DNA of 64,000 bases from Nitrospirota bacterium (GTDB lineage: Bacteria > JACPQY01), in assembly GCA_016180645.1 (NCBI GenBank), contig JACPAV010000003.1:124001-188000 (forward strand), read 5' to 3'. This document shows, piece after piece, positions 1-64,000 of the stretch. Every line of letters starts with the position of its first letter. The first letter of the stretch is position 1. The position numbers and the translations under genes were made by a program. The notes beneath the pieces were generated by a model. That model saw only the letters and a program-made list of their open reading frames with translations. It was not told the origin of the DNA and searched no databases.

Positions 1-525
1 GTGTTGGAGGCTCGCGCCGGGATCGAGCAGCGGAAGGCCGAACTGGTGGGCGTACGACAGCGTCTTTTCCGCGACGATGGTATTGTTGCACCCGTAGTCC
101 TCGCCAACGAGGATGACGGCCCCGCCCGTGACGCCGGCCGATGCCACGTGGGCGACGATGTCAGCCGCGAAATTGAGGCCGAGAACCTTGAAAGCTACCG
201 CTCCGCGAATCCGGCTGCTGATCGAGGCCCGAAGGGCTGCCGCCGCCGAGGCTTCGTTGTTCGATTCCTCGATCACGACTCCCCGATCGGCAAGCCGCTG
301 CTTCACGCGATGGACCACGTTGGTCACCGCCGAGGTCGGAGAGCCCGGAAAACTGGTGAAATACGAGATCCCACTTTCAAGGAGCGCCTTCACCACCACG
401 ATCGCCCCCCCCCCGAAGAATCGACCCTCCTCCTGGAACAGGAGTTTCTCAGGGGATTTGTCGAACAGGACTTCCCCTCCGACGAGGCCTCGTTTCTCCT
501 CGAATTCCCTCAGTTCAATCGCCAT
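1..525 (-). CDS. Indolepyruvate:ferredoxin oxidoreductase-like alpha subunit (3' end cut by window)
   Basis: The frame starts at an ATG at 525 with GGAGG six bases upstream and runs open to base 1, giving 175 residues; the rest lies outside the window. The N-terminal part carries a glycine-rich GGGA segment, then a SYFTSFPGSPTSAV stretch matching the YPGTPSSE-type motif of the thiamine-pyrophosphate pyrimidine-binding domain of IorA and related 2-oxoacid:ferredoxin oxidoreductases, then a conserved VTGGAVILVGEDYG segment. IorA decarboxylates aryl pyruvates with thiamine diphosphate and passes electrons to ferredoxin. The C-terminal TPP and iron-sulfur parts are not visible, so substrate cannot be judged. 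It sits downstream of the peptide importer genes, which would fit amino-acid fermentation; that link is inference. Confidence 0.68.
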   Translation of the reverse strand, partial: MAIELREFEEKRGLVGGEVLFDKSPEKLLFQEEGRFFGGGAIVVVKALLESGISYFTSFPGSPTSAVTNVVHRVKQRLADRGVVIEESNNEASAAAALRASISSRIRGAVAFKVLGLNFAADIVAHVASAGVTGGAVILVGEDYGCNNTIVAEKTLSYAHQFGLPLLDPGASLQH

Positions 526-575
526 CCGTTCCTCCACGGGCTGCGGCCCGAAGGTCCCTCATGCCCCACTTCCCC

Positions 576-598
576 ATTATATACCTCTGTGGTCCACA
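576..598 (-). promoter_or_regulatory. Candidate promoter -10 and small dyad upstream of the IorA-like gene
   Basis: On the minus strand a perfect TATAAT occupies 581-576, about 50 bases before the ATG at 525. No good -35 lies at 17 bases. A perfect dyad TGTGGTCCACA at 588-598 sits just upstream and could be an operator. This suggests the gene has its own promoter although it follows the importer operon. Confidence 0.42.
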
Positions 599-639
599 AG
601 TACGAGAGGGTCCACCTCTCCCGGGGATATGGAAAAACT

Positions 640-1101
640 TCAGATCGAAAGAATGAATTCGCGGCCGGCCAGCCTCAGTCGATAGGCGTCGGCCTCAAAG
701 TGAATGTGCCCGGCGAGGCGGTAATACGCCGCGCGGCTGAATCGAGCCTCAAACCGGCCTTCGCGCACCTTGCAGTAGGGGACGTGGTCGTTGGAGAAGC
801 GGATGGTTTCGGGATGGAGGCCTTCACGGCTCCCGTCATTGAGCACCACGGTGCCGGTGCCCGACCCTGCTCCCGGGATTTCGATGTCATTCACGATGAA
901 CGCGGCATCCGCGATGGTGACGGGCACTTCGAAGAGGCCCGCCTTGACCACGGCATTTCCCTTCTCGTTTCGAGTGAGACTCTTGTAGAGGTAGCGGGAA
1001 ACACCGGGATGTTTAACCGGCTCCCCTCGGACCCACCAGCGGCCGTCCGGCGATATCGCCAGGGTCAGATCGGCGTGATCGTGAATGAAGAGCGCCGGCA
1101 T
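640..1101 (-). CDS. DUF1285-like conserved protein
   Basis: The product has 153 residues and no signal peptide or membrane segment. It resembles the DUF1285 family in order and spacing: an N-terminal DGRWWVRGEPV segment, a LYKSLTRNEKG strand, a VPVTIADAAFIV core and a C-terminal ETIRFSNDHVPYCKVREG block. Members are cytoplasmic proteins of unknown role, usually about 180 residues, so this is slightly short. The ATG at 1101 follows the oppC stop by 12 bases, so it is probably co-transcribed with the peptide importer. The match is from memory of the family pattern, and the function is unknown. Confidence 0.6.
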   Translation of the reverse strand: MPALFIHDHADLTLAISPDGRWWVRGEPVKHPGVSRYLYKSLTRNEKGNAVVKAGLFEVPVTIADAAFIVNDIEIPGAGSGTGTVVLNDGSREGLHPETIRFSNDHVPYCKVREGRFEARFSRAAYYRLAGHIHFEADAYRLRLAGREFILSI

Positions 1102-1113
1102 GATCTTCCCACC

Positions 1114-1914
1114 TCACGACCGTCCGAAAACGGAATACATCCAATCGCCCAGTCGGTTGAAGGAGTAGGCCGTGAGGCAGAGGAACAGGCTCGGGAAGAG
1201 AATCAGATGGGGATAGAATCGAAGGGCCGTCCACCCCTCGTTCGCCAGGACTCCCCAACTCGAATTCGGCGGGGCCAGGCCGATGCCGACAAAGCTCAGG
1301 TACGATTCCGTGATGATCGAGGCGGGAATTCGAAACGTCAACGTGACGATCAGGGTCGGCCAGGTGTTCGGGAGAATGTGACGAGTCAGAATTCCCAACA
1401 TGGAGACACCGGTCGCCCGTGCCGCCTCCACGAACGGCTCGTGCTTGAGCTTGAGGACCTCACCACGGATGACGCGGGATACGGTCACACTGTTGACCAA
1501 TGTGAGAGCCAGAAACACCCCGAACATATTCCGACCGAAGAACACCAACAGCAGGATGCAGATGAGCATGTCGGGCAGCGAATAGAACACATCGAGAAAT
1601 CGCATCATGAGCTCGTCGATTCGGCGCCCTGAGTACCCGGATATTCCACCATAGACCATACCGAGGACGGTGGCCGCCACAGCCGATACCGTTCCCACCA
1701 CCAGCGAAACCCGCGCCCCGTAGAAAATCCGGCTCATGAGATCACGACCGACGAAATCGGTCCCCATGAGATGTTTCGAGTACGGGCCCCGGAGAATGGC
1801 CTCCAGATCCTGGGAATCAAAACTGAACGGCGAAAGCACCCCGGCGAATACCGCGATCCCCACCATCAATGCGAGAAAGATGCACGGCATGACCGGAGGT
1901 CGGTTGTTCTTCAC
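1114..1914 (-). CDS. oppC: Peptide ABC transporter permease, OppC/DppC type
   Basis: The 266-residue inner-membrane protein has the standard OppC arrangement: an N-terminal helix (FLALMVGIAVFAGVL), a periplasmic stretch with HLMGTDFVGRDLMSR (the HPLGTDxxGRD signature), then five hydrophobic segments with an EAA loop (EAARATGVSMLGILTRHILP) that contacts the ATPase. The GTG start at 1914 overlaps the upstream oppB stop as GTGA, a clear translational-coupling arrangement; any longer start would run through oppB in another frame. It pairs with oppB and the binding protein to import oligopeptides. The ATPase genes (oppD, oppF) are not in this window. Confidence 0.92.
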   Translation of the reverse strand: MKNNRPPVMPCIFLALMVGIAVFAGVLSPFSFDSQDLEAILRGPYSKHLMGTDFVGRDLMSRIFYGARVSLVVGTVSAVAATVLGMVYGGISGYSGRRIDELMMRFLDVFYSLPDMLICILLLVFFGRNMFGVFLALTLVNSVTVSRVIRGEVLKLKHEPFVEAARATGVSMLGILTRHILPNTWPTLIVTLTFRIPASIITESYLSFVGIGLAPPNSSWGVLANEGWTALRFYPHLILFPSLFLCLTAYSFNRLGDWMYSVFGRS

Positions 1915-2828
1915 GTCCGCCCCCTCAGCCTGGGATCCACGATGGCCAGCAGGACGTCGGCGATCAGATTCGCCACGATGATCACAACGGCCAAGACCAG
2001 AGTCACACCCATGATCAGCGGATAGTCGCGGTTGGTCACCGCGGTCACGAAGAAGCGTCCCATCCCCGGAATCGCAAACATGTGCTCCACCACGAAGGAG
2101 CCGGTGATCAGAAAGGCCAGCAGAAGGCCGCTGTAGGAGACCACGGGAGTAATGGCGTTCCGGATGATGTACTGCATCACGACACGCCATTCCGGAACGC
2201 CCCGCCCCCGCGCGGCCCGGATGTAGTCTTTCAGCATCGTCTCGATGACGTTCGCTCTCGTCACGCGGGCGATGTAGGCCGTCGGCGCGGCCGCCAGCAC
2301 GATCGACGGCATGACATAGTGCTTCCATGTGCCGATGAGGGCCGGCGGAAAGAGATGGAGCGTATGGGACAACAGGTACATCAACGCCGCGGCCATGACG
2401 AAAGAGGGAACTGAAAAGCCAAGGGCTGAGAAGGCGCTGACGAAACTGTCTTCGACCTTCCCGGCGCGGAGTCCGGCCAGGATGCCTCCGGCTATGCCGA
2501 AGATCAAGGCAAACACATAGGCCAACGCCCCCAATCGGGCGGAGACGGGAAACGTTTCGCGAATGATACGGGTAATGTCCCGGCCCAGATACTTGTAGGA
2601 AGGCCCCAAATCGCCCTGAGCCACTCCCTTGAGATAAAGCACGTACTGGGTCAGGAGCGGCTGGTCGAGATGGTACTTTGCCTCGACATTCTGCTTGATG
2701 GCCGGCGGCAGCACCTTGTCCCGGTCGAAGGGTCCGCCGGGGGCCACTTTCAATAGAAGGAACGTGACGGTCACGACGCCCCAGAGCGCGGGCACCGCCA
2801 TCAAAATCCGCACGAGAATCGTCCGCAT
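1911..2828 (-). CDS. oppB: Peptide ABC transporter permease, OppB/DppB type
   Basis: The 305-residue protein has six hydrophobic segments in OppB order. The N-terminus (ILVRILMAVPALWGVVTVTF) matches the family, followed by the periplasmic domain with YHLDQPLLTQYVLYL and GDLGPSY. The EAA loop reads RAARGRGVPEWRVV and the C-terminus ends IVDPRLRGR, as in classical family members. The ATG at 2828 is six bases after the stop of the binding-protein gene, with an AAGGGG ribosome-binding site inside the gap. It forms the membrane channel together with OppC. Confidence 0.93.
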   Translation of the reverse strand: MRTILVRILMAVPALWGVVTVTFLLLKVAPGGPFDRDKVLPPAIKQNVEAKYHLDQPLLTQYVLYLKGVAQGDLGPSYKYLGRDITRIIRETFPVSARLGALAYVFALIFGIAGGILAGLRAGKVEDSFVSAFSALGFSVPSFVMAAALMYLLSHTLHLFPPALIGTWKHYVMPSIVLAAAPTAYIARVTRANVIETMLKDYIRAARGRGVPEWRVVMQYIIRNAITPVVSYSGLLLAFLITGSFVVEHMFAIPGMGRFFVTAVTNRDYPLIMGVTLVLAVVIIVANLIADVLLAIVDPRLRGRT

Positions 2829-2834
2829 GGCCCC

Positions 2835-4406
2835 TTATTCCCTTAGCCGCCTGTACGAAAGATTCTTCACGTAGGTTACGTCCATTGCGTTCGGCAGGAA
2901 CCCGCGCAGGTAGTCCTTGACCAGCATGTTCATGGTCGAGGTGAACAGCGGAATGATCGGAAGATCCTGTTGACAGAGGAGATTCTGCGCCTTGTTGTAG
3001 AGTTCCATACGAATCGATGGATCAAGTTCCTGCGCCGCCTGCTCGATCAACCGATCGAATTCGGCATTGGCCCATCCGGTCTTGTTGTTGCCGCTTCGGG
3101 CGGTGAACAGGTTCATGAAGTTATCCGGATCGGGATAGTCCGCTCCCCACCCGAGCCGGAAAAGCGGCGGGGGATCGGTATTGAGCTGGCTCAAATAGAA
3201 TTTCCACTCCTGGTTGTCGAGCGTGATGTCCACGTTCAGGTGTTTCTTCCACTGGGACTGGAGGAAGGGCGCCACCAGGAGATTCTCCGGACTGGTGTTG
3301 AACACCGCTCGAATTTTTGGAAACCGCTCCCCTCCCGGATATCCGGCCTCCGCCAGCAGTTTTTGCGCCTTGGAAGGATTGAAGCCCAGCCCGATGCCGG
3401 GGTTGTAACCGAGCATTCCTTTGGGTATCCATGAGTTCGTGGGAGATTCGCCGCCCTTGAGGATTTCAGGAAGTTTGGTCTTATCAATGGCCATCGCAAA
3501 AGCTTTGCGCACCCGAACATCGCTGAAGGGAGGCTTCTTGATGTTGAAGCCGTAATAGTACCCTCGCAGAAACGGGAAGCTGACGAACTCGTCGTTCGTG
3601 CGGTAGGACGGGATGGCGTCCGGGGGCAGTTTCACCATGTCCAGGTACCCGGTTTCGTACAGGTTCAGAGCGGTGGTTTCGACTTCTACGACATAGAACG
3701 TGATTTTTTCGATCGGCGCCCGCTTGGCCCAGTACCGGGGATTCCCGCCCAGCACGAGCCGGTACTCATGACGCCATTCTTCGAGGCGGTAGGGGCCGTT
3801 GGTGACCATGTGTTCGGGTTCGGTCCACACTTCTCCGAACCGTTCGATCACGTCTTTCCGGAGCGGGAACGTCACCATGTATGTGGTAATCGCCAGGAGA
3901 TAGGGGGTGGGCCTCCGGAGACGGACTTCAAGCTCGGTATCCGACAGTGCCCGAACGCCCACGGCCGACGGATCTTTCAGCTCCCCGCTGTTGTATTCGA
4001 CGGCATTGACGAGATCATAGAGAAAATAGGCATATTCGGAGGCCGTTTCCGGAGCCAGAAGCCGCTTCCACGCGTACTCGAAATCGCCGGCCTTGACTGG
4101 CTGTCCGTCTGTCCATCGCGCCTCCGGGCGCAGGTGGAAGCGGTAGACGCGCCCGTCTTCCAGAATGTCCCACGATGCGGCCGCCGCGGGCACGGGATTC
4201 AGATCCGCATCAAATTCCGTGAGGCCGTCGAACAGATTCACAAGAACGCGGTGAGAGACGTTGTCCGTGGCCAGGCTGGGGTCCAGCGTCGGGGGTTCGT
4301 TGGCTAGGGCCAGCCGGATTTCGGAACGAAGATCCGATTCGCCCTGCGCGCAGCCGGAGAGGGTCAGGGCAAGAAAGCAGATCAACCCTGCCAGGCGGCC
4401 GTGAAT
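2835..4406 (-). CDS. oppA: Peptide-binding lipoprotein, OppA/SBP_bac_5 family
   Basis: This periplasmic solute-binding lipoprotein delivers peptides to OppBC. After the lipobox LTLSGC, mature residues show ALANEPPTLDPSLATDNVSH, FDGLTEFD, YRFHLRPEARWTDGQPV and VRKAFAMAIDK, all hallmarks of the family, and the length of about 520 residues is normal. The start is a problem. No ATG or GTG lies in frame after the EF-G-like stop at 4498. A TTG at 4385 would leave only 12 residues before the Cys with no positive charge. An ATT at 4406 gives a textbook signal peptide starting IHGRLAGLICFLALTLSGC. An overlapping GTG at 4607 seems unlikely. The coordinate given assumes ATT. Confidence 0.85.
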   Translation of the reverse strand: MHGRLAGLICFLALTLSGCAQGESDLRSEIRLALANEPPTLDPSLATDNVSHRVLVNLFDGLTEFDADLNPVPAAAASWDILEDGRVYRFHLRPEARWTDGQPVKAGDFEYAWKRLLAPETASEYAYFLYDLVNAVEYNSGELKDPSAVGVRALSDTELEVRLRRPTPYLLAITTYMVTFPLRKDVIERFGEVWTEPEHMVTNGPYRLEEWRHEYRLVLGGNPRYWAKRAPIEKITFYVVEVETTALNLYETGYLDMVKLPPDAIPSYRTNDEFVSFPFLRGYYYGFNIKKPPFSDVRVRKAFAMAIDKTKLPEILKGGESPTNSWIPKGMLGYNPGIGLGFNPSKAQKLLAEAGYPGGERFPKIRAVFNTSPENLLVAPFLQSQWKKHLNVDITLDNQEWKFYLSQLNTDPPPLFRLGWGADYPDPDNFMNLFTARSGNNKTGWANAEFDRLIEQAAQELDPSIRMELYNKAQNLLCQQDLPIIPLFTSTMNMLVKDYLRGFLPNAMDVTYVKNLSYRRLRE

Positions 4407-4426
4407 CCGTTGGGGTCCGGCTGGGC

Positions 4427-4449
4427 GAGGCCCTAAGAGGGCCGGCCTC
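4427..4449 (-). promoter_or_regulatory. Hairpin between the EF-G-like gene and oppA
   Basis: GAGGCC at 4427-4432 pairs with GGCCTC at 4444-4449, leaving an 11-base loop. It lies in the short untranslated gap between the EF-G-like stop and the oppA start region, where it could partly attenuate read-through or shape oppA translation. No T-run follows. Confidence 0.3.
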
Positions 4450-4497
4450 AGGGGTCGGGCGGTGGACCGCCGTCGCGTCGGGACGTACAGGATCTTG

Positions 4498-6591
4498 CTA
4501 TCCTGCCTGCTCCCCCTGCTGTTTCTTCCGGGTGTCGACCAAGCGCTGCGCCAAATGCGTAGGCACCTCCTCGTAATGCGAGAAGCTGTAGTTGAATGCC
4601 CCGGCACCGCCGGTGATCGACGTCAACGCCCCCGCGTACGACATCACCTCCGGCATTGGCACTTGAGCTTTGATCACCCGTTCATCCCCTACTCCCTCCA
4701 TACCCTGCACGCGGGCGCGGCGCGAATTCAGATCCGCCAGCACAGTACCCACGTGCTCTTCCGGAACCGTAACTTCCACCAGGACCACCGGTTCGAGCAC
4801 CACCGGTGTGGCCATTTCCGCCGCCTTCTTGAACCCCATCGAACCGGCGATTCGAAAAGCCATGTCGGAAGAATCGACGTCATGATACTTGCCGTCGTAT
4901 AGCGTCACGCGTATGTCCACGACGGGAAAACCCGCCAGGGGTCCCGCTTCCAACGCTTCTTGAACGCCCTTCTCCACCGACGGAATGAAATTTCTGGGAA
5001 TGGCGCCACCAAAAATCTTGTCGACGAATTCGTACCCTGTCCCTCGCGGCAACGGCTCCACCTCCAACCAACACCAGCCGTATTGGCCGCGGCCGCCGGA
5101 CTGGCGAACGTATTTGCCGTCCGCCTTGGCCTTCTTCTTCACGGTTTCCTTGTAGGGAATCTGAGGCGGGGCCTTGGCCACCTCCACGCCGAACTTTCGT
5201 TTCATCTTCTCCAACACCACTTCGATATGCACATCCCCCAGGCCCGACAGAATAAACTCCTTGGTCTGCTGCTCCCGGCGCAACGTGACCGTCATGTCTT
5301 CCTCCGTCAGCCGCGTGAGGGCCAAGCTCACTTTCTCCTCGTCTCCCTTGGACTTGGGCCAGATCGCGTAGGAAATAACCGGGCTCGGAAACGTGATGGA
5401 GCGAAGGAGCACCGGTTCCTTGACATCGCAGAGCGTGTCGCCTGTATGGGTGTTCTTGAGCTTTGCGACGGCAACGATCTCGCCGGGCCCGGCCGATTGC
5501 ACCGAAGCTTGAGTCCTGCCCACGAAACGAAGGATGGCGCCTAGACGCTCCCGTTCCTTCTTGCGGGGGTTGAGCAGCGTCATGTCTTGCGAAACGGTGC
5601 CCGCGTAGATGCGAAAGAAGGAGAGATGGCCGATGTGTGGATCTGCAACCGTACGGAATACGATGGCGGTGGCCGGCGCTCCCGGATCGGCCTTCCGTTT
5701 GACGGGGGTCTTTCCGTCCTCTCCCGTCAGTTGGAGGTCGGGACGTTCCAGAGGCGAGGGCAGTAGATCCACCGCCGCGTCCAAGAGGGCCTGCACGCCA
5801 TTCATGTTCGTTGCGCAGCCAATAAGCACGGGAAACAGCTTGCCGGCATGTACTCCCTTACGAAGGGCATTCACCAGTTGTGAGGGTTCTAGTGACTGAC
5901 CGTCCAGGTACTTCTCGAGTAGCCCATCGTCCATTTCGGCGATCGACTCGATGGCCTTGTCTTTTGCCGCCTGAGCGTCCGCCTGTACCAGGCTGGGAAT
6001 TGGAATTTCCTTGAGGTCCGCTTTTCCGGGCGCGGCAGTCGCCGGGTAGGCGAAGGCCTTTTGAGCCAGTACATCCACGTAGCCCGTTACGCGATTTCCC
6101 TCCCGGATGGGCAGGTGCAGCAGAACCAATCCTGGAGCCGCCAGCCCTTTCTTCAGGGCCTCGAGATCGAAGGGCGGCACTTCGCCGTCGATTTTGTTGA
6201 GAAACAGGAATCGGGGCACTTGGTTGTGTTCAAGAAGTTTCCAGATTTTCCTCGACTGGAATCTCACGCCATCACCGATCCCGAGTACAAAGATGGCCCC
6301 ATCCACCACGCGAGCCGCCGCATAGGTGTCCGCCAGAAAATTGTCGTTTCCAGGAGTATCGATCATGTAGATCGTGTGCCCCTTCCATGCAAGATGCGCC
6401 GAGGAAGCCGAAACGGACACTTTGTGCTTGATGTCCTCCGGTTCGAAGTCCATCACCGTGTTTCCCTCGGGAACTTTTGCAAGCCGCGTGGTTGTGCCGC
6501 CGGCATAGAGGAGGGCCTCGCACAGCGAAGTTTTCCCCGTACCCGTCGGCGAGAAGAAACCGATCGTGCGGATCTTAGCCGTATCGCCCAT
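4498..6591 (-). CDS. EF-G-like translational GTPase lacking the catalytic histidine
   Basis: The 697-residue protein has the full domain order of EF-G: GTPase domain, domain II, then domains III-V ending in an EF-G C-terminus (GYEFVDKIFGGAIPRNFIPS). It differs from true FusA in the G motifs. The P-loop is SPTGTGKT (14-21) rather than AHVDAGKT, and the switch II motif is DTPGND (78-83), with Asn82 where classical factors have the catalytic His; NKID (132-135) is kept. This fits the EF-G-like (EF-G2-type) branch, whose members coexist with a normal EF-G and whose role is unclear. The ATG at 6591 has GGAAGG upstream and a consensus promoter at 6609-6637. It is followed by oppA with a 91-base gap. 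Confidence 0.85.
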   Translation of the reverse strand: MGDTAKIRTIGFFSPTGTGKTSLCEALLYAGGTTTRLAKVPEGNTVMDFEPEDIKHKVSVSASSAHLAWKGHTIYMIDTPGNDNFLADTYAAARVVDGAIFVLGIGDGVRFQSRKIWKLLEHNQVPRFLFLNKIDGEVPPFDLEALKKGLAAPGLVLLHLPIREGNRVTGYVDVLAQKAFAYPATAAPGKADLKEIPIPSLVQADAQAAKDKAIESIAEMDDGLLEKYLDGQSLEPSQLVNALRKGVHAGKLFPVLIGCATNMNGVQALLDAAVDLLPSPLERPDLQLTGEDGKTPVKRKADPGAPATAIVFRTVADPHIGHLSFFRIYAGTVSQDMTLLNPRKKERERLGAILRFVGRTQASVQSAGPGEIVAVAKLKNTHTGDTLCDVKEPVLLRSITFPSPVISYAIWPKSKGDEEKVSLALTRLTEEDMTVTLRREQQTKEFILSGLGDVHIEVVLEKMKRKFGVEVAKAPPQIPYKETVKKKAKADGKYVRQSGGRGQYGWCWLEVEPLPRGTGYEFVDKIFGGAIPRNFIPSVEKGVQEALEAGPLAGFPVVDIRVTLYDGKYHDVDSSDMAFRIAGSMGFKKAAEMATPVVLEPVVLVEVTVPEEHVGTVLADLNSRRARVQGMEGVGDERVIKAQVPMPEVMSYAGALTSITGGAGAFNYSFSHYEEVPTHLAQRLVDTRKKQQGEQAG

Positions 6592-6608
6592 TGTATAATC
6601 CTTCCATT

Positions 6609-6637
6609 AGTTTAGAGGACTTAGAACGAGTTGTCAA
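6609..6637 (-). promoter_or_regulatory. Sigma-70 promoter of the EF-G-like gene
   Basis: On the minus strand TTGACA (6637-6632) and TAAACT (6614-6609) are separated by 17 bases. The expected transcript start near 6602 leaves a short leader with a GGAAGG ribosome-binding site before the ATG at 6591. This is probably the main promoter for this gene and possibly for the importer genes downstream. Confidence 0.65.
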
Positions 6638-6640
6638 TTT

Positions 6641-6779
6641 CCAGCCAGGGATGGTGCGGTACTCGGTGCCAGACGGTCGAGCGTGACGCGAGACCTGCCC
6701 ATGCACCGAGTGCCAGCCAAGGATGGTGCGGCCCTTGTTCAATCGCCGACCAGGGATGGTCGGCTCTGAAGAACAAGGG
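6641..6779. repeat. Cluster of REP-like hairpins
   Basis: Three related units follow each other. CCAGCCARGGATGGTGCGG occurs at 6641-6659 and 6713-6731. A perfect hairpin, CCGACCA-GGGA-TGGTCGG, occupies 6746-6763 and is nested in a perfect outer stem, CCCTTGTTC at 6732-6740 with GAACAAGGG at 6771-6779. A further long imperfect stem pairs 6658-6669 with 6703-6714. The cluster separates the DUF362 stop at 6811 from the EF-G promoter, so it may act as a terminator or transcript-end stabiliser. Its repeated, folded form resembles REP elements. Confidence 0.7.
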
Positions 6780-6810
6780 AGACCGGCACACGCCATTTCA
6801 TCGTCTGTCT

Positions 6811-7845
6811 TCAACCGAAGAGTTCCATAATCTCCTTCGGCTTCGCGAGATGTCGCGATTCGACCTTCACGTGGTCCCATTTTTCTGCTCCGATTTTCAG
6901 CTCAACGGCTCTGGCGATTTGCGGCAATCCCCAGACGGAACCGCCGGCGGTGAGCTTGCCCGCGCCCAAGTACTGCAGTAGCTCGACGCCCACGACGTCG
7001 ACTGCAACGGGATCTGTCCCGGCCACCAAGATTCCGCCCTCGGCCAGCCGGCCCTTGTCCGGTCCTCCATCCACAAAGGCCTTTCGACCGTCCAGGATGA
7101 AAAGATCCGGCCTGACGACCAGAGCGATCTCCGCCAACCGCTCCTGGAAGCCGACGGGAAGGTGCATATGCGTTCGATTCAGCATGTCCACCAGTCCAAC
7201 GCTGTTCTTGAGCGCCAGGGTGAATCCGGCTAGGAAGTGCGTGCGAAGCGTGGGTAGGCTAATGACGAAATCCACTTCGCTGAGAATACGCGGGAGCTTG
7301 AAAGGGGACAGCCAGTGGGTTTCCTCAGGCAAGATCACCGGATCCCAGGGTGAGAATTCAAGGGCGATCACATCGGCACCTGACTTCGACGCCGCCTCGA
7401 ATAGTCCCGTCGCATTCATGCACTTGAGCGTATCCCGCCACACGCCGGAGCGATCGGCCATTACGATGCTTCGGATGCCTCGGTCCTTGAGCAGGAGAAT
7501 CAGTTCGGAAACAAGATCCGGACTGGTTGTGGCGGGGTACGGCTTGGAAGAATTGATCGCGGGTTTGAGCAGGACGCGGTGGCCCGGCCGAAGGTGGCCA
7601 AGTCCATCGCACAGTCCGATGCATTCGGCCAGGGCCTCTCGAAGCGGCCGTGAGGACGCGCCGAGCGGCTTGCTCACGCCGGAGACCCCGACTCGTGACG
7701 GCAGCGGGCTTCGACGTTTTGGAACGAACGGTTCCGGGTGAGACTTAGCCTGCGGTTCGGGCTCCTCTCCCGGCATCGGGAAAGCCTGGTGGAGAAGGCC
7801 CGCGCCGACCCCTTTGAGGAACGCTCTCCGGTTCCACACCCCCAT
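6811..7845 (-). CDS. Tat-exported DUF362 protein
   Basis: The 344-residue product begins MGVWNRRAFLKGVGAG, a twin-arginine signal with the RRAFLKG core, and is followed by a proline-rich linker to about residue 55. The DUF362 domain follows: LRPGHRVLLKPAINS, the PDLVSELILLLKDRG segment, the DRSGVW turn, FVISLPTLRTHFLAGFTLALKN and a C-terminal GTDPVAVDVVG block. DUF362 proteins are of uncertain function; some carry iron-sulfur clusters, but no cysteine cluster is visible here. Export through Tat implies folding, perhaps cofactor loading, in the cytoplasm. The only start upstream of the Tat motif is the ATG at 7845. It stands alone between two hairpin- or repeat-bearing gaps. Confidence 0.8.
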   Translation of the reverse strand: MGVWNRRAFLKGVGAGLLHQAFPMPGEEPEPQAKSHPEPFVPKRRSPLPSRVGVSGVSKPLGASSRPLREALAECIGLCDGLGHLRPGHRVLLKPAINSSKPYPATTSPDLVSELILLLKDRGIRSIVMADRSGVWRDTLKCMNATGLFEAASKSGADVIALEFSPWDPVILPEETHWLSPFKLPRILSEVDFVISLPTLRTHFLAGFTLALKNSVGLVDMLNRTHMHLPVGFQERLAEIALVVRPDLFILDGRKAFVDGGPDKGRLAEGGILVAGTDPVAVDVVGVELLQYLGAGKLTAGGSVWGLPQIARAVELKIGAEKWDHVKVESRHLAKPKEIMELFG

Positions 7846-8184
7846 GATTGCGGATCATACCAGAATCATGATCCGCGATTCGAGACAGAAACCGGAAACC
7901 TCCCATGGAAGCCCACCGATCTCATCCGGCCAAATCAGCCGCGGGGAGTGTCAGGCGTCACAAACCAACGAGATGGCCAAGACACTCATGTCTGACCGCA
8001 TAGCCCTTGACGACCCCTGCCGAAGGATCGTCCGAATATGAAACGGTAGGCGGACCGTACCTCCCGCCTCATATCTTGGGCGGCCAACAGAAAATTGTCC
8101 CGTGTCTACAGTTGACCCCAATATCCACCTCCCTCGAACAGCAATGGTGGAGTGGAGGGAGTCAGGCGGGGGTGGCCGGCCTAA
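7846..8184. other. 339-base intergenic region
   Basis: I see no gene here. On the minus strand an extended -10 (TGG followed by TATGAT at 7859-7854) lies only about nine bases before the DUF362 ATG, which would make that transcript nearly leaderless; no matching -35 is clear. The remainder, up to the nrdJ stop at 8185, holds no convincing terminator, RNA gene or repeat. Confidence 0.5.
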
Positions 8185-10944
8185 TCACGAGCAGTTCGAA
8201 AAGCCGCAGTCGAAGCAGGTTGGTTCCTTGCAGCCGCTCACGAACTCCACGTTCCGCGAGTAGCACTGGGGGCAGAGCGGTTCGTTTTCGCGAGCCGTGA
8301 GGCGTGAGTCGGTCGCTCCAGGCTCCTGCCTTCTCGCGGCACTTCCCCCATCGTGGGGGTCGTGAGGCGTGAGGACCGGAGCCGTCGCATTCGCGGTGCC
8401 ATTCCCCTCCGAAGAATGACTCTTGCCGTTGGCCGCTCCGTTGTGTGAGTCCGTCGCGCCATTCTCCCGCTGGCCGGGCTGGGCGAGCTTCCCAATCTTA
8501 ATGAGGTGATCTCGCAATACCTGCGAGATCGCGTGCGGGATGGAGTCGACCCGTGAAGGACCGAAGCCATACGGCTTGTCCCCTTTCACGGAGTTCAGGT
8601 GCTTGAGCAGCCGAACGGGATCGCCGCCGATCTCAAGGTACTTCGACAACAATATCCCGATAACGGCGGTAAGCCCCGAGATTTCCGTCCCCAGCGGGGG
8701 CAGATTGGTAAAAATGCGGTAAGGGCCGTTGTCATCATAGATGATGTTGACGTGAAGCGGACCATAACCGGTCGGCTTCTCGTAGTACTCGCTCGTCGTC
8801 CCGGACGCCACGCCCCGTGCCGGCTGTTTCTTCGACCCGGCCTCGGCCGACTTGTTCAGATTCAGCACCTGCTGGGCCTTGCTCCCATCGCGGTAGACCG
8901 TCAGGCCCTTACAACCGAGATCGTAGGCGAGGAGATAGGCCTTGGCCATCTGTTCCGGAGTTGTGTCGTTCGTACAGTTGATCGTTTTCGACACGGCGTT
9001 GTCGGTGCTTTTCTGGAACGCAGCCTGAATGCGGATGTGGTGTTCGAAAGACACATCGTGTGACGTGGGGAATAGGCTCTGGACGTCCTTCGGGATTTCA
9101 GGGATGCCCCGCACGGAGCCGTGGTTCTGGTTGATTTTCTCCCAGAGGTCCGTTTCGGTCAGGCCGAAGAACCCGTTCCGCGCCGCCACTTCCCGGAATG
9201 AGGGGTTGACCTCATAAAACACATCCTTCGGATCCGGCTTAGTGCCCTGTTTGACCGCGTCCAGCCCCTTCGCGTTGTACCGGGTGTACGAGATCGCGAA
9301 AAACGGCTCGATTCCACTCCCCTGCAGCCCCGCCGCGATCGCGATCGTGCCCGTTGGGGCGATCGTCGTCCGCGCGCAGTTCCGGGGCCTCCAGTCTTCT
9401 CCCCGAAAGTGGATGCTCTCCTTGTCGTGGATGGAATCCTTGAAGTTCGGGAAGACTCCGCGTTGACGCGCGAGCTCGACGGAGGCATCGAGCGACGTCT
9501 GATTGATGAAGCCCATGACTTTTTCGGCCATCTGGATGGCTTCATCGCCGTCGTATGGAATTCCAAGCCCGACCAGCATCTCCGCAAACCCCATGACACC
9601 GAGACCGATTCGGCGGTTGCCTTTCGCCATGAGCTCGATCTCCGGCGTGGGGTAGTTGTTCAGATCGATCACGTTGTCCAGGAAGTGAATCGACTCATTC
9701 ACGATTTCGCTGAGCCCTTCCTCGTCCAACTGTCCGTTCCGTACGAACTTCGAGAGGGTGATGGAACCGAGGTTGCACGGTTCGTTGGGAAGAAGCGGTT
9801 GCTCGCCGCACGGGTTCGTGGCCTCGATCGGGCCGAGGGCCGGCGTGGGGTTCGAGTGTGAGTTGTTGATCCGGTCGAGAACGACATACCCCGGATCGCC
9901 GCACTTCCACGCGTAATCGATGATGAGATCGAAGAGCTCCCGCGCCTTCTCCCTGCCGGCCGGCTTCCGGGTCTTGGGATTGATGAGTTCGATCTCCTCG
10001 TCCTTGCGAACGGCATCGATGAACGCGGAATCGATGCCTACGGAGATATTGAAATTCTCCAGGATCCCTCCATTGCCCTTCATGGTGATGAACTCCCGGA
10101 TATCCGGGTGGGTGTACGGCATGATCGCCATGTTCGCGCCGCGCCGGGTGCCGCCCTGCTTCACCTGCTCCGTGGCAATGTCGAAGATTTTCATGAACGA
10201 CACAGGGCCCGAGGCAATCCCTTTCGTCGTCTTCACTTCGTCTTCCTTGGGACGGATCCGCCCGAAGGAGAAACCCGTGCCCCCGCCCGACTTGTGGATG
10301 AGCGCCTGGTTCTTGACCGATTCAAAAATGCCTTCAATGCTGTCCGGCACCGGTAGCACGTAGCACGCGGAAAGCTGCTGCAGAGCGCGCCCGGCGTTCA
10401 TCAACGTCGGAGAGTTCGGCAGGAAAAAGAAGTTGGAAAGGAGGGCGTAGAACTTGTCGGCGGTCTCCTGGACGATCCGCCGCGCCTCGGCATCCTCTTC
10501 CACCAGGCGAAGCAGATTGTCCATGAACCGCCGGAAGTTCTTCTCCCGTTCTTCGTATTCGTGAATCCCCTGATGCAGCAGGACCATATCAACCGTGGCC
10601 CCGCACCCTCCGCTGCCATCCATGGCGCTCCGGGTACGACCAGCCGTCGTGGCGTCGCCCCCCACGTCCTTTTGAACCACCGTGTGACGGACGCCCTTCA
10701 GCCATTTCTCACGGGGGATCGAAGGCGAATGGAGAAGATCTCCGAGCGCGATGTTCCGAGCCACCCCCAGCAGCCAGGCTTCAACACTTTTCGCATCGCG
10801 CAGGTACTTGTCCCGGATGACCTTCAGTTGATTTTCCGAAAGCGGCAAGCCCTCCGGATTTCCGTCTGCCGTGGAATGAATTTGCAGTCTCCGACCTCGA
10901 GTCCTTCCCTGGGAGATCTCGAGAATCTCAGCCGTTTGAGCCAT
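8185..10944 (-). CDS. nrdJ: Adenosylcobalamin-dependent (class II) ribonucleotide reductase
   Basis: The enzyme reduces ribonucleotides to deoxyribonucleotides using a B12 radical and needs no oxygen. The 919-residue protein shows the class II core: LSACYVLPVPDSIEGIF, KSGGGTGFSFGRIRP, TRRGANMAIM, ATNPCGEQPLL, CNLGSITLSKF and a PTGTIAIAAG loop. The C-terminus carries a zinc-ribbon-like tail with CPQC, CKEPTC and a final CS, as in vitamin-B12-dependent NrdJ of the long type. A low-complexity linker before that tail contains two short GTGAGGC repeats in the DNA. I chose the ATG at 10944 because AAGGAG sits five bases upstream; a GTG at 10950 overlaps that site. Tandem NrdR boxes lie in the promoter. 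Confidence 0.95.
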   Translation of the reverse strand: MAQTAEILEISQGRTRGRRLQIHSTADGNPEGLPLSENQLKVIRDKYLRDAKSVEAWLLGVARNIALGDLLHSPSIPREKWLKGVRHTVVQKDVGGDATTAGRTRSAMDGSGGCGATVDMVLLHQGIHEYEEREKNFRRFMDNLLRLVEEDAEARRIVQETADKFYALLSNFFFLPNSPTLMNAGRALQQLSACYVLPVPDSIEGIFESVKNQALIHKSGGGTGFSFGRIRPKEDEVKTTKGIASGPVSFMKIFDIATEQVKQGGTRRGANMAIMPYTHPDIREFITMKGNGGILENFNISVGIDSAFIDAVRKDEEIELINPKTRKPAGREKARELFDLIIDYAWKCGDPGYVVLDRINNSHSNPTPALGPIEATNPCGEQPLLPNEPCNLGSITLSKFVRNGQLDEEGLSEIVNESIHFLDNVIDLNNYPTPEIELMAKGNRRIGLGVMGFAEMLVGLGIPYDGDEAIQMAEKVMGFINQTSLDASVELARQRGVFPNFKDSIHDKESIHFRGEDWRPRNCARTTIAPTGTIAIAAGLQGSGIEPFFAISYTRYNAKGLDAVKQGTKPDPKDVFYEVNPSFREVAARNGFFGLTETDLWEKINQNHGSVRGIPEIPKDVQSLFPTSHDVSFEHHIRIQAAFQKSTDNAVSKTINCTNDTTPEQMAKAYLLAYDLGCKGLTVYRDGSKAQQVLNLNKSAEAGSKKQPARGVASGTTSEYYEKPTGYGPLHVNIIYDDNGPYRIFTNLPPLGTEISGLTAVIGILLSKYLEIGGDPVRLLKHLNSVKGDKPYGFGPSRVDSIPHAISQVLRDHLIKIGKLAQPGQRENGATDSHNGAANGKSHSSEGNGTANATAPVLTPHDPHDGGSAARRQEPGATDSRLTARENEPLCPQCYSRNVEFVSGCKEPTCFDCGFSNCS
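8297..8375. repeat. Two GTGAGGC repeat pairs inside the nrdJ linker
   Basis: GTGAGGCGTGAG occurs at 8297-8308 and again at 8362-8373. Both belong to the family of 7-9 base GTGA-type units found elsewhere in the window. They lie in the part of nrdJ encoding the poorly conserved linker before the zinc-ribbon tail, suggesting that this linker grew by repeat insertion. Confidence 0.55.
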
Positions 10945-10992
10945 TGTCACTCCTTTCTGTCCTCCATGCGTTGGTATCGGGCCACTGGAATA

Positions 10993-11048
10993 GATCTAAA
11001 TGTTGTGTCTTGTGAGGGCAGAATACCACATATGGTATGCCCTGTCAA
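10993..11048 (-). promoter_or_regulatory. nrdJ promoter with tandem NrdR boxes
   Basis: On the minus strand TTGACA (11048-11043) and TATTCT (11025-11020) are 17 bases apart. A 16-base near-palindrome at 11023-11038 (ATACCACATATGGTAT on the plus strand) matches the NrdR-box pattern acaCwAtATaTwGtgt and overlaps the -10. A second, weaker match (GATCTAAATGTTGTGT, 10993-11008) lies downstream; the centres are 30 bases apart, close to the spacing known for NrdR pairs. NrdR is an ATP-cone repressor of ribonucleotide reductase genes, so this gene is probably NrdR-controlled. The nrdR gene is not in the window. Confidence 0.72.
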
Positions 11049-11074
11049 CCCGAATCTATTCCAGCCAATCCGTG

Positions 11075-11161
11075 CTATCGGTGGAACCGCATTTTCTGTC
11101 TGAGCTTCTTGTACTTATGCTTCTTGATTTTTCGCTTTCGCCATTTCTTAACACTACCCAT
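11075..11161 (-). CDS. AURKAIP1/COX24-like tiny basic protein
   Basis: A 28-residue reading frame starts at an ATG at 11161 and stops at a TAG at 11075. The product begins MGSVKKWRKRKIKKHKYKK and is extremely basic. The MGSV start followed by repeated K/R-K-x-H-x-K blocks is characteristic of the very small bacterial proteins carrying the AURKAIP1/COX24 (DUF1713) domain, which are usually about 30 residues and are thought to be ribosome- or RNA-associated by analogy with the mitochondrial relatives. An AAAGGA ribosome-binding site lies upstream. It sits in the gap between trmFO and nrdJ and is too short for most gene finders. Confidence 0.72.
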   Translation of the reverse strand: MGSVKKWRKRKIKKHKYKKLRQKMRFHR

Positions 11162-11193
11162 GTGTCAACATCCTTTCTGGAACGATTTTCTGG

Positions 11194-12534
11194 TCAGACC
11201 GCATTCGACTGGAGCCCCCGATCCGGAAGGCTCTGCGATTTCCAAATCTTCATGTGTTCGAGGGCCCGCTCGGCGACTTCTCGACGGTTCCGGCGCCGGG
11301 CGGCCGCCGTATCCCTCATGGGAGGCATGAGCCCGTAGTTGATGTTCATCGGTTGAAAATGTTTGGGGTCCGCCGTGGTGATGTAATGGACGAGCGCCCC
11401 GATCGCGGTCGTCGGCGGGGGGACAACGGGCGGAAGGCCCTGGAGCATGCGGGCGGCGTTCGTTCCGGCCACCCAGCCCATGGCGGCCGATTCGATGTAG
11501 CCTTCCACGCCAACGAGTTGCCCCGCAATGAAAACGCCCTTTCGATCCTTCAGCTCCAGGTGCGGCTTCAGGAGGACCGGCGAATTGATGTACGTATTCC
11601 GATGCACGCTCCCAAAGCGCGCAAACTCCGCTTTTTCCAAGCCGGGTATCATGTGAAAGACTCTCTGCTGCTCAGGGTATTTCAGTTTCGTCTGGAAGCC
11701 AACCATATTGTACAAATGTCCGTACTTGTCCTCCGGCCGGAGTTGGACGACGGCGTACGGACGACGACCGGTCTTGGGATCGGTCAGACCGACCGGTTTC
11801 ATCGGGCCGAACGCCAGGGTGTCCACCCCCCGGCGGGCCATTTCTTCCACCGGCAGGCAGCCCTCGAAGAACATGGGCTTCTCAAACGGTTTCAGGGCCA
11901 CCGCTTCGGCCTTGAGAAGAGCGTCCACAAATCCGTAGTACCCATCCTTCTCGAATGGACAGTTCACGTAGTCCTCATTGTCCTCCTGATACCTCGACGC
12001 TTTGAAGCATTTCTCCATATCGATGGACTCCGCATCCACAATCGGAGAAATCGCATCGAAGAAATAGAGGAACTTTCCATGGGTCAGACGGATCAGGATC
12101 TCCGTCAGGCTCGGCGAGGTGAGCGGGCCGGTCGCGAAGACCGTCACGCCTTCGGGGAGCGACTGGACTTCCTCCCGGACCACCTCGATCAGCGGGTGGG
12201 ACTCGATGCGTTCCGTGATCGTCTCCGCGAAAAGATTCCGGTCCACCGCCAGGGCCACTCCGGCCGGCACTTCATTTTTTGCGGCCGATTCCAGAATCAG
12301 GGATTCCAGGAGGATCATCTCCTGTTTGAGCAGTCCCGGTCCATTCTCCAATGACTTGGCCTTGAAGGAATTGGAGCAGACCAGCTCGGCCATCTTTCCG
12401 GAGGAGTGGGCAGCGGTCATGACTTTCGGGCGCATTTCGTATAGACGCACCTTCACCCCGAGCTGGGCGGCCTGCCAGGCGGCCTCGCTGCCGGCCAGCC
12501 CTGCCCCCACAACAGTCAGAGTCGTCTCACTCAC
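11194..12534 (-). CDS. trmFO: Methylenetetrahydrofolate-tRNA (uracil-5-)-methyltransferase
   Basis: TrmFO makes m5U54 in the tRNA T-loop using methylenetetrahydrofolate and FAD. The 446-residue protein starts with the FAD-binding GAGLAG at residues 10-15, then the diagnostic LYEMRP, AELVCSNSFK and GPLTSPSL segments, and a C-terminal GYIESAAMGWVAGTNAA and NYGLMPP. The GTG at 12534 gives the family's usual length; the reading frame is open further upstream but runs into the neighbour. GAGGAGG lies 11 bases before it. The order topA, small membrane protein, trmFO on one strand resembles the topA-trmFO pairing of many bacteria. Confidence 0.95.
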   Translation of the reverse strand: MSETTLTVVGAGLAGSEAAWQAAQLGVKVRLYEMRPKVMTAAHSSGKMAELVCSNSFKAKSLENGPGLLKQEMILLESLILESAAKNEVPAGVALAVDRNLFAETITERIESHPLIEVVREEVQSLPEGVTVFATGPLTSPSLTEILIRLTHGKFLYFFDAISPIVDAESIDMEKCFKASRYQEDNEDYVNCPFEKDGYYGFVDALLKAEAVALKPFEKPMFFEGCLPVEEMARRGVDTLAFGPMKPVGLTDPKTGRRPYAVVQLRPEDKYGHLYNMVGFQTKLKYPEQQRVFHMIPGLEKAEFARFGSVHRNTYINSPVLLKPHLELKDRKGVFIAGQLVGVEGYIESAAMGWVAGTNAARMLQGLPPVVPPPTTAIGALVHYITTADPKHFQPMNINYGLMPPMRDTAAARRRNRREVAERALEHMKIWKSQSLPDRGLQSNAV

Positions 12535-12550
12535 GGAGTTCGGGACCTCC

Positions 12551-13180
12551 TCAAGATGCGAATACTTTTTCAGGTTTCCAGGACCGAACGGGTGCCGCAG
12601 ACTTGGGTGGAGATGTCGGAGCAGTCTTCCCCGGAGGACCGCTTGCGGGGCGGGATGCAGATGCCACGGTCGGTTTGCTCGCCGTTCCAAGTTCGGCGGG
12701 TTTGCCCGTTCCTTGCGCCGGATTCGATGGCTGGGTTGCTCGGCTGTACGCCTCAGAGGTCGGATGCGCCCAGTCCAGAAGCTCCGTGGGAGATTTTTCA
12801 CGGACCACCATCCCGAGTATGGACTTGGCGACTTCCTTCTGCGAGTGCTCCTCGCGCTGCCGCTGCTCCCCCTTGATCTGATGCAGTTCCGCCTCCATGC
12901 GGACCTCGAGATCGTGTCCTTCCTTCACGCGGGCCTTCTGCTCGATCAGGACGGCGGCCGCCCGCTTGTCCATGCGTTCCAATTCCCCATCCCAGTTCAG
13001 GATGAAATTGGACAGGCGACCCAGCAGGTTTCGGACTTCCTCTCCATTCAGCCCCTCTTCCAGGGACTCCCTTTCAAGCTCCAAGTCCCCCTCTTTCGCC
13101 GTTTTCTTTCTCGACCGAATAATAAGCGGTATCAGAGCGGCAAAAACCAGTGCTTCAGCCAGAAATATCCAGACCATCAT
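12551..13180 (-). CDS. Membrane-anchored coiled-coil protein of unknown function
   Basis: The 209-residue product begins MMVWIFLAEALVFAALIPLII, one transmembrane helix followed by RSRKK, so the rest should face the cytoplasm. Residues 30-125 are rich in Glu, Lys, Arg and Leu and look like a coiled coil. The last 80 residues are a Pro/Ala/Ser-rich, probably disordered tail. I do not recognise the family. The ATG at 13180 has AGGGGGA directly upstream and overlaps the end of topA by 26 bases; a longer frame to 13207 is open but less likely. Tight packing with topA and trmFO suggests one operon. Confidence 0.65.
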   Translation of the reverse strand: MMVWIFLAEALVFAALIPLIIRSRKKTAKEGDLELERESLEEGLNGEEVRNLLGRLSNFILNWDGELERMDKRAAAVLIEQKARVKEGHDLEVRMEAELHQIKGEQRQREEHSQKEVAKSILGMVVREKSPTELLDWAHPTSEAYSRATQPSNPAQGTGKPAELGTASKPTVASASRPASGPPGKTAPTSPPKSAAPVRSWKPEKVFAS

Positions 13181-15260
13181 TTCCCCCTTTCTCTTCCGTG
13201 AGCGCACCCTCCTGTTTGTTCTCCCCTTCCGCCGGTTCCACGGGAAGTGATTCCGTGTGGCGACAGTCCGGGAAGCCCGTGCAGGCCACGAACCGACCCC
13301 TCACCCCGAACCGAATGACCAATGGCTTTCCACATTTCGGATCCGGGCAATTTCGGCCGACCTCTTCAACAACCCCGCGCACGGTCCGCATTTCCACGGC
13401 CGCCCGGTCCAGGGCACGGGAGAATGGACCGTAGAATTCCCGGAGCGTCTCGACCCAATCGGCCTCCCCTTCTTCGATCTTGTCCAGTTTCTCCTCCATC
13501 TCCGCCGTGAATTGAAGATCGAGCACTTCCGGAAAACTTTCGATCAGCAATTCCGTGATGAGCTCCCCCAAGGCGCTCGGCTTGAACCGGCCCTTGTCCT
13601 TGTAAACGTAACCCCGAAGCTGAATGGTGGAAATGATGACCGCGTAGGTGGAGGGACGACCGATTCCCTTTTCCTCCAGTTCCTTGATGAGGGAGCTTTC
13701 GGAATAGCGCGGCGGGGGCTGGGTGAAATGTTGGCGATCCTCCAGGCCCAAGAGATCCAGCGTTTCTCCGACCTTCACCGTGGGAAGACGGGGATCCTCC
13801 TCGGAATCGGGGGCCTCCTCATCTTTCCCCTCGCGATAGAGCACAGTGAAGCCTTCAAATTTCACCGTCGAGCCGTTGGCCCGGAAAACGGCGCGGTGGC
13901 CCCCGCCGTTGGCCGGGCCCCTGGGAAGCTCTGCTTCAATGTCCACGCGTGTCTGATCCAGGATCGCATCGGCCATCTGTGAGGCCACGAAACGCTGCCA
14001 GACGATCTGATAAACCTTGAACTGCTCGTCGGTCAGGAAAGAGCGAAGGGCGTCGGGCGTCCGGCTCACATCGCTGGGCCGGATCGCCTCGTGCGCATCC
14101 TGTGCCGATTTCTTGTTGCGATAGGATCGGGCCTCGGCGGGAAGAAAAGACCGGTCAAACCGGGCACGAATGAAGGCGCGCGCGTCGTTCACGGCATCGG
14201 CTGAAATGCGGACGGAATCGGTTCTCATGTAGGTGATGAGGCCGGTCGGCCCTTCGTCTCCGATCGCGATGCCCTCGTACAGTTGCTGGGCGATCATCAT
14301 CGTTTTCCGCGCCGGGTAATGGTACCGGCGGGCCGCCTCCCGCTGAAGCTCGCTGGTGATGAACGGCGGGGACGGGTGCCGCCGCAGCTCCTTCGTTTCC
14401 GTTTCACCCACCGTAAACGAGGCATGGGCGCTCAACTGTTCCTTGAGCGGCGCCATCTCCGCCTGAGTCATAATTCTCTCCCCGGGCTCCGGCTTGCCGT
14501 GGGCAATGCGCACGCCGTCCAGCTCTCGAAGGCGGGCCTTGAACGGCGGCGGTGATCCGGCTCTGAACTCCGCCGTGAGCGAGCCGTATTCGATGGGAAC
14601 GAACTTGCGGATTTCTTTTTCGCGGTCGACGACCAGGCGAACGGCCACGGACTGGACCCGGCCGGCCGACAGCCCACGCTTCACCTTCTTCCAGAGCAAC
14701 GGACTCAACTTGTAGCCCACGACGCGATCCAAAATTCGCCGGGCCTGCTGGGCATTGAACTTCTTGACGTCCAGTTCTTCGGGATGGGCGATGGCTTCTT
14801 TGACTTTCTTCGCGGTGATTTCGTGGAGGATCACCCGGTAAACGTGCTTTCTTTCTCCCTGCTCCGATTTGCGCCGGCCCCCCGCGGAGTCGGGCTTCCG
14901 GGTCTTTGGCGAGCCGGTATCGGAGCCGCCCGACGAATCGGCATGGGGATGGGTACCGCCATCGCGAACCTGTCCCGCCAAGTGCCAGGCAATGGCTTCG
15001 CCCTCGCGATCCGGGTCCGAGGCCAGATAAATTCTCTTGGCCTTCTTCGCGGCCGATCGGATCTCCTTGAGGATCTTTCCCTTTCCCCGGATGATGATGT
15101 AGTGGGGCTCGAAGTCCTTATCGACATCCACGCCGAACTTGGAGGCGGGAAGATCGATCACGTGACCCATGGAGGCCTTCACCGTGTACTTGTCGCCCAG
15201 GTACTTCTTCAGCGTTTTGGCCTTCGTCGGCGATTCGACGATCACGAGATTTTCGGACAT
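13155..15260 (-). CDS. topA: DNA topoisomerase I (type IA)
   Basis: The enzyme relaxes negatively supercoiled DNA. In the 701-residue protein, the TOPRIM domain shows VIVESPTKAKT (6-16) and DPDREGEA (82-89). The active-site tyrosine is Tyr344 in LITYMRTDSV, and GIGRPSTYA is conserved further on. A Gly/Ser/Lys-rich insertion at about residues 98-138 interrupts the TOPRIM region. Only one C-terminal zinc finger is present (CPDPKC, then CTGFPDC), against three in Escherichia coli. I chose the ATG at 15260 because the sequence upstream is not conserved-looking; the frame stays open to 15374. Confidence 0.95.
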   Translation of the reverse strand: MSENLVIVESPTKAKTLKKYLGDKYTVKASMGHVIDLPASKFGVDVDKDFEPHYIIIRGKGKILKEIRSAAKKAKRIYLASDPDREGEAIAWHLAGQVRDGGTHPHADSSGGSDTGSPKTRKPDSAGGRRKSEQGERKHVYRVILHEITAKKVKEAIAHPEELDVKKFNAQQARRILDRVVGYKLSPLLWKKVKRGLSAGRVQSVAVRLVVDREKEIRKFVPIEYGSLTAEFRAGSPPPFKARLRELDGVRIAHGKPEPGERIMTQAEMAPLKEQLSAHASFTVGETETKELRRHPSPPFITSELQREAARRYHYPARKTMMIAQQLYEGIAIGDEGPTGLITYMRTDSVRISADAVNDARAFIRARFDRSFLPAEARSYRNKKSAQDAHEAIRPSDVSRTPDALRSFLTDEQFKVYQIVWQRFVASQMADAILDQTRVDIEAELPRGPANGGGHRAVFRANGSTVKFEGFTVLYREGKDEEAPDSEEDPRLPTVKVGETLDLLGLEDRQHFTQPPPRYSESSLIKELEEKGIGRPSTYAVIISTIQLRGYVYKDKGRFKPSALGELITELLIESFPEVLDLQFTAEMEEKLDKIEEGEADWVETLREFYGPFSRALDRAAVEMRTVRGVVEEVGRNCPDPKCGKPLVIRFGVRGRFVACTGFPDCRHTESLPVEPAEGENKQEGALTEEKGGNDGLDISG

Positions 15261-15417
15261 CTTTGTATTCTCGTCGGAAACGCTTCCTGGGTCAAGTTCG
15301 CTGTTTGCGCCGCCGCGGAGGGGCCGAAAATCCGGCCAAGGGCCGCGCATCGAACGGCCCGGATACCCTAACACTCAATCAGTGGCGCCACGTTTACCCA
15401 TGTGCTAACGTTCGCCG

Positions 15418-15714
15418 ATGCGTCGGGTGCCCATCGAGAAAGCCGAGGCCGGCATGATCACCACGCAGCCCATCGTCAGCGAGAAGGGCATGGTGCTCTG
15501 CTCCAAGGGATCGCCGCTGACCGAAACCCTGATCGAGCGGCTTGGGAGACTCGGGATCAGATCCGTCGCGGTCGAGGGCGACGATCCAGTGGAAGGAACC
15601 ACGGACCCGGTCCAGTCGCGTCTCGAAATCGACGAACGGTTTTCGAAGGTCGCCGATGATCCGCTGATGGCGGAGATCAAGAATCTCGTGGTCAAGATTC
15701 AACTGGGCTCCTGA
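15418..15714 (+). CDS. Small conserved protein preceding an HDOD gene
   Basis: The 98-residue protein begins RRVPIEKAEAGMITTQPIVS and continues GMVLCSKGSPLTETLIERLGRLGI. This resembles the small N-terminal module often found before HD-GYP or HDOD domains, with the pattern vPvekLkpGMvlakpV...G.lLl.kGt.Lt..li.rLk..Gi. No enzymatic motif or signal peptide is visible. It ends nine bases before the HDOD gene and was probably split from, or works with, that protein. The role is inferred from this pairing only. Confidence 0.62.
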   Translation: MRRVPIEKAEAGMITTQPIVSEKGMVLCSKGSPLTETLIERLGRLGIRSVAVEGDDPVEGTTDPVQSRLEIDERFSKVADDPLMAEIKNLVVKIQLGS

Positions 15715-15723
15715 TCGGAACGC

Positions 15724-16563
15724 ATGCCGATCGATCGCAAAGTTCTTCAGATCAAGATCCAGAATCTCAAGAACCTCCCTCCTCTTCCGGCCGCCATCCA
15801 GAGGGTCGGCCAGATGGTGGAGGATCCGAAAGTGACCACGCAGCAGCTTTCGGACGTTATTGCGAAGGATCAGGCGCTGGCCAGCCGCGTCCTGAGACTG
15901 GTCAATTCACCCCTGTATGGGTTTCCAGGCCGCATTTCGGAAATTTCCCATGCCATCGTGCTCCTCGGCTTCAATGTCATCAAGAGCCTCGCTTTCGGCA
16001 CCTATGTTTCCGGGATCATGACCAAGGAGATCGAGGGATTGTGGGAGCATTCACTCGGTACCTCCCTTGCTGCGGGCATCCTGGCCCGCAAAGTTGGATT
16101 CCCCAAGCCCGATGAGGCCTCCGTGGCGGGACTCCTGCACGACGTCGGCAAAGCCGCGCTGAAAGTCCTGTTTCCCGCGGAGTACCGCCGCGTACTGCAA
16201 GTCGTCCAGGAAAAACAATGTTTCATCTTGGAGGCGGAGCGGGAGGTCCTGGGGGATTTCGACCACTGTCGCATGGGCGCCGAGTTGTGCCTTCGATGGA
16301 ATCTTCCGGCAGGCTTGCGGGAAACGATTCTCCATCACCATGATCCGGCGCGAGTCCGGCAGGAGAAGGATCTGACGGCCATTGTTCACACGGCCGACGT
16401 ACTGGCCCGCGCCTTCGGATTCGGATTCGCGGGTGACCCTTACGTTCCGGCTTTGGAAAAGAAAGCATGGGAAATGCTCAAATTGACGTGGGACGACCTT
16501 GAGAACGTTTCGAGAGACCTTCAGCAGAACCTGCACAAAGTCAAGGATTCCTTCCGGTCCTGA
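15724..16563 (+). CDS. HDOD-domain signalling protein
   Basis: The 279-residue protein is a single HDOD domain: NLPPLPAAIQRVGQMVEDP at the N-terminus, the core DQALASRVLRLVNSPLYGF, then ISEISHAIVLLGFNVIKSLA. The region LLHDVGKAAL keeps the HD doublet, and ETILHHHDP is also present. HDOD proteins are regulators related to HD phosphohydrolases and commonly linked to motility, surface behaviour and nucleotide signalling. No receiver or output domain is attached. It lies directly behind the small protein at 15418 and likely forms one transcript with it. Confidence 0.9.
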   Translation: MPIDRKVLQIKIQNLKNLPPLPAAIQRVGQMVEDPKVTTQQLSDVIAKDQALASRVLRLVNSPLYGFPGRISEISHAIVLLGFNVIKSLAFGTYVSGIMTKEIEGLWEHSLGTSLAAGILARKVGFPKPDEASVAGLLHDVGKAALKVLFPAEYRRVLQVVQEKQCFILEAEREVLGDFDHCRMGAELCLRWNLPAGLRETILHHHDPARVRQEKDLTAIVHTADVLARAFGFGFAGDPYVPALEKKAWEMLKLTWDDLENVSRDLQQNLHKVKDSFRS

Positions 16564-16620
16564 CCTCCCTCCCGGAGATTTTCGGAGGCCCCCTGCGCCC
16601 GAGCCCGGAAAGGAGAAGGA

Positions 16621-17791
16621 ATGTTCGACCCTTCCCCGCCGTTACCAAGCTCCGGTATATATCACCCTTGCGGTTCTCGGCTGCTTCCTGGCAGGTTGCT
16701 TCGGACAAGCGCCGGACACGGAGCTGGCCTTTCGTCTTTCCAATTCGTCCAGCGCAAAGGATGCCGACCTCCAAAGCCTGCGGGTGCGCCTGTACCGGGC
16801 CGCCGATATCCGTCCCCTGACCGAAACGACCGATCCCGCCAAGGTATGCACTTTTGCGGGCCAGGACCTCGTTCCCGACCTGCCGTTCCACGAAACGGAT
16901 CTGAACTACAGCAGCCGGTCAGGCCTGCTGTTTCTCACTTTCGCGGGTGAGAAGCTCTCGCTGGTGGTCGATGCGTTCAGCATCACCAAGACGAAAGAGA
17001 AGGTCCTTGGGGCCCGGGGGATCAAGGCCGACATCAATGTTCAACTCGGTCGTCGATCCGACGCCGGCGAGATTCAACTCGTCGATCCGTTGGAAGCGAG
17101 TCGGCCGACAAATGTGCGGATTGCGGGTCGCTCCGGGCGGATCACAGCGGCTTGGGAGGCCGTTCCCGGGTCGACCGACTACCTCATTTGCATTGCACCC
17201 GCCGCGACGGGAGTGTTTCAGCCCCTCTTGGTGACGGACCATATTACCGAAATCAAGGAACTTCCCGCGAACAACCTGGGCATCGCGACCGCCATTCAGG
17301 ACGGCACGAATTACCGATTGATGATGTTTGCTCACAATTCCGGCGGCCTCAGCCTTGCAGCCGAGTCTCCCGCGGAAACTCAGGACCCGGCCACGGCGGG
17401 AACAAAATACGCGGTGGAAACCTTCATGGCCACACCCCAGAAGAAGGTACCCAGCGCCGAGGCGCCCAAGCTGGTCACCGACAAGTCAGGCTATAGGGCG
17501 GAACTCGCCTGGGAAGCGGCCGAAGGCGCAACGGCGTACTGTTTGGATTCCGCGTGCTTGGAGGCGGGTGGGGCCACCTGCGATGTGAACCCCAAACTGG
17601 CGCATGCCTACTTGCCGGACACGAACGAGAAGAGCGCCGTGAGATGCGCGGGCGCCTCTTCTCTTACCCGGCGATGCCTTGGCGTGGGCATCACGGGGAA
17701 CGCCACGGAATGCAAGTTCCTGTTGTACGCGGTGAACGAAGGCAACGGTGTCAGCGATCCCGAAACGATGACGCTGACGATACGCCCGTAG
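16621..17791 (+). CDS. Lipoprotein with fibronectin-like repeats; start region apparently frameshifted
   Basis: The long frame contains a lipoprotein signal (RRYQAPVYITLAVLGCFLAGC), then about 360 residues of beta-rich sequence with two FN3-like stretches (ITAAWEAVPGSTDYLICIAP and YRAELAWEAAEGATAYCLD) and several cysteine pairs in the second. The family is not recognised. No ATG, GTG or TTG lies in frame between the end of the HDOD gene and the lipobox. An ATG at 16621 has an ideal AAGGAG site but is in another frame. A one-base slip in the C-rich run at 16627-16640 would join the two, so a sequencing error or a real frameshift is likely. The alternative TTG at 16499 overlaps the HDOD gene by 65 bases. 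Confidence 0.68.
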
Positions 17792-17807
17792 GCGGTGCTT
17801 TCCGGGG

Positions 17808-20800
17808 TCAGTTTCCTCCGCAGGAGGCAGCCGGGGGCGAGAGCCATCCGACCCGCGACGGGGCGGAGCCGACAAACGCCACTGCCTTCTCAATCTGGTT
17901 CGTGTCGACATTTCCGGCCTTGTCCTGTGCCCGGACGATGAAATAGAACTGGCTTGATCCCGTGAGGCCGGTGACTGTGTAGGATGACGCGCCTGCCGCC
18001 GTGGTGAAGGTCGGCGTGAACGAGCTCCCGCAGCAACCGCCGGACGTCGTCGCTTTGCAGACTTGGTACACGATATCGGTGGCCGGCGACACGTTGTCCG
18101 ACGCGGAGGTCCATTTCAATTCCACCTGGCCGGCGCCGGACGCGGCGGCCGACGAGCAACCGCCGAAAGTGGGCGCCACCCGATCCACCGTCCATACGTA
18201 GCTCACCGGGGATGGGTCCACGCTTCCGGAGCCGTCCTTCGCGCGGCACAAGAACGTGTGCGCGCCGGAGCTGAGTTCAGCATAGTTTTGACTCGCCGGG
18301 CATTTCCTGAATGCCGTTCCGTCGAGCGCACACTCGAAGGTGGCGTTCACATCAGGGCTGGCGCACTTGAACTCAGCGTCGGGACTCTTCGTGAGCGAGG
18401 CCGGTTGGGAATCCAAGCGAGTCTCGGGAACGGCTGCGTCAACCGACTGCTTCAGGATTTCCTCCACAGACGGTCGGGCCTCTCCCTCGCCGACTTCGAG
18501 GGAAACGTCCTGTTTCTCGCTCCGCTCCGCGACCGGCTTACATCCACCGGAGGATGTTGGAGACGAGGCGAGGCAATCCGTAACCTTGACCTCCAGTTCA
18601 AGTTCTTTGTCCTTGAGACCTTTGGGGCACGTGAACGTCGCCAGCGGGCCGCCGTCCACTTCGAGCAACTTGCTCAAATCGGTCCCGTCTTCGGTCTTGA
18701 GAGTCCAGTCAAACTGGAGCTTGTCGCCCTCGGGATCGTTCGCCACGACAGTGACCAGGACTTTTTCGTCCGCCACCGGGGCCTGTGTGGAGGGCACCAC
18801 CTGCATGATCGTCGGGGGCGCATTTTCCTTCCGGACTTCAACCGAAACTTCCACGGTCATCGATTGGCCCGCGGCGTCTTGAATCGTCACGGGCACCTCA
18901 TAGAGATCTTCGGCCTCCGGGGCTTTCCAGGTAACGGTCACCGTCCCCTCCCCGTCTTTGATGGCCGAGCTCCCATCCGGTGTGGTCACCTCGCCTGCTT
19001 CAACCTCGGGCACGGTGAAGTCCACGGAACCTCCGTCATCGGCGACGACCACCTCGATCGTCACGGTCCCCCCGGGGGAAACGACCAGCGGTTCCACTTC
19101 AGCGGATTGCACCGTCGGAGGCACATCCTCAACCGGCACCGCCACGTCGACGACCTCCGTGGTGCCGGACTCCTCGGTCTGAACTTCAACCACTTCGCGG
19201 ATCCCCCCGACCTCGGCAATTACTGAAACAAGGTCGTTCTCGGGAGCGCGTATCTCGTACTGCCCATTCTCATCCGTCGTATCGAAAGCGCCGAGGGAGG
19301 AAACAACTTCCGCTCCTTCCACGGGATCTCCCTGGGCGTCCTTGACTTCGCCCTGCACCAACGTGGCGGGATCATTGATGACGAGTTCAACCACCGCCGG
19401 CTCGCCCCCGGACGGCGGGGTGACGGACTGTGTGGCTGTCAAATCCTCGTCCAAGTCGCCATCCCGTTCATGCGCTTCCACCACGATGGAAGCTTCTTTG
19501 GGAACTTCAACCTCGAATCGGCCCTCGGCATCCGTGACCACGATAGCCGCATCGCCGGCCTCCACTTGCACACCCTTGATTCCGTTCCCTTCTTCGTCCA
19601 CCACCCGGCCGACCAACGAAATTGTTTCCGTTGAGACCGTAACCTTCGGGACGCTCGCCACTTCCGAATCGCCGACCGCTACTTCCTGCGTCTGCGAGAA
19701 TTCCGATCCGTCCGGGGTTCTGGCCACAACTTCCACGGTCACCGTGTCTTCACTCTTCGGCGCCAGGATCTCGTAGGTGCCGTCGAGAGCCGGCTCCACC
19801 ACGTTCCCCTCAACAATGACCAGGGTCTCTTCAATCGGCTGATCTTCCGCCTTGGATTCAACCTTCCCGGTCAAGACGATTACGGGTGGAAGAACCACCT
19901 CGCCCAAATCGTGATGGGTCTCGCCATCGCCGCCGCCGACGGGAATGATGGTCGTCACTTCCGTCTCTCCCTCCAACGATTTCACGGCGAGGTCCACCGT
20001 GCCGCTTTCCGCGAGAACTTTGACTCCGCCATTGGAATCGATTTCGGCAGAGGTTCCCTCGGAGGTGACCACTTCACCTTCCGCGGGGGTCCCGTCTGCG
20101 TTCACGAGTTCGGCTTCCACTTCGACCGGTTCTTCCGTCTCCACGTCCTCCGCCGGAGCGCACCCCGATTCGGTCTTCTTGGCGGTCGCCTCGGTATCAA
20201 TCAGGACTTCCTCCCTGCCTTTGCCTTTCTTATTCTTCTTTTTCTTGGCCTTTTTTTCCTTCTTCGCTTTGTGCTTCTCACCGTGGGCCGCCAGACCGGC
20301 CGTCAATTTCACCTGCTGTCCCTTGGGAACGTGGAGCTTGTATTTGCCCGAACCCTTTTCGACTTTTTCCTCCTTCAGGAATCCAGTGGCCAGCCCTTCC
20401 GCGCGTATCCACATCTCGTCCGCCGGATCGCCGTCCTCATCCACGACTCGGCCCTCCACGCAGGCTTCCTCATGCGTTTCCGCCACAACGATCCAGCCCG
20501 AGCCGGTAACGGCCACTTCCGCAAAAAGTTCGCGTTTCTCGCAGGCGCCCCGCTTGTCCCCATGTTTGAAATGGGACTCCGCGGCGTTGGGAGGAAGGAC
20601 CAGGGTGTAGGAGTCCTCCGAACCCTCCTGAGAATGACAGAGTGTCACGTTTCCATCCTTCTTGCCCTTCTCTTCAGTCGATTTGTCCTCCTTGGGGTCG
20701 GACTCCACGAGGCGGGCCTCTCCGACTTTTTTCCATTCGCCCTTGCTCTCGTCGAACTCGAACTGGTCGAGATGGCGCTTTCCCCTGTCGAACTCTTCCA

Positions 20801-21617
20801 GATGTTTTTCCTGAATCGACTCCGGGACCTCGATGACCATCTTGGCCGGGGCTTCGGGGGTGACGACATCCTCCACTGCTTTTCCCTTCTCATCGGTCAG
20901 GTTGACGTGGACGAGAGCGACGGGCTCCAGCGCGACGGTTTTTTCCTCCTCATCGTCGGATTTCTTCTCCTTGGCCTCCATCTTCCCCGGAGAGACGTCC
21001 TGATCGACCTTGGGATCGGCCACGGCCACTTGCGCAACGACCTTCTTGGTTTCCTTACCTTTGTCATCCTTCCCTGCTCTTGCCACCGCCGCCCGGATGC
21101 CCGAAAGTGAGCTCGGGGGAAGTTTGAGGCGGACGGACCCGTTCGATGACAGCGCCGTGCCGGACGATCCGATCGAGAGGGTAGACGTCACCGGCAACAG
21201 CTTCGAGTTCACGGCCAGTCGAACCCCCTTGGAGAGACCGCCGCGAGAGATGGTTTGGTAAACCGGGGCGAAACCCGGCGTTCGGACCACCAGCTCCACA
21301 TCGCCCTCTTCTGGAATGGACACGTCCGAAAACACATACTCCCCTGCGACGCCGGTACGGCCCTTCGCAGCCCGACCGGACGCACGGCGCACAATTTGAG
21401 AGGTCCCGCCGATGGCCGCTCCCTGTGAGCCGCCTCCCGCGGACATCAAAAGCACTTCGGCGCCCACGATCGGTTCTCCGGTCACGTTGTCCTTGGCTAC
21501 GCCGCTGATCGTGAAACCCGATCCTTTGCTCTTGTCTTTTCCACCGGAAACAAACGTCACACCTTCACAGGACGTGATGACCGCAACCAGCGAGATCAGG
21601 CCGATCAACTTTTTCAT
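17808..21617 (-). CDS. Giant multi-domain lipoprotein A (carboxypeptidase-regulatory-like, Ig-like and FN3 domains)
   Basis: The 1269-residue product starts MKKLIGLISLVAVITSCEG, a lipoprotein signal with Cys at 17. Repeated peptidase-regulatory-like modules follow (ISGVAKDNVTGEPIVGAEV, GRVVDEEGNGIKGVQVEAG, GEVKDAQGDPVEGAEVVSS), then Ig/PKD-like domains and a C-terminal FN3 domain with a CCGSSFTP motif. A Cys/His module pairs LCHSQEGS with HFKHGDKRGAC. A Lys-rich tract lies near residue 560. It is a paralog of the neighbour at 21653, only 35 bases away, so the two probably form one operon. A cell-surface binding or scaffold role is likely; no enzymatic motif is seen. The ATG at 21617 has GGAGAG upstream. 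Confidence 0.8.
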   Translation of the reverse strand: MKKLIGLISLVAVITSCEGVTFVSGGKDKSKGSGFTISGVAKDNVTGEPIVGAEVLLMSAGGGSQGAAIGGTSQIVRRASGRAAKGRTGVAGEYVFSDVSIPEEGDVELVVRTPGFAPVYQTISRGGLSKGVRLAVNSKLLPVTSTLSIGSSGTALSSNGSVRLKLPPSSLSGIRAAVARAGKDDKGKETKKVVAQVAVADPKVDQDVSPGKMEAKEKKSDDEEEKTVALEPVALVHVNLTDEKGKAVEDVVTPEAPAKMVIEVPESIQEKHLEEFDRGKRHLDQFEFDESKGEWKKVGEARLVESDPKEDKSTEEKGKKDGNVTLCHSQEGSEDSYTLVLPPNAAESHFKHGDKRGACEKRELFAEVAVTGSGWIVVAETHEEACVEGRVVDEDGDPADEMWIRAEGLATGFLKEEKVEKGSGKYKLHVPKGQQVKLTAGLAAHGEKHKAKKEKKAKKKKNKKGKGREEVLIDTEATAKKTESGCAPAEDVETEEPVEVEAELVNADGTPAEGEVVTSEGTSAEIDSNGGVKVLAESGTVDLAVKSLEGETEVTTIIPVGGGDGETHHDLGEVVLPPVIVLTGKVESKAEDQPIEETLVIVEGNVVEPALDGTYEILAPKSEDTVTVEVVARTPDGSEFSQTQEVAVGDSEVASVPKVTVSTETISLVGRVVDEEGNGIKGVQVEAGDAAIVVTDAEGRFEVEVPKEASIVVEAHERDGDLDEDLTATQSVTPPSGGEPAVVELVINDPATLVQGEVKDAQGDPVEGAEVVSSLGAFDTTDENGQYEIRAPENDLVSVIAEVGGIREVVEVQTEESGTTEVVDVAVPVEDVPPTVQSAEVEPLVVSPGGTVTIEVVVADDGGSVDFTVPEVEAGEVTTPDGSSAIKDGEGTVTVTWKAPEAEDLYEVPVTIQDAAGQSMTVEVSVEVRKENAPPTIMQVVPSTQAPVADEKVLVTVVANDPEGDKLQFDWTLKTEDGTDLSKLLEVDGGPLATFTCPKGLKDKELELEVKVTDCLASSPTSSGGCKPVAERSEKQDVSLEVGEGEARPSVEEILKQSVDAAVPETRLDSQPASLTKSPDAEFKCASPDVNATFECALDGTAFRKCPASQNYAELSSGAHTFLCRAKDGSGSVDPSPVSYVWTVDRVAPTFGGCSSAAASGAGQVELKWTSASDNVSPATDIVYQVCKATTSGGCCGSSFTPTFTTAAGASSYTVTGLTGSSQFYFIVRAQDKAGNVDTNQIEKAVAFVGSAPSRVGWLSPPAASCGGN

Positions 21618-21652
21618 GTAGGTCTCTCCGATCCGTTGTTTCTCCATGGTGG

Positions 21653-24600
21653 TCATGGCCTCCTCGGGGCCTGGATCCCCGAAAACACGGCCGCTTTCTC
21701 TATTTGGCTGGCGTCCACGTTTCCTGCCTTGTCCTTCGCCCGTACGACAAAATAGAAGGTGCTCGCTCCGCTCAAGCCGGTGACCGAGTAGGAGGTCGCC
21801 CCGGCGGAGGAGGTGTACGTCGGCGTGAATGAGCTGCCGCAGCAGCCGAACGACGTGGTGGTCTGACAGATCTGGTAGACGATTTCGTTTTGAGCGGAAA
21901 CATTGTCCGTGCCCGCCGTCCACGCAAGGTCCGCCTTTCCCGCCGCCGCCGGTGTGGCCGACGATACCCCACCGAAAACGGGAGGTACCGTATCGACCGT
22001 GAACTTCACCTCCACCGGATCGGTCTTGTTCCCGGCCGGATCGGCGGCTTTCACTTTGCAGGAATGATCCCCATCTTTCAGATCGACAAACGAGAAGGGG
22101 GGCGAGCAGGGCTGGTACTCGCCGTTATCCAACTGGCACTCGTACTCGACATCCTCCTCGACTTCGGTGATGGGGAGCGAAACACCCTTGGTCGTTTTCT
22201 GGGCAGGTATGGATGGGTCGAATTTCAGCTTCGGCGGCTGGGTATCCAAGTCGACCGTGACGGTCAGAGGTTTCGGATCCTTGACGCCTGTTGGGGACAC
22301 GGCTTGGACCGTGATCGTATGATCCCCGTCGGCCAACGGCTTGCCTTCGGCCAATTCCGCAAGCGTCGGTTTGGAAGAACAGGGTTTAGCGGGTCCTCCG
22401 TCGAGGGAGCACTCAAACGTCGCCTTGGGATTGTTGCTCTTGAGTTCGAGAGGCTGCGTGGCCGAGGCGACGGCTTTGGGTGGCTCTGCGGCCAACGTCG
22501 TTTCAGGAACCAGGGCCTGAGCCTCGGGTGGCCTGCCCTCGCCTTGCCCTACGTCGAGGTCCACGGTTTGCTTGTCCTTGTTTCCCTTGGGGTCCGTCAC
22601 CTCAACGGTCAGTTCAAGTTCCGTCCCATCCGGGATGGAGGGCGTGACGAACGTCACGGTATCCGTCGTCGGATTTGTAAGAAGGGCCGTGTAGTCGGTT
22701 CCATCCGAATCCTTGAGAGTCCATTTGTGGGTGAGGGCGTCTGCATCCGGATCGCTTGCCGACACCGAAACCTGAACCTGCTCGCCCGGAATCGGGGCAA
22801 GGGTGCTGGGGTCCACTGCCGCGATATCCGGTGGAAGGTTTTCCGTTCGCACTTCCACGGTGGGGGTAACGTCCGTCTCGTTCCCCGACGAGTCCGTGAT
22901 CGTGACGGGGATCTCGTACCAACCCGGCTCTGTCGGAGCGGTCCACTCCAGCTTGATGACACCATCCGACGGCACCGTCCCTTCCGGATTGGCTACTTTG
23001 CCCGCCACAGACTCATCCACTTCGAATTGGGCGCCGGACTTGTCATCCGCAACTACGATCTTGATTTCCAGATTCCCGCCCGGCTTGGCGGCGGGTGCGT
23101 CCGTGGAGACCGACTCCACTTGGGGTGGAGCATCTTCCACGTTCAACTGCACATCGAGGTGAGTAACGGATCCTTTTTCGCCCGTCGTGAAACCAACCTC
23201 TTCCTTGACGGATCCGAGGGCGAAAACGAGCGTCAGCTCTGAGTCCTTCGCAACGCTGATCTTGTAGCGGCCATTGGCGTCCGTCTCCGTTGATCCGCCG
23301 AGGGACGAGACCACCGAAACGCCCGCCAGCGGGATGCCGGTGGATTTCTTGGCTGCCGCTCGCGAAGGAGCCTTTGCTTTGGAGGGTTCACCGAAAGCGG
23401 GATCTCCCGTTCCCTTGGTCACGATCCCTTGGACGAAGGCCGGCCGGCCGTCGACTTGGAATTCGACTTCGACCGTTTCCTTGGCGGATTCGGAGTGTAC
23501 GGTTTTCTCCAGCGTGGATTCGGACCTGGAAGCGCCGTCGCGCGTGACAGCCTCCAGCTCAAGATCGTCCTGATGGAGGACCTCGCCCTTGAAGCGGCCT
23601 TCGGAATCCGTGGTCAGGGCCTGACCGCCCTCCACCTGCACGATGGCGCCCGGTACGCCGTTGCCTTCGACGTCCACCACACGCCCAACCAACACTTGCT
23701 CCTCGGTCTTGATATTCTCGGTGGGCGCCTGTGTTTGCGTCGCGCCCTTGGTGTCAACTTGCACTTCCTGGCTGATGGGAAGGCCGGATTCCGTCACGCC
23801 CTCGATCACCAGATCGACCACCTCATCCGTCTTGGGGATCACCAAGGTGTAGTTGCCGTTCGGATCCGTCTTGACCGCATTGCCATTCGCCTCGACCACC
23901 GCATCGGAAAGAGGTTTCCCCGTGTCTCCCTCCGTCACCTTGCCGGTGATCACCGTGGGCTCCGGGATGGTCACCTCCCCCAGATCTTCGGTTACCCCCC
24001 CGGTCGTGGGCTCCACGGGAACAACCGTCGAGACTTCTTTTCCACCCACTTCGGTCACGATCCTCACCGTGTCGGTTGTCGGCGAGGCGGGCACGGAAAA
24101 AGTGCCATCCGGCTCGATGGGCGCCGAGGTCCCATCGGAGGTGACCACGGAGCCTGTGAGGGGATTCCCATTCTGATCCACGACCCGGCCTTCAATCGTC
24201 ACCGGGTCGGCCACCTCGATCTCAGGGACTTTGAAGGCTTCACCGTCTTCGATCGGTTTCGAGGTATCGACGAGGACCGGAGTTTCGGACGTGGCCGGCT
24301 GGGTTTCCTGCTTGGTGCGACCGGTGGTCACTTTGACCATGTCGTCCTCGGGAACCCGGACCACGTATTCGCCGTTTTCGTCCGTGCGGGCGTGATTCAC
24401 CGTATTGGTGGTCAGCCCTTCGGCGCGGACCCACGCATCCTCGACCGGCTTGCCCTCGTCATCCACAACTTTTCCTTGGAGGGGCACGGTCGGTTCCGGC
24501 GTCGCAACCAGAGTGGTGCAAGCGTGGGTGACTTGGGCTTCGATGAAAACTTTTCGTTTTTTCTCTTTTCCTTTTTTCTCTTCCACCACAATAAGGCGGG

Positions 24601-25738
24601 CGTCTTTCTCCTCCTGGATGAACTCGCCCGTGGCGGCGTTGTAGTGGAAGGCCATGGCGCTGCGCTCTCCTTCATCGTATTCCTTGAGCATTTTCTCCTG
24701 GAGGGAATCCGGAACAGCCAGGACCACCGATGCCGGATTCTCCTTGGTCACCGCCTGGGTCACGGCCACGTTGGTATCCGTGCGGACCTCGAAGTGGGCT
24801 TGGGCGATCGGCTGGAGCTGGAGGGAATCTTCCGCCTTCGCCTCTTTTTCTCCCTTCTCATCGCCTGGGCAGGCGCCTTCGGTATCGCCGTGATGGATGT
24901 GGGCATCCAGCGCAGAGGCCGTGACTTGCGTGGTCTTCAGAACTGAGGCATTCCCGGGTGGACGATGGCAGATGGTGATGAGTTTGACATCGAACTGTCC
25001 CGGCAGCAGGGCGGTATCTTGAGAAGGATCGCTGACCGACACATCGACGGCGATGCTTTTTGCGCCGGTCGCGAAGGCGGGATCCGCAGGAATATCGCAT
25101 TTCGGGCTGCACTTGATATTGTCGGACAGTTGCAGGTGAAATGCGCCGTCCGGTGTGCGGACCTCTTTCTTCTCGTCCACCTTTTCCGAATGGGTGTACG
25201 GCTGGAGGGCCACTTCCGTGGCGTGGCTCTTGCCGCTCTTCAGTTCCTCGCGTGAAAGGTTCTTATTAATAGGGGCGAATCCGGGCGCAAAGATATTCAG
25301 AGCGGCATCGGTCCCTGCGGGAAGGTCGATTTCCGGAACCACATACTCGCCGGAGGGACCCGTCAGAACCTCGTACGTCTTCACTTCCCGACGGATGTGC
25401 GTTCGCCGCACGCCGGACGGCAGTACGCGCATCGGGCTGCAGCTCGATGGAGTCTGAGCGAGGGGGGCCAAGGCCGGGGACTCCCCTCTGGTCGGAGCGC
25501 GCGAAGGGAGGGCCGTAACAACATTCACCTGGACCGTGGCCCCCGAGATAGGCTTGCCGGTCAGATTATCCCGGACCACTCCGCTGAACATGAGGTCGGA
25601 TTTCGGACCTTGGGCCTCTTGGGATGCCGACTTCAACTGAGTTGTCGTCTTGTCGGAGTCTTTGGATTCGCATGCACCGGCAAGGAGCATGAGCGCCAGG
25701 AATGCGGCGCCGCGAGGTTTCAGATCGAAACATTTCAT
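21653..25738 (-). CDS. Giant multi-domain lipoprotein B, paralog of the neighbouring gene
   Basis: The 1361-residue product has a lipoprotein signal (FLALMLLAGACES). It has the same plan as its neighbour: regulatory-like modules (GVVRDNLTGKPISGATV, GKVVDDEGKPVEDAWVRAEG, GRVVDVEGNGVPGAIVQVEGG), Ig/PKD-like domains, then a C-terminal FN3 domain with FGCCGSSFTPTYTSSAGATS. The Cys/His module is complete here, ICHRPPGN then HIHHGDTEGAC. The ATG at 25738 has GGAGG eight bases upstream; a GTG at 25753 is also in frame. A six-codon frame (25755-25735) precedes it and overlaps its start as ATGA. Its position downstream of csrA-fliW, behind a terminator, suggests separate control. Confidence 0.8.
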   Translation of the reverse strand: MKCFDLKPRGAAFLALMLLAGACESKDSDKTTTQLKSASQEAQGPKSDLMFSGVVRDNLTGKPISGATVQVNVVTALPSRAPTRGESPALAPLAQTPSSCSPMRVLPSGVRRTHIRREVKTYEVLTGPSGEYVVPEIDLPAGTDAALNIFAPGFAPINKNLSREELKSGKSHATEVALQPYTHSEKVDEKKEVRTPDGAFHLQLSDNIKCSPKCDIPADPAFATGAKSIAVDVSVSDPSQDTALLPGQFDVKLITICHRPPGNASVLKTTQVTASALDAHIHHGDTEGACPGDEKGEKEAKAEDSLQLQPIAQAHFEVRTDTNVAVTQAVTKENPASVVLAVPDSLQEKMLKEYDEGERSAMAFHYNAATGEFIQEEKDARLIVVEEKKGKEKKRKVFIEAQVTHACTTLVATPEPTVPLQGKVVDDEGKPVEDAWVRAEGLTTNTVNHARTDENGEYVVRVPEDDMVKVTTGRTKQETQPATSETPVLVDTSKPIEDGEAFKVPEIEVADPVTIEGRVVDQNGNPLTGSVVTSDGTSAPIEPDGTFSVPASPTTDTVRIVTEVGGKEVSTVVPVEPTTGGVTEDLGEVTIPEPTVITGKVTEGDTGKPLSDAVVEANGNAVKTDPNGNYTLVIPKTDEVVDLVIEGVTESGLPISQEVQVDTKGATQTQAPTENIKTEEQVLVGRVVDVEGNGVPGAIVQVEGGQALTTDSEGRFKGEVLHQDDLELEAVTRDGASRSESTLEKTVHSESAKETVEVEFQVDGRPAFVQGIVTKGTGDPAFGEPSKAKAPSRAAAKKSTGIPLAGVSVVSSLGGSTETDANGRYKISVAKDSELTLVFALGSVKEEVGFTTGEKGSVTHLDVQLNVEDAPPQVESVSTDAPAAKPGGNLEIKIVVADDKSGAQFEVDESVAGKVANPEGTVPSDGVIKLEWTAPTEPGWYEIPVTITDSSGNETDVTPTVEVRTENLPPDIAAVDPSTLAPIPGEQVQVSVSASDPDADALTHKWTLKDSDGTDYTALLTNPTTDTVTFVTPSIPDGTELELTVEVTDPKGNKDKQTVDLDVGQGEGRPPEAQALVPETTLAAEPPKAVASATQPLELKSNNPKATFECSLDGGPAKPCSSKPTLAELAEGKPLADGDHTITVQAVSPTGVKDPKPLTVTVDLDTQPPKLKFDPSIPAQKTTKGVSLPITEVEEDVEYECQLDNGEYQPCSPPFSFVDLKDGDHSCKVKAADPAGNKTDPVEVKFTVDTVPPVFGGVSSATPAAAGKADLAWTAGTDNVSAQNEIVYQICQTTTSFGCCGSSFTPTYTSSAGATSYSVTGLSGASTFYFVVRAKDKAGNVDASQIEKAAVFSGIQAPRRP

Positions 25739-25755
25739 CTTGCAAGCCTCCACAT
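25735..25755 (-). promoter_or_regulatory. Possible six-codon leader frame coupled to giant lipoprotein B
   Basis: An ATG at 25755 preceded by GGAGGAGG encodes MWRLAR and stops at a TGA overlapping the lipoprotein ATG (ATGA). The stronger ribosome-binding site belongs to this mini-frame, so it could load ribosomes that reinitiate on the lipoprotein start. It may also be chance, because GTGGAGG serves the lipoprotein ATG directly. Confidence 0.3.
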
Positions 25756-26042
25756 GGATAAACCCTCCTCCAATTCCGCGATTCTATCGGTCGTTGCGCT
25801 GCATGGTTTCATGGGCGGGACCCGTTGTCAATGAAACTTCCTCCCCATTTTTCTTCTTCAGGATCTCGTCGGCGACTTTCACAATAAACTTGAGTTTACC
25901 TGATGGAACTTGAAGTTGTCTGTGACGTATATCACCGCCCCCGCCCGACCGGTCCAAGGACTGGAGGACCATCCGGCGCTATGGTGATCAATGAGGCACG
26001 GGGGTGGAAAACGTGGAGGGAAGATGGCGGCCGATGGCCCTG
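25756..26042. other. Intergenic region between giant lipoprotein B and the fliW terminator
   Basis: The minus strand can encode a 62-residue peptide (25972-25784) with a charged stretch (KFIVKVADEILKKKNGEE), but there is no convincing ribosome-binding site and the N-terminal third looks random, so I do not call it a gene. A TTGACA on the minus strand lies near 25830, without a good -10 at 17 bases. No other RNA gene or repeat is visible. Confidence 0.4.
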
Positions 26043-26073
26043 AAAAAAACACTCCCGGCCGAGGCCGGGAGTG
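26043..26073 (-). terminator. Rho-independent terminator after fliW
   Basis: An 11-base perfect GC-rich stem (CACTCCCGGCC with GGCCGGGAGTG, 26050-26073) is followed on the minus strand by seven T residues (26049-26043). It lies 19 bases after the fliW stop and closes the csrA-fliW transcript. Confidence 0.88.
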
Positions 26074-26091
26074 CTCTAAGATCCGTGGTTG

Positions 26092-26643
26092 CTACATTCC
26101 GGCGGCTTGGAGCGAGATGAGTCCCATCTCGCCTTGAGCGCGACCGAGCACGATGTCCTGGGACTCCTTTTTCGCTCGTTCCTCGGCGGCCTTCATGATC
26201 TCCCCCGATCTTTTCATTTCCTGGATTACCGAGTGGGACGTGGTGTAGTCTCCTTCGAGGAGGATGATCTGTTTTCCCAGCATTCTCTCCACGTTGACCA
26301 CGAGGGGGCCTTGGAGATTGGCCGTCATTCCGGCTGGATTGCCGCGGGGGATGGTCACCAGGGCGAGAACCACGAGATCCTTTTCCGAACCCGGCCTGAT
26401 TTCATCAAGATCATCCCTTTTGACGTTCACGTGGTAGTCCGGCCGGAACATCAGCGGATCGATGACGACGAAAGCAAGGTCGGCATTGTCCGCCGATTGC
26501 AGCCAGCGGAACGGAGTCTCTTTGTCGTGGTCCAGGAGCACGTAGCGTTTCTCGTTCGGGAAGCCGAAAAGCCCTGCGGGAAACGAGATGACCTTGTTGT
26601 CTTCGACCTCGATTGTGCCGAAGCGGGACGTCTTGATAATCAT
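26092..26643 (-). CDS. fliW: Flagellar assembly factor FliW
   Basis: FliW binds flagellin and antagonises CsrA, linking flagellin level to translation. The 183-residue protein begins with the conserved core: [27 protein letters not shown], then [19 protein letters not shown] and NLQGPLVVN. It is about 35 residues longer than typical FliW; the extra C-terminal part is charged, helical-looking sequence. Its ATG overlaps the csrA stop as ATGA, so the two are translationally coupled. The flagellin and other flagellar genes are outside the window. Confidence 0.95.
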
Positions 26644-26999
26644 TCCGGTGTTCCTCCTTCCTTGGTTGAACTTTTCCCCGGTGTCTTTGGCCGGTCCTGG
26701 CCTTCGCCCTCGTGCCGACCGTTCCCCGTGGACGGGGCGGTCTCTTCTCCACTTCCGGGGGTTGGTGTTTTCTTCATGTCTTTCCAGATTTTCGAAATTT
26801 CTTCCAAACTCTTGGGCGCCTCCGCGGATTCGACCGTCGCTTCCTTTATCTTCTTGAAAATCTCCTCGCGATGGACGATGACGTTTTTCGGCGCTTCAAT
26901 TCCCAGCCTGACCTGGGTGCCCCTGATCTCGATCACGACGAGCTTGATTTCCTCGCCTATCGTGATCCCTTCACCGACCTTCCTGGTCAAAACCAACAT
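26640..26999 (-). CDS. csrA: Carbon storage regulator CsrA with a C-terminal extension
   Basis: CsrA is a dimeric RNA-binding protein that blocks ribosome-binding sites of target mRNAs. Residues 1-60 match the family closely: [38 protein letters not shown] including the RNA-contacting arginine near position 44. Unusually, about 60 further residues follow, rich in Pro, Gly, Ser and charged residues, making the protein about twice the normal length. The ATG at 26999 has an AAGGAAGG site. A sigma-28-type promoter lies directly upstream, so the regulator is probably made with late flagellar genes. Confidence 0.95.
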
Positions 27000-27024
27000 G
27001 GTTAGCCTTCCTTTGCTACGTAAG

Positions 27025-27051
27025 TTATCGGCAGGATAGAGGAAACCTTTA
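27025..27051 (-). promoter_or_regulatory. Sigma-28 (FliA-type) promoter of csrA-fliW
   Basis: On the minus strand TAAAGGTT (27051-27044) and GCCGATAA (27032-27025) are separated by exactly 11 bases. The consensus is TAAAGTTT-N11-GCCGATAA, so the -10 is perfect and the -35 differs by one base. A transcript start near 27018 would leave a short leader with the csrA ribosome-binding site. This places csrA-fliW in the late flagellar regulon. Confidence 0.82.
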
Positions 27052-27160
27052 CCGTGATCGGCCTTCCAAGGAGGAATTTTGTTCCGTTGCTCTGATTCGG
27101 CAAGACCCCCTCTTTCCGCGCGTTCGCGAGAGCCACCGCGTTCTGCTAGAGTTATCTATC

Positions 27161-27892
27161 ATGGGTCGTTCGAGGCCTCTCCTCCTTTCGGTGGTTGTTC
27201 CCGTGTTTCGCCAAGCCGATACCGCGAGTCTGACCCTTCCGGTTCTAAGCCGCGTGTTACGATCCAGCCTTAAGGATTTCGAGATCGTTTGTGTGGACGA
27301 CGGTAGCGGCGACGATACCCCCACGATGCTTCACATGGCCGCAGGAGAGGATCCTTCCATTCGTATCAAGGCGGAACGGAAACACCGTGGGCAGCACGGG
27401 GCCATTCTGGAGGGGTTGGCGGCCTCTCACGGCAAGTTCGTGGCCACGACGGATGCGGACTTGGAAGCGTCCCCCGAGTGGATCCCCGAGGCCCTGCGCC
27501 TGGCCCAGCGCGGTATTCACCTCGTGAATGGTGCCCGGAAGGGCTGGGATCGATCCTCCCTCGGCTCTCTCGCCATCCGAATTCCCCTGCGGCTGATGGG
27601 TTCGGAGCTTTGCAGGCTTACCGATCTTTCATCACCCTACAAACTCGTATCGCGCGAGCTTGCCGATGCGCTCCTCACGCTCCGCGGAGAGGATCATTTT
27701 CTCGCGCTGTTCGCGGCGCATTGGGGTCGGCCTTCTTGCGAGATTCCCCTGAAACAGAATCGAGAATACGCGGCGAGGACATCCTACGGCCTTTTCCGGC
27801 GGGCGCGCCTGTATGCAACGTTTCTCAGAGATCTTCGGCACGTCGTCCGTTGGGGGGGCCAACCCATTCCGGAGCGCCGAGCCACCGCCTAG
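27161..27892 (+). CDS. Family 2 glycosyltransferase
   Basis: The 243-residue protein has the GT-A fold signature: LSVVVPVFRQADTASLTLPVL, EIVCVDDGSGDDTP and the metal-binding TTDADLEAS, with a later LVNGARKGWDRSS segment. It resembles polyprenyl-phosphate sugar transferases of the DPM1 type, but lacks C-terminal membrane helices and the exact acceptor cannot be told. It is transcribed away from csrA, and the next gene on the same strand is a WecD-like acetyltransferase, so a role in surface glycan or protein glycosylation is plausible. Confidence 0.85.
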   Translation: MGRSRPLLLSVVVPVFRQADTASLTLPVLSRVLRSSLKDFEIVCVDDGSGDDTPTMLHMAAGEDPSIRIKAERKHRGQHGAILEGLAASHGKFVATTDADLEASPEWIPEALRLAQRGIHLVNGARKGWDRSSLGSLAIRIPLRLMGSELCRLTDLSSPYKLVSRELADALLTLRGEDHFLALFAAHWGRPSCEIPLKQNREYAARTSYGLFRRARLYATFLRDLRHVVRWGGQPIPERRATA

Positions 27893-27932
27893 CTCCAGCT
27901 CGCCGCGTCCGTGTACTTCAACCCGATATTGA

Positions 27933-28883
27933 ATGAGTAAAGATTTCGACAGGGCCGCGTTGCGGAGCATCGTTCGCAGCCAAGCCTACCCACCCTACGC
28001 CGGATATCCGGGGTTCCGATCACGTCCGGAACTGCTGAAACATTTCCTTGCCTCGTGGGTTGGCGAGCGAATCTATGGGGAGTCGTTTCTCTCTTCCGCT
28101 CTGGGGGTCCATCAGAACGCCCGTGTGCTGGCGCTTGCCGAAAAGGATGCACTTCCCAGCCGATCCTTCGGATTCCCCATGGCACGGGCGACGCTCTGGG
28201 GAGCGCCGGACGAAAGAGCGGCGAAACGGGCGCTCCGGAATCTCGCTCGGCGGGCGGCGCAGGCCCGCATCCGGCATCTTTCGTGCAGGGTCGATGCCCG
28301 GGAGACCGCGTGGCGACGAGCTCTTCTTTCGCAAGGCTTCTACGCCGTGGATACGCTGGTCAGCTATGTGGCCGGTCGGACACGGCGTTCACCGCGATCG
28401 ATCCGCTGGGGCGTACGAACTCGGACGGCGGATCGGCGCGACGAACCGGCGATCGTTCGGATTGCGAGATCCGCTTTTGTATGGGATCGGTTTCATTCCG
28501 ATCCGCACCTCCCCGTCTCAGGGAGCAACGCCCTGTATGCCGAGTGGGCCAGGCTGTGTTGTCGAAAGGTTCTGGCCGACCACGTGAGAGTGGGGGTCCG
28601 GGGCGGCCGGGTGGCGGGATTCGTGGCTCACCGGCTTTTCTCGGATCTGGAGCGGCTGACCGGGCTGCGGATGTATGGACAGGGCCTTGGGGCGGGCCGG
28701 CCCGGATGCGGCGACGTGTACATGGCAGCGGTCACGGACGAGATCCGCGGCGTTTGGGACCACATGGACTTGATCGAGATCGAAACCCAGGCCCAGAATC
28801 ATTCCCACCTTCGCCTCTTGACCCGTCTTGGATTCGCTCCCATGCGGACGAGCATGACCTATCACCGGTGGCTTTGGAGCTAG
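27933..28883 (+). CDS. GNAT acetyltransferase, WecD-like
   Basis: The 316-residue protein has two halves. The first (ARVLALAEKDALPSRSFGFPMARATLW) resembles the N-terminal domain of WecD/RffC-type enzymes. The second is a GNAT domain with SAFVWDRFHSDPHLPVSGSN, AEWARLCCRK and a GDVYMAAVTDEIRG acetyl-CoA-site region. WecD acetylates a dTDP-aminosugar for surface polysaccharide. The gene follows the glycosyltransferase by about 40 bases and may share its operon. The substrate is not determined by the sequence. Confidence 0.7.
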   Translation: MSKDFDRAALRSIVRSQAYPPYAGYPGFRSRPELLKHFLASWVGERIYGESFLSSALGVHQNARVLALAEKDALPSRSFGFPMARATLWGAPDERAAKRALRNLARRAAQARIRHLSCRVDARETAWRRALLSQGFYAVDTLVSYVAGRTRRSPRSIRWGVRTRTADRRDEPAIVRIARSAFVWDRFHSDPHLPVSGSNALYAEWARLCCRKVLADHVRVGVRGGRVAGFVAHRLFSDLERLTGLRMYGQGLGAGRPGCGDVYMAAVTDEIRGVWDHMDLIEIETQAQNHSHLRLLTRLGFAPMRTSMTYHRWLWS

Positions 28884-28993
28884 GAGAGGAGACGACTCTC
28901 CAGAGACGGATGCCTGCGCCCGGCGGCCATGTGAGGTCCAACAAGTCAATATTCAAGATTGACCCCGGTAGGCACGGTAGGGTTCGGGGGTCG

Positions 28994-30664
28994 TCAGGGG
29001 GCAATGGCTGCGGCCTTCCGCAGATATTTCTCATGGGCCGGCAGGTTACCGGCTTTCTCCGACAGCAGGGCAAGGTCGAGGAAGAACCACTGCCAATGGC
29101 CCTTCGTCCACCGATCCCGTGGCCATTCGATGTCCGGGGTGCGAGGGTGCCATCGCGCGTTCGAACCTTGCGGAGCCACACGGAAAGCGAATCCTAGCGG
29201 GACAAGATCGAACGATTCCAGGCCCGGCTCCAATCTGGACCAAAGCCCTTCCTTCCCCGGGATATGGTGGTGCCATCCGATTCCCGTGAAGAAGACGGGA
29301 CGCTGAGGAAACTTGTCGGAAATCAGCAGCCTTAGGCGTTCCTTGGCCGGAATAGGTGTAGCGATCGAGCTTCGTTTCCATGAACGCGACCATTCCAGAA
29401 CGAGTAGGCCGGAACTCAAGAGTTCCACGTCGGGTCTGCGGTTCTCAACCACCCGGACGGCCCACAACGGGAAGTAGGATAGCCCTGCGTGGGAAAAGAG
29501 GGTGGCCTTTCCCGGAAGTTCAGCCAGCAGCCGATCCGCGTAGGTCGTGGCGAAGCGGTCGTGACGGTAGCCCATGCTCGGCCGAAAGAGGACGCGCAGG
29601 GTAAGAGCCCCCGCCAGAGCGAGACCCACCCCTGCGACAATCTTCCATGCCGGCCAGCGGCGCAGAGTCTTCATCCGGCGCAGGGTCGATTTGTAGAGGA
29701 CTGAGGTTCCCCAACAACACCATACGGTGACCAGCGCAGGGAAGACAAACGATTGACCGTCCGCCTCGTTGGTACCGTTGAACATTCTGACGAAAGCCAT
29801 TGCGCCCGCGATCAGAATCATCCACAAGACTGGGAACGCGTGCGTACGGAGGCTCCCCAGCACACCTACCATCGCGGTCGCCGCCACGGCAAGGTGCAAC
29901 GGATTGGGATAGAATTTTTCCAGGTAGTCGAGTGGATTTAGAACGGCCATCTGAGCCGGATGGGTTGCCAAGAACAGAAGTGACCGGAGTCGGGTATAGA
30001 TCTCGAGATATTCGCGAATTCCCTCGAAGGTTTGCGATCGAGAAAGCAGATGGCTCACGTTCACTCCCGGCTCCTGTAGGGCTCGGACCGCCGAGGCCGC
30101 GAGAGGAGCCGCGGACACAACGAGGACTAGAATCAGAGCCATCGGGAGTCTGATCCGCCGCTCTCGGGACCTGATCCACGGGAAGAGGATCACGGGCAGC
30201 GCTGCGGCGGCCGGGGGGAAATAGGAGACGGCCAGCGAGAAGGTGGCCAGCGAGATCCAGCGCCGGCGCCATCGAGGAACGGTTGGTTCACCTGACTGAG
30301 AGATCAGGAGGGCCGACGAGACGGCGACCAGCAAGAGGTGAAAAAGCAAGGAGTTTTCCGCGACGCAGGACTGGTCAAGCGTGATGTCCCCCGAAGCGAA
30401 CCATACGATCGGCAGTGAAGCCAGAGCCTGTCCCACGATGGCGGGCCGATCGACCCGCCGGCTCTCCCAGTTACGCAAGGCCATGCGGGTGACCATGAAG
30501 ATGAATACCGCCGCGGTGATCACATTGAACAGTACGACTCTTGCGGCAATGTTTCCCAAGGGCATGAGCGCGAAAAATTTTCCGCACCACACATACAGGG
30601 CGTATCCGGACCCATGAAGAACCCCCCCCGTGAAGGCCCCGGCGATCATCTCGCCGCTGTCCAT
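28994..30664 (-). CDS. DUF2723 integral membrane protein (glycosyltransferase-like)
   Basis: About ten hydrophobic segments are followed by a soluble C-terminal part of about 150 residues. The start of the recognised frame, MDSGEMIAGAFTGGVLHGSG, contains the DSGE motif of DUF2723 proteins, related in topology to GT-C protein O-mannosyltransferases, which use a lipid-linked sugar. The ATG at 30664 cannot be the true start. The in-frame upstream codons encode a matching first membrane helix (TFLPYTLALVFYLSLSAPG) back to the TAG at 30745-30743 that ends the previous gene, with no ATG, GTG or TTG. A CTG at 30733, eight bases after an AGG, is the best alternative. Confidence 0.75.
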   Translation of the reverse strand: MDSGEMIAGAFTGGVLHGSGYALYVWCGKFFALMPLGNIAARVVLFNVITAAVFIFMVTRMALRNWESRRVDRPAIVGQALASLPIVWFASGDITLDQSCVAENSLLFHLLLVAVSSALLISQSGEPTVPRWRRRWISLATFSLAVSYFPPAAAALPVILFPWIRSRERRIRLPMALILVLVVSAAPLAASAVRALQEPGVNVSHLLSRSQTFEGIREYLEIYTRLRSLLFLATHPAQMAVLNPLDYLEKFYPNPLHLAVAATAMVGVLGSLRTHAFPVLWMILIAGAMAFVRMFNGTNEADGQSFVFPALVTVWCCWGTSVLYKSTLRRMKTLRRWPAWKIVAGVGLALAGALTLRVLFRPSMGYRHDRFATTYADRLLAELPGKATLFSHAGLSYFPLWAVRVVENRRPDVELLSSGLLVLEWSRSWKRSSIATPIPAKERLRLLISDKFPQRPVFFTGIGWHHHIPGKEGLWSRLEPGLESFDLVPLGFAFRVAPQGSNARWHPRTPDIEWPRDRWTKGHWQWFFLDLALLSEKAGNLPAHEKYLRKAAAIAP

Positions 30665-30742
30665 CCATGTTATGCCCGGGGCGGAGAGTGAAAGGTAGAA
30701 AACGAGGGCTAGGGTGTAAGGAAGAAAGGTCAGTTGCCGAAC

Positions 30743-33700
30743 CTAGGGGAGGGTTTCGCAGCCGAAGAAGTTTTCGTCGTCGGGGGGATCGGATTCCTTG
30801 CGGAAGGTGAACCGCCACTCACGGGTGGATTCCAGTCCAGAAGCGTCGGTCGCGCGGACGCTGAGGATGTGATCTAGCGTGCGTGAGAGGCGGGCCGGAT
30901 CGATCTCCATCTTCGGCTCGGTCATCTTCACTTCTTTTCCATCGAGGAAGTACGACGCCTTGATGTGGGTGAACGGCGTCTGGAAGTCGCTCACGTCGAC
31001 GCGAAGCATGTTGCTATCCACGAAGTAGACCGGAACTTCATCGGGCCCGGTGACGTTCGCGTAGGCGGTGAGGCCGAAGAGACCGATTCTAGGGGGCTGG
31101 GTATCCACCTGGAAGGTGAACATGGCCGGGGTCGGATCCGCCAGCCCGGTTTGGTCGACGGCCTGAACTTCAAGAAGGTGAGTCCCTTCGAGAAGATACG
31201 GGAGTTGGATCACCGGTTCGGTCGTGACCCGCCAGACTCCACGGTCCAAACGCCAAGTGTAGTTGATCACACCGGAGCCGACCGCATAGACTTGGAGGCG
31301 GACGGGCTTTTCAGGGATGAGAGAGGCCCGGCGCGATTCCTCCGCGACAAATTGGAAGGTTGCCTCCGGTTGGCCCGTGAAGGGGTGGATGATGAAGGTT
31401 TCTGGGCCGGAGGCCGGCGTGAGGCGAGAAGAGAGAGGAGAGAGGCGGGAGGAGGCAGCAGACACACGGTCCATCCGGCGGGCGTAGGCCTTGAGGTTTT
31501 CGACGGCGCAGGGGTTGTCTCCGCCGCCGGCGCCGCCGGTGAGGAGTTGGAGGAGTTTGATCAGATCGAACGAGCCGGCGAAATTCCCGCTGCACGTCAG
31601 GTAGTCCGCCTTGCCGTTGCCGTCCAGGTCGGGGAAGCCTCCCGTGTCCGGTCCGGCGCTGATCATGTTGAAGCCCAGCCCCGCCAGTTGGATCTGCGTT
31701 TCGACCCACGCTTGGGCAGCGCCACCCATCAGATTGACCAGCACATCCGGGAAGGCGGAATCGAGCGAGGCGTAGTTGAGCGTGTAGGCCGGATCGAGCT
31801 CTTGATACCGGAACTGGACGTTCATCAGCTCGAGAGGATCGATGGCGACTTTGAGGCAGTCCACCGTTCCTCCCGCGAGGGGGTTGCACCCGGAGGTGAG
31901 GAAGGCCGCCTTGTTGGCGAAGACGCGGTTGGCTTCGGTAGCGGTTTTGAACTCCATATCGAGGGCTCCGCCCACGTCCATGCTCACGCCGAAAGCTTTC
32001 GTATCGGGATTGCCCCCGACCTGAATAAAGAAATCCGTGTAGATATTCCGGAAGGAGAAATTAATGTCCACGGGGCCGGCCGGGTAACAGCAGTTGAGCG
32101 GGTCGGAGCAGTAGGCCGCGTTCGCGGGGTTGGATGCATCTTTGCACAGGGCGGTGCAGCCGTAGGCGGCTCCCGGTTCCCCGCCGATGGCCGCGCAGAC
32201 TTCCTTCGTGGCCACGTTGCCATCGCCGTAGGGCCTCCAGCGGATCTTCACGTGGCTGCCGGGGTCGGCTTGATCGTCGATCGGCGGGATGAGGTTGGCG
32301 AAGCTTTCCACTTTGAGGAACTGGGCCATATCGAGCGGCATCGGGATGGGCAGGCCGGTTTTGAGGCCGTCTTTGCTGACTTCGCACGAGACGAGGCCGG
32401 ACTGCGCGATGGCACTGGTAATTTGATTGCCTACGTCCTGGCCCACCGAGCAGGCAAACCCGTCTGTATTGGTTGGAATTGTGAGGGAGCAGCACTTCGG
32501 GTAGGTGTTGGCCGCGCAACAATCTGGGAAGGGGCTGCACGTGGAGTTATCGCAGGTGCCGCCCGTCGCGCACGGGTGGGTCGGCTTGCAAAGCTTGTCC
32601 TGCACGTCAATCCGCGTTTTGATGATGTCCGGCGCGGCCTCCTGGACTTCGCAACCGAGGTCCATGATCATGGTCATGCGGTCATCGGCCGGAGCGGGCG
32701 ACGGATTTTCGACTCTCAGGTGGGGATAGACCCCCAGATTGATCAGGGCATCGCCGCAGGCGAGGGTCCCATACTTGGGCGGCGCACTCTCGCCGAACTG
32801 GGCATTATAGGCCGGCGAGTTCACCTCGACCATGCCGTCGGGCGACTTTGGACTTCCACCCGGGCAAGGCGAGAGGGGGTCGGAGCCTCCGCCTTCGCAG
32901 TCGTAGCAATACCCATACCCCGCCTTGGCCGGATCATTCTGAACGCCCCACTTGCACCACGGATTCTTGATCGTGCCTGAGTAGGTGGGGCAAGCGTAGG
33001 CGGGCTCGGAGGCGAACATGCCGTTCATGTCCATGGGCAGGAACCCCGAGAATTGCTTTTGGATCGCGGACTGTAGCGCATTTTCCAGGGGAGCCTGTAC
33101 GAATCCTGCCACGCAACTCCATTGCAATTCCAGCCCGAAACAGGGGTCAAAGAGGGAACCTTGCGGGTCTACCGTGAGGTTCGAGATGTCGATCGTGATG
33201 ACGGGGTCGTCTCGACGCGCGTTGACGTTGTTCACGTCGACCTTGTCGGGGTTGATGACGATCGTCAACGGGAAAACGGCGAACTTGACGTTCATGGGGT
33301 TCTCGCACGTGCCGCAGATGGAGAGGGCTCCAACGTTCATCCTCGCGCGCAATTCCATCACCATATCGTAGAGAGTAATCTTGGCGTCAATATGCGGTTC
33401 GTTGGGATGGCCCGCACCGTGACTGTCTTTATAGGGTGTCATGGTCATCTTCGGCGGGCAACTGGCTGCGTCGCCGCAGTTGGTGTCCCCGTTGCAATCG
33501 TTACAATTGATGCCATCGGGGGGGGCGAGTGAAGCCGCCGAGTCAAAATAGATGACATGCCCGTCGTTGTTGCTGTCCCACGCGCAGATCCAGTCCAGAT
33601 TGTCTTCACCCGGCAAGAGAGGGCACTGGTCCGCTCCTTGCATGAGGAGGCCGGACACGCCACTGGCGGGCGCGCCGCCCGGACATGGGCCTGCCATCAT

Positions 33701-34072
33701 GCCTTTTTCCAGGAAGTCCCGCATTTCGGTGTTGTTGAGACCGGGTCCCATGAGTTGCTCGAGGATGTCGAAGGCCGGCCGCCGCAAGTCGAACAGGAGG
33801 GCGTCCTTGTTCATGACGGCTGGGGAGGCGAACGGCACGACGAGGCTGGGGACGGAGATCGACAACTTCGGCCGATAGCCGATGGACATGAGCATGATGA
33901 TTCCGACGCAGGCGCCGAAGCCGAGCTTGCCCCAGGATAGTGGCGAGTGGCGAGTGGCGAGTGGCGAGTAGAGCCAGGAGAGGCGGAGGCCGTGCGGCCG
34001 AAGGCCGCGGGAGGCGGGACTCGTGAGCCCGTGAGCCCGCAAGTCCGTGAGCCGGTTTCGGAATTTGATCAT
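30743..34072 (-). CDS. Large cysteine-rich secreted surface protein
   Basis: The 1109-residue product has an N-terminal hydrophobic segment (LGFGACVGIIMLMSIGY) preceded by about 45 residues encoded by repeat DNA: GTGAGCCC units and four GTGGCGA copies. The body is Asp/Asn/Cys-rich with possible calcium-binding loops (WDSNNDGHVIYFDSA, FPDLDGNGKADY). The C-terminal 250 residues hold two Ig-like YTWRLDRGVWRV/SYFLDGKEV modules also present in the 1300-residue protein downstream of it in coordinate order. The family is not recognised. No anchor is visible, so it may be secreted or outer-membrane associated. The real start could lie nearer the signal, for example after the repeats. Confidence 0.68.
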   Translation of the reverse strand: MIKFRNRLTDLRAHGLTSPASRGLRPHGLRLSWLYSPLATRHSPLSWGKLGFGACVGIIMLMSIGYRPKLSISVPSLVVPFASPAVMNKDALLFDLRRPAFDILEQLMGPGLNNTEMRDFLEKGMMAGPCPGGAPASGVSGLLMQGADQCPLLPGEDNLDWICAWDSNNDGHVIYFDSAASLAPPDGINCNDCNGDTNCGDAASCPPKMTMTPYKDSHGAGHPNEPHIDAKITLYDMVMELRARMNVGALSICGTCENPMNVKFAVFPLTIVINPDKVDVNNVNARRDDPVITIDISNLTVDPQGSLFDPCFGLELQWSCVAGFVQAPLENALQSAIQKQFSGFLPMDMNGMFASEPAYACPTYSGTIKNPWCKWGVQNDPAKAGYGYCYDCEGGGSDPLSPCPGGSPKSPDGMVEVNSPAYNAQFGESAPPKYGTLACGDALINLGVYPHLRVENPSPAPADDRMTMIMDLGCEVQEAAPDIIKTRIDVQDKLCKPTHPCATGGTCDNSTCSPFPDCCAANTYPKCCSLTIPTNTDGFACSVGQDVGNQITSAIAQSGLVSCEVSKDGLKTGLPIPMPLDMAQFLKVESFANLIPPIDDQADPGSHVKIRWRPYGDGNVATKEVCAAIGGEPGAAYGCTALCKDASNPANAAYCSDPLNCCYPAGPVDINFSFRNIYTDFFIQVGGNPDTKAFGVSMDVGGALDMEFKTATEANRVFANKAAFLTSGCNPLAGGTVDCLKVAIDPLELMNVQFRYQELDPAYTLNYASLDSAFPDVLVNLMGGAAQAWVETQIQLAGLGFNMISAGPDTGGFPDLDGNGKADYLTCSGNFAGSFDLIKLLQLLTGGAGGGDNPCAVENLKAYARRMDRVSAASSRLSPLSSRLTPASGPETFIIHPFTGQPEATFQFVAEESRRASLIPEKPVRLQVYAVGSGVINYTWRLDRGVWRVTTEPVIQLPYLLEGTHLLEVQAVDQTGLADPTPAMFTFQVDTQPPRIGLFGLTAYANVTGPDEVPVYFVDSNMLRVDVSDFQTPFTHIKASYFLDGKEVKMTEPKMEIDPARLSRTLDHILSVRATDASGLESTREWRFTFRKESDPPDDENFFGCETLP
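33940..33967. repeat. Four copies of GTGGCGA in the signal region of the secreted surface protein
   Basis: Four exact 7-base units follow each other and are read on the minus strand as part of YSPLATRHSPLSW just before the signal helix. Seven is not a multiple of three, so loss or gain of one copy would shift the reading frame. Confidence 0.8.
34023..34053. repeat. GTGAGCCC repeats at the start of the secreted surface protein gene
   Basis: Units of GTGAGCCC at 34023-34038 with a degenerate copy to 34053 lie within the first 20 codons of the gene. The same unit appears in the lolA-like gene signal region at 63236-63265, nearly 30 kb away. Confidence 0.6.
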
Positions 34073-34093
34073 AGCCCCTTCGGTTTCATTGTA

Positions 34094-35443
34094 CTACGGG
34101 ACCCGGAAGAACTCGAACTTGACGGCGCCCCGGTTTGCGCCGAGGTTTCGGACGAAGGCGAGGCCCATGTAGATTTCCTTTTCAGCCATCGCCACATCCA
34201 TCACGGGGCTGGTGCCCGTGGAGCCGGGCGAATCCACCAGGAAATCCTGCCATTTCACCTTGCCGTCGTCCACGGAGCGCACCGCGACCTTGAGGGAGCC
34301 GAGCGTTTCGTCCGAGTAGGCCGCGATGGGGATCACGCTGGTGCCGGACTTTCCCGTGCGCTGGACAAGCGAGAGGTCGGCCCCGGCCCCGACCGGACTT
34401 TTCTTGCCGTCCACGATTTCATACGTCCATCCCACCTCGCCGTCGTAGAGGGCGTAGCGGAGTTGGCTGTTGAAGTCATCCCGATAGACCACATGGATTT
34501 TCTTGGGATTGAGGAGATCGAGTTTCATGGCCAGATGGCGGCCCAAGCCGCGCGTTCCCGCGGGGGCCGCGGGGATGTCGTTCTCGGGGTCGTCATCTTC
34601 CTGATTTCTCGCGGCGCCGGTATCGATGAAGGAGATGCACCAACCGGTTTCCGAGACCGTGCCTCCGTTTTCGGGATTGCAGAGGAGGGGATCGGCCACC
34701 GGCGTGCCGTTGGCTACATCTTTCACGGCCAGGCGCGGCAATCCCCCTTTGCCATCCCAGTACGCCAGATACACCACGCCGTTGTGAGCGGCGATGTTGA
34801 TGTACTGGACCTCGCCGCTGGTCCCCGATTGTCCCTGCACGATCGGCCTGCCCTGTTCCACCAGCTCCGGCGCGGTGCCTCCCGGCTGGACGTATTTCAC
34901 CGCCTGAACATCGGAATCCAAGTAGGCGATGTGAACGCGGCGAAGTTTCTTGTCGTCTTCCTCGATGGCGATACGGGCCCACTGGCCGACCGAGCCGGCG
35001 GTGTCGAGGTCGGAGCGGATGGACCACGGTTGACCCGGATCGCGGGTGGCGTACCGGATGTCCAGGTTGGTGCCGTCGAAATACGCGATGTGGGGCCGGC
35101 CTTGGGAATCGACGACCAGGGAGGGATAATCGCCCGCGTCGAACTGCTGGGGTGATTCACCGTCCACTATTTCGCTCGTCCACTTCTCCCCTTTTTCATC
35201 CACGTAGGCGTAGACGAGGTTCCGGTTGGATTGGTCGTAGTAGGCGATGTAGGGGTAGCCGTTGAAGAAGTCGATGGCGATCCGGCGCTGGCCGATGTCG
35301 GCCGTCAGATCGGAGACGTTCTTGTCTTTGATGGTGGGGAGGGGCGTGGGGAAGCCGGCGAAGGGGTCGGTGCGGCCGCAGCTCGCCGCGAGGATGAGAG
35401 CGGCGAGAGTGATGAGTGATGAGTGATGAGTGATGAGTTTCAA
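34094..35443 (-). CDS. Lipoprotein with repeated beta-propeller-like strands
   Basis: From a TTG at 35443 the product has 449 residues and starts LKLITHHSSLITLAALILAASC, a lipoprotein signal. Longer GTG/TTG starts up to 35533 are in frame but add low-complexity sequence. The mature part repeats segments such as YPYIAYYDQSN, RPHIAYFDGTN, RRVHIAYLDSD and KIHVVYRDDFN, the pattern of a multi-bladed beta-propeller of environmental or BNR-type repeats. No catalytic residues are seen. The signal peptide is encoded by four exact copies of a 7-base repeat (35407-35434). Neighbouring genes on both sides are large surface proteins, suggesting a shared envelope role. Confidence 0.68.
   Translation of the reverse strand: MKLITHHSSLITLAALILAASCGRTDPFAGFPTPLPTIKDKNVSDLTADIGQRRIAIDFFNGYPYIAYYDQSNRNLVYAYVDEKGEKWTSEIVDGESPQQFDAGDYPSLVVDSQGRPHIAYFDGTNLDIRYATRDPGQPWSIRSDLDTAGSVGQWARIAIEEDDKKLRRVHIAYLDSDVQAVKYVQPGGTAPELVEQGRPIVQGQSGTSGEVQYINIAAHNGVVYLAYWDGKGGLPRLAVKDVANGTPVADPLLCNPENGGTVSETGWCISFIDTGAARNQEDDDPENDIPAAPAGTRGLGRHLAMKLDLLNPKKIHVVYRDDFNSQLRYALYDGEVGWTYEIVDGKKSPVGAGADLSLVQRTGKSGTSVIPIAAYSDETLGSLKVAVRSVDDGKVKWQDFLVDSPGSTGTSPVMDVAMAEKEIYMGLAFVRNLGANRGAVKFEFFRVP
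35407..35434. repeat. Four copies of GAGTGAT inside a lipoprotein signal peptide
   Basis: Four exact heptamers follow directly after the likely TTG start of the lipoprotein. All three frames of the repeat are open (ITHHSSL), so copy-number change would not stop translation inside the repeat but would change the frame of everything after it. Confidence 0.85.
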
Positions 35444-35533
35444 GATACCCCCCACCCTAACCCTCCCCCTCAAGGGGGGAGGGGAAATTACGGCCGAAGC
35501 CGGCGGCGGCCAGGAACGCCGCCAGCGTTGCAC

Positions 35534-35554
35534 GTGACGCGTGACGCGTGACGC
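35534..35554. repeat. Three copies of GTGACGC in an intergenic gap
   Basis: Three exact heptamers lie upstream of the lipoprotein gene and 30 bases after the end of the next surface-protein gene. They are another member of the GTGA-type short-repeat family. Confidence 0.75.
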
Positions 35555-35584
35555 AGTACAGAGGCCGCCTCAAGGCGACCTCCT

Positions 35585-38500
35585 TTACTTCTTTCGCGAG
35601 CTGAGGGTGCGGCCGAGAACGAGAGCGATCAGGGCGAGGCCGAATCCGGAGAAGCCCCCGCCTGAGGCTCCAAGGACCATCACGCAGCCGCCGCCGCTCG
35701 CCTTGTTTTCCGGCACGTCCACGTTGAAGGTCTGGGACGCCGTTGTTCCATTCCCCGCGGGGTCCGAGGCCTGGACTTCCAGGACGTGATCGCCTTCGGA
35801 GGTTTCCGCAAGCTGAATGGTATCGCCCGCCGAAGCCGCCTGCCAGGCCGAGCCGTCCACCCGGTACTCGACTTTGAGTTCGGAGGCCGGGGCGACGAAG
35901 TCCGTCACGTTGAGTTGGAACCGAGGTTCGGCCACGTTCACTCGGGTCTGGCCATCCAAGCCGGAAATCTGGATGCTGGGCGGCAGGTGGTCCATCCAGA
36001 ACGAGAGGGTGGCCGGCGTATCATCGATCACGCCGTTCACGTTCGTGCTGGCCACTTGAACGAGGTGATACCCTTCGAGGAGCGGCGGGAGTTCGATGGT
36101 ATTGCTCTTGGTGAAGTGGTGCCAGGCGCCGCCGTCCAACCGGTAGCTGAACTGGATCTGATCCGGGCGGCTGAATCGGTCCACCGCATCCACCACGAGC
36201 GTGCTGCCGCCGTAGGGCGAGAGGCCGAAATCATCAGCCGATTTGTATTCGGCCATGAGGTCGATGGATTGCTCTTTTCGGCTGCCGAGTAGGATGAAGG
36301 TGTCGGGCGCGAGGAAATCGTAGTTCGCGGCCACCATGACCCCCGGTCTCGGTGGCGCGGCCACGGGGAAGCCTGCGGCGTTGCACATGTCTTTGATCAT
36401 CGTGAGGATGTCCGCCATGTCCGCATCGGCTTCCAGCGTATCGATCACAAGGTCGCCGCAGAGGAGGCTCCAGATGTCATTGGCATTGAGGTAGTTCTCC
36501 GTGCGGCAGGCCGGGAGGACGCCGGGCGGAGCGGTGGCGGTGAGTTCAGCCGGAGTGCAGTCGTTGTCGAGGTCTTCGACCAGTTTCAGGAAGAGTGAGA
36601 ACGTATCACCGGCCACGTTGGTGGAACCGACATCCGAGCCGTCAATTTTTCCATCCATGTTGGTGTCATAGATGGCCGCGACTTCGGGGTCATCCCCCGG
36701 AAGGCCGTTGAAGTCCGCCCCCTGTCCGCCGACGAAGTTCGTCGTGAGCGCGATGCCGCGGGGCGGCGTGGCGGTGGGATCACCCACGTTGAGGGCTGAA
36801 CTGATATCGATGCGCGGCATGAGGTCCATCTGGAGAGCGCCGGAGAGGACGAGCGGTAGCAGTTCGGAGAGGACGCCTTCCACCTGTGCGTAGGGCGCGG
36901 AGGGGGTGGCGGGGTTGTACGTCCCAACCGGTACCAACTCAACGGCTTCGTTGTACCACAGGAAGGAGGAGACCATGGGATCCGCTTCCAAGGTGATGCG
37001 CGGGGCCATGGTGGTCACGTAGCAGCGGTCGTTCGGGGTGGTATCGGGCGGACCCTGGAGGCCCGGATTACACGAGGTATCGCGAAAGATTCCGACGCCC
37101 ATGCTGAGCCGCGTGGCGAGGTCCAGGCCGAAGATTCGCTTCCAAGTGCCGGTACCGGTGGTATCGGCTTGGAGATCGAGGGTGAGATGAGGGATTCCGA
37201 CGGTGAGACCGGTCTGGGCGTTGCCGTAGGGGTTGGTGGCCGGGAGGCCGATGTCGGGGCCGCCCGCCAGGATGAACGGCGTGTTGATGTATTTGGAACA
37301 GGGGGTGCCGCCGTTGCCGTCCTCGTAGCAACCGTCGGAGGGGTTCTTGAAGGTCGGTCGGATGACGAACCGCATGTTTTTGCCCGCAAGGTTGCCTTTG
37401 TTGGGGTCGACGAGGGACGGCATAAGGAGGCCGAACGTATCGGTGGAGAAGATATCGATGGGAAGCGCCCCGACGAGGTCTTTTACCAGCGCCGTATTTT
37501 TGTCGACCGACAGGCAGAGCGCGCCCGACTTGTAGGCGTTGAAGAGGATTTGTGAGAGGGCGTTCTGGTGGATACCCGCGCCGATGGAGTAGACGGGATC
37601 CGCCCCGTTCGGTGAGGTTGCGCCGAACAGTCCGACCGGGCTGGTGGTATTCCAGCTCAGGGAGGCGGGATCGTTGGCGCCCGCTCCGCAAGTCCAGACT
37701 TTCGTTGTGGGATCTTGGGTGCAGCCCGAGAGGCAGTTCGTGCCGGTGAAGCCCATGTCGAAGCCGAGACCGCCGATGAGCTGGAGGCCATCCGCTTCGT
37801 CGTCCTGCGCGGCGCTGGCGGGACTGTTGTACACGCCGTCGCCGTCCCAGTCGTCGTTGTCTTTCCCATTGGCGCCGCCCACTTCCGGCGTGCCGTCGTT
37901 ATTGTCGTCGTCCGGGCCGGTGGCGATCATGCCGAAGTTGAGTTCTGCTCCCAGGTTGATCCAGGAGCCGGGCGCGAGAGGGTGTTCAATGGGAACGCCA
38001 ATCGTGGTGCTGAGGTCGAGGAGGGGAAGTCCCTTCGAGAGGAAGTAGTTGATGGCGGAGTTGTAGCCCTGAGTCATGAACCGGAGCGTGTTGATTTCCA
38101 GGTAGGGCAGGAGATCGGCCATGAAGTGGGACGTGTCGCCCGAATCGCCGCTCTCGGGTTCGAGGCTGATCGTGAGGGCCGTATTGAGATCCAGTGGATC
38201 GAGGGTGAGGCCGATTTGCGTGCCGGAGGTGGTCATCGTGTTGGCCGAGGCGAACTTTCCGCCGAGGAGGCCCACGCCGGCCTTGAGATTGAGGTAGGGC
38301 AAGGTGCCCTTTCCGCCGAGGGAGAGGTAGCTGATGAACTTGTCCAGTTCGTCGTCGGCTTTTGCGGCGGCGTTGTCGTCCCCGTTGCCGCAGACATTGT
38401 CCACGCCGCAGCCGCAGAGGAGGTCTTTCCCGCAGCCGTCGGCCTTCGGGTTCGGCTTGGCCACCATGTCGAGGGTGAAGTTGTTGAGCTTGAAGACGAT

Positions 38501-39487
38501 GTTGATGCGGTCGTCCACCGTTTTATTCGTGATGTCGGCCATCGTGTCCGCCACGCCGTCCGGACCGAGGGAGGCGGTCACCCTGACGTCAGGGGTGAAG
38601 TCCAGAGCCGTCCCGTCCCCTGCGTCCTTTGCGTCGTCCACGGCCCCGTCGTCGCAGGGGTTGCCGGCAACGCCGCCCGTGTCATAGTTGTGATCGCGGT
38701 CGTAGTAGAGTTGGGTGGCGGTGCAGGCTGGGAGATCGGCTGGGTCGTCACCGCCACCAGGGTTGCCCGCGCCTTGGCCGCAGTTTCCATCCGGGCCGCA
38801 ATCGAGGACGTAGTATTTGAACTTGCAGAGGCCCGTATCGCCACTGTCTTGGCAGGCGGAAACACCCCATACGCAAGGGGGAGCGGCGCAGGTATCGCAG
38901 CCGATGTAGGTTTCGCCTGGATCCCAGTAGTGATTGGGCGTGGCGGCATTGCTATCGTGGTCGAAGCCTTTCCCCGCCACATCCCAGAAAACTTCGGTCT
39001 TCTGCCAGACCTTGTCGTTGTTGGCGTCGGTGTAGACTTCATTCGACGTGCAGGCGGCGTCGTTGTTCCGGTCGGTGGAGAAATCGCCGTCGGCGTCTTC
39101 GATGAAAAGGGCTACGCAGGCGTTCCCGATGAGAGGCACGGAGAGACAGGTATCCACAAGCGCATCCGTGCTGGAGAGGAGAGACTTGATCGCGTCTTTC
39201 GTGTTCGTGGCGGAGAGGAAATTGTTGAGAACGGTTTCGGCGTAATCGAAAACGTTGTTGTTCAGCCGGACGGAGAGCGTGTTGGGAACCGCGGGCGCTG
39301 GGGCCGCGGAAAGCCCCGGAGGAGGTGTGCCTGAGCCGCAGGATGAGGTCCCTCCCCCACCGCTGCTACAGGCAAAAATCACGAAACTTGCGGCGAAAAC
39401 CGCGATCGTTTTACCACGAATTCCACCCCGCTCCGCTTCGCTTCGGGGGCGGCGAACTGAGCTGTTATTCGAACCAACGCCGATCAT
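35585..39487 (-). CDS. Giant surface lipoprotein with Ca-binding-like loops and a C-terminal sorting tail
   Basis: The 1300-residue product starts with a signal ending FVIFACSSGGGG, a likely lipobox. The body contains many Asp-rich loops (DADGDFSTDRNNDA, DDWDGDGVYN, DTNMDGKIDGSDVG) resembling calcium-binding type-3 repeats. Two or three Ig-like FSYRLDGGAWHHF/VEYRVDGSAWQA modules follow. The C-terminus is GGGC, a Gly-rich link, a hydrophobic helix (FGLALIALVLG) and RKK, which is the three-part form of bacterial C-terminal sorting signals of the MYXO-CTERM or GlyGly-CTERM kind. Lipid and sorting signals together are odd. The ATG at 39487 has a GGAGGAG site. Domains are shared with the protein at 30743. 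Confidence 0.72.
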   Translation of the reverse strand: MIGVGSNNSSVRRPRSEAERGGIRGKTIAVFAASFVIFACSSGGGGTSSCGSGTPPPGLSAAPAPAVPNTLSVRLNNNVFDYAETVLNNFLSATNTKDAIKSLLSSTDALVDTCLSVPLIGNACVALFIEDADGDFSTDRNNDAACTSNEVYTDANNDKVWQKTEVFWDVAGKGFDHDSNAATPNHYWDPGETYIGCDTCAAPPCVWGVSACQDSGDTGLCKFKYYVLDCGPDGNCGQGAGNPGGGDDPADLPACTATQLYYDRDHNYDTGGVAGNPCDDGAVDDAKDAGDGTALDFTPDVRVTASLGPDGVADTMADITNKTVDDRINIVFKLNNFTLDMVAKPNPKADGCGKDLLCGCGVDNVCGNGDDNAAAKADDELDKFISYLSLGGKGTLPYLNLKAGVGLLGGKFASANTMTTSGTQIGLTLDPLDLNTALTISLEPESGDSGDTSHFMADLLPYLEINTLRFMTQGYNSAINYFLSKGLPLLDLSTTIGVPIEHPLAPGSWINLGAELNFGMIATGPDDDNNDGTPEVGGANGKDNDDWDGDGVYNSPASAAQDDEADGLQLIGGLGFDMGFTGTNCLSGCTQDPTTKVWTCGAGANDPASLSWNTTSPVGLFGATSPNGADPVYSIGAGIHQNALSQILFNAYKSGALCLSVDKNTALVKDLVGALPIDIFSTDTFGLLMPSLVDPNKGNLAGKNMRFVIRPTFKNPSDGCYEDGNGGTPCSKYINTPFILAGGPDIGLPATNPYGNAQTGLTVGIPHLTLDLQADTTGTGTWKRIFGLDLATRLSMGVGIFRDTSCNPGLQGPPDTTPNDRCYVTTMAPRITLEADPMVSSFLWYNEAVELVPVGTYNPATPSAPYAQVEGVLSELLPLVLSGALQMDLMPRIDISSALNVGDPTATPPRGIALTTNFVGGQGADFNGLPGDDPEVAAIYDTNMDGKIDGSDVGSTNVAGDTFSLFLKLVEDLDNDCTPAELTATAPPGVLPACRTENYLNANDIWSLLCGDLVIDTLEADADMADILTMIKDMCNAAGFPVAAPPRPGVMVAANYDFLAPDTFILLGSRKEQSIDLMAEYKSADDFGLSPYGGSTLVVDAVDRFSRPDQIQFSYRLDGGAWHHFTKSNTIELPPLLEGYHLVQVASTNVNGVIDDTPATLSFWMDHLPPSIQISGLDGQTRVNVAEPRFQLNVTDFVAPASELKVEYRVDGSAWQAASAGDTIQLAETSEGDHVLEVQASDPAGNGTTASQTFNVDVPENKASGGGCVMVLGASGGGFSGFGLALIALVLGRTLSSRKK

Positions 39488-39775
39488 CTGCTCCTCCTCT
39501 CCTTATCCGATCACAGTGTGACCAGATAACGTTTCGAGTATAATTCCACGAAAATACGCGTCATGTCAACTACAAATAGCGCAAAAGCTCAGCCAAACTA
39601 TTCAATTATGCGGTCGTCACATCCATGGAAAAAGCCCTGATTTCAAAGGGATGATTTTTATTATTCGGGAACTTAACAGTTCACATGCCATTGTTGTGAC
39701 GAGCGTCATTTTTCACGAAAAAGGTGCGAAAGTAGTGAAAATTTTATCCGATTGTAGAACTGAGGTGTAAAGGAA
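39488..39775. promoter_or_regulatory. AT-rich divergent promoter region
   Basis: This gap separates the giant surface lipoprotein (minus) from the FN3 lipoprotein (plus) and is clearly more AT-rich than its surroundings. On the minus strand TTGACA at 39567-39562 and TATACT at 39540-39535 are 21 bases apart, too far for an ideal promoter. On the plus strand several AT-rich stretches near 39735-39760 could hold a -10. No gene, hairpin terminator or repeat is visible. AT-richness suggests regulation or recent acquisition. Confidence 0.45.
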
Positions 39776-40243
39776 TTGAGCTATCGAGACAAGGTGTTTT
39801 TTTTCGGGGAGATCTGCGTCTTGGCCGCGTTGTGCGTGTGGCAATCGTGCGATGAATTCGACTCTTCCGCAACAACGTTTGCGACCGGGATCGAAGCCGC
39901 GGCCGTGCCGGAGCCGGCGTGCGAGGGGTGTCCGCGGACGCCGACGGACTTGAAAGTCACGAAGGGAAGCGGGACGCAGGTCGTTCTCGAGTTCAAGGAC
40001 AACGCGAACAATGAGGATGGATTTGTTTTCGAGCGCCAGACCGACGGCGCGAGTTTTATTCCCGTCGGAAAAGCGCCGACGAACGTTTCCTGTTTGCTGG
40101 AGAACCCGACGCGGACCGGCCCGTGCTTCAGGGACAGCGATCCCGCGCTGACGACGGGCGTGACTTACACCTACCGCGCGCTGTCGTACCGGGAGTTTCT
40201 GTACTCGAACTACTCGAGCGCGATCGCGATTACGTTTCCGTAG
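39776..40243 (+). CDS. Small exported protein with one fibronectin type III domain
   Basis: The 155-residue product begins with a hydrophobic stretch (FFFGEICVLAALCVW) followed by QSCDEF, a poor lipobox. An FN3 domain follows (PTDLKVTKGSGTQVVLEFKDNANNEDGFVFERQ to YTYRALSYREFLYSNYSSAIAITFP). The start is a TTG at 39776 with AAAGGA just upstream; a GTG 18 bases later is possible. A 19-base sequence spanning its 3' end is duplicated at 40391-40409, on the other side of a palindromic element, so the insertion probably occurred at its stop codon. Function is unknown. Confidence 0.6.
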   Translation: MSYRDKVFFFGEICVLAALCVWQSCDEFDSSATTFATGIEAAAVPEPACEGCPRTPTDLKVTKGSGTQVVLEFKDNANNEDGFVFERQTDGASFIPVGKAPTNVSCLLENPTRTGPCFRDSDPALTTGVTYTYRALSYREFLYSNYSSAIAITFP

Positions 40244-40409
40244 AAGGCGCAGGCCAAATGCGTCCAACAGAATGCGTAGGGGAGGGTCTTCAGACCCTCC
40301 CGACAAGAGGGAGCATCTGAAGATGCTCCCCTACGAATCGGCATTCTGTCAGAGGCTCTAAAGCCTGCGGCTGCCAAGAGGGGGCAAAACCGCGATTACG
40401 TTCCCGTAG
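40225..40409. repeat. Insertion-like block: nested palindrome flanked by 19-base direct repeats
   Basis: CGCGATTACGTTTCCGTAG at 40225-40243 is repeated with one mismatch at 40391-40409. Between them lies a nested palindrome (40267-40349): outer stem ACAGAATGC/GCATTCTGT, middle stem CGTAGGGGA/TCCCCTACG, and two inner hairpins, 40281-40300 (9-base stem) and 40309-40330 (10-base stem). The left copy ends the FN3 gene; the right copy carries the stop of the radical SAM gene on the other strand. It resembles a small non-autonomous element with a long target duplication. Confidence 0.68.
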
Positions 40410-41997
40410 CCGCCGATTCTTGGGGAAGCGGCAGGGGAACCGCCGCGGCGGGGAGCGAGAGCTTTTCCGCCACATCCTCCCAATGGAGTTGCGGGATGAG
40501 CCGACGCCGAACATAGAGATCGAAGTGGCGGTAGGCGCCAAGGTGCATGAAGATTTCCTCTCTCATCCCTCCGCGCAAGCCGCGGGCCAGTCCGACGGTT
40601 CGCCAAAAAAGCTGACGCACTTTCCGTTCGCGGTGAGTGAGGAAGAAGACGGCTGTGCTCCACACCGTGCGGAGATTGTGACCGGCAAACCGTTCGCTGA
40701 ACCGCTTCTTGTAGGGTGAGAGAGAGACGCGGGCGCGATCCACGAACTGTCGCATCCGGTCAAAGTACGCGCCGGGTTCGTAGATCCGCTCCAGGAGGGT
40801 GCGGTAGCCGTCGTAAAGTTGTTCCAGCGTCATCTGCTTGGGGATGATATTCGTGGCGGAGCAGTTGTTCATGAGGCTGCTTCCTTCCTCCCGGAGCCGT
40901 CCTTCCCTTTGGAGTCGCGCCCGCAGCGGAGTGCCGTGCGGAGCCTGGAGCATGCCGGCCATCACCACGGTGAGCCCGGCCTGCTGAATGAAGTCCACCT
41001 GCTCGTCGAAGATCGTCGCGTCGTCGTTGTCGAACCCGACGATCATCCCGGCCCAGACGACGATCCCGTAGGACTGGATCTTGCTGATGTGATCGACGAG
41101 GTTGCCGCCGGTGTTCTGCGTCTTGTTGGTCTCGCGCAGGCTGGCTTTTCGGGGAGTCTCGATTCCGATGAACACGCGGTGAAACCCGGCGCGGGCCATG
41201 AGGTTCATGAGCTCTTCATCGTAGGCGAGGTTGATCGTGACCTGGGTCATGAACGTCAGCGGTTTGCGGACGCGCGTTTGCAGTTCGACAATTTCCCGTA
41301 GGACGGCTTTCGCGTACTTGCGGTCGCCGATGAAATTATCGTCCGTGATGAAGAAGCTTTCGACTTGCCGGTCGGAGAGCATTTGCAGTTCGGTGATGAC
41401 CTGATCCACGGGCTTTCGGCGGACCTTGTGGCCGTGGAGGACGATGATGTCGCAGAATTCGCAGTCGAACGGGCAGCCGCGGGTGGTCTGGATCGCGCCG
41501 ACGCCGTAGGATTGGAGGGGCACGGTGTCCCACCGCGGAACGGGAGTGTGATCCATCGAAACGCTTTCCTTTTGCTCGTAGATGGAGCTCCACGACCCGG
41601 AGGCGTAGTCCTTCCAGAATTGGGGGAAGGTGTACTCCGCCTCCCCCAGGAAGAAGACGTCGGCGTAGGGCCGGAGTGAATCGGGATCCAGTGTGGCGTA
41701 CGGTCCGCCGATGAGGACCAGTTTTCCGCGTTTGCGGAATTCGGTCGCCAGTTCGATCATGCGCGCGACCTGGAGGTTGTATCCGGTGATGCCGATGATG
41801 TCCGCATTGGTGTCAAGTGCGACCTCCTCCACGTTCTCATCGCAGCAAACCACTTCATGCTCGGGCGGCACGAGGGCGGCCAGGGTGGGGAGGGCCAGGT
41901 TCGGAAGAGAGTATCGCCGGCCCTGAAGCTGCTGGCCGTACCGCAGGCCCCAGAACGTATCGGGGCATTTCGGATTGATCAGGTATATTTTTGCCAC
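40396..41997 (-). CDS. B12-binding radical SAM protein (DUF4070 type)
   Basis: The 533-residue protein has an N-terminal cobalamin-binding-like domain (IYLINPKCPDTFWGLRYG to GGPYATLDPDSLRPYADVFFLGEAEYTF) and a radical SAM domain with RGCPFDCEFCD, the CxxxCxxC cluster site, near residue 175. The C-terminal part (about 370-500) matches the DUF4070 extension found in this subfamily, which includes hopanoid methylases, but the substrate cannot be assigned. The GTG at 41997 has a strong GGAGGT site. It is transcribed divergently from a TetR regulator with dyads in the shared gap, so it is probably controlled by that regulator. Confidence 0.85.
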   Translation of the reverse strand: MAKIYLINPKCPDTFWGLRYGQQLQGRRYSLPNLALPTLAALVPPEHEVVCCDENVEEVALDTNADIIGITGYNLQVARMIELATEFRKRGKLVLIGGPYATLDPDSLRPYADVFFLGEAEYTFPQFWKDYASGSWSSIYEQKESVSMDHTPVPRWDTVPLQSYGVGAIQTTRGCPFDCEFCDIIVLHGHKVRRKPVDQVITELQMLSDRQVESFFITDDNFIGDRKYAKAVLREIVELQTRVRKPLTFMTQVTINLAYDEELMNLMARAGFHRVFIGIETPRKASLRETNKTQNTGGNLVDHISKIQSYGIVVWAGMIVGFDNDDATIFDEQVDFIQQAGLTVVMAGMLQAPHGTPLRARLQREGRLREEGSSLMNNCSATNIIPKQMTLEQLYDGYRTLLERIYEPGAYFDRMRQFVDRARVSLSPYKKRFSERFAGHNLRTVWSTAVFFLTHRERKVRQLFWRTVGLARGLRGGMREEIFMHLGAYRHFDLYVRRRLIPQLHWEDVAEKLSLPAAAVPLPLPQESAATGT

Positions 41998-42005
41998 AGG
42001 TTACC

Positions 42006-42063
42006 TCCGGTATATGTTCCTACTGATGTGCATATTTGCACCAGGGTAAACATTTATACCGGA
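42006..42063. promoter_or_regulatory. Dyads between the radical SAM gene and the TetR gene
   Basis: GTGCA-TATT-TGCAC at 42028-42041 is a perfect dyad. A wider imperfect one pairs TCCGGTATATGTT (42006-42018) with the sequence at 42049-42063. They lie between the divergent start codons, the usual place for a TetR operator. Confidence 0.5.
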
Positions 42064-42118
42064 ATGTCAAGTCCCTGGCGTCCTTGACCGGCTTCGGGCG
42101 GGGGGATACCCTTCCTTC

Positions 42119-42766
42119 ATGACCAGTCCCCTCATGCTTTCCGCCCAGAAACCCGGTTTAGCCAAGGCCCTGCCCTTGCGGGAACGCAAGCGGCAGCGCC
42201 TCCAGCAGGACATCTTCCGCGCGGGCATCGATCTGTTCATGCGCCGGGGCTATCAGCCGACGAGCGTGGAGGACATCTGCCAGCGCGCGGAGGTGAGCAA
42301 GCGGACGTTTTTCAACTATTTTCAGAGCAAGGATGAAATCCTCAGAAAGTACGCCGAACGCGGACTGGAGCTTGCCAAGCTCATGTTGGCCGAGCCACTT
42401 CGGAATTCAGAGATGGCGATGGATCGGATCCAGGACTTGCTCCGCGCGTTGATCGAGGAGGCGGAATCCAACCACGATTTTTATCGGGAGGTGTTTCACG
42501 ATCTGCTCCGGGCGCATCTCGGCTTTTCCGCGGATGGACGCAAAGTGGAAGGTCTCACCTTCATGGACCTGATCATCCCACTGATGCGGGAGGGCCAGCG
42601 CCGGGGAGAGTTCAGCAAGCGTCAGAGGCCGGAAGTTCTTGCGGAGTCCATTTCCGGGATGTTCACCAGCGTGATTCTGAATTGGCTGAGGTCGGCTCGC
42701 CCCACCCCGCTGTTGCCGCGCTTCCGAGAGGCCATCGCCCTCTTCCTCCGCGGCGCGAGGCCCTAA
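42119..42766 (+). CDS. TetR-family regulator
   Basis: The 215-residue protein has the TetR N-terminal helix-turn-helix: LQQDIFRAGIDLFMRRGYQPTSVEDICQRAEVSKRTFFNYFQSKDEIL at residues 29-76. The C-terminal ligand domain is all-alpha and not diagnostic. It is divergent from the B12-binding radical SAM gene with dyads between them, which suggests it represses that gene and itself. The ATG at 42119 gives a 20-residue N-terminal extension before the DNA-binding domain. It is convergent with the HEPN-MNT pair, separated by a 45-base palindrome. Confidence 0.9.
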   Translation: MTSPLMLSAQKPGLAKALPLRERKRQRLQQDIFRAGIDLFMRRGYQPTSVEDICQRAEVSKRTFFNYFQSKDEILRKYAERGLELAKLMLAEPLRNSEMAMDRIQDLLRALIEEAESNHDFYREVFHDLLRAHLGFSADGRKVEGLTFMDLIIPLMREGQRRGEFSKRQRPEVLAESISGMFTSVILNWLRSARPTPLLPRFREAIALFLRGARP

Positions 42767-42772
42767 ATATTA

Positions 42773-42817
42773 GGTGACAGTATACTCTATTTGATTGAAT
42801 AATAGTATACTGTCACC
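42773..42817. repeat. 45-base palindromic element, copy 1, between convergent genes
   Basis: Perfect 14-base arms (GGTGACAGTATACT, 42773-42786, and its complement, 42804-42817) surround an AT-rich 17-base loop. The TGA of the MNT gene (42813-42815) is part of the arm. The element starts six bases after the TetR stop. A second copy of equal length occurs at 59957-60001 in the same setting. Such a stem could end transcripts from both sides. Confidence 0.85.
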
Positions 42818-43118
42818 GATTATCCCGCTTGAGGATTTCAAACCGCTCCCCGATGACGCTCCGGAATTCCGGGGAGATTCCTTCCCAGTCGAGCACATCC
42901 ACGCGAAAGGGCAGGTCCGAATCTTCGAAATCCGCGCATATCAAGGCGAGAGTTCGCTCGGGGACCCGCCCCGAGCCCACGATGGCCAGATCCAAATCGG
43001 ATCGATCGTCGGCGCCATCGGCCACCCTGGACCCGAAGGCGCGAATCTCCGCCTCAGGGACGTGGCGGTTGAGAATCGCCCGAACGAGGTCCAAGTGATC
43101 AGGGCGAACATGGATCAT
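42813..43118 (-). CDS. mntA: MNT-type nucleotidyltransferase antitoxin
   Basis: The 101-residue protein is a minimal nucleotidyltransferase with GSRVADGADDRSDLDLAIV, the GSR-x10-DxD active-site pattern. MNT proteins partner HEPN RNases and can AMPylate them (MntA-HepT systems), which silences the toxin. Its ATG overlaps the stop of the HEPN gene as ATGA, so the pair is translationally coupled. The final codons and the TGA come from the 45-base palindrome, so the last residues (KRDNR) may be recently acquired. Confidence 0.86.
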   Translation of the reverse strand: MIHVRPDHLDLVRAILNRHVPEAEIRAFGSRVADGADDRSDLDLAIVGSGRVPERTLALICADFEDSDLPFRVDVLDWEGISPEFRSVIGERFEILKRDNR

Positions 43119-43531
43119 GTCGCCCTCTTCCGCAGCAGCGCCAGCAGCTTGATCGCGTCGGCCAGGAATGCACGGGCTGCCTGGAATACTTCCGCTGCCT
43201 TCGTCTGGTCATACACGTGGCTCGTTAGGTTTCTCATTCGGAGATAGTAGAGCCACGTTTCCGCGTCCTCAAGCAGCCCTTGTTCGGATCCGGCGCGGAA
43301 GAGTTCCTTATTCGTCATCATGCCCACCCGCCCGAGGCCGTAGGCATCCAGAAAGCGCCTCAACATCTTCCAACACAATTCGAATGTGAACTCGAACCGT
43401 TGGATCACGCCGTCGCGAAGGACAACCTTCTCGGATGCGTCGTCCGCCAGTGAACTCGTCGAATACACGCGAAGGGCCTCTTCCAGGGAGGCCACGGCTT
43501 TTTCCAGGCTTGCCAGGCTGAGCTTCGCCAT
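43115..43531 (-). CDS. hepT: HEPN toxin (HI0074/HepT-like)
   Basis: The 138-residue all-alpha protein resembles HI0074-type nucleotidyltransferase substrate-binding proteins, which are HEPN-fold. It contains RFEFTFELCWKMLRRFL and the conserved RMRNLTSHVYD, where RNLTSH matches the R-x4-6-H RNase motif of HEPN toxins. A promoter (TTGCCG-N17-TAAGAT) lies just upstream and the ATG at 43531 has an AAGG site. With the MNT gene it forms a type VII-like toxin-antitoxin pair. The pair lies next to a decayed protease gene, a common setting for such modules. Confidence 0.86.
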   Translation of the reverse strand: MAKLSLASLEKAVASLEEALRVYSTSSLADDASEKVVLRDGVIQRFEFTFELCWKMLRRFLDAYGLGRVGMMTNKELFRAGSEQGLLEDAETWLYYLRMRNLTSHVYDQTKAAEVFQAARAFLADAIKLLALLRKRAT

Positions 43532-43543
43532 CCGCGCACCTTG

Positions 43544-43572
43544 ATCTTACGTGTGCGCACTTCCTTCGGCAA
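43544..43572 (-). promoter_or_regulatory. Sigma-70 promoter of the HEPN-MNT pair
   Basis: On the minus strand TTGCCG (43572-43567) and TAAGAT (43549-43544) are separated by 17 bases, 13 bases before the ATG at 43531, so the leader would be very short. Confidence 0.5.
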
Positions 43573-43619
43573 GGGCTGGCGGTCGCATTCCGCCGCGGCA
43601 CGGACGCCGGGTCAGGCGG

Positions 43620-44655
43620 ACTTGATAGCGATGGGGCCTTCCAAGCTTGGAACGATGAACCGAAAACATTCCCCCCGGCTTCCGTGGATGTTTCCCCGGA
43701 TCGAGCTCCGCGAACAATGATTCCGAAGGGTCGGCCCTGACTTTTCGCTTCGTTGAGCAATTGCCGCTTGAGTGTGGAGAAGGGAACCTTCCTGCCGGAC
43801 GTCATGATCAGGTTTCCCATGCGCGCGACCGGCTTCTGAAAGGATCTCCAGCCAACCGGGCTTTCCGCCCGCCCGTGGCCATTGGAGTGTTGGAAACCCT
43901 TGATCGGAGTTCTCGACAGCAGGTAGTTCTTCAGAACACCTCTCTCAACGAGCGAGACCGCTTGTGCCGGAACCCCTTCCGAGTCATGAGAGTAGGCTCC
44001 GTTCAAGGTCTTGCCGTCGTAGCGTTCCCGTGTTGGGTCATCCACCACGGTCAGGAAATCGGGAAGAATTTTCTTCCCCAACCTGTCCTTGAATGTGTGT
44101 CCTTCCTCGGGCCGGCGCTGTCGTTCGCCTTCGAGCCGGTGGCCCAGCGCCTCATGGAGAAAGACACCGGCCACGTCACCGTCCAGGATGGCAGGCCCCG
44201 TATACGAAGCGATCTCTTCCGCCTCGGATCATGCGAGCAGCTCCGCGGCAAGCGCCTCCGCGTCCTGCGCCAGAGTGGGTTCATCGGGCATCTCTTGCGC
44301 CTCACGTCCGGCATGCCGTCGGAAACTGTCCAAGAGGATGCCATCCCGACTCATGGTCTTGCCGGCCAGATCGACCGTGTAGTAGGTGCCGGTAGTCTTC
44401 AGAGTTGTCCCTTCGGTGTTCACCAGGTAGTTGACGACTCGGTTCACCGGTACTTCCATCGTTGCGTCGATCACATGGGGATGCCCGGCCAATGTTCGAG
44501 TGGTTTTCTAGAGGGATGGTCGCCATGTCCCACAATGTCCAGGTATTTTCCCCGTAGTCCTCCTACGAGAATTCGTCCTCGGCGCTCACGCCGGAATTGT
44601 CAAGATCGTAGCTTCCCACGCGGACCTCAACGCCGGCCTGCCGATGGGGATGGAG
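43620..44655 (-). pseudogene. Decayed TldD/PmbA-family metalloprotease
   Basis: Fragments of one TldD-like protein can be read on the minus strand: EVRVGSYDLDNSG near 44630; EDYGENTWTLWDMAT near 44550; VVNYLVNTEGTTLKTTGTYY from 44455; and AGVFLHEALGHRLEGERQ near 44170, with the HExxxH zinc motif. Then come KTLNGAYSHDSEGVPAQ and GRPFGIIVRGARSGETST. Lesions are an in-frame TAG at 44565-44563, a frameshift near 44490, a TGA at 44231-44229 (probably from CGA), and loss of both ends, since homology stops near 43630 and the N-terminal domain is missing. The protein should be about 450-550 residues. It must be non-functional. Confidence 0.82.
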
Positions 44656-44669
44656 CGAAGGGGGGGGGC

Positions 44670-44704
44670 TTGACGGCGCCATGCAAGCAAGTATATGCTT
44701 GCAT
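44670..44704 (+). promoter_or_regulatory. Promoter and 24-base operator of the efflux operon
   Basis: TTGACG (44670-44675) and TATATG (44692-44697) are 16 bases apart. A perfect dyad, ATGCAAGCA-AGTATA-TGCTTGCAT (44681-44704), covers the spacer and -10. It is the likely operator of the TetR protein encoded immediately downstream, giving autoregulation of the whole operon. The ATG at 44710 is only a few bases past the expected transcript start. Confidence 0.75.
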
Positions 44705-44709
44705 GCATC

Positions 44710-45321
44710 ATGTTCAGGGGGCTGTTCGCCAAGGAGCCGGACGTCAATGCCAAGGAGAGAATCCTGAAGGCCGCGTACGATCTTTTCCTCCGCGATGGGA
44801 TTGAGACGACCCCTACCCGAAAAATCGCACAGGCTGCGAAGGTGAACGAGGTCACGTTGTTCCGGCATTTCCGCAGCAAGGACGGCCTCATCCGCGCGGT
44901 CATCGAGCGCCATGCGCCGTCCGTCGTCGCCGCCAAACTCGGGGACCTCGCGCCAACGGACGACCTCGAAGAAGATCTCTACCGGCTCACCCGCCGGATC
45001 ATGGGGTTCCATACGGAGCACGCGGAGTTCTTCAGGTTCGTTTTCGTGAACCTTTCCAGGACGAAGCATCAGGACATCTTTCGAAATATCCCGACGCAAT
45101 TCCTCGCGCATCAGAAGAAGTTTTTCGGCTCTCTCTGCCGCCGCCGGGGACTGGATTGCACGGCCGTCTGCATGGAGTACGTCGCCCCCATCGTCTTGCG
45201 ATCGCTTCGACAGGTCTTCCTCGGAGATCCGTACCCCTTCCCGGGGGACGAGAAATTCGCCCGCACGCATGCTCGGATCTTCGCGGGGGCGCTGGGGGGC
45301 GAAAGCCGGAGTCGCAAATGA
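44710..45321 (+). CDS. TetR-family repressor of the efflux operon
   Basis: The 203-residue protein has a classical TetR helix-turn-helix: AKERILKAAYDLFLRDGIETTPTRKIAQAAKVNEVTLFRHFRSKDGLIRAVIE at residues 14-65. The C-terminal helical domain would bind a pump substrate. I chose the ATG at 44710 rather than 44695, because the earlier one lies inside the -10. There is no ribosome-binding site, so translation may be nearly leaderless. Its stop overlaps the TolC start as ATGA, tying repressor and pump expression together. Confidence 0.9.
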   Translation: MFRGLFAKEPDVNAKERILKAAYDLFLRDGIETTPTRKIAQAAKVNEVTLFRHFRSKDGLIRAVIERHAPSVVAAKLGDLAPTDDLEEDLYRLTRRIMGFHTEHAEFFRFVFVNLSRTKHQDIFRNIPTQFLAHQKKFFGSLCRRRGLDCTAVCMEYVAPIVLRSLRQVFLGDPYPFPGDEKFARTHARIFAGALGGESRSRK

Positions 45322-46712
45322 CTCGCACATTCGAATGCCCGATACTATCGAGGCTAAGCCTCGATAGCGGCTATCGAGGCTTAGCCTCGATAGTGGTAGC
45401 CCTCATGTTGGGGGGCGTGGCTCAGCCGGTCAGCTCTGCCGCCGACGGCTCTCTCACCCTCGGCCAGGCCCTCGAATACGCGCGGAAGCACAGTCCGCAG
45501 CTCCGGGGCGCGGAGGCGGCCGTCGACGCGGCCCACGGCCAGCAGTGGGAAACGCTCGGCGAGTTCCTGCCCCAGATGCACTGGAACATGCAGTTCACCC
45601 GGAACAGCAAGGCGCCCCTCGGTTCGCTCGCCGGCGGAGGCGGGAGCGGCATCCGCCCCTCTTTCACGTCTCAGGAGTTCTATTCCGACAGTCTGGCCAT
45701 TTCCCAGAAAGTCTTCACCTGGAAGATGGCGCCCGCTCTTCGGGCCTCGCAGGCCAATGTGCGCCGAACGGTCGAGGATCGTATGGCCGCCGAAAACGAT
45801 CTCACGCATGATGCCACCACCGCGTTCTACGGCCTTCTCTATGCGCGTCAGACGGTCGTCATCGCCGAGCGCGCGGAGAGCGTCGCCCGGACCACCCATG
45901 AGACGAGCGAGAAGCTCTACAAGGAGGGAAAAGCCTCCAGCTTTGACGTGTCCCGCGCGAAAGTCCGATGGGTCAACAGCCGGACGGATGTCATTCGCGC
46001 GAGAAACGGACTTCGATTGGCCAGGGAGCGACTCGCCGTCCTGCTCGGATGGAACGACGCCGGCGCGCTCGAAATTCAGGGGTCGCTGGAACGACCGCCG
46101 GCCGCCATCGACCTTGCCGGCTCCTTGGACCGCGCCGAGAAGGACAGACCTGAGCTGGTCTCCATCCGAGCCCAGCAGACGCTTCTTCGCAGCAACGTGG
46201 AAGTTGCCCGGTCATTCCTGATCCCGAGCGTGTCGGCGGGTTTCAGCTACCAGTTCGAAGACCCGTCGCTCACTTCCAGCCCGGACTACAAGGCATGGGC
46301 CGCCACGGCCACGCTCGCGGTCCCGCTCTTCGACGGCCTCACATCGTACGGCCGTCTCTCCGCCGCGCGGGCCCAAGTGCGGAGGTCGCAGGCCGCCGAG
46401 CAGCAGATCCGCGAGGCGATCGATCTTGAGGTTCGCCAGGCTGTTCTCTCGCTTGGCGAGGCCGGCGAGCGCATCGAGGCCCAGCGGGAAAACGTCTCCA
46501 CCGCGAAGGAGAACCTGAGGATCGCTCAGGAGCGATTTCGTCTGGGCCTGCTCTCGCTCCTGGATCTCAAGGACGCCGAACTGACATTAACGCAGGCGGA
46601 AACGGCGCATGCAGAAGCCCTGTTCCACTATCAACTTGCCGCGACCGATCTGGAACATGCGATGGGCGGGCCGATCGAACCGGGCCGCGAGTCCACCCCG
46701 AAAGGAGACTGA
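45318..46712 (+). CDS. TolC-family outer-membrane efflux protein 1
   Basis: The 464-residue protein has the two-fold TolC repeat: SLTLGQALEYARKHSPQLRGAEAAVDAA at the N-terminus and PELVSIRAQQTLLRSNVEVARS in the second half, ending LLDLKDAELTLTQAETAHAEALFHYQLAATDLEHAMG. It forms the exit duct for the pump. The ATG at 45318 overlaps the TetR stop. The signal peptide is unusual: residues 9-25 (ILSRLSLDSGYRGLASIV) are encoded by a 49-base twin palindrome (45345-45393) also found at 59425, so the repeat makes part of the export signal. Confidence 0.92.
   Translation: MTRTFECPILSRLSLDSGYRGLASIVVALMLGGVAQPVSSAADGSLTLGQALEYARKHSPQLRGAEAAVDAAHGQQWETLGEFLPQMHWNMQFTRNSKAPLGSLAGGGGSGIRPSFTSQEFYSDSLAISQKVFTWKMAPALRASQANVRRTVEDRMAAENDLTHDATTAFYGLLYARQTVVIAERAESVARTTHETSEKLYKEGKASSFDVSRAKVRWVNSRTDVIRARNGLRLARERLAVLLGWNDAGALEIQGSLERPPAAIDLAGSLDRAEKDRPELVSIRAQQTLLRSNVEVARSFLIPSVSAGFSYQFEDPSLTSSPDYKAWAATATLAVPLFDGLTSYGRLSAARAQVRRSQAAEQQIREAIDLEVRQAVLSLGEAGERIEAQRENVSTAKENLRIAQERFRLGLLSLLDLKDAELTLTQAETAHAEALFHYQLAATDLEHAMGGPIEPGRESTPKGD
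45345..45393. repeat. 49-base twin palindrome, copy 1, inside a TolC signal peptide
   Basis: Two perfect 23-base palindromes (CTATCGAGGCT-A-AGCCTCGATAG at 45345-45367 and the same with T in the centre at 45371-45393) are joined by CGG. The halves are reverse complements of each other. The element lies in the first 25 codons of the TolC gene. Copy 2 with the same geometry is at 59425-59473. Confidence 0.9.
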
Positions 46713-46716
46713 TGTT

Positions 46717-47643
46717 GTGAAACCGGGAAAGATTGTGGCCATCCTCGTTGCCGCGGGAATCCTCGGCCTCGCCGGGTACCGCATTGTCGGACAGATCCGG
46801 AAGGGCAAAGCGCCCGCGGCGGACATGGCAGGGAAGTCCAAGGCCGTGCCCATCGCCGTCGCCACCGTGCAGAGGGTGGACATGGAGTCCATCCTCGAAC
46901 TCACGGGCGACGTCCGGGGCCTGAACGAAGCACGCGTGTTTCCCAAGGTGCCGGGGAAGCTGATGCGCCGGGTGAAAGACGTGGGGGATACCGTACGGAA
47001 AGGCGAGACCCTAGTCATGGTGGACCGGGACGAGCCCGCGCTCGAATTCGCTCCGGGAGAAGTCACCTCTCCACTCGATGGAGTCATCACACGCTATTTC
47101 GTCGACCGGGGTGAGCTGGTCTCGCCCGCCACCCCGATTGCCGAGGTCGCGGAGATCTCGCCCGTGAAGGTGCTTGTTCGAGTGGGGGAGCGTGAACTCC
47201 CCCGCGTTCGCATGGGGCAGTCGGCCCGGTTCCGGGTGGACGCCTATCCCGGCCAGATCTTTCGAGGGACGGTGGCGCAGATTTCCGAGGCGCTGGGACT
47301 GGGCTCGCGCGCATCCGACGTGGAGATCCATCTCATGAACCCGGACAAGAAACTGAAGCCGGGGATGTTCGCGCGGGTGGAGCTGATCCTCGACCGCCAT
47401 CCACACGCCCTGGCCGTTCCCGAGGAATCCCTGCTGGAAGTAGATGGCGAGAGTTTTGTGTACACCGTGCCCGACGGAATGGCCCGGAGGACCAGGGTGG
47501 AAATCGGTCTGCGTCAGTCGGGCCGGGTGGAAATCCTGAAGGGGCTCAGTGGGACGGAAAAAGTCGTCACCATCGGCTGGCAGAATCTGGCGGACGGCTC
47601 GGTGGTGGATGTGGTCGAAGAAGCGGAGGAGAATCAGCCTTGA
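46717..47643 (+). CDS. RND efflux periplasmic adaptor (membrane fusion protein)
   Basis: The 308-residue protein has an N-terminal membrane anchor (KIVAILVAAGILGLAGYRIVG), then a lipoyl-like domain split by only a short link (KLMRRVKDVGDTVRKGETLVMVDRDEPALEF to VTSPLDGVITRYFVDRGELVSPATPIAEVA), a beta-barrel domain and a C-terminal membrane-proximal domain. The usual alpha-helical hairpin that reaches TolC is essentially missing. The GTG at 46717 has GGAG nine bases upstream; an ATG at 46712 is out of frame. Its stop overlaps the RND start as TTGA. It must connect one or both RND pumps of the operon to a TolC. Confidence 0.9.
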   Translation: MKPGKIVAILVAAGILGLAGYRIVGQIRKGKAPAADMAGKSKAVPIAVATVQRVDMESILELTGDVRGLNEARVFPKVPGKLMRRVKDVGDTVRKGETLVMVDRDEPALEFAPGEVTSPLDGVITRYFVDRGELVSPATPIAEVAEISPVKVLVRVGERELPRVRMGQSARFRVDAYPGQIFRGTVAQISEALGLGSRASDVEIHLMNPDKKLKPGMFARVELILDRHPHALAVPEESLLEVDGESFVYTVPDGMARRTRVEIGLRQSGRVEILKGLSGTEKVVTIGWQNLADGSVVDVVEEAEENQP

Positions 47644-50600
47644 CTCTCCCGGATTTTGCCGTCAATCGTCCGGTGGCCGTCGCCATGCTTTATGTGGGAC
47701 TGCTGGTCCTGTCGGTTGTCTCCTTCCTGCGGATGAGGATCGAACTCATGCCGGACATCACGTTCCCCACGCTCGGCCTCATCACCAGCTACCCTGGCGC
47801 AAGCGCAGAGGAGGTCGAGCAGAAGATCACCCGTCTGGTCGAATCCCAGGTCTCCATCGTGCGAGGCATGAAAGAGATCCAGTCCATTTCAAAAGAAGGG
47901 ATATCGACGGTCCGCCTGAAATTCGACTGGGGGACCAACCTCGACGACGCCGCCAACGACGTGCGCGACCGGCTCGGCATTCTCAAGAACTTCCTTCCCG
48001 AAGGCGTGGACGAGCCGACGATCTTCCGGTTCGATCTGAAGGATCTTCCGGTTCTCATGATCGGCGCGCAGGCCGAGGAATCCTACCCGCGGCTGTTCCA
48101 CATCCTGGACTCGGAAGTGTCCGACATGGTGAAACGCGTGCCGGGCGTGGGCAACGTCTTCGTCCGCGGCGGACTCGTTCGGCAGGTGAACGTGAATGTG
48201 GACAGGCAGCGGCTGGAAGCCCACCGGCTCACGCTCCTCGATCTCGCGCGCTCACTTCAGGCCAACAACATCACCCTCCCGGCAGGCGACATCTCCGTCG
48301 GACGCACCAACTACCTGCTCCGGGTGCCGGGCGAATTCGAATCGCTCGATCAAATCGCGCGGATTCCCGTCGGCTACGCTCAGGGTCGGACTTTGACTCT
48401 GGACGACGTGGCCGCCGTGGAAGACGGCCATTTCGACGAAAAAGAACGGGTGGAGATCAAGGGCCGTACAGGCGCGATTTTCTTCATCCAGAAGAGATCC
48501 GAGGCCAACACCGTTGAGGTGGCCGCCGCCGTGAAGGCCAAACTTCCGGAGATTCAGGCTCGATTGCCGCGGGACGTGAAGCTCCAAGTACTCATCGACA
48601 ATTCGGTGAACGTCAAACGCAGCATCTACAACCTGCGCGAAGTGCTCTGGGTGGCGGTCGTGCTGATCGTCCTCGTCGTCCTGCTCTTTCTCCGGCAATG
48701 GCGGCCCGCCTTGATTGTGTGCACCTCGATCCCCGTTTCGCTCATCGACAGTTTCATGATCCAGTATTTCCTCGGCTACAGCATCAATTCGATCTCGCTC
48801 CTTGCGCTCACGATCGCGGTGGGTCTCGTGGTGGACGATGCCATCGTCGTGATGGAAAATCAGATCCGCCACCAGGATGAACTGAAGGAGCCGCCCCGAA
48901 TCGCGGCCGTCAACGCGGCCAAGGAGGTCTCCCTCGCGATCGTGGCCTCCACGTTCACGTCGTGCATCGTATTTCTCCCGGTCGTCTTCGTCGGCGGCGT
49001 GGCCGGCGTGCTGTTCAAATCCCTCGCCCTGGTCATCTGCGTCACCCTCCTCCTCTCGCTGTTCGACGCGCTGACGCTCAACCCCATGCTCGGCGCCCTG
49101 CTGTTGAAAGGGGCCAAGCCGTCCACGAACGGGTTCTACGCCCGAACGGAACGCTGGTTTGTCGCTTTGGGCCAATCCTATCGATCCGCCATCGGGTGGG
49201 CGCTGGACCATCGCAAAACCGTGCTCGCGTCGGCCACGGTGCTGTTCTTCGGCAGCGCCGGGCTGGTCCGTTTTGTCGGCACCGAGTTCTTCCCCGAGTC
49301 CGATCAGGGCCAGCTACAAGCGGAATTTCAGCTCCCCGTCGGAACGCGCGTGGAAGCAACGCATGACGCGATGAACCAGTTTGAACAGGTCTACAACACT
49401 GTGGTGAAGCCCGAGTGGTCGCAGAACTACTTCTGGCGGGACGGACTCAACCCGAGGATGGGATTCGGCGGATTCATGGGCATGCGGGAGGATTCGAACA
49501 TCGGTCGATTCCAGGCCGTCCTGGTGGAGAAATCGGAACGTCCCGTCGGCATGAAAGAGATCAACCAGAAGCTTCGGGAGGCCAGCGCGAGAATTCCCGG
49601 TCTCACCCGCGTCAATTTCTTCGCAGGGGATTTCATGAGCCGGATGCTGCTCGGGCGGGAGAAACCCCTGGCGGTGGACGTGTTCGGTTACGACCTCGGA
49701 AGGATGCACGACGTGGCGCGGAAGGTTGAATCCGCCCTGAAGACCACTCCAGGGATAGCCGATGCGAGCATTTCGCTCGATCTAAGGCGCCCGGAATATC
49801 ACGTGGTGGTCGATCGCGCGAAGGCGGCCGCCCTCGGGATTCCCGTGAAGGACGTGGCCGATACGTTCAAGCTCGGCTTCTCCCAATCCCGCGCGAGCAT
49901 CTACCGGGAGTTGGGCGAGGAGTACGACATCGTCATCCGGATGCGGGAGGAGGATCGACGCGACGAGCCGGACCTGACGGGACTGTTCGTGCGCTCGCCG
50001 GGCGGCGATCTCATCCGTCTCTCCAACCTCGCGCAATTCGAGAAGACCACGGGCCCGATCGAGATCGAACGGCAGGATCAGCAGCGGGTTATCCACGTCG
50101 AAGCCAACATCCAGGGAAGTTCCATCGGCCAGCTCGCCGCCAAGGTTCAAGAGAAGCTCGACCGCATCCCGCTGCCGCCGGGCGTGGTGGTGGCCATCGG
50201 CGGTTCGGTGAAAGAGCAGAAGGAATCCTTCCGCCTTCTGGGTCTGGCCCTCATCCTCGGCGTGCTCCTCACGTTCATGGTCATGGCGGCCCAATTCGAG
50301 TCCCTCCGGGCGCCGTTCGTGATCATGTTCTCCGTGCCCTTTGGTTTCGTCGGGGCCGTCTGGATGTTTCTCCTGACAGGCTTCCACCTGAACGTCTCAA
50401 CCTTCATCGGGCTGATCATGATGGTGGGTCTGGTCGTGAAGAACGCCATCGTGTATCTGGACTACGCCATGAAGAAGGAACGCGAGGGCCTCCCTCTCCG
50501 GGAGGCGTTGATCGAGGCGGGCCGCGTGCGGCTCCGGCCGATCCTGATGACCGCATGCGCGATGATTTTCGGCCTGCTCCCCATGGCGCTGTCCACCCGC

Positions 50601-50741
50601 GAGGGATCCGAAACATGGCAGCCGCTCTCGCTCACCGTCATCGGCGGGCTGATCGTGTCCACCGCGGTGACCCTGATCCTGATTCCGACGCTCTATTACT
50701 CGATTTCCGGGCGGAAACGGAGATCGGCGCCCACCGCATGA
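47640..50741 (+). CDS. RND efflux transporter 1 (AcrB type)
   Basis: The 1033-residue inner-membrane pump has twelve predicted helices and the two large periplasmic loops of the HAE family. Proton-relay residues are kept: VGLVVDDAIVVMEN (paired Asp) in TM4 and MVGLVVKNAIVYLDY (Lys) in TM10. Other hallmarks are FFRMRIELMPDITFPTL-type entry and SYPGASAEEVEQ in the first loop. The start is TTG at 47640, overlapping the adaptor stop as TTGA. Its stop overlaps the TolC-2 start (ATGA). Substrates cannot be predicted. Confidence 0.94.
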   Translation: MTLPDFAVNRPVAVAMLYVGLLVLSVVSFLRMRIELMPDITFPTLGLITSYPGASAEEVEQKITRLVESQVSIVRGMKEIQSISKEGISTVRLKFDWGTNLDDAANDVRDRLGILKNFLPEGVDEPTIFRFDLKDLPVLMIGAQAEESYPRLFHILDSEVSDMVKRVPGVGNVFVRGGLVRQVNVNVDRQRLEAHRLTLLDLARSLQANNITLPAGDISVGRTNYLLRVPGEFESLDQIARIPVGYAQGRTLTLDDVAAVEDGHFDEKERVEIKGRTGAIFFIQKRSEANTVEVAAAVKAKLPEIQARLPRDVKLQVLIDNSVNVKRSIYNLREVLWVAVVLIVLVVLLFLRQWRPALIVCTSIPVSLIDSFMIQYFLGYSINSISLLALTIAVGLVVDDAIVVMENQIRHQDELKEPPRIAAVNAAKEVSLAIVASTFTSCIVFLPVVFVGGVAGVLFKSLALVICVTLLLSLFDALTLNPMLGALLLKGAKPSTNGFYARTERWFVALGQSYRSAIGWALDHRKTVLASATVLFFGSAGLVRFVGTEFFPESDQGQLQAEFQLPVGTRVEATHDAMNQFEQVYNTVVKPEWSQNYFWRDGLNPRMGFGGFMGMREDSNIGRFQAVLVEKSERPVGMKEINQKLREASARIPGLTRVNFFAGDFMSRMLLGREKPLAVDVFGYDLGRMHDVARKVESALKTTPGIADASISLDLRRPEYHVVVDRAKAAALGIPVKDVADTFKLGFSQSRASIYRELGEEYDIVIRMREEDRRDEPDLTGLFVRSPGGDLIRLSNLAQFEKTTGPIEIERQDQQRVIHVEANIQGSSIGQLAAKVQEKLDRIPLPPGVVVAIGGSVKEQKESFRLLGLALILGVLLTFMVMAAQFESLRAPFVIMFSVPFGFVGAVWMFLLTGFHLNVSTFIGLIMMVGLVVKNAIVYLDYAMKKEREGLPLREALIEAGRVRLRPILMTACAMIFGLLPMALSTREGSETWQPLSLTVIGGLIVSTAVTLILIPTLYYSISGRKRRSAPTA

Positions 50742-52516
50742 GAGGTCATTCGAGCAATCTCCAGATGAGACACGCAATGACCAAGGGCCGCAGGCATAAA
50801 GCCTGCGCCTACCACTGGGGAATGCGTGCTCCGGTAGCCGCGGGCCATGTTCCATGCCGCACCGTCCATGGTGCGGCGACATATCATGGTCCCATACCCT
50901 CCGTGGCATGGGGCTTTAGCCCGCGTCTTTGCAGCGGGCTCTCGTTCTTGGCTATTGCCGCTTGGGGCGTGTTGTCTGCCCCACCCTTCACCTTCGCCCT
51001 TGATCTCGAGGAGGCCCTCCGCGAGGCCCGCAAGAATGCCGTGGAAATCGAGGAACCCCAGGCGGAACTGGAGCGGGCCAAGGCGGACGTTCGCGGCGTT
51101 CGAGCCATGTACGATTGGACGTTGTTCGGAAACTCCCGTTGGGCACAGGATCGCAGCGAACAAGCTTCGGCTTTCGCCGGCGACCGCCGGGACCAAGCCG
51201 TGGGCGAATTCGGCGCGCGTCGTCTGCTTCCCTCCGCCACGTTCTTCCAGGCGAGCGTGAAGCATCAGAGGGACTTCACGAAATTCCCGGCGATATCCGC
51301 AGTCGCGGGAGCCGACATTCCCGGCGGCGGGGGTGGCGCCACCGATTCCGCCCTTCCGACCGATGCGGCAGCGGCCGGCAACGGAGCCGGCTCGGTCTCC
51401 TCCCAAGCGCCCCCGATCCTCGATCCCTCGAAGTTCCAGACCTTCAATCCCGCCTATGGGACGCGGGCGGATTTCATCATCAAACAGCCCCTTTGGCGGA
51501 ATTGGCTCGGCCGGGAGCTCCGACTACAGGAAGAAGTGGCCGGTATCGGGACGGTTCAGCCCGAGTACGATCGGCGAATCCGGTTGATTGCCGTCCAGGC
51601 CGAGACCGAGCAACTCTTCTGGGCCCTGGCGGGACTCGAGGCCCACATCGGCCTCACGCAAACGCTTCTCGACAAGTCCCGCCGCTTCGCCGATCTCATG
51701 CGCAAACGAACCGCGCTCGGGAGATCGGACGAAGTAGACGTAGCCACCGCGGACGCCGCCGTTATCGCCATGGAAGGAAATCTTCTGAACCTCGAAACGG
51801 CCGCCGACGATGTGCGGCACAGGCTGGCCATCCGCCTTGGGTCCTCGATGGATTTCGCAGACATCCGGACACCCTCTGAATCGCTAACCCGGACTCCTCT
51901 GGCCTCTCCCGCCGGTTCTTCAAAGGAGGCCAAGGATTCCGCACTGAAGACCCGGCAGGACTTGGCCTTGATCGCCGCCATGCGTCGATCGCTGGGTTCC
52001 CACACGGCCCTTGCCAATGAACAACAGAAGCCTGGAGTGTCGCTGATCGGGTCGATGGCCACGTCGGGATTGGAAGGTGACGCCGCGCCGTCCCTCGGCG
52101 ATTCTGTCGACGACCCGCGGCATCTGACCTACTTCGTGGGATTGGAGTTCGAGATGAATCTGGATCGAACCGGCCCCCGCTCCAAGCGGGAATCGGTGTC
52201 CGCGCAGATTGCGGCTCTGAGCGCTCGCGCCCGCACGATTGAGCGGGATGCAAATCGCGAGATCGAACTCGCCTTCCAGGCCCTCGATTCCGCCGCCCGG
52301 AAGAAAGAGCTGGCCGAACGGCACATCCGAATCCTCGAAGAAAAAGTGCGGGCGGAGCGGGAGAAGTTCCAGCAGGCCAGGAGCGAGGAGGTCGTCGTCC
52401 TCCGCTATGAGATGGAAGTGCTCGGCGCGGAGGCCGATCGGATCACCGCCCTAAGAGAGGCGCGTGAGGCGGAAGCACGACTGCGGCTCGCCCTCCACGC
52501 CTACCCCACGGAATAG
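50738..52516 (+). CDS. TolC-family outer-membrane efflux protein 2
   Basis: The 592-residue protein has a TolC-like core: LDLEEALREARKNAVEIEEPQAELERAKADV, QAETEQLFWALAGLEAHIGLTQTLLDKS, and a C-terminal helical repeat ending EAEARLRLALHAYP. A Gly/Ala/Ser-rich insertion lies at about residues 190-225. The ATG at 50738 overlaps the RND-1 stop, but about 65 residues lie between it and the signal-like helix (LSFLAIAAWGVLSAPPFTFA). This stretch is encoded by three palindromes (50790-50940). Its divergence from TolC-1 suggests it serves RND-2, whose gene starts three bases after its stop. Confidence 0.85.
   Translation: MRGHSSNLQMRHAMTKGRRHKACAYHWGMRAPVAAGHVPCRTVHGAATYHGPIPSVAWGFSPRLCSGLSFLAIAAWGVLSAPPFTFALDLEEALREARKNAVEIEEPQAELERAKADVRGVRAMYDWTLFGNSRWAQDRSEQASAFAGDRRDQAVGEFGARRLLPSATFFQASVKHQRDFTKFPAISAVAGADIPGGGGGATDSALPTDAAAAGNGAGSVSSQAPPILDPSKFQTFNPAYGTRADFIIKQPLWRNWLGRELRLQEEVAGIGTVQPEYDRRIRLIAVQAETEQLFWALAGLEAHIGLTQTLLDKSRRFADLMRKRTALGRSDEVDVATADAAVIAMEGNLLNLETAADDVRHRLAIRLGSSMDFADIRTPSESLTRTPLASPAGSSKEAKDSALKTRQDLALIAAMRRSLGSHTALANEQQKPGVSLIGSMATSGLEGDAAPSLGDSVDDPRHLTYFVGLEFEMNLDRTGPRSKRESVSAQIAALSARARTIERDANREIELAFQALDSAARKKELAERHIRILEEKVRAEREKFQQARSEEVVVLRYEMEVLGAEADRITALREAREAEARLRLALHAYPTE
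50790..50940. repeat. Three hairpins in the 5' part of the second TolC gene
   Basis: GCAGGC-ATAAA-GCCTGC (50790-50806), GCCGCACC-GTCCAT-GGTGCGGC (50856-50877) and AGCCCGC-N9-GCGGGCT (50918-50940) lie within 150 bases. The first and third resemble the widespread GCAGGC-TAAA-GCCTGC REP-type hairpins. They form part of the coding region before the signal helix. Confidence 0.72.
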
Positions 52517-52519
52517 GTC

Positions 52520-55500
52520 ATGCGTTTCGTCCAATTCACCCTCAAGCATTCGCTCCTGTTCAACCTGCTGACAGCCCTGGTCGTCGCCGTCGGACTCATC
52601 AAGACGTTCCAGATGCGGCGTGAGGCCTTCCCCGCGGTGGATTTCGACGTCGTCTTCATCCAAACGCCGTACCCGGGCGCGAGCCCCCAAGAGGTGGAAC
52701 AGTATGTCACCGATCCCATCGAGGACGAAGTCGGACGCGTGGACGGCATCGAAGAACTCAACAGCTTCAGCGTCGAAGCGTTCAGCCTCATCTTCGTCCG
52801 CCTCGATCCCGATCTGAGCGAATCCGACAAGGACAAGGCCGTGACGGAAATCCAGCGGGCGGTGGACCGAGTGCGCGATCTCCCCCGGGATCTGCCCGAG
52901 CAGCCCCTCGTGAAAGAGATGAAGAGCGGCGACCAACCGATCATCGAAGTCGCCCTCTCGGGTGAGGTGCCCTACGCGCGACTTCACGAACTCTCGGACC
53001 GGTTGGCCGACCGAATCGAGGAACTTGAAGACGTGCAGGAAGTCCAGAAGCTCGGCTACCGGGAGAAGGAATTCTGGCTCGAGGTGGATCCAAAGAAGTT
53101 GGAGCACTACAACATCAGCCTCGGTTTCATTATCGGCACACTGGCGACGAGAAACGTGAGCCTCCCCGGCGGAGCGCTGAAATCCCCCGAAGGCGAATGG
53201 CTCGTCCGCACCCTGGGCGAAGTTCACCGGGCGGCCGAGATTGAGAACATCCTCCTCCGGGTGAACGACGCCGGAATCGGGATCCGGGTGAAGGACGTCG
53301 CCCGCGTCCGCGACACCTTCGAAGAAATCACCCGGGCCAACCGGACGAACGGGCACGAGTCCATCAACCTCTGGGTCCTGAAGGCCAAGGACGGGGACAT
53401 CATCCGCATGGTGGACCAGGTGAAAGAGGTGGCCGACGATTTCGCGAAGACCGCCGGCGAGCCGAAACTCAAGATCGACTACATCAACGACATCAGCATC
53501 TTCGTTCGCAACCGGCTCCAGGTGCTCATCAGCAATGCTCTTTTCGGTTTGGTTCTCGTTCTGATCTGCCTTCTGATTTCCATGTCGAAGAGCATCGCCC
53601 TTGTCACCGCCTGGGGCATCCCCGTGGCCGTCCTGGGCACGATGATGATCATGGGATATACAGGACTCACGGTCAACCTCATCACCATGGTCGGCCTTGT
53701 CATCGTCGTCGGCATGCTCGTGGACGACGGCATCATCGTCGCCGAGAACATCTGGACCCACTATGAGCGGGGGGAGTCCGCCCGGGACGCGGTGGTGAAC
53801 GGGACCAGCGAAGTGATCTGGCCGGTTACGTCCACGGTGCTGACCACGATCGCGGCGTTCCTGCCCCTCATGATGGTCTCAGGGATTTTCGGCAAGTTTC
53901 TCTCGAGCATGCCGAAGGTGGTCATGATCACCCTCTGCGTCAGCATGATCGAGGCCTTCGTTGCCCTGCCCTCCCACAGTTACAACATTCTGAGAGTGCG
54001 CGATTGGTGGTATCGGCGAAAGAACGCTTCTCCGGCCCTAGGCCCCGCCCCTGTAAAGCATTCGCGTGTGTTCGATACCCTCACCGAAGCCTACGGGAGC
54101 GTGCTCGCCGCATGCTTGAGGCTCCGCTACCTCCTCGTTTCCGCTCTCGTCGTTCTCCTGCTGTTCAGCCTCTGGTTCGCCCGGGAGAAGATGAAATTCA
54201 TCCTGTTCCCGGCGGAGGGCATTGAGATCTTCTTCGTAAGAGCCGACTTGCCGTTGGGAACTTCACTCGAAGAAACTTCGGAAAAGTTCCGGACGCTTGA
54301 GGCCGTCGTCCAATCCCTGCCCCCCGAGGAACTGAGCAGTTTCGTGACGCACATCGGCATCCAGCAGAACGACCCGAATGATCCCTTTACGCATCGAGGG
54401 AGCTACCTCGGGCAGATGGTGGCCTTCCTCACGCCGGAAAAGGACCGGACGCGGACGGCGGATGAAATTGTGGAAGCCCTTCGGCCGAGTGCCGAGGCCA
54501 CCGCAAAGCAGGAAGGATTCACCCGGCTGGTCTTCGAGCGGGCGCACACCGGCCCACCGGTCGGCAAACCCGTCGCCGTGCGCCTCAAGGGCGACGATCT
54601 GGGGATGCTCGATCGCGTCGCCGATGACGTCATGGTCCTTCTCGCGAAGACGCCCGGAGTGAGGGACGCGGACAAGAGTTACAAGCCGGGCAAGAAGGAG
54701 CTTCAGGTTATCGTCGACGAGGAGGCCGCCGCCCGTTCACTCCTCACCGTCCAGCAGATCGCGCTGCACGTGCAGGCGGCCCTCGGTGGGGCGGTCGCCA
54801 CGACGATCCGGGAAGGCGGGGATCGAATCGACCTCCGCGTTCGTTACAAGGAGGAGGAGCGGAAACGGATCGCGAGCCTCTCCAAACTGTCCATTCCCAA
54901 CGCCATGGGCCAATTGGTTCCGCTGGCAACCGTGGCGCGCCTCCAGCGAACCACCGGCATCAACTCCATCAGCCACCGCGACGAGAAGCGAACCATAACG
55001 GTTTCCGCCGGGATCGACGAAAAGGCCACCACCAGCGAACTCGTCAACAAGCAGATCGCGCCACTCTTGAAGGAGATGGAAGTTCGGAATCCCGGACTGA
55101 TCGTGGAGGCCGGGGGCGAGTGGGAGGACACAGCGAAAAGCCTGGAGAGTCTCCGGGAAGCTTTTCTCGTCGCACTGGCGCTGATTTTCATCATCCTTGC
55201 CACTCAGTTCAAGAGCCTCACCCAGCCGTTCGTCGTGATGTCGACCATCCCTTTCGGGGTCATCGGCGTCATCTGGGCGTTTTACGCACACGACCTGCCG
55301 TTGAGCTTCATGGGTTTGATTGGAACGATTGGCCTTGCGGGGGTGGTGGTGAATGACGCCATCGTGCTCGTGAGTTTCCTCAACGACCTACGCGCGGAAG
55401 GCATGAACCCATTTGATGCCGCGGTGGCCGCGGGCAAGCGGCGCTGGCGGGCCGTCTGGCTCACGACGATAACGACCGTGGCCGGCCTTCTGCCCCTCGT

Positions 55501-55669
55501 CTACGGCATCGGCGGTTCCGACAAATTCCTTCGGCCTTCCGTCCTCGCCCTCGGCTACGGCCTTCTCTTCGCGACCATCCTGACGCTCTTCTTCATCCCC
55601 TGCGTCTACCTCATCCGGCTGGACGTGGGGAACCTCCTGCTGAGAGTTCTCGGACGCTCAAGGAGCTGA
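52520..55669 (+). CDS. RND efflux transporter 2 (AcrB-like, different TM10)
   Basis: The 1049-residue pump has twelve helices and RND loops (FVQFTLKHSLLFNLLTALVVAVG, TPYPGASPQEVEQYVTDPIEDEV). TM4 keeps the paired Asp (VGMLVDDGIIVAEN). In TM10 the sequence is GLAGVVVNDAIVLVSF, so Asn replaces the lysine of AcrB and RND-1, a pattern known in a distinct RND branch. It starts three bases after TolC-2. No second adaptor gene is present, so it either shares the single adaptor, works with RND-1 in a mixed trimer as MdtBC does, or works alone. Confidence 0.93.
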   Translation: MRFVQFTLKHSLLFNLLTALVVAVGLIKTFQMRREAFPAVDFDVVFIQTPYPGASPQEVEQYVTDPIEDEVGRVDGIEELNSFSVEAFSLIFVRLDPDLSESDKDKAVTEIQRAVDRVRDLPRDLPEQPLVKEMKSGDQPIIEVALSGEVPYARLHELSDRLADRIEELEDVQEVQKLGYREKEFWLEVDPKKLEHYNISLGFIIGTLATRNVSLPGGALKSPEGEWLVRTLGEVHRAAEIENILLRVNDAGIGIRVKDVARVRDTFEEITRANRTNGHESINLWVLKAKDGDIIRMVDQVKEVADDFAKTAGEPKLKIDYINDISIFVRNRLQVLISNALFGLVLVLICLLISMSKSIALVTAWGIPVAVLGTMMIMGYTGLTVNLITMVGLVIVVGMLVDDGIIVAENIWTHYERGESARDAVVNGTSEVIWPVTSTVLTTIAAFLPLMMVSGIFGKFLSSMPKVVMITLCVSMIEAFVALPSHSYNILRVRDWWYRRKNASPALGPAPVKHSRVFDTLTEAYGSVLAACLRLRYLLVSALVVLLLFSLWFAREKMKFILFPAEGIEIFFVRADLPLGTSLEETSEKFRTLEAVVQSLPPEELSSFVTHIGIQQNDPNDPFTHRGSYLGQMVAFLTPEKDRTRTADEIVEALRPSAEATAKQEGFTRLVFERAHTGPPVGKPVAVRLKGDDLGMLDRVADDVMVLLAKTPGVRDADKSYKPGKKELQVIVDEEAAARSLLTVQQIALHVQAALGGAVATTIREGGDRIDLRVRYKEEERKRIASLSKLSIPNAMGQLVPLATVARLQRTTGINSISHRDEKRTITVSAGIDEKATTSELVNKQIAPLLKEMEVRNPGLIVEAGGEWEDTAKSLESLREAFLVALALIFIILATQFKSLTQPFVVMSTIPFGVIGVIWAFYAHDLPLSFMGLIGTIGLAGVVVNDAIVLVSFLNDLRAEGMNPFDAAVAAGKRRWRAVWLTTITTVAGLLPLVYGIGGSDKFLRPSVLALGYGLLFATILTLFFIPCVYLIRLDVGNLLLRVLGRSRS

Positions 55670-55680
55670 CCATCGGCGTT

Positions 55681-55709
55681 TTGACACAAACACGGGTCAG
55701 TGGAACAAT
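55681..55709 (+). promoter_or_regulatory. Candidate promoter for the DUF5618-like gene
   Basis: TTGACA (55681-55686) and AACAAT (55704-55709) are 17 bases apart, and the ATG at 55718 follows within nine bases, so the transcript would be leaderless or nearly so. Confidence 0.45.
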
Positions 55710-55717
55710 GAGAAACC

Positions 55718-56137
55718 ATGGGGAGCAAGATTCGAAGCACGAATGGTTTCGAGGAAGCGTTCCGATACTACCGGAATGCCCGTGGGCTCCTCGCCCGGTG
55801 CGAGGTCAAGGACGACATCTACTCTGATATCAAGCCCGTCCAGGAGGCGTTCGGCACGGCGTGGCTGGCCATCGACAAGGCGATTAAGGCCGCTCTGTTG
55901 GAGAAGGGACTCCCTCCGAACAAGATACCCCGCTCTTGGGACGGGATTCGGGAAAACGTTGCGCGGCGACTGGCCTACCAGAACGGCAGGCTCATGAAAC
56001 TTCTGAACACCGCCTACGACATGGTCCATCTCGGCGGGTACTATTGGGGGGATTTCAAGACCCCTGCGGCGGCCAAGGCCGCTTTCGACGTGGCCCGCCG
56101 CGCGATCGAAACCCTCTCCGGCCGGAAGATCGGGTAG
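55718..56137 (+). CDS. DUF5618-like small helical protein
   Basis: The 139-residue protein is all-alpha and soluble: FEEAFRYYRNARGLLARCEVKDDIYSDIKPVQEAFGTAWLAIDKAIKAALLEKGL, then RLAYQNGRLMKLLNTAYDMVHLGGYYWGD. This pattern of a YxNAxxLL start, a YxDxKxVxxAxGTAW block and a final HLxGYY matches DUF5618, a HEPN-like family of unknown role. It may act in a toxin-antitoxin or nucleotide-related setting, but no partner gene is adjacent. It has its own weak promoter. Confidence 0.62.
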   Translation: MGSKIRSTNGFEEAFRYYRNARGLLARCEVKDDIYSDIKPVQEAFGTAWLAIDKAIKAALLEKGLPPNKIPRSWDGIRENVARRLAYQNGRLMKLLNTAYDMVHLGGYYWGDFKTPAAAKAAFDVARRAIETLSGRKIG

Positions 56138-56176
56138 AAGCGAAGGCGCAGAATCCGGTGGCATGGGAGCGACGTG

Positions 56177-56902
56177 ATGACGCATGATCGCCTTTTTGGC
56201 CGGGCGGCATGGGGCTTCACCTTGGTCATTCTCACACTCGGCTCATGCGGACAGAAGGCACAAGTGCTTGAGCCCGGATTGGACGAGAATCCGGAGTGTC
56301 CGATGAAAGAGTTTTTTCCGATTGAGGACTCAGCGGGAAATCCACTGGTTCTGAAGATGATCGCGAGCGCGAGGTGCCCCCAGGGAGAAACACGTTGGTG
56401 TCACAATCACAAGGATGAAGTAGCCCAGACAGGATTGCGCCGAGGTAATGGCCCACTTTTCCATCACGTCAGTTGGGGCGACTCCATCTCCACATACTGG
56501 AACTCGCAAGGCCTTGTCATCGGATTTGGAGAAGGTTGGGAGTCTTACGGTATCGATCCAATTCGTTGGCTGGTTCTCCCCTGCTCCACACGACGGGGAT
56601 CGCTGCATGAGTTCAGCTCGGGTCAGATCAACCTGTTTCCGTTCTCCGTGAACTTTAGGATGGAAATCACTGCTACGTCATCGGAAACGGTGACGATTCA
56701 AGAGATCTTCACGCAGGACCGCGAATCGACCCATGTTGAGCACTCAGGTGAACTCATCCTGAAATTGGGCAAAGGTCCGGTCAGATTCAGCGGCCAGACA
56801 TTCGAGTGGTTCGGAGGGGAATTGAAAACGGACCAGCAGGTTTGGGTCGAGTTCGAAAACATTACCGGCCGTCCCTTCGATCCGCGGATCGAGACATTCT
56901 GA
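56177..56902 (+). CDS. Lipoprotein of unknown function
   Basis: The 241-residue product has a lipoprotein signal (AWGFTLVILTLGSC). The mature part is beta-rich with six cysteines, including CPMKEFF, CPQGETRWC and LPCSTRRGS, and no recognised domain. Its base composition is a little less GC-rich than its neighbours. The ATG at 56177 has GGGAG eight bases upstream; a GTG three bases earlier is also in frame. It is convergent with the adenylate cyclase gene. Confidence 0.65.
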   Translation: MTHDRLFGRAAWGFTLVILTLGSCGQKAQVLEPGLDENPECPMKEFFPIEDSAGNPLVLKMIASARCPQGETRWCHNHKDEVAQTGLRRGNGPLFHHVSWGDSISTYWNSQGLVIGFGEGWESYGIDPIRWLVLPCSTRRGSLHEFSSGQINLFPFSVNFRMEITATSSETVTIQEIFTQDRESTHVEHSGELILKLGKGPVRFSGQTFEWFGGELKTDQQVWVEFENITGRPFDPRIETF

Positions 56903-56973
56903 AGGAGCCGAAGAATCCAGGGGAACCCGGTCACTGGTGCACACTGCCTAGGTGCTCATTCGCACGAGAGGTG

Positions 56974-58197
56974 TCAGGCGCGAATTGTAAAGAGGCGCAC
57001 GGGTTCGGCGCGGCCGCGGACCTGGGCCGGTTCGAGTTCGACGGCGCCGAAAGAGGCATCCAATGACTCGGCGACGGCGCCGGAAATCAGGAGGTCTGCG
57101 TTCCGTTCCTTGCACATGCTTTCCAATCGTGAGGCGACGTTCACGGTGTCACCCATCGCGGTGAATTCCGCCCGGGTGCGGCTGCCGATCAGGCCCACCA
57201 CTGCTTCTCCCGCATGGAGGCCGATCCCCATCTTGAGGGTGGGCCGATTCTCGCGCTCACGCCGGGCGTTCGTTTCTCTGAGCGCCGCCCGGAGCGCCAG
57301 TGCGGCGCGGACGGCGTCCAACCGGTGCCACGGGTTCCGATCGGGCGCCCCGAAGATCGCGAACACCGCGTCGCCGATGAACTTGTTCACATGGCCGCCG
57401 TTCTTCTCGATTACGTCCACGCTCATCTGGAAGTGCTCGTTGATGAGTTCGACAAGCTGCTGAGGAGAAAGTTTCTCGGAGAGGGTTGTGAAACCCCTAA
57501 GATCGGTGAAGAGGACCGTGATTTCGCGCCGTTCGCCTTCCATCGCCACCCCCCCTTGCAGGGCGCGGCGCGTAAGAAAATCACCCGTAAACCGGCCGAA
57601 TGTTTCCTGGAGCGACAGCTTTTCCTTGGAGTGGGTGTAGATCCTCCCGGCCTGTTGGCGTAGCGTGCGTGTCATGACGAGCGCCGCCCCGGTTCCGACC
57701 ACCAACCACCCGACGATCGCCAAATCCTCCAGCCCGCGCAGGCCCAGAAACGCGTATTGAGCGGCTACGAGACCCATTCCCAATGCGCCCGAAACGACGC
57801 CCAGCCACGGCTGGTAGAGAAAGGAGGACAGGAACAGATTGAAGACCAACACATACGCGATCGGTCGAACTCCCGTGAACCAGACAAGCCCTGCCGCAAA
57901 GACCGAATTGACCAAATGCGCGCCGACCATGACCTGGAACGGGCAGGGTTTTCTGCGCTCGTGCCATCGCAGAAGGCCGTGCCCCATCGCGCCCAGAGCC
58001 GACCCGGCCGCGATTCTCCATCCCTGTTCCCTCGTCAGGAAAAGATAGGGGAATCCGAGACCCACCGTGAGCCCGACGGCCGCCAGGGAAAGATAGAGAC
58101 GAAATTGCAGCGTGAGAATGGTGTGCCATCCCTCGCAGATTTCGGCCCGGAGTTCCGCGGCAATCGCGGGAGAGGCGGAGTTCGATTCGAGCGACAA
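56974..58197 (-). CDS. Membrane-bound class III adenylate/guanylate cyclase
   Basis: The 407-residue protein has six hydrophobic segments in the first 210 residues, then a short linker helix (YTHSKEKLSLQETFGRFTGDFLT) and a C-terminal class III cyclase domain: REITVLFTDLRGFTTLSEKLSPQQ, NGGHVNKFIGDAVFAIFG (second metal Asp) and GDTVNVASRLESMC. FTDLRGFT and GDAVFAIFG hold the catalytic aspartates. It makes a cyclic nucleotide, probably cAMP, with the membrane part as sensor. The start is uncertain; a TTG at 58197 is the first in-frame start after the upstream gene's stop at 58209. Confidence 0.9.
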   Translation of the reverse strand: MSLESNSASPAIAAELRAEICEGWHTILTLQFRLYLSLAAVGLTVGLGFPYLFLTREQGWRIAAGSALGAMGHGLLRWHERRKPCPFQVMVGAHLVNSVFAAGLVWFTGVRPIAYVLVFNLFLSSFLYQPWLGVVSGALGMGLVAAQYAFLGLRGLEDLAIVGWLVVGTGAALVMTRTLRQQAGRIYTHSKEKLSLQETFGRFTGDFLTRRALQGGVAMEGERREITVLFTDLRGFTTLSEKLSPQQLVELINEHFQMSVDVIEKNGGHVNKFIGDAVFAIFGAPDRNPWHRLDAVRAALALRAALRETNARRERENRPTLKMGIGLHAGEAVVGLIGSRTRAEFTAMGDTVNVASRLESMCKERNADLLISGAVAESLDASFGAVELEPAQVRGRAEPVRLFTIRA

Positions 58198-58208
58198 GGA
58201 AAGAGGCG

Positions 58209-59360
58209 CTAGGAGGGCGACTGGAGGGCCGAGAGGCCGTTGGCGAATGTGGCGTACCCATAAAATGAGGCTACCGTGAACGCCGTTTCGACGAGCTCCT
58301 CGTCCGATGCCCCCTCGGCCTTCAACTTGTGCCCCATCGACCGGAGATGATTCGCATCGCCCGGCTTGGCGGCGCCTCGCGCCCATTCCACGAGACCGGC
58401 TCGTCGCGCATCGGGAATCTCCGGGGAGAGACGGCGCATTTCCCCTTCAACCTGATCTCGCGAACGCCCCAAACGGCCCAGAACCAGGATCTGAAGCTCC
58501 TTGAGATCAGGAGAGCCCAGACCCTCGGCCACGATCAATCCAAGGTAGGATTTCGTAACGGGCTGCAAGGCGCCCTGCTCCAGCATCCGCTGATACCGGC
58601 CCCACGTGGCTTCCAAGACGCCGGGCTGAAACGCCAGCGATTCAAAGAACCCCGGGCAACATCCCAAGAGCGGATGGCGGGTGATCTGCCCGAGGATGGG
58701 CTGGGCTTGGAGAGGCGGAGGCCCGTTCCCCGCATGGGAGGATTCCTTCCTGGCCTTCCGGTTCATCATGAATCGCATGACGGGAATGAGCGTCCTTCGG
58801 CCGAAACCGGAATTCGCTGCATTCACCATTCCATCGAGATCAATGTCGAGCGACGTGGCGAACCTTGTGCCGGTCCCCATGTGCGCGGCCAGCGCGATCA
58901 CGGCGATGATTTCGTCGTCTTTGTATCCTGCATCCCGAACCTTGGCGGCATCCGCGCGACTGATCGTTTCAGGGGATCGGCTGAAGTGCCGGACAAAATC
59001 GAGGATGGCGCGGGTCTTCTCATCAAATTCCGCGGCCTCCATTTCCCGTTTCAGCGCATCGATCTCCCTCTCGGAGAACCCGCTCAGCCGAAGCATCATG
59101 GCCATCGCTCCCATGCAGTACGTACAACTGTGTTCCTGGGCGACAGCGTAGCAGACCAGATTCTTCAGCCGTTCCGGAAGGATCGAAGTGAAGTACAGGG
59201 CTTCCTCTTCCTTGAGCGCCGTCTCCAAGAGGTGGGTGTCATGAGCGAGAACCCGCATGGGATTCGGCACCGCCCCCGCGGCCGCCTTGATTCGCGCGAA
59301 CATGCTCCGGGCCTCGGGCGACGCTTCCGAATCGGTCAATGGCTTGACTACGCTGGGCAT
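58209..59360 (-). CDS. Two-domain AhpD/carboxymuconolactone-decarboxylase-like protein
   Basis: The 383-residue protein holds two AhpD-type helical domains. The first (residues 15-160) has the redox pair in QEHSCTYCMGAMAMMLRLSG (CxxC) followed by a conserved-looking EIIAVIALAA. The second (about 215-375) has KSYLGLIVAEGLGSPDLKELQILVL and AFTVASFYGYATFANGL but lacks CxxC, so only the first is likely to be redox-active. Such proteins reduce peroxides or serve as alkylhydroperoxidase-like enzymes. The ATG at 59360 has no clear ribosome-binding site. It ends 12 bases before the likely start of the cyclase, so the two are probably one transcript. Confidence 0.82.
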   Translation of the reverse strand: MPSVVKPLTDSEASPEARSMFARIKAAAGAVPNPMRVLAHDTHLLETALKEEEALYFTSILPERLKNLVCYAVAQEHSCTYCMGAMAMMLRLSGFSEREIDALKREMEAAEFDEKTRAILDFVRHFSRSPETISRADAAKVRDAGYKDDEIIAVIALAAHMGTGTRFATSLDIDLDGMVNAANSGFGRRTLIPVMRFMMNRKARKESSHAGNGPPPLQAQPILGQITRHPLLGCCPGFFESLAFQPGVLEATWGRYQRMLEQGALQPVTKSYLGLIVAEGLGSPDLKELQILVLGRLGRSRDQVEGEMRRLSPEIPDARRAGLVEWARGAAKPGDANHLRSMGHKLKAEGASDEELVETAFTVASFYGYATFANGLSALQSPS

Positions 59361-59424
59361 TGTTGATTACCGTTCCGGTCCACAACCATACGACAGCCCG
59401 GATTTTTTCGCAATGGTCCGCCAA

Positions 59425-59473
59425 CTATAGAGGCTAAGCCTCTATAGCGGCTATCGAGGCTTGGCCTCCATAG
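59425..59473. repeat. 49-base twin palindrome, copy 2
   Basis: CTATAGAGGCT-A-AGCCTCTATAG (59425-59447), then CGG, then an imperfect CTATCGAGGCTTGGCCTCCATAG (59451-59473). Same size and layout as the copy inside the TolC signal peptide at 45345, with compensating changes keeping the first stem perfect. It lies between the divergent AhpD-like and EamA genes. Confidence 0.88.
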
Positions 59474-59524
59474 GCGTTCAGAGTTGGCTTGCCGTGTCAT
59501 CCGGGTCATGCCAAGGTGAGCGCC

Positions 59525-59944
59525 ATGAAATCCGCTCTGATGTATCTCGGTTGCGCGTTGGCGCTGGGGGTAACGCCGCTCTTTGAGAAACTCGCCTCGC
59601 GCGGCGCACCCTCGTGGATCATGATCGCCGTGCGGAGCCTGTTTGTGGGTCTTCTCTACTTCGCCGGCGCGTGGGCGTTTTCGGCGCACAAGGAGCTAGC
59701 CGGGGTGAAACCGATCCACTACCTGTGGATCGTCATCAGCGGCATCATCGGCCCGACGATCGGAATGTTCCTTTACTTCGAATTGCTCCGGAGCCAACCG
59801 ACAGCGAAGGTCGTCGCCCTCACCGCCACCTATCCCGTCTTCACGGCGATCCTCGCCACGTTCGTCCTCCGCGAGCCGTTCACCGCCGTGCAGTTCCTCG
59901 GCATCGTCCTCACCTGCGCCGGCGTGGCCCTCGTCGCCCGGTAA
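59525..59944 (+). CDS. Single-domain EamA/DMT-family transporter
   Basis: The 139-residue protein has four to five membrane helices and an EamA-type C-terminal signature (PTAKVVALTATYPVFTAILATFVLREPFTAVQFLGIVLTCAGVALVA). Most EamA transporters have two such domains; one-domain members likely work as dimers. The substrate is unknown. The ATG at 59525 has an AGGTGAG site. It is convergent with the PDZ-sigma54 gene, separated only by the second 45-base palindrome. Confidence 0.88.
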   Translation: MKSALMYLGCALALGVTPLFEKLASRGAPSWIMIAVRSLFVGLLYFAGAWAFSAHKELAGVKPIHYLWIVISGIIGPTIGMFLYFELLRSQPTAKVVALTATYPVFTAILATFVLREPFTAVQFLGIVLTCAGVALVAR

Positions 59945-59956
59945 GACTCCATAATC

Positions 59957-60001
59957 GGTGACAGTATATTCTATTATAGCCCATAATAGTATACGGTCAC
60001 C
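59957..60001. repeat. 45-base palindromic element, copy 2, between convergent genes
   Basis: GGTGACAGTATATTCTATTAT pairs with its near-complement at 59983-60001 with one mismatch and a short loop. The stop of the sigma-54 activator gene (TGA, 59999-59997) lies in the arm, as in copy 1. The flank ATTATCCC is also shared with copy 1. Confidence 0.85.
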
Positions 60002-62609
60002 CATTATCCCCGCTCACTTTCTCCACGTCGATTTCGTAGCGGCGGATTTCGCGGCGCATCTTGTTGTATTCCATCCCGATGATGCGGGACGCCTCTTTCA
60101 CGTTGCCCTTCGCTGTCCGAAGCGCCTTCACCATGAGCGAAACGGTCAGATCCCGCACGGCATCATCATAGGGCGCCAGGGGAATATCTTTCGTGGCCGC
60201 CGCCTGCGCCCCCGTCGAAAACGGGAGCGGCTCCCCATCCGATACGGCGCTCGCATTGCGGCTGATCCAGTTTTCCAATTCGCGGATGTTCCCGCTCCAG
60301 GTGTGATTCTGGTAGCGGATCATCTCGCGCACTTCCGGCATCCATACATGCCGGTTGTACCGCATATTGAATTCCTCCAGGATAAACGAGACGAGCCAGG
60401 GGATGTCCTCCTTCCGTTCCCTGAGGGGCGGCATGTGAACGGGAATACCGTTCAGTCGGTAGAAAAGATCCTCACGAAAGGCCCCGGAGGCGATCAGTGA
60501 CTTGAGGTCCCGGTTTGTCGCGGCGACAATCCGGACATCGATGGGAATCGATTCGTTCCCCCCGACCCGCTCGATGACGCGATCCTGAAGCACTCGCAGG
60601 AGTTTGACCTGAATCTCCGGGCGAAGGTCCCCAATTTCGTCCAGGAAAAGCGTCCCCAGATGGGCGCTTTCGAATTTCCCGAGCCGACGCTGGAGCGCGC
60701 CCGTAAACGCACCCTTCTCGTGACCGAACAGCTCGCTCTCCAACACGCCGGGCGCCAGGGCGCTGCAATTCACCGCCACAAACGCCTGCTTGGAACGCCG
60801 GCTGAACTTGTGAATCAACCGGGCCGCGAGTTCCTTCCCGCTCCCGCTCTCGCCCGTGACGAGCACCGGACTCTCCACCTGGCTCACGCGGGTTTTCACA
60901 AACTCTGAAATCTCCTTGAGTTTCGGGTTGCAGGTCACGAACGTGTACCGATCATCGATGTCCGCGGCGTATTTCCCGGCACTGTGCTTGATAACGGCGG
61001 AGACGAACGCCTGCGGCGACAGTTCAGAGAGCGAAGGGAGCACGAACGCGTTCGGGGCCTCGGGGACCGCGCTCCCGTCGGAACGCTCAACCACCGTCAT
61101 GTCATACCGCGAGCGTGGGGAATCGTCCCTCTCCTCCAGGGTCGCGAATGAATCGACCTTGAACCACGGTGACACCTTTTTCAGCCACGCTTCGGAGGGC
61201 CGGGGACCCACCAGGGCGATAGCCGGTTTCGGCCACTTCAAGAGATCTTCTCCTCGCTCAACAGCGGGCACTCCCCCGTCCGGCGCAGTCGCGGCGGTCG
61301 GCCCAGGCTGCAACGCGGAAAGACGGTCCTGCGACTCCCCTTCGAGGAATCGCTCGTCCAGAAAACCTTTCAGCCACAAGCCGGCCAGCGTCAGGAGGAG
61401 CACGTCCGCTGAATAGGCTGCCGTCCTCCATGCCATGTTCGATGGGAGCCAGGGCTCGATCAAGGCCACCGAGACGTAGGCGAGAATCGCAAGCACGATG
61501 GCCACCGCACCGTAGAGGATTCCTTTGCGGAAACCTTCGCGGCTGAACGCCATGGAAGGCTCCATCACGCCCAGCAACCAGGCCACGCCCAGGAGCAGGA
61601 TGCCCCCAAGCACGCTATCGAGCCGGACGAGACCGGAGAAGAGATCCTCCAGACGGCCGAGAGCGGAAACGAACATCGGAATTCCCAGCACCGTGGTGAG
61701 CAGCCCTGCCAGGAATAGGAGTCCAATCCAGAGCTTTTCCCGCCGATCCGAGGCGGACCGGTAGGCATGAAGCACGATGAAGGGCTCGACGGCGAAGTAG
61801 CCGATCGAGACGGTCGCATAGACAATCGCGCTCTGAAAAATATCGCTGAAATAGGCGGCATCGAGAACGCTCTCGCCGACCCGGAAATCGCGGTAGACGC
61901 TCATCGAGCGCAGGAGAACGTGGAAGAAGAACATCACGCCCGGAAGGTAGATGAGATAGACGAGCCAGGGACGCTTTTTCAGACCTGTCCGTTCCCGCGG
62001 ATAGGAGAGGGAAAGGTGGAGAGAAACAGGCGGCAGGAAGAGCACCGGACCCATCCAGAGTTGGATGAGCCACGAATAGGGCATGAGTTGAACCCATTCC
62101 TGCAAGACGGTCAGCGCGGGAATGAGGGCACACCCCGTGAGGGCCAGGAGTTGGGCCACGCGGGCCTGCGGTTTCTTCCAGAGAGCCACAAAGCCCGCCA
62201 CGAGGAAGACCAAGCCCGTCACGAACCCGAGCAGGGCCGGACCGAGTCTCCCGTAGGGCTGGAGCGTGAGTGGGCGCTCGATATGCACGCCCGAGTGCTC
62301 GACGGTGAACGTCACTTCCCGTCCCGCTTTGAGGGTCCGGCGAATGAGAAACAATTCCACGATCCCGTGGACATCCTTCCCATTCACGGAGACGATCGTG
62401 TCTCCTCTTTGGAATCCGGCCCGGCCCGCCGGACTCTCCGGATCCACCGAAGTCACCACGGGGCTGAGCGCCGTGTGAAATCCGGAATAAGGCGAGCGAT
62501 AAAGAACGACAAGGGCCACGAAGGCGAGGAGTGTGCCTAGTACCGCCGGCACGCCCAGCCACAGGAGAGGACGCCGGTCCTTGTCCTCCAGCGTCTCGCG
62601 CCAACCCAT
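59997..62609 (-). CDS. PDZ-membrane-sigma54 activator fusion protein
   Basis: The 870-residue protein is an unusual fusion. Residues 16-38 form a membrane helix, 42-108 a PDZ domain ([27 protein letters not shown]), and about 120-390 hold eight or so helices. After a linker comes an NtrC-type AAA+ domain: Walker A GESGSGKE (586-593), GAFTGA (633-638) contacting sigma-54, Walker B LFLDEIGD (654-661), and a Fis-type helix-turn-helix at about 835-865. It should activate sigma-54 promoters from the membrane in response to an envelope signal. The ATG at 62609 has GGAG upstream; a GTG at 62615 overlaps the lolA-like stop (GTGA). The last residues come from the palindrome at 59957. Confidence 0.9.
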
Positions 62610-62611
62610 GG

Positions 62612-63316
62612 TCACTCCGCGGTTCTTGGGGACACGGGTGCGAGACTGGCCCCTCCCAGGAATTCTTCCAAACTGATGATCCGCGTCTTGGGTCCCGGTT
62701 TGTAGGTAAAGGTCTCAACTTCGAATGCCTTTGCCTCTGCAAATCCTTCCAGCTTGATTTTGACCCTCTCTCCCATGGAGCCTTTCATTTCAAATCCGGT
62801 GAGGACGGGCGGATCACCCTTGACGTAGAGTTGGATGGGACCGGTCCGGGTTTCCGCCTTGGGCATGAGCAGGATCAGCCACTCGCCTTCTTTGCCCATC
62901 GCTGGGGTCACCTCGAACATTTTCTTGAAATCCCCCACCCCCGTGAGAAAGGCATAGCCCATCGGCCCGACCGCATCTGGAGCAAAGGCCCATGAAATCG
63001 CTTCATCCCGTTTCCAGTTGACGAGCCAGAGGTTCCGACCGTCAATGATGATGTCGCTCTTGTCCGGGTCTTCGTAGTCCCACCGCATCCTTGATGGGAT
63101 CATGACATTGACCCGCCCCTTGCGGGTGAAGGGCACATCGGAGCGCGGCAAACGCGTTTCTTCGGAAAAACGAGCGGAGTATCCCTTGATGGAACGGTAG
63201 TAAGCCTGTACCCGATCGACGATGTCGCCCGAAGCGTGAGCCCGCGAACCCGTGAGCCCGTGAACCAGTGAACCAGTAAGAATGAGAAGGAAAGTCTGAG
63301 CGGGACGCCGGATCAC
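62612..63316 (-). CDS. LolA-like periplasmic lipoprotein carrier
   Basis: The 234-residue protein has a LolA-type plan after a signal peptide: [65 protein letters not shown] matches the first half of LolA, which carries lipoproteins to the outer membrane. The C-terminal part is less typical, so it may be a LolA-like protein with another cargo. The GTG at 63316 lies in a GTGACCCC repeat and has no ribosome-binding site. The signal peptide ([18 protein letters not shown]) is encoded by GTGAGCCCG/GTGAACCAG repeats. It is coupled to the sigma-54 activator. Confidence 0.82.
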
Positions 63317-63341
63317 GGGGTCACGGGGTCACTGGATCACG
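63236..63341. repeat. GTGA-type tandem repeats in and before the lolA-like gene
   Basis: GTGAGCCCG, GTGAACCAG and related 8-10 base units fill 63236-63280 (signal peptide), and GTGACCCC/GTGATCC units fill about 63310-63341 on the minus strand around the GTG start. Several GTG triplets in the second block could act as starts in different frames. Confidence 0.72.
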
Positions 63342-63343
63342 AC

Positions 63344-64000
63344 TCACGGCCACCAAGGAGGCGAGCCGAATTCTCTGCACAGCGGATTCGTGATGCACGA
63401 GAGATGTCCGCCGGCGTTGACGCACTCCTCCAGGCTGTCCGTGACGAAACCGTCCAGCCGCTCCGAACCGGATTTCCGCCAGATGTCATCATTCACGAAA
63501 CATTCGCACATCATGGCATCCGGATCGGTGGGCGTAACGTTGCGAATGTATCCGTAGCGGAAAAGCGTCCCCGCCTGCTGCTGCGCGGCCTGCGTCAAGT
63601 CGATATCCAGGTACCCGTTGCCTTTCGCGTGGTCGCCTTCGATGGACTCGTCTTCGAATCCATCAAGCCGACGATTGCCCTCCGGACCGTTCGCGTTCGT
63701 CTCCGGACAATAATTGTCTCCGGACGGATCGGGATTCTCGTAGGGATCGTAGCCGTCCTCGGAGGAATTGAAAATTCCTTTGCCGTCGGCGCCGTCCCTC
63801 CCGATATCCTCATAGGGTATCGGCAGGAGGTACCATGCGTGTTGATCGGCATTGTAGGGGCGGAAGCCGGAAAAGTACCGGCCGTCGCGCGTCTCTTTCG
63901 TCCACGACAGTTCCGAGATCAGCGGCGCCCGTGTGTTCTCGGTCCCTTCCTCGCCGGAGCCGAAGCACGTAGCGCCGGGATCCAGCACCATGCACGCCTG
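63344..64000 (-). CDS. Exported Asp-rich protein, N-terminus outside the window
   Basis: The frame is open from the right edge to a TGA at 63344, giving at least 219 residues. The sequence is acidic and beta-rich with FNSSEDGYDPYENPDPSGDNY and six or more cysteines (CECFVNDD, CVNAGGHLSCITNPLC), typical of extracellular proteins. No family is recognised, and no signal peptide can be seen because the start is missing. It ends 27 bases before the lolA-like start, so it is probably in the same operon. Confidence 0.65.
   Translation of the reverse strand, partial: QACMVLDPGATCFGSGEEGTENTRAPLISELSWTKETRDGRYFSGFRPYNADQHAWYLLPIPYEDIGRDGADGKGIFNSSEDGYDPYENPDPSGDNYCPETNANGPEGNRRLDGFEDESIEGDHAKGNGYLDIDLTQAAQQQAGTLFRYGYIRNVTPTDPDAMMCECFVNDDIWRKSGSERLDGFVTDSLEECVNAGGHLSCITNPLCREFGSPPWWP

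Follow-up and report, generated by a model that had tools for sequence, protein, structure and literature searches.

Repeats that lie inside genes are usually regarded as tolerated damage. In the DNA analysed here (the window, 64,000 nucleotides of a Nitrospirota genome), a palindromic repeat lies in early codons of a tolC-type gene, which raises the question of whether a working targeting signal can come from mobile palindromes. This TolC and a predicted lipoprotein of the same genome make the question simple to test.

A twin hairpin at the 5′ end of tolC

The repeat and its surroundings in the window are as follows.

44695..45321, + strand: TetR-family regulator gene (PF00440, E 8.5e-14), the stop of which overlaps the tolC start (ATGA)
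45308..45311, + strand: GGAG, Shine–Dalgarno-like, 6 nt ahead of ATG 45318 (read from the sequence)
45318..46712, + strand: tolC/OEP gene, 464 aa, host of the repeat (PF02321, E 3.7e-59)
45345-45393: twin hairpin element, 49 bp, consisting of CTATCGAGGCTAAGCCTCGATAG, CGG and CTATCGAGGCTTAGCCTCGATAG (read from the sequence)
45345..45367, + strand: first 23-bp hairpin, loop TAA, CTATCGAGGCTAAGCCTCGATAG
45368..45370, + strand: spacer CGG between the hairpins, the centre of the larger inverted repeat
45371..45393, + strand: second 23-bp hairpin, loop TTA, CTATCGAGGCTTAGCCTCGATAG, the reverse complement of the first
45381..45422, + strand: hydrophobic core of the predicted signal, codons 22-35, LASIVVALMLGGVA (from hydropathy; first four residues from the repeat)
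46609-47643: ORF between tolC and the RND pump gene, membrane-fusion subunit by sequence appearance
47640..50741, + strand: RND pump gene downstream of tolC (ORF assigned by sequence appearance)
59425..59473, + strand: second twin copy of the window, intergenic

Both 23-mers are perfect inverted repeats, each about one central base, and the entire 49-bp element is again an inverted repeat centred on CGG; the RNA of this region folds into one hairpin of 25 pairs with the loop CGG (z -6.5). The copy at 59425-59473 is constructed alike and shares 92% identity with that in tolC. The initial annotation was thus right in describing a 49-base element made of two perfect palindromes, with an intergenic counterpart of the same size and design at 59425. 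It also placed the first copy correctly inside the gene, but the element spans codons 10-25 and one further base, the first of codon 26, rather than codons 9-25. The 13-bp core of the repeat has four matches in the window at up to one mismatch (0.04 expected) and 20 in the genome (none for the reversed control), while the 23-mer at up to three mismatches has 37 genome matches against none for the control.

The PF02321 profile match shows that the tolC gene is intact around the repeat. We take the predicted reading frame from ATG 45318 to be real because this start overlaps the TetR stop, is preceded by GGAG, and is followed by no start that gives a credible signal: GTG at codon 26 and ATG at codon 30 have no Shine–Dalgarno sequence, and a protein started there would lack either a charged n-region or a hydrophobic core. 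The label ‘essential’ that had been given to this duct protein is weakly based, as the genome has other OEP-family matches. No close, repeat-free orthologue of tolC was found, the best match being 33% identical over 98 genomes, with one 26% match in a contig search.

Contribution of the repeat to the predicted TolC signal

The N-terminus of TolC reads MTRTFECPI-LSRLSLDSGYRGLASI-VVALMLGGVAQPVSSAADG, in which residues L10-I25 (LSRLSLDSGYRGLASI) are encoded by the repeat. The signal was assessed, here and for the lipoprotein described below, by calculating hydropathy and charge, the values of which are in keeping with a putative signal peptide of the Sec or lipoprotein type. With the repeat, the core LASIVVALML has a mean hydropathy of 2.90 and a net charge of +1 ahead of it; an in silico deletion of 16 or 17 codons gives MTRTFECP(I)VVALMLGGVAQPVSSAADG, with a core hydropathy of 2.76 or 2.49 and a net charge of 0. 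The repeat gives the signal-like N-terminus 16-17 residues, among them two arginines and four residues of the core; it lengthens the n-region by these 16-17 residues and reaches into the hydrophobic core of the predicted signal. The proposal that it supplies residues of the TolC export signal therefore holds for in-frame residues of the n-region and early core, but not for dependence of the signal on them, since the repeat-free N-terminus is still signal-like (2.5-2.8 versus 2.9).

The first conserved motif of TolC (LTL) comes after 45 residues, compared with about 21-36 in homologues with a clear start, so the repeat looks as if it had been added to an ordinary signal. The TolC case would be a tolerated lengthening of a putative signal.

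A dispersed family of palindromic repeats

The census of the family, built from BLAST and pattern searches of this genome, gives about 33 places in 4.7 Mb, comprising twins with a spacer of 3-4 nt, wider twins with spacers of about 13-16 nt (L022, L029 and L108) and solo copies. The impression of a mobile repeat is borne out to the extent that the family is dispersed, and the genome-wide search proposed alongside it places two copies within predicted signals of exported-type genes, TolC and the lipoprotein. The copies are mainly intergenic. Fifteen of the 33 places overlap a gene 3′ end or follow one at a distance of no more than 31 nt, a placement that occurs by chance in 4.8% of random 49-bp stretches and in 24% of random, mostly non-coding stretches. 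At L029, L108 and L084 the repeat overlaps the last part of the upstream reading frame, for which it apparently provides the stop codon. L084 (G000:C31:9728-9750) lies at the end of two converging ORFs and may give both stop codons.

In up to five places (L016, L018, L019, L020 and L025) a longer MITE-like element surrounds the twin hairpin, which lies at its centre; the fuller copies of this element have inverted ends of the TTACTGAATTTYCC type. No target-site duplication was recognised among the family copies, the longer ones included, and the family yielded no empty site of known sequence. Compensatory changes in the hairpin, as a sign of selection, were not significant (seven cells versus 4.8 expected by shuffling). 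Searches of viral contigs, plasmids and Rfam gave no matches.

Among 386 genomes, exact matches occur in this genome and in one other of the same family, i.e. at one place in the 385 others. The copy in this second genome, G001, was rejected as an independent insertion: it sits in a 2.9-kb stretch (L083, G001:C68) that is 99.9% identical to a stretch of this genome (L012, G000:C16). The two genomes belong to different genera, and the other proteins compared are 45-57% identical; the common stretch would reflect either a recent transfer or a misplaced contig.

As to what moves the repeat, it is tentatively possible that this is a RAYT-mobilised REP/REPIN family, moved by a tyrosine (Y1) transposase of this genome. 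The twin inverted layout together with solo copies resembles REPINs, and two of the seven Y1_Tnp matches in the genome are flanked by other twin-hairpin families. However, none of the seven Y1 loci of this 65-contig assembly, taken as candidates for a cognate RAYT, lies near a copy of the TolC-type repeat, no transposase adjoins any family copy examined, and the six-base flanks of 48 hairpins have no GTAG or CGTC tag in common, CGTC occurring only in an arm of the longer MITE-like copies.

Two other hairpin families accompany Y1 genes. The second family of twin hairpins (GGGAGCATCTTYAGATGCTCCC), with 151 forward matches and 144 reverse ones at up to two mismatches (control 0), is arrayed around a Y1 transposase gene at L088 (G000:C5:33000-37500) and also occurs in the window at 40309-40330; its copy at L107 has an adjacent GTAG, like tagged REPs. 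The third family (CGCAGGCTTTAGCCTGCG and CGCGGGCTGAAGCCCGCG) flanks a different Y1_Tnp gene on either side, at L089 (G000:C5:104000-108000).

A predicted lipoprotein signal and a HemC tail that carry copies of the repeat

A solo copy in contig G000:C29 (L106 2078-2100, minus strand) lies in the signal of a predicted 619-aa lipoprotein, 16 nt from the upstream stop codon, and is read in the frame used in tolC. The N-terminus, numbered from the ATGA start, is MTDTGSH-YRGLASIV-GLLLACACTSEP (given also as MTDTGSH-YRGLASIV-GLLLACAC); the listed ORF begins five codons earlier. Homologues in genomes G001 (45% identity) and G015 (36%) follow the same upstream hydrolase gene at the same ATGA junction and have ordinary signals without the repeat, MSRKSVGRGAAILLAAALGPAMVSC and MKAQRRNLKKSLLPLLLVLFASC. 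In the listed ORF, similarity to these homologues sets in at residue 22, directly after the repeat. At this divergence the two genomes show the absence of the repeat at this position, not the exact event.

From the repeat to the lipobox cysteine there is no ATG, GTG or TTG, and the repeat must therefore be translated if the lipoprotein is real. It is the only source of positive charge ahead of the core, which has a hydropathy of 2.8 with one arginine when the repeat is present and of 1.81 with a net charge of -1 when it is removed. The predicted lipoprotein signal thus appears to need the repeat. Coding-sequence building by repeats, which the initial annotation had suggested for TolC, finds its better example in this putative lipoprotein, with its repeat-free homologues; as judged from the sequences, it is the stronger case of the two.

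A third, twin copy encodes residues 299-316 of HemC (porphobilinogen deaminase), a C-terminal tail beyond the conserved domains. Similarity to the G001 protein, which ends in a different short tail of its own, stops at residue 299, where the repeat starts. Other apparent in-frame copies were dropped: the minus frame at L010 is antisense to a likely gene, and the likely starts at L013, L022 and L024 lie beyond the repeat or at its end.

Origin of the coding copies

The repeat family, the positions and frames of its copies, the gene order and, for two of the three cases, repeat-free homologues were observed directly. All three coding copies lie at tight or overlapping operon junctions near a stop codon, that in tolC 23 nt from the TetR stop, and all three are read in the same frame; on the tolC strand, the twin repeat has a single stop-free frame out of three (LSRLSLDSGYRGLASI), the one that tolC uses. 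We consider it likely that the TolC element is a dispersed palindromic repeat that landed behind the TetR stop and was kept by an open-frame filter, and that the lipoprotein and HemC copies have the same origin. A non-autonomous repeat would have inserted just behind the stop codon of TetR; with tolC beginning on that stop codon (ATGA), the copy would have fallen in codons 10-26, the stretch that encodes the export signal, and with the open frame in use tolC would have stayed open while its predicted signal gained 16-17 residues. An insertion preference for the 3′ ends of genes, followed by survival only where the frame is open, would cover the lipoprotein signal and the HemC tail as well. If the stop codon of the upstream gene overlaps the start of a following gene for an exported protein, an inserted copy would come to lie in the signal of that protein. 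Protein export, transposase-driven insertion and the identity of the enzyme are what we infer from these observations.

A bolder form of this explanation seems unlikely to us, namely that the 23-bp mobile hairpin, the stop-free frame of which encodes YRGLASIV (an arginine-plus-hydrophobic signal start), settles behind stops in overlapping operons and repeatedly rebuilds the signal of the next gene, so that in the lipoprotein the ancestral n-region would have been replaced and export would now depend on the repeat.

We find it quite improbable that the repeat serves as an RNA element, untranslated or regulatory, in which case translation of tolC would start beyond it (at the GTG of codon 26 or the ATG of codon 30) and the 25-bp hairpin would act on mRNA stability or TetR/tolC coupling. 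The predicted hairpin is very strong, most copies are intergenic, and in other species, REPs found at ORF 5′ ends were often judged non-codogenic (PMC3733652). Against this, the later tolC starts have no Shine–Dalgarno sequence and would leave TolC without a credible signal, the lipoprotein gene offers no start beyond the repeat, which must be read there if the signal is real, and Rfam has no match.

That selection has favoured the repeat as a ready-made module for signals (GLASIV preceded by arginine), recruited rather than tolerated in both exported-type proteins, is very improbable: the same repeat peptide does lie at the n/h boundary in two independent proteins of this kind and raises the core and charge of the lipoprotein signal, but these are two cases only, insertion at 3′ ends in overlapping operons by itself puts copies there, and the TolC signal would persist without the repeat. 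By chance, roughly 0.4 of the about 33 places would be expected in signal-coding DNA (an estimate), and two cases are too few to judge enrichment beyond the 3′-end bias.

Insertion behind a stop codon, filtered by the open frame, would give a concrete rule for the origin of such fusions: they arise at overlapping operon junctions. It would account for the shared repeat peptide that occupies an equivalent functional position in two unrelated exported-type proteins, of which one has repeat-free homologues in two genomes.

Comparison with known systems

Mitochondrial double-hairpin elements consist of two hairpins with a short spacer and are dispersed. They are organellar, and there is no evidence of a common origin with the TolC-repeat family.

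The GTAG/CGTC REPs and REPINs are palindromes of 20-40 bp, solo or inversely paired, that lie near gene 3′ ends, often give TAG stops and in some cases lie in ORFs (PMC3733652, PMC3116915). The TolC-repeat family is alike in these respects: its palindrome is 23 bp long with 37 matches at up to three mismatches, and its inverted pairs are separated by 3-4 nt or, in the wider twins, by about 13-16 nt. REPs, however, number hundreds of places, whereas this family has about 33, with a hairpin perfect to its ends. It is not filed as REP because it has no conserved REP tag and no adjacent RAYT.

Rickettsia palindromic elements (RPEs) are palindromic repeats in frame inside protein genes (PMC10969869, PMC2229807), as are the TolC, lipoprotein and HemC copies. 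RPEs are about 150 bp long, many of them inside genes for conserved proteins, whereas the present repeats measure 23 or 49 bp and are mostly intergenic, at gene ends. In Yersinia, the RU-2/YPAL repeat lies in YPO1552, the homologues of which have unrelated signals (PMC2759123); there, a 168-bp MITE contributes to one small putative protein, whereas here a 23- or 49-bp hairpin does so in an OEP efflux protein and in a 619-aa lipoprotein with conserved gene order. With intragenic REPs (which also include copies giving TAG stops and 5′ copies that are often untranslated; PMC3733652), Rickettsia RPEs and Yersinia RU-2 as precedents, the repeat in these predicted signals is a new example of a rare, already described route by which mobile DNA adds pieces to proteins.

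Follow-up and report, generated by a model that had tools for sequence, protein, structure and literature searches.

A predicted membrane-integrated sigma-54 activator with a PDZ domain encoded next to lolA in a Nitrospirota genome

Sigma-54 enhancer-binding proteins of the NtrC/PspF/NifA class work with RpoN and share an AAA+ domain with GAFTGA, Walker A and B, sensor and arginine-finger motifs and a Fis-type helix-turn-helix (HTH). Input reaches them through a soluble domain such as a receiver or GAF, and the described sigma-54 activators are mostly soluble. Periplasmic sensing and DNA binding are combined in one membrane protein in ToxR and CadC, which have one transmembrane (TM) helix and winged-helix domains. 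DegS and RseP carry a membrane-anchored periplasmic PDZ domain. In E. coli, QseG, an outer-membrane lipoprotein, acts through the kinase QseE to drive the sigma-54 regulator QseF; this system is encoded in one operon and combines a two-component kinase with a soluble activator of the receiver type (PMC6075780). NlpE/Cpx (PMC6538781) and BfmRS (PMC11784087) keep watch on lipoprotein traffic; both are two-component systems rather than one-component sigma-54 activators. A comparative-genomic survey of about 5000 activators with about 136 Pfam architectures has made the case that sigma-54 controls the cell exterior; its main text contains neither the word "PDZ" nor the word "transmembrane" (PMC3162934). 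No PDZ sigma-54 activator is described in the literature searched, which is weak evidence as most subscription papers lie outside its coverage.

The window analyzed here is a 64,000-nucleotide stretch (G000:C3:124001-188000) of a 4.7-Mb draft genome. A single uninterrupted ORF on its minus strand (59997..62615), the strand of all window features given below, is predicted to encode a membrane-integrated PDZ sigma-54 activator of 872 aa. The ORF has a GTG start at 62615 and a better-spaced alternative ATG at 62609. The encoded domains are, in order, one TM helix, a PDZ domain, nine further TM helices, a short alpha/beta linker, an AAA+ domain and a Fis-type HTH. A full-length orthologue with 56% amino acid identity was identified in G001, a genome of another genus; the comparison within the phylum comprises these two genomes.

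The AAA+ domain (residues 553-800; 60216..60959) matches the Pfam families Sigma54_activat (9e-65, residues 563-726) and AAA_lid_14 (2e-12, residues 732-788). All its motifs are intact, including Walker A (GESGSGKE, 588), GAFTGA (residues 635-640; 60696..60713; found by motif reading), Walker B (LFLDE, 656), sensor I (AATN, 698), the arginine finger (FREDLFYRL, 713) and sensor II (GNIREL, 775), and these six motifs are conserved in the orthologue as well. The HTH (residues 827-872; 60000..60137) matches HTH_8 with an E-value of 6e-4 (residues 827-860), under the Pfam cut-off, and the match in the orthologue is over the cut-off (1e-5). RpoN is encoded in both genomes (PF04552, E 4e-59 in the genome of the window). 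Judged from its AAA+ motifs, its Fis-type HTH and the presence of RpoN in the host, the window protein is of the sigma-54 enhancer-binding type, and its domain order and intact motifs can be assigned firmly from sequence. A previous sequence-only reading of this DNA had placed a PDZ domain, a multi-helix membrane part, an AAA+ domain with GAFTGA and a Fis-type HTH in one polypeptide, and all of these are seen by Pfam, motifs and hydropathy. Unlike members of the NtrC/PspF/NifA class, the protein has a PDZ domain and a ten-helix module as its input, and no receiver domain was found by Pfam ahead of the AAA+ domain. It differs from ToxR and CadC in its ten helices and AAA+ sigma-54 output.

The PDZ domain (residues 42-118; 62262..62492) was assigned from Pfam, sequence matches in the PDB, a motif shared with relatives, and topology. 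The Pfam matches are PDZ_6 (2e-11, residues 53-88) and PDZ_2 (1e-8, residues 51-110). In sequence, the site-2 protease aq_1964 has the closest solved PDZ (8e-7); PDZs of MAST kinases and RseP come next, and DegP is weaker. The earlier comparison with DegS-type PDZ domains is weakened by this, the domain being nearer to those of site-2 proteases and RseP than to those of DegP. The trypsin-like protease domain is absent from the activator in the Pfam scan; the protein shares a predicted membrane-anchored periplasmic PDZ with DegS and RseP, but unlike them it contains no detected protease domain and its output is predicted to be directly transcriptional. A P-x-x-G motif at residues 42-45 lies shortly after the first TM helix, and its P42 and G45 are frequent in the family alignment described below (65% and 86%). 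This loop could correspond to the carboxylate-binding loop of PDZ domains.

Hydropathy, read by eye, and the helices of an AlphaFold2 (AF2) prediction give ten TM helices, one ahead of the PDZ (TM1, residues 17-38; 62502..62567; hydropathy) and nine behind it (TM2-TM10, residues 126-419; 61359..62240), the bundle of nine also being covered by the sensor-family profile. These segments were set by hand without a topology program, and the AF2 model of the sensor is a single-sequence model with a mean pLDDT of 47, the fold of which is unusable, so that helix positions alone were taken from it. Ten helices combined with a cytoplasmic AAA+ domain and HTH place the N-terminus inside and the PDZ, by prediction, in the periplasm. 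The distribution of positive charges agrees with this. Leaving out the PDZ loop, K+R residues make up 20 of 98 residues in short cytoplasmic loops and ends versus 4 of 56 periplasmic loop residues in the window protein, and 14 of 96 versus 3 of 56 in the orthologue. By helix count and the positive-inside rule, the PDZ is therefore predicted to be periplasmic in both orthologues, and the cytoplasmic PDZ that would have spoken against the previous reading was not obtained. A predicted cytoplasmic alpha/beta linker (residues 462-552; 60960..61232; Pfam, hhalign and AF2 secondary structure) occupies the position of the GAF domain of relatives, and Pfam detects no GAF domain in either the window activator or its orthologue. 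The strand/helix pattern of the linker prompted the idea of a degenerate receiver, which was rejected as hhalign against eight receivers from the same genome gave a probability of 0.3%, a weak test with two query sequences.

The gene adjoining the activator upstream encodes a LolA-like protein (lolA; 62612..63316). The end of lolA overlaps the GTG start of the activator in a GTGA (62612..62615), and the same overlap is found in the other genus. The protein matches PF03548 (2e-18; 66.9 bits, with a curated cut-off of 23.6), and its best PDB match is a LolA (8orn, 6e-13). It scores below the NCBIfam equivalog cut-off (TIGR00547, 80.9 of 112 bits). Assignment to the LolA family is safe on these matches, and the protein may be a functional LolA. 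It is the sole PF03548 match in its genome, as is its counterpart in G001, although the drafts are 97% and 84% complete and a second lolA could be missed. LolCE and BamA were found in both genomes.

Upstream of lolA lies a gene for a putative lipoprotein hydrolase, the C-terminal part of which, ending in FGSPPWWP, is contained in the window (63344..64000); the whole gene (L031:7344-11036) runs past the window and encodes 1230 aa. A lipobox-type Cys is seen in both genera (LLTSAC-D in the genome of the window, LLASC-S in G001), and the hydrolase-like motifs YGHG, STSLG, STGDMTVP and DQHAWY were recognized by eye. The 1230-aa protein matches the VolA/Pla-1 phospholipase model TIGR03502 below the cut-off (1e-9, 37 of 384 bits) over residues 64-146 only, and it has no sequence match in the PDB. 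"VolA/Pla-1-like lipoprotein hydrolase" is thus used as a working name resting on the lipobox-type Cys and the by-eye motifs, not as family membership. A LolA-like gene and an exported protein beside the activator, as the previous reading had it, are both borne out. Further upstream, an enoyl-CoA hydratase gene, named by eye, is encoded in the same direction as the activator (L031:11131-11892).

The order enoyl-CoA hydratase, lipoprotein hydrolase of about 1230 aa, lolA and activator is common to both genera. The outer flanks, identified by eye, are a divergent 1157-aa frame and an EamA gene in the genome of the window, and a GMC-oxidoreductase-like gene and a purH-like gene in G001. The proposed linkage of the activator to lolA and the lipoprotein gene is therefore kept across two genera with different flanks, within this small phylum only, and the absence of conserved linkage that would have counted against it was not observed. 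Between the activator orthologues, identity is highest in the HTH (78%) and AAA+ domain (73%), followed by TM2-TM10 (52%), the PDZ (44%) and the alpha/beta linker (40%), and is lowest in segment 423-461 (26%). The operon lipoprotein is about 65% identical over 1206 aa between the genera, and its extreme C-terminus (FGxPPWWP) is kept. A C-terminal Pro is atypical as the end of a PDZ ligand.

A strict search for -24/-12 promoters found 5 sites in the genome of the window and 10 in G001, the reversed control giving 2 for each genome, and no strict site inside the four-gene block of either genome. With a hand-set sigma-54 weight matrix, no position around the operon of either genome exceeded dinucleotide shuffles, and only low scores near the threshold, none above chance, were obtained near bamA and lolCE; sites deviating from the consensus could escape both scans. 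The sigma-54 promoters near lol and bam genes that had been anticipated were thus not recovered. A sigma-70-like promoter (TTGCAA-17-TAGAAT) with 9 of 12 matches was identified ahead of the hydratase gene, and the four-gene block probably runs from this sigma-70-type promoter. Autoregulation of the operon by sigma-54 was considered and rejected, as the strict scan and the weight matrix did not rise above shuffles and the sigma-70-like promoter fits.

To place the sensor part, a profile was built from five sequences (the window protein, its orthologue, a G001 paralogue and two kinases) and searched against 386 genomes spread over bacteria and 40 genomes of known loci, and further against 379 genomes of the phylum of a Myxococcales locus and 395 of the phylum of a Desulfobacteraceae locus. 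Matches to the full module occur in many bacterial families. Many weaker matches are limited to the PDZ, in which case they are probably to ordinary proteases, or to the TM part, which is related to HisKA_7TM in two cases; as partial matches are included, the number of matches does not give the number of PDZ/TM sensors. The score of the window protein itself is circular since the profile contains it, and searches with the window protein as single query provide an independent test. These matched the G001:C10 paralogue (E 2.6e-14, residues 15-441) and the G059 kinase (E 1.3e-10, residues 14-243). The sensor part can thus be assigned to a genuine, broad PDZ/multi-TM family with swapped outputs.

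Outputs among the loci fetched and classified were histidine kinase, SpoIIE, GGDEF, guanylate cyclase, Ser/Thr kinase and, rarely, sigma-54. One PDZ/multi-TM module therefore appears to recur with six or more output types. Neither Pfam nor the papers searched seem to have a name for it, and these papers held nothing on point about PDZ domains with SpoIIE kinases. In the phylum, sigma-54 outputs belong to the window protein, its orthologue and the G001 paralogue, the last with a GAF domain. Outside the phylum, two sigma-54 outputs with a PDZ were found in Myxococcota (L216 and L251), both with GAF and away from lolA. Two further sigma-54 outputs, from one family, have no detectable PDZ (L199 and L201). 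The architecture sought by the previous reading in other genomes does exist, but in the two Myxococcota cases it does not lie by lolA in the stretches read. No lolA was seen beside the other sensors either, in 1.5-kb flanks and in longer stretches (L228-L230, L144, L145 and L260), some of them short and with crude gene calling. A scan of genome contigs returned AAA+ relatives only, none with the sensor module, and viral contigs gave no match. The window protein shares with the family the TM-PDZ-TM bundle by profile and the P-x-x-G, AG..GD and L-H....P motifs; the membrane part of the family has no Pfam name. The window protein differs in its sigma-54 output, in the loss of several family signatures (P339, R348, D353, Q411, R416 and R420 are replaced) and in having no GAF. 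A GAF domain lies between the membrane bundle and the output in most relatives scanned, and is treated here as common to the family but not defining.

We tentatively propose, at slightly short of even chances, that the protein is a membrane-integrated one-component sigma-54 activator tied to the lipoprotein or lipid state of the envelope. The sensor would consist of the periplasmic PDZ and the ten-helix bundle, with the linker joining it to the cytoplasmic AAA+ ring subunit and HTH. The PDZ/TM part may bind an envelope ligand, which could be a lipoprotein that has not been delivered, the C-terminus of such a lipoprotein, or a lipid connected with the hydrolase; given the operon company, the leading candidate signal is lipoprotein delivery or lipid state. 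Ligand binding would alter helix packing and allow an AAA+ hexamer to form at the membrane, and the hexamer would open sigma-54 promoters at other genomic sites; expression would thereby follow lipoprotein delivery or the lipid state of the outer membrane. Transcription of the block from its probable sigma-70-type promoter would yield the activator alongside LolA and the lipoprotein, and the targets of the activator would be other genes. The proposed job resembles that of NlpE/CpxAR and BfmRS in reporting lipoprotein delivery to the outer membrane (PMC6538781, PMC11784087). As with QseE/QseG/QseF, an envelope lipoprotein and periplasmic sensing would feed a sigma-54 activator, but here through one polypeptide with a PDZ (PMC6075780). 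If true, a single protein, coupled to the sole lolA detected, would connect lipoprotein or lipid state directly with sigma-54 promoters.

The more specific idea of a sigma-54 one-component envelope stress sensor for lipoprotein traffic, with the PDZ recognizing the C-terminal end of clients that fail to be delivered, for instance the operon lipoprotein (FGxPPWWP), is distinctly unlikely. The present evidence fits stress sensing and lipid scavenging alike. The place of the hydratase in the operon speaks for fatty-acid metabolism no less than for stress. In a lipid-scavenging regulator, which we consider rather unlikely overall, the signal would be a lipid or fatty acid and not stress. The hydrolase would free fatty acids, the hydratase would metabolize them and LolA would deliver the lipoprotein, while the TM bundle would sense bilayer lipid and induce uptake and degradation genes via sigma-54. 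The conserved block of hydratase, VolA/Pla-1-like hydrolase, lolA and activator is consistent with this, as are the higher identity of the TM bundle than of the PDZ between orthologues and the role of VolA of Vibrio cholerae, a surface lysophospholipase for lipid use. The TIGR03502 match, however, is far under the cut-off, a lolA without a second PF03548 copy is an odd member of a scavenging operon, and a PDZ suggests a peptide ligand.

It is unlikely that the protein is a generic envelope sensor, responding to some other membrane or periplasmic cue as its kinase and phosphatase relatives would, with co-transcription with lolA setting only its level. Relatives with the same module are widespread without an adjoining lolA in the stretches read, and the promoter scans did not tie the activator to lol or bam genes, but the four-gene linkage has outlasted divergence to about half identity and the change of both flanks. 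Very unlikely is a membrane-held factor freed by proteolysis, in which cleavage in segment 423-461 would release a soluble activator. This segment is the least conserved of the protein and looks flexible, and the likeness of the PDZ to the site-2-protease type is a loose hint in the same direction; against it, the module of related proteins stays attached to kinases and phosphatases whose signalling needs no release.

Long imperfect inverted repeats enclose the start codon and signal-peptide region of lolA (window 63235-63341) and, likewise, those of the large lipoprotein gene (L031:10933-11148, in the stretch of the same genome that reaches past the window edge). Both are built from short GTGA-type tandem units. 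The repeat at the lolA start has 47-nt arms with 72% complementarity; if it folded into a hairpin, this start would be buried. RNA folding at the same place gives a z of -5.7 in the window's genome and a weaker fold in the other genus (z -1.35). Elsewhere in the window, three overlapping GTGATGAGTGATG units lie in tandem at 35409-35435 (0.14 expected by chance in the window); this repeat is of the same type as that around the lipoprotein gene start.

A membrane adenylate/guanylate cyclase (window 56974-58386; PF00211, 5e-28) is encoded downstream of the four-gene block. Divergent from the hydratase gene, a 1157-aa frame (L031:11969-15442) has a signal-like start as well as a Cys (FACG) and is possibly another large lipoprotein.

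G001, the genome from the other genus, encodes a second PDZ/TM sigma-54 activator (L144:236-3202), which contains a GAF domain and matches HTH_8 strongly (2e-14). A search of the window's genome for a second sensor like this protein returned no match.

The strict sigma-54 promoter search gave five matches in the window's genome, and two of them, at L167 (G000:C36, about 17320) and L169 (G000:C41, about 9155), lie upstream of frames that by eye resemble lipoproteins. These frames share, also by eye, a common segment (GIPLTPEQAALLEGV / AVPLTPEQAAMAFGL).
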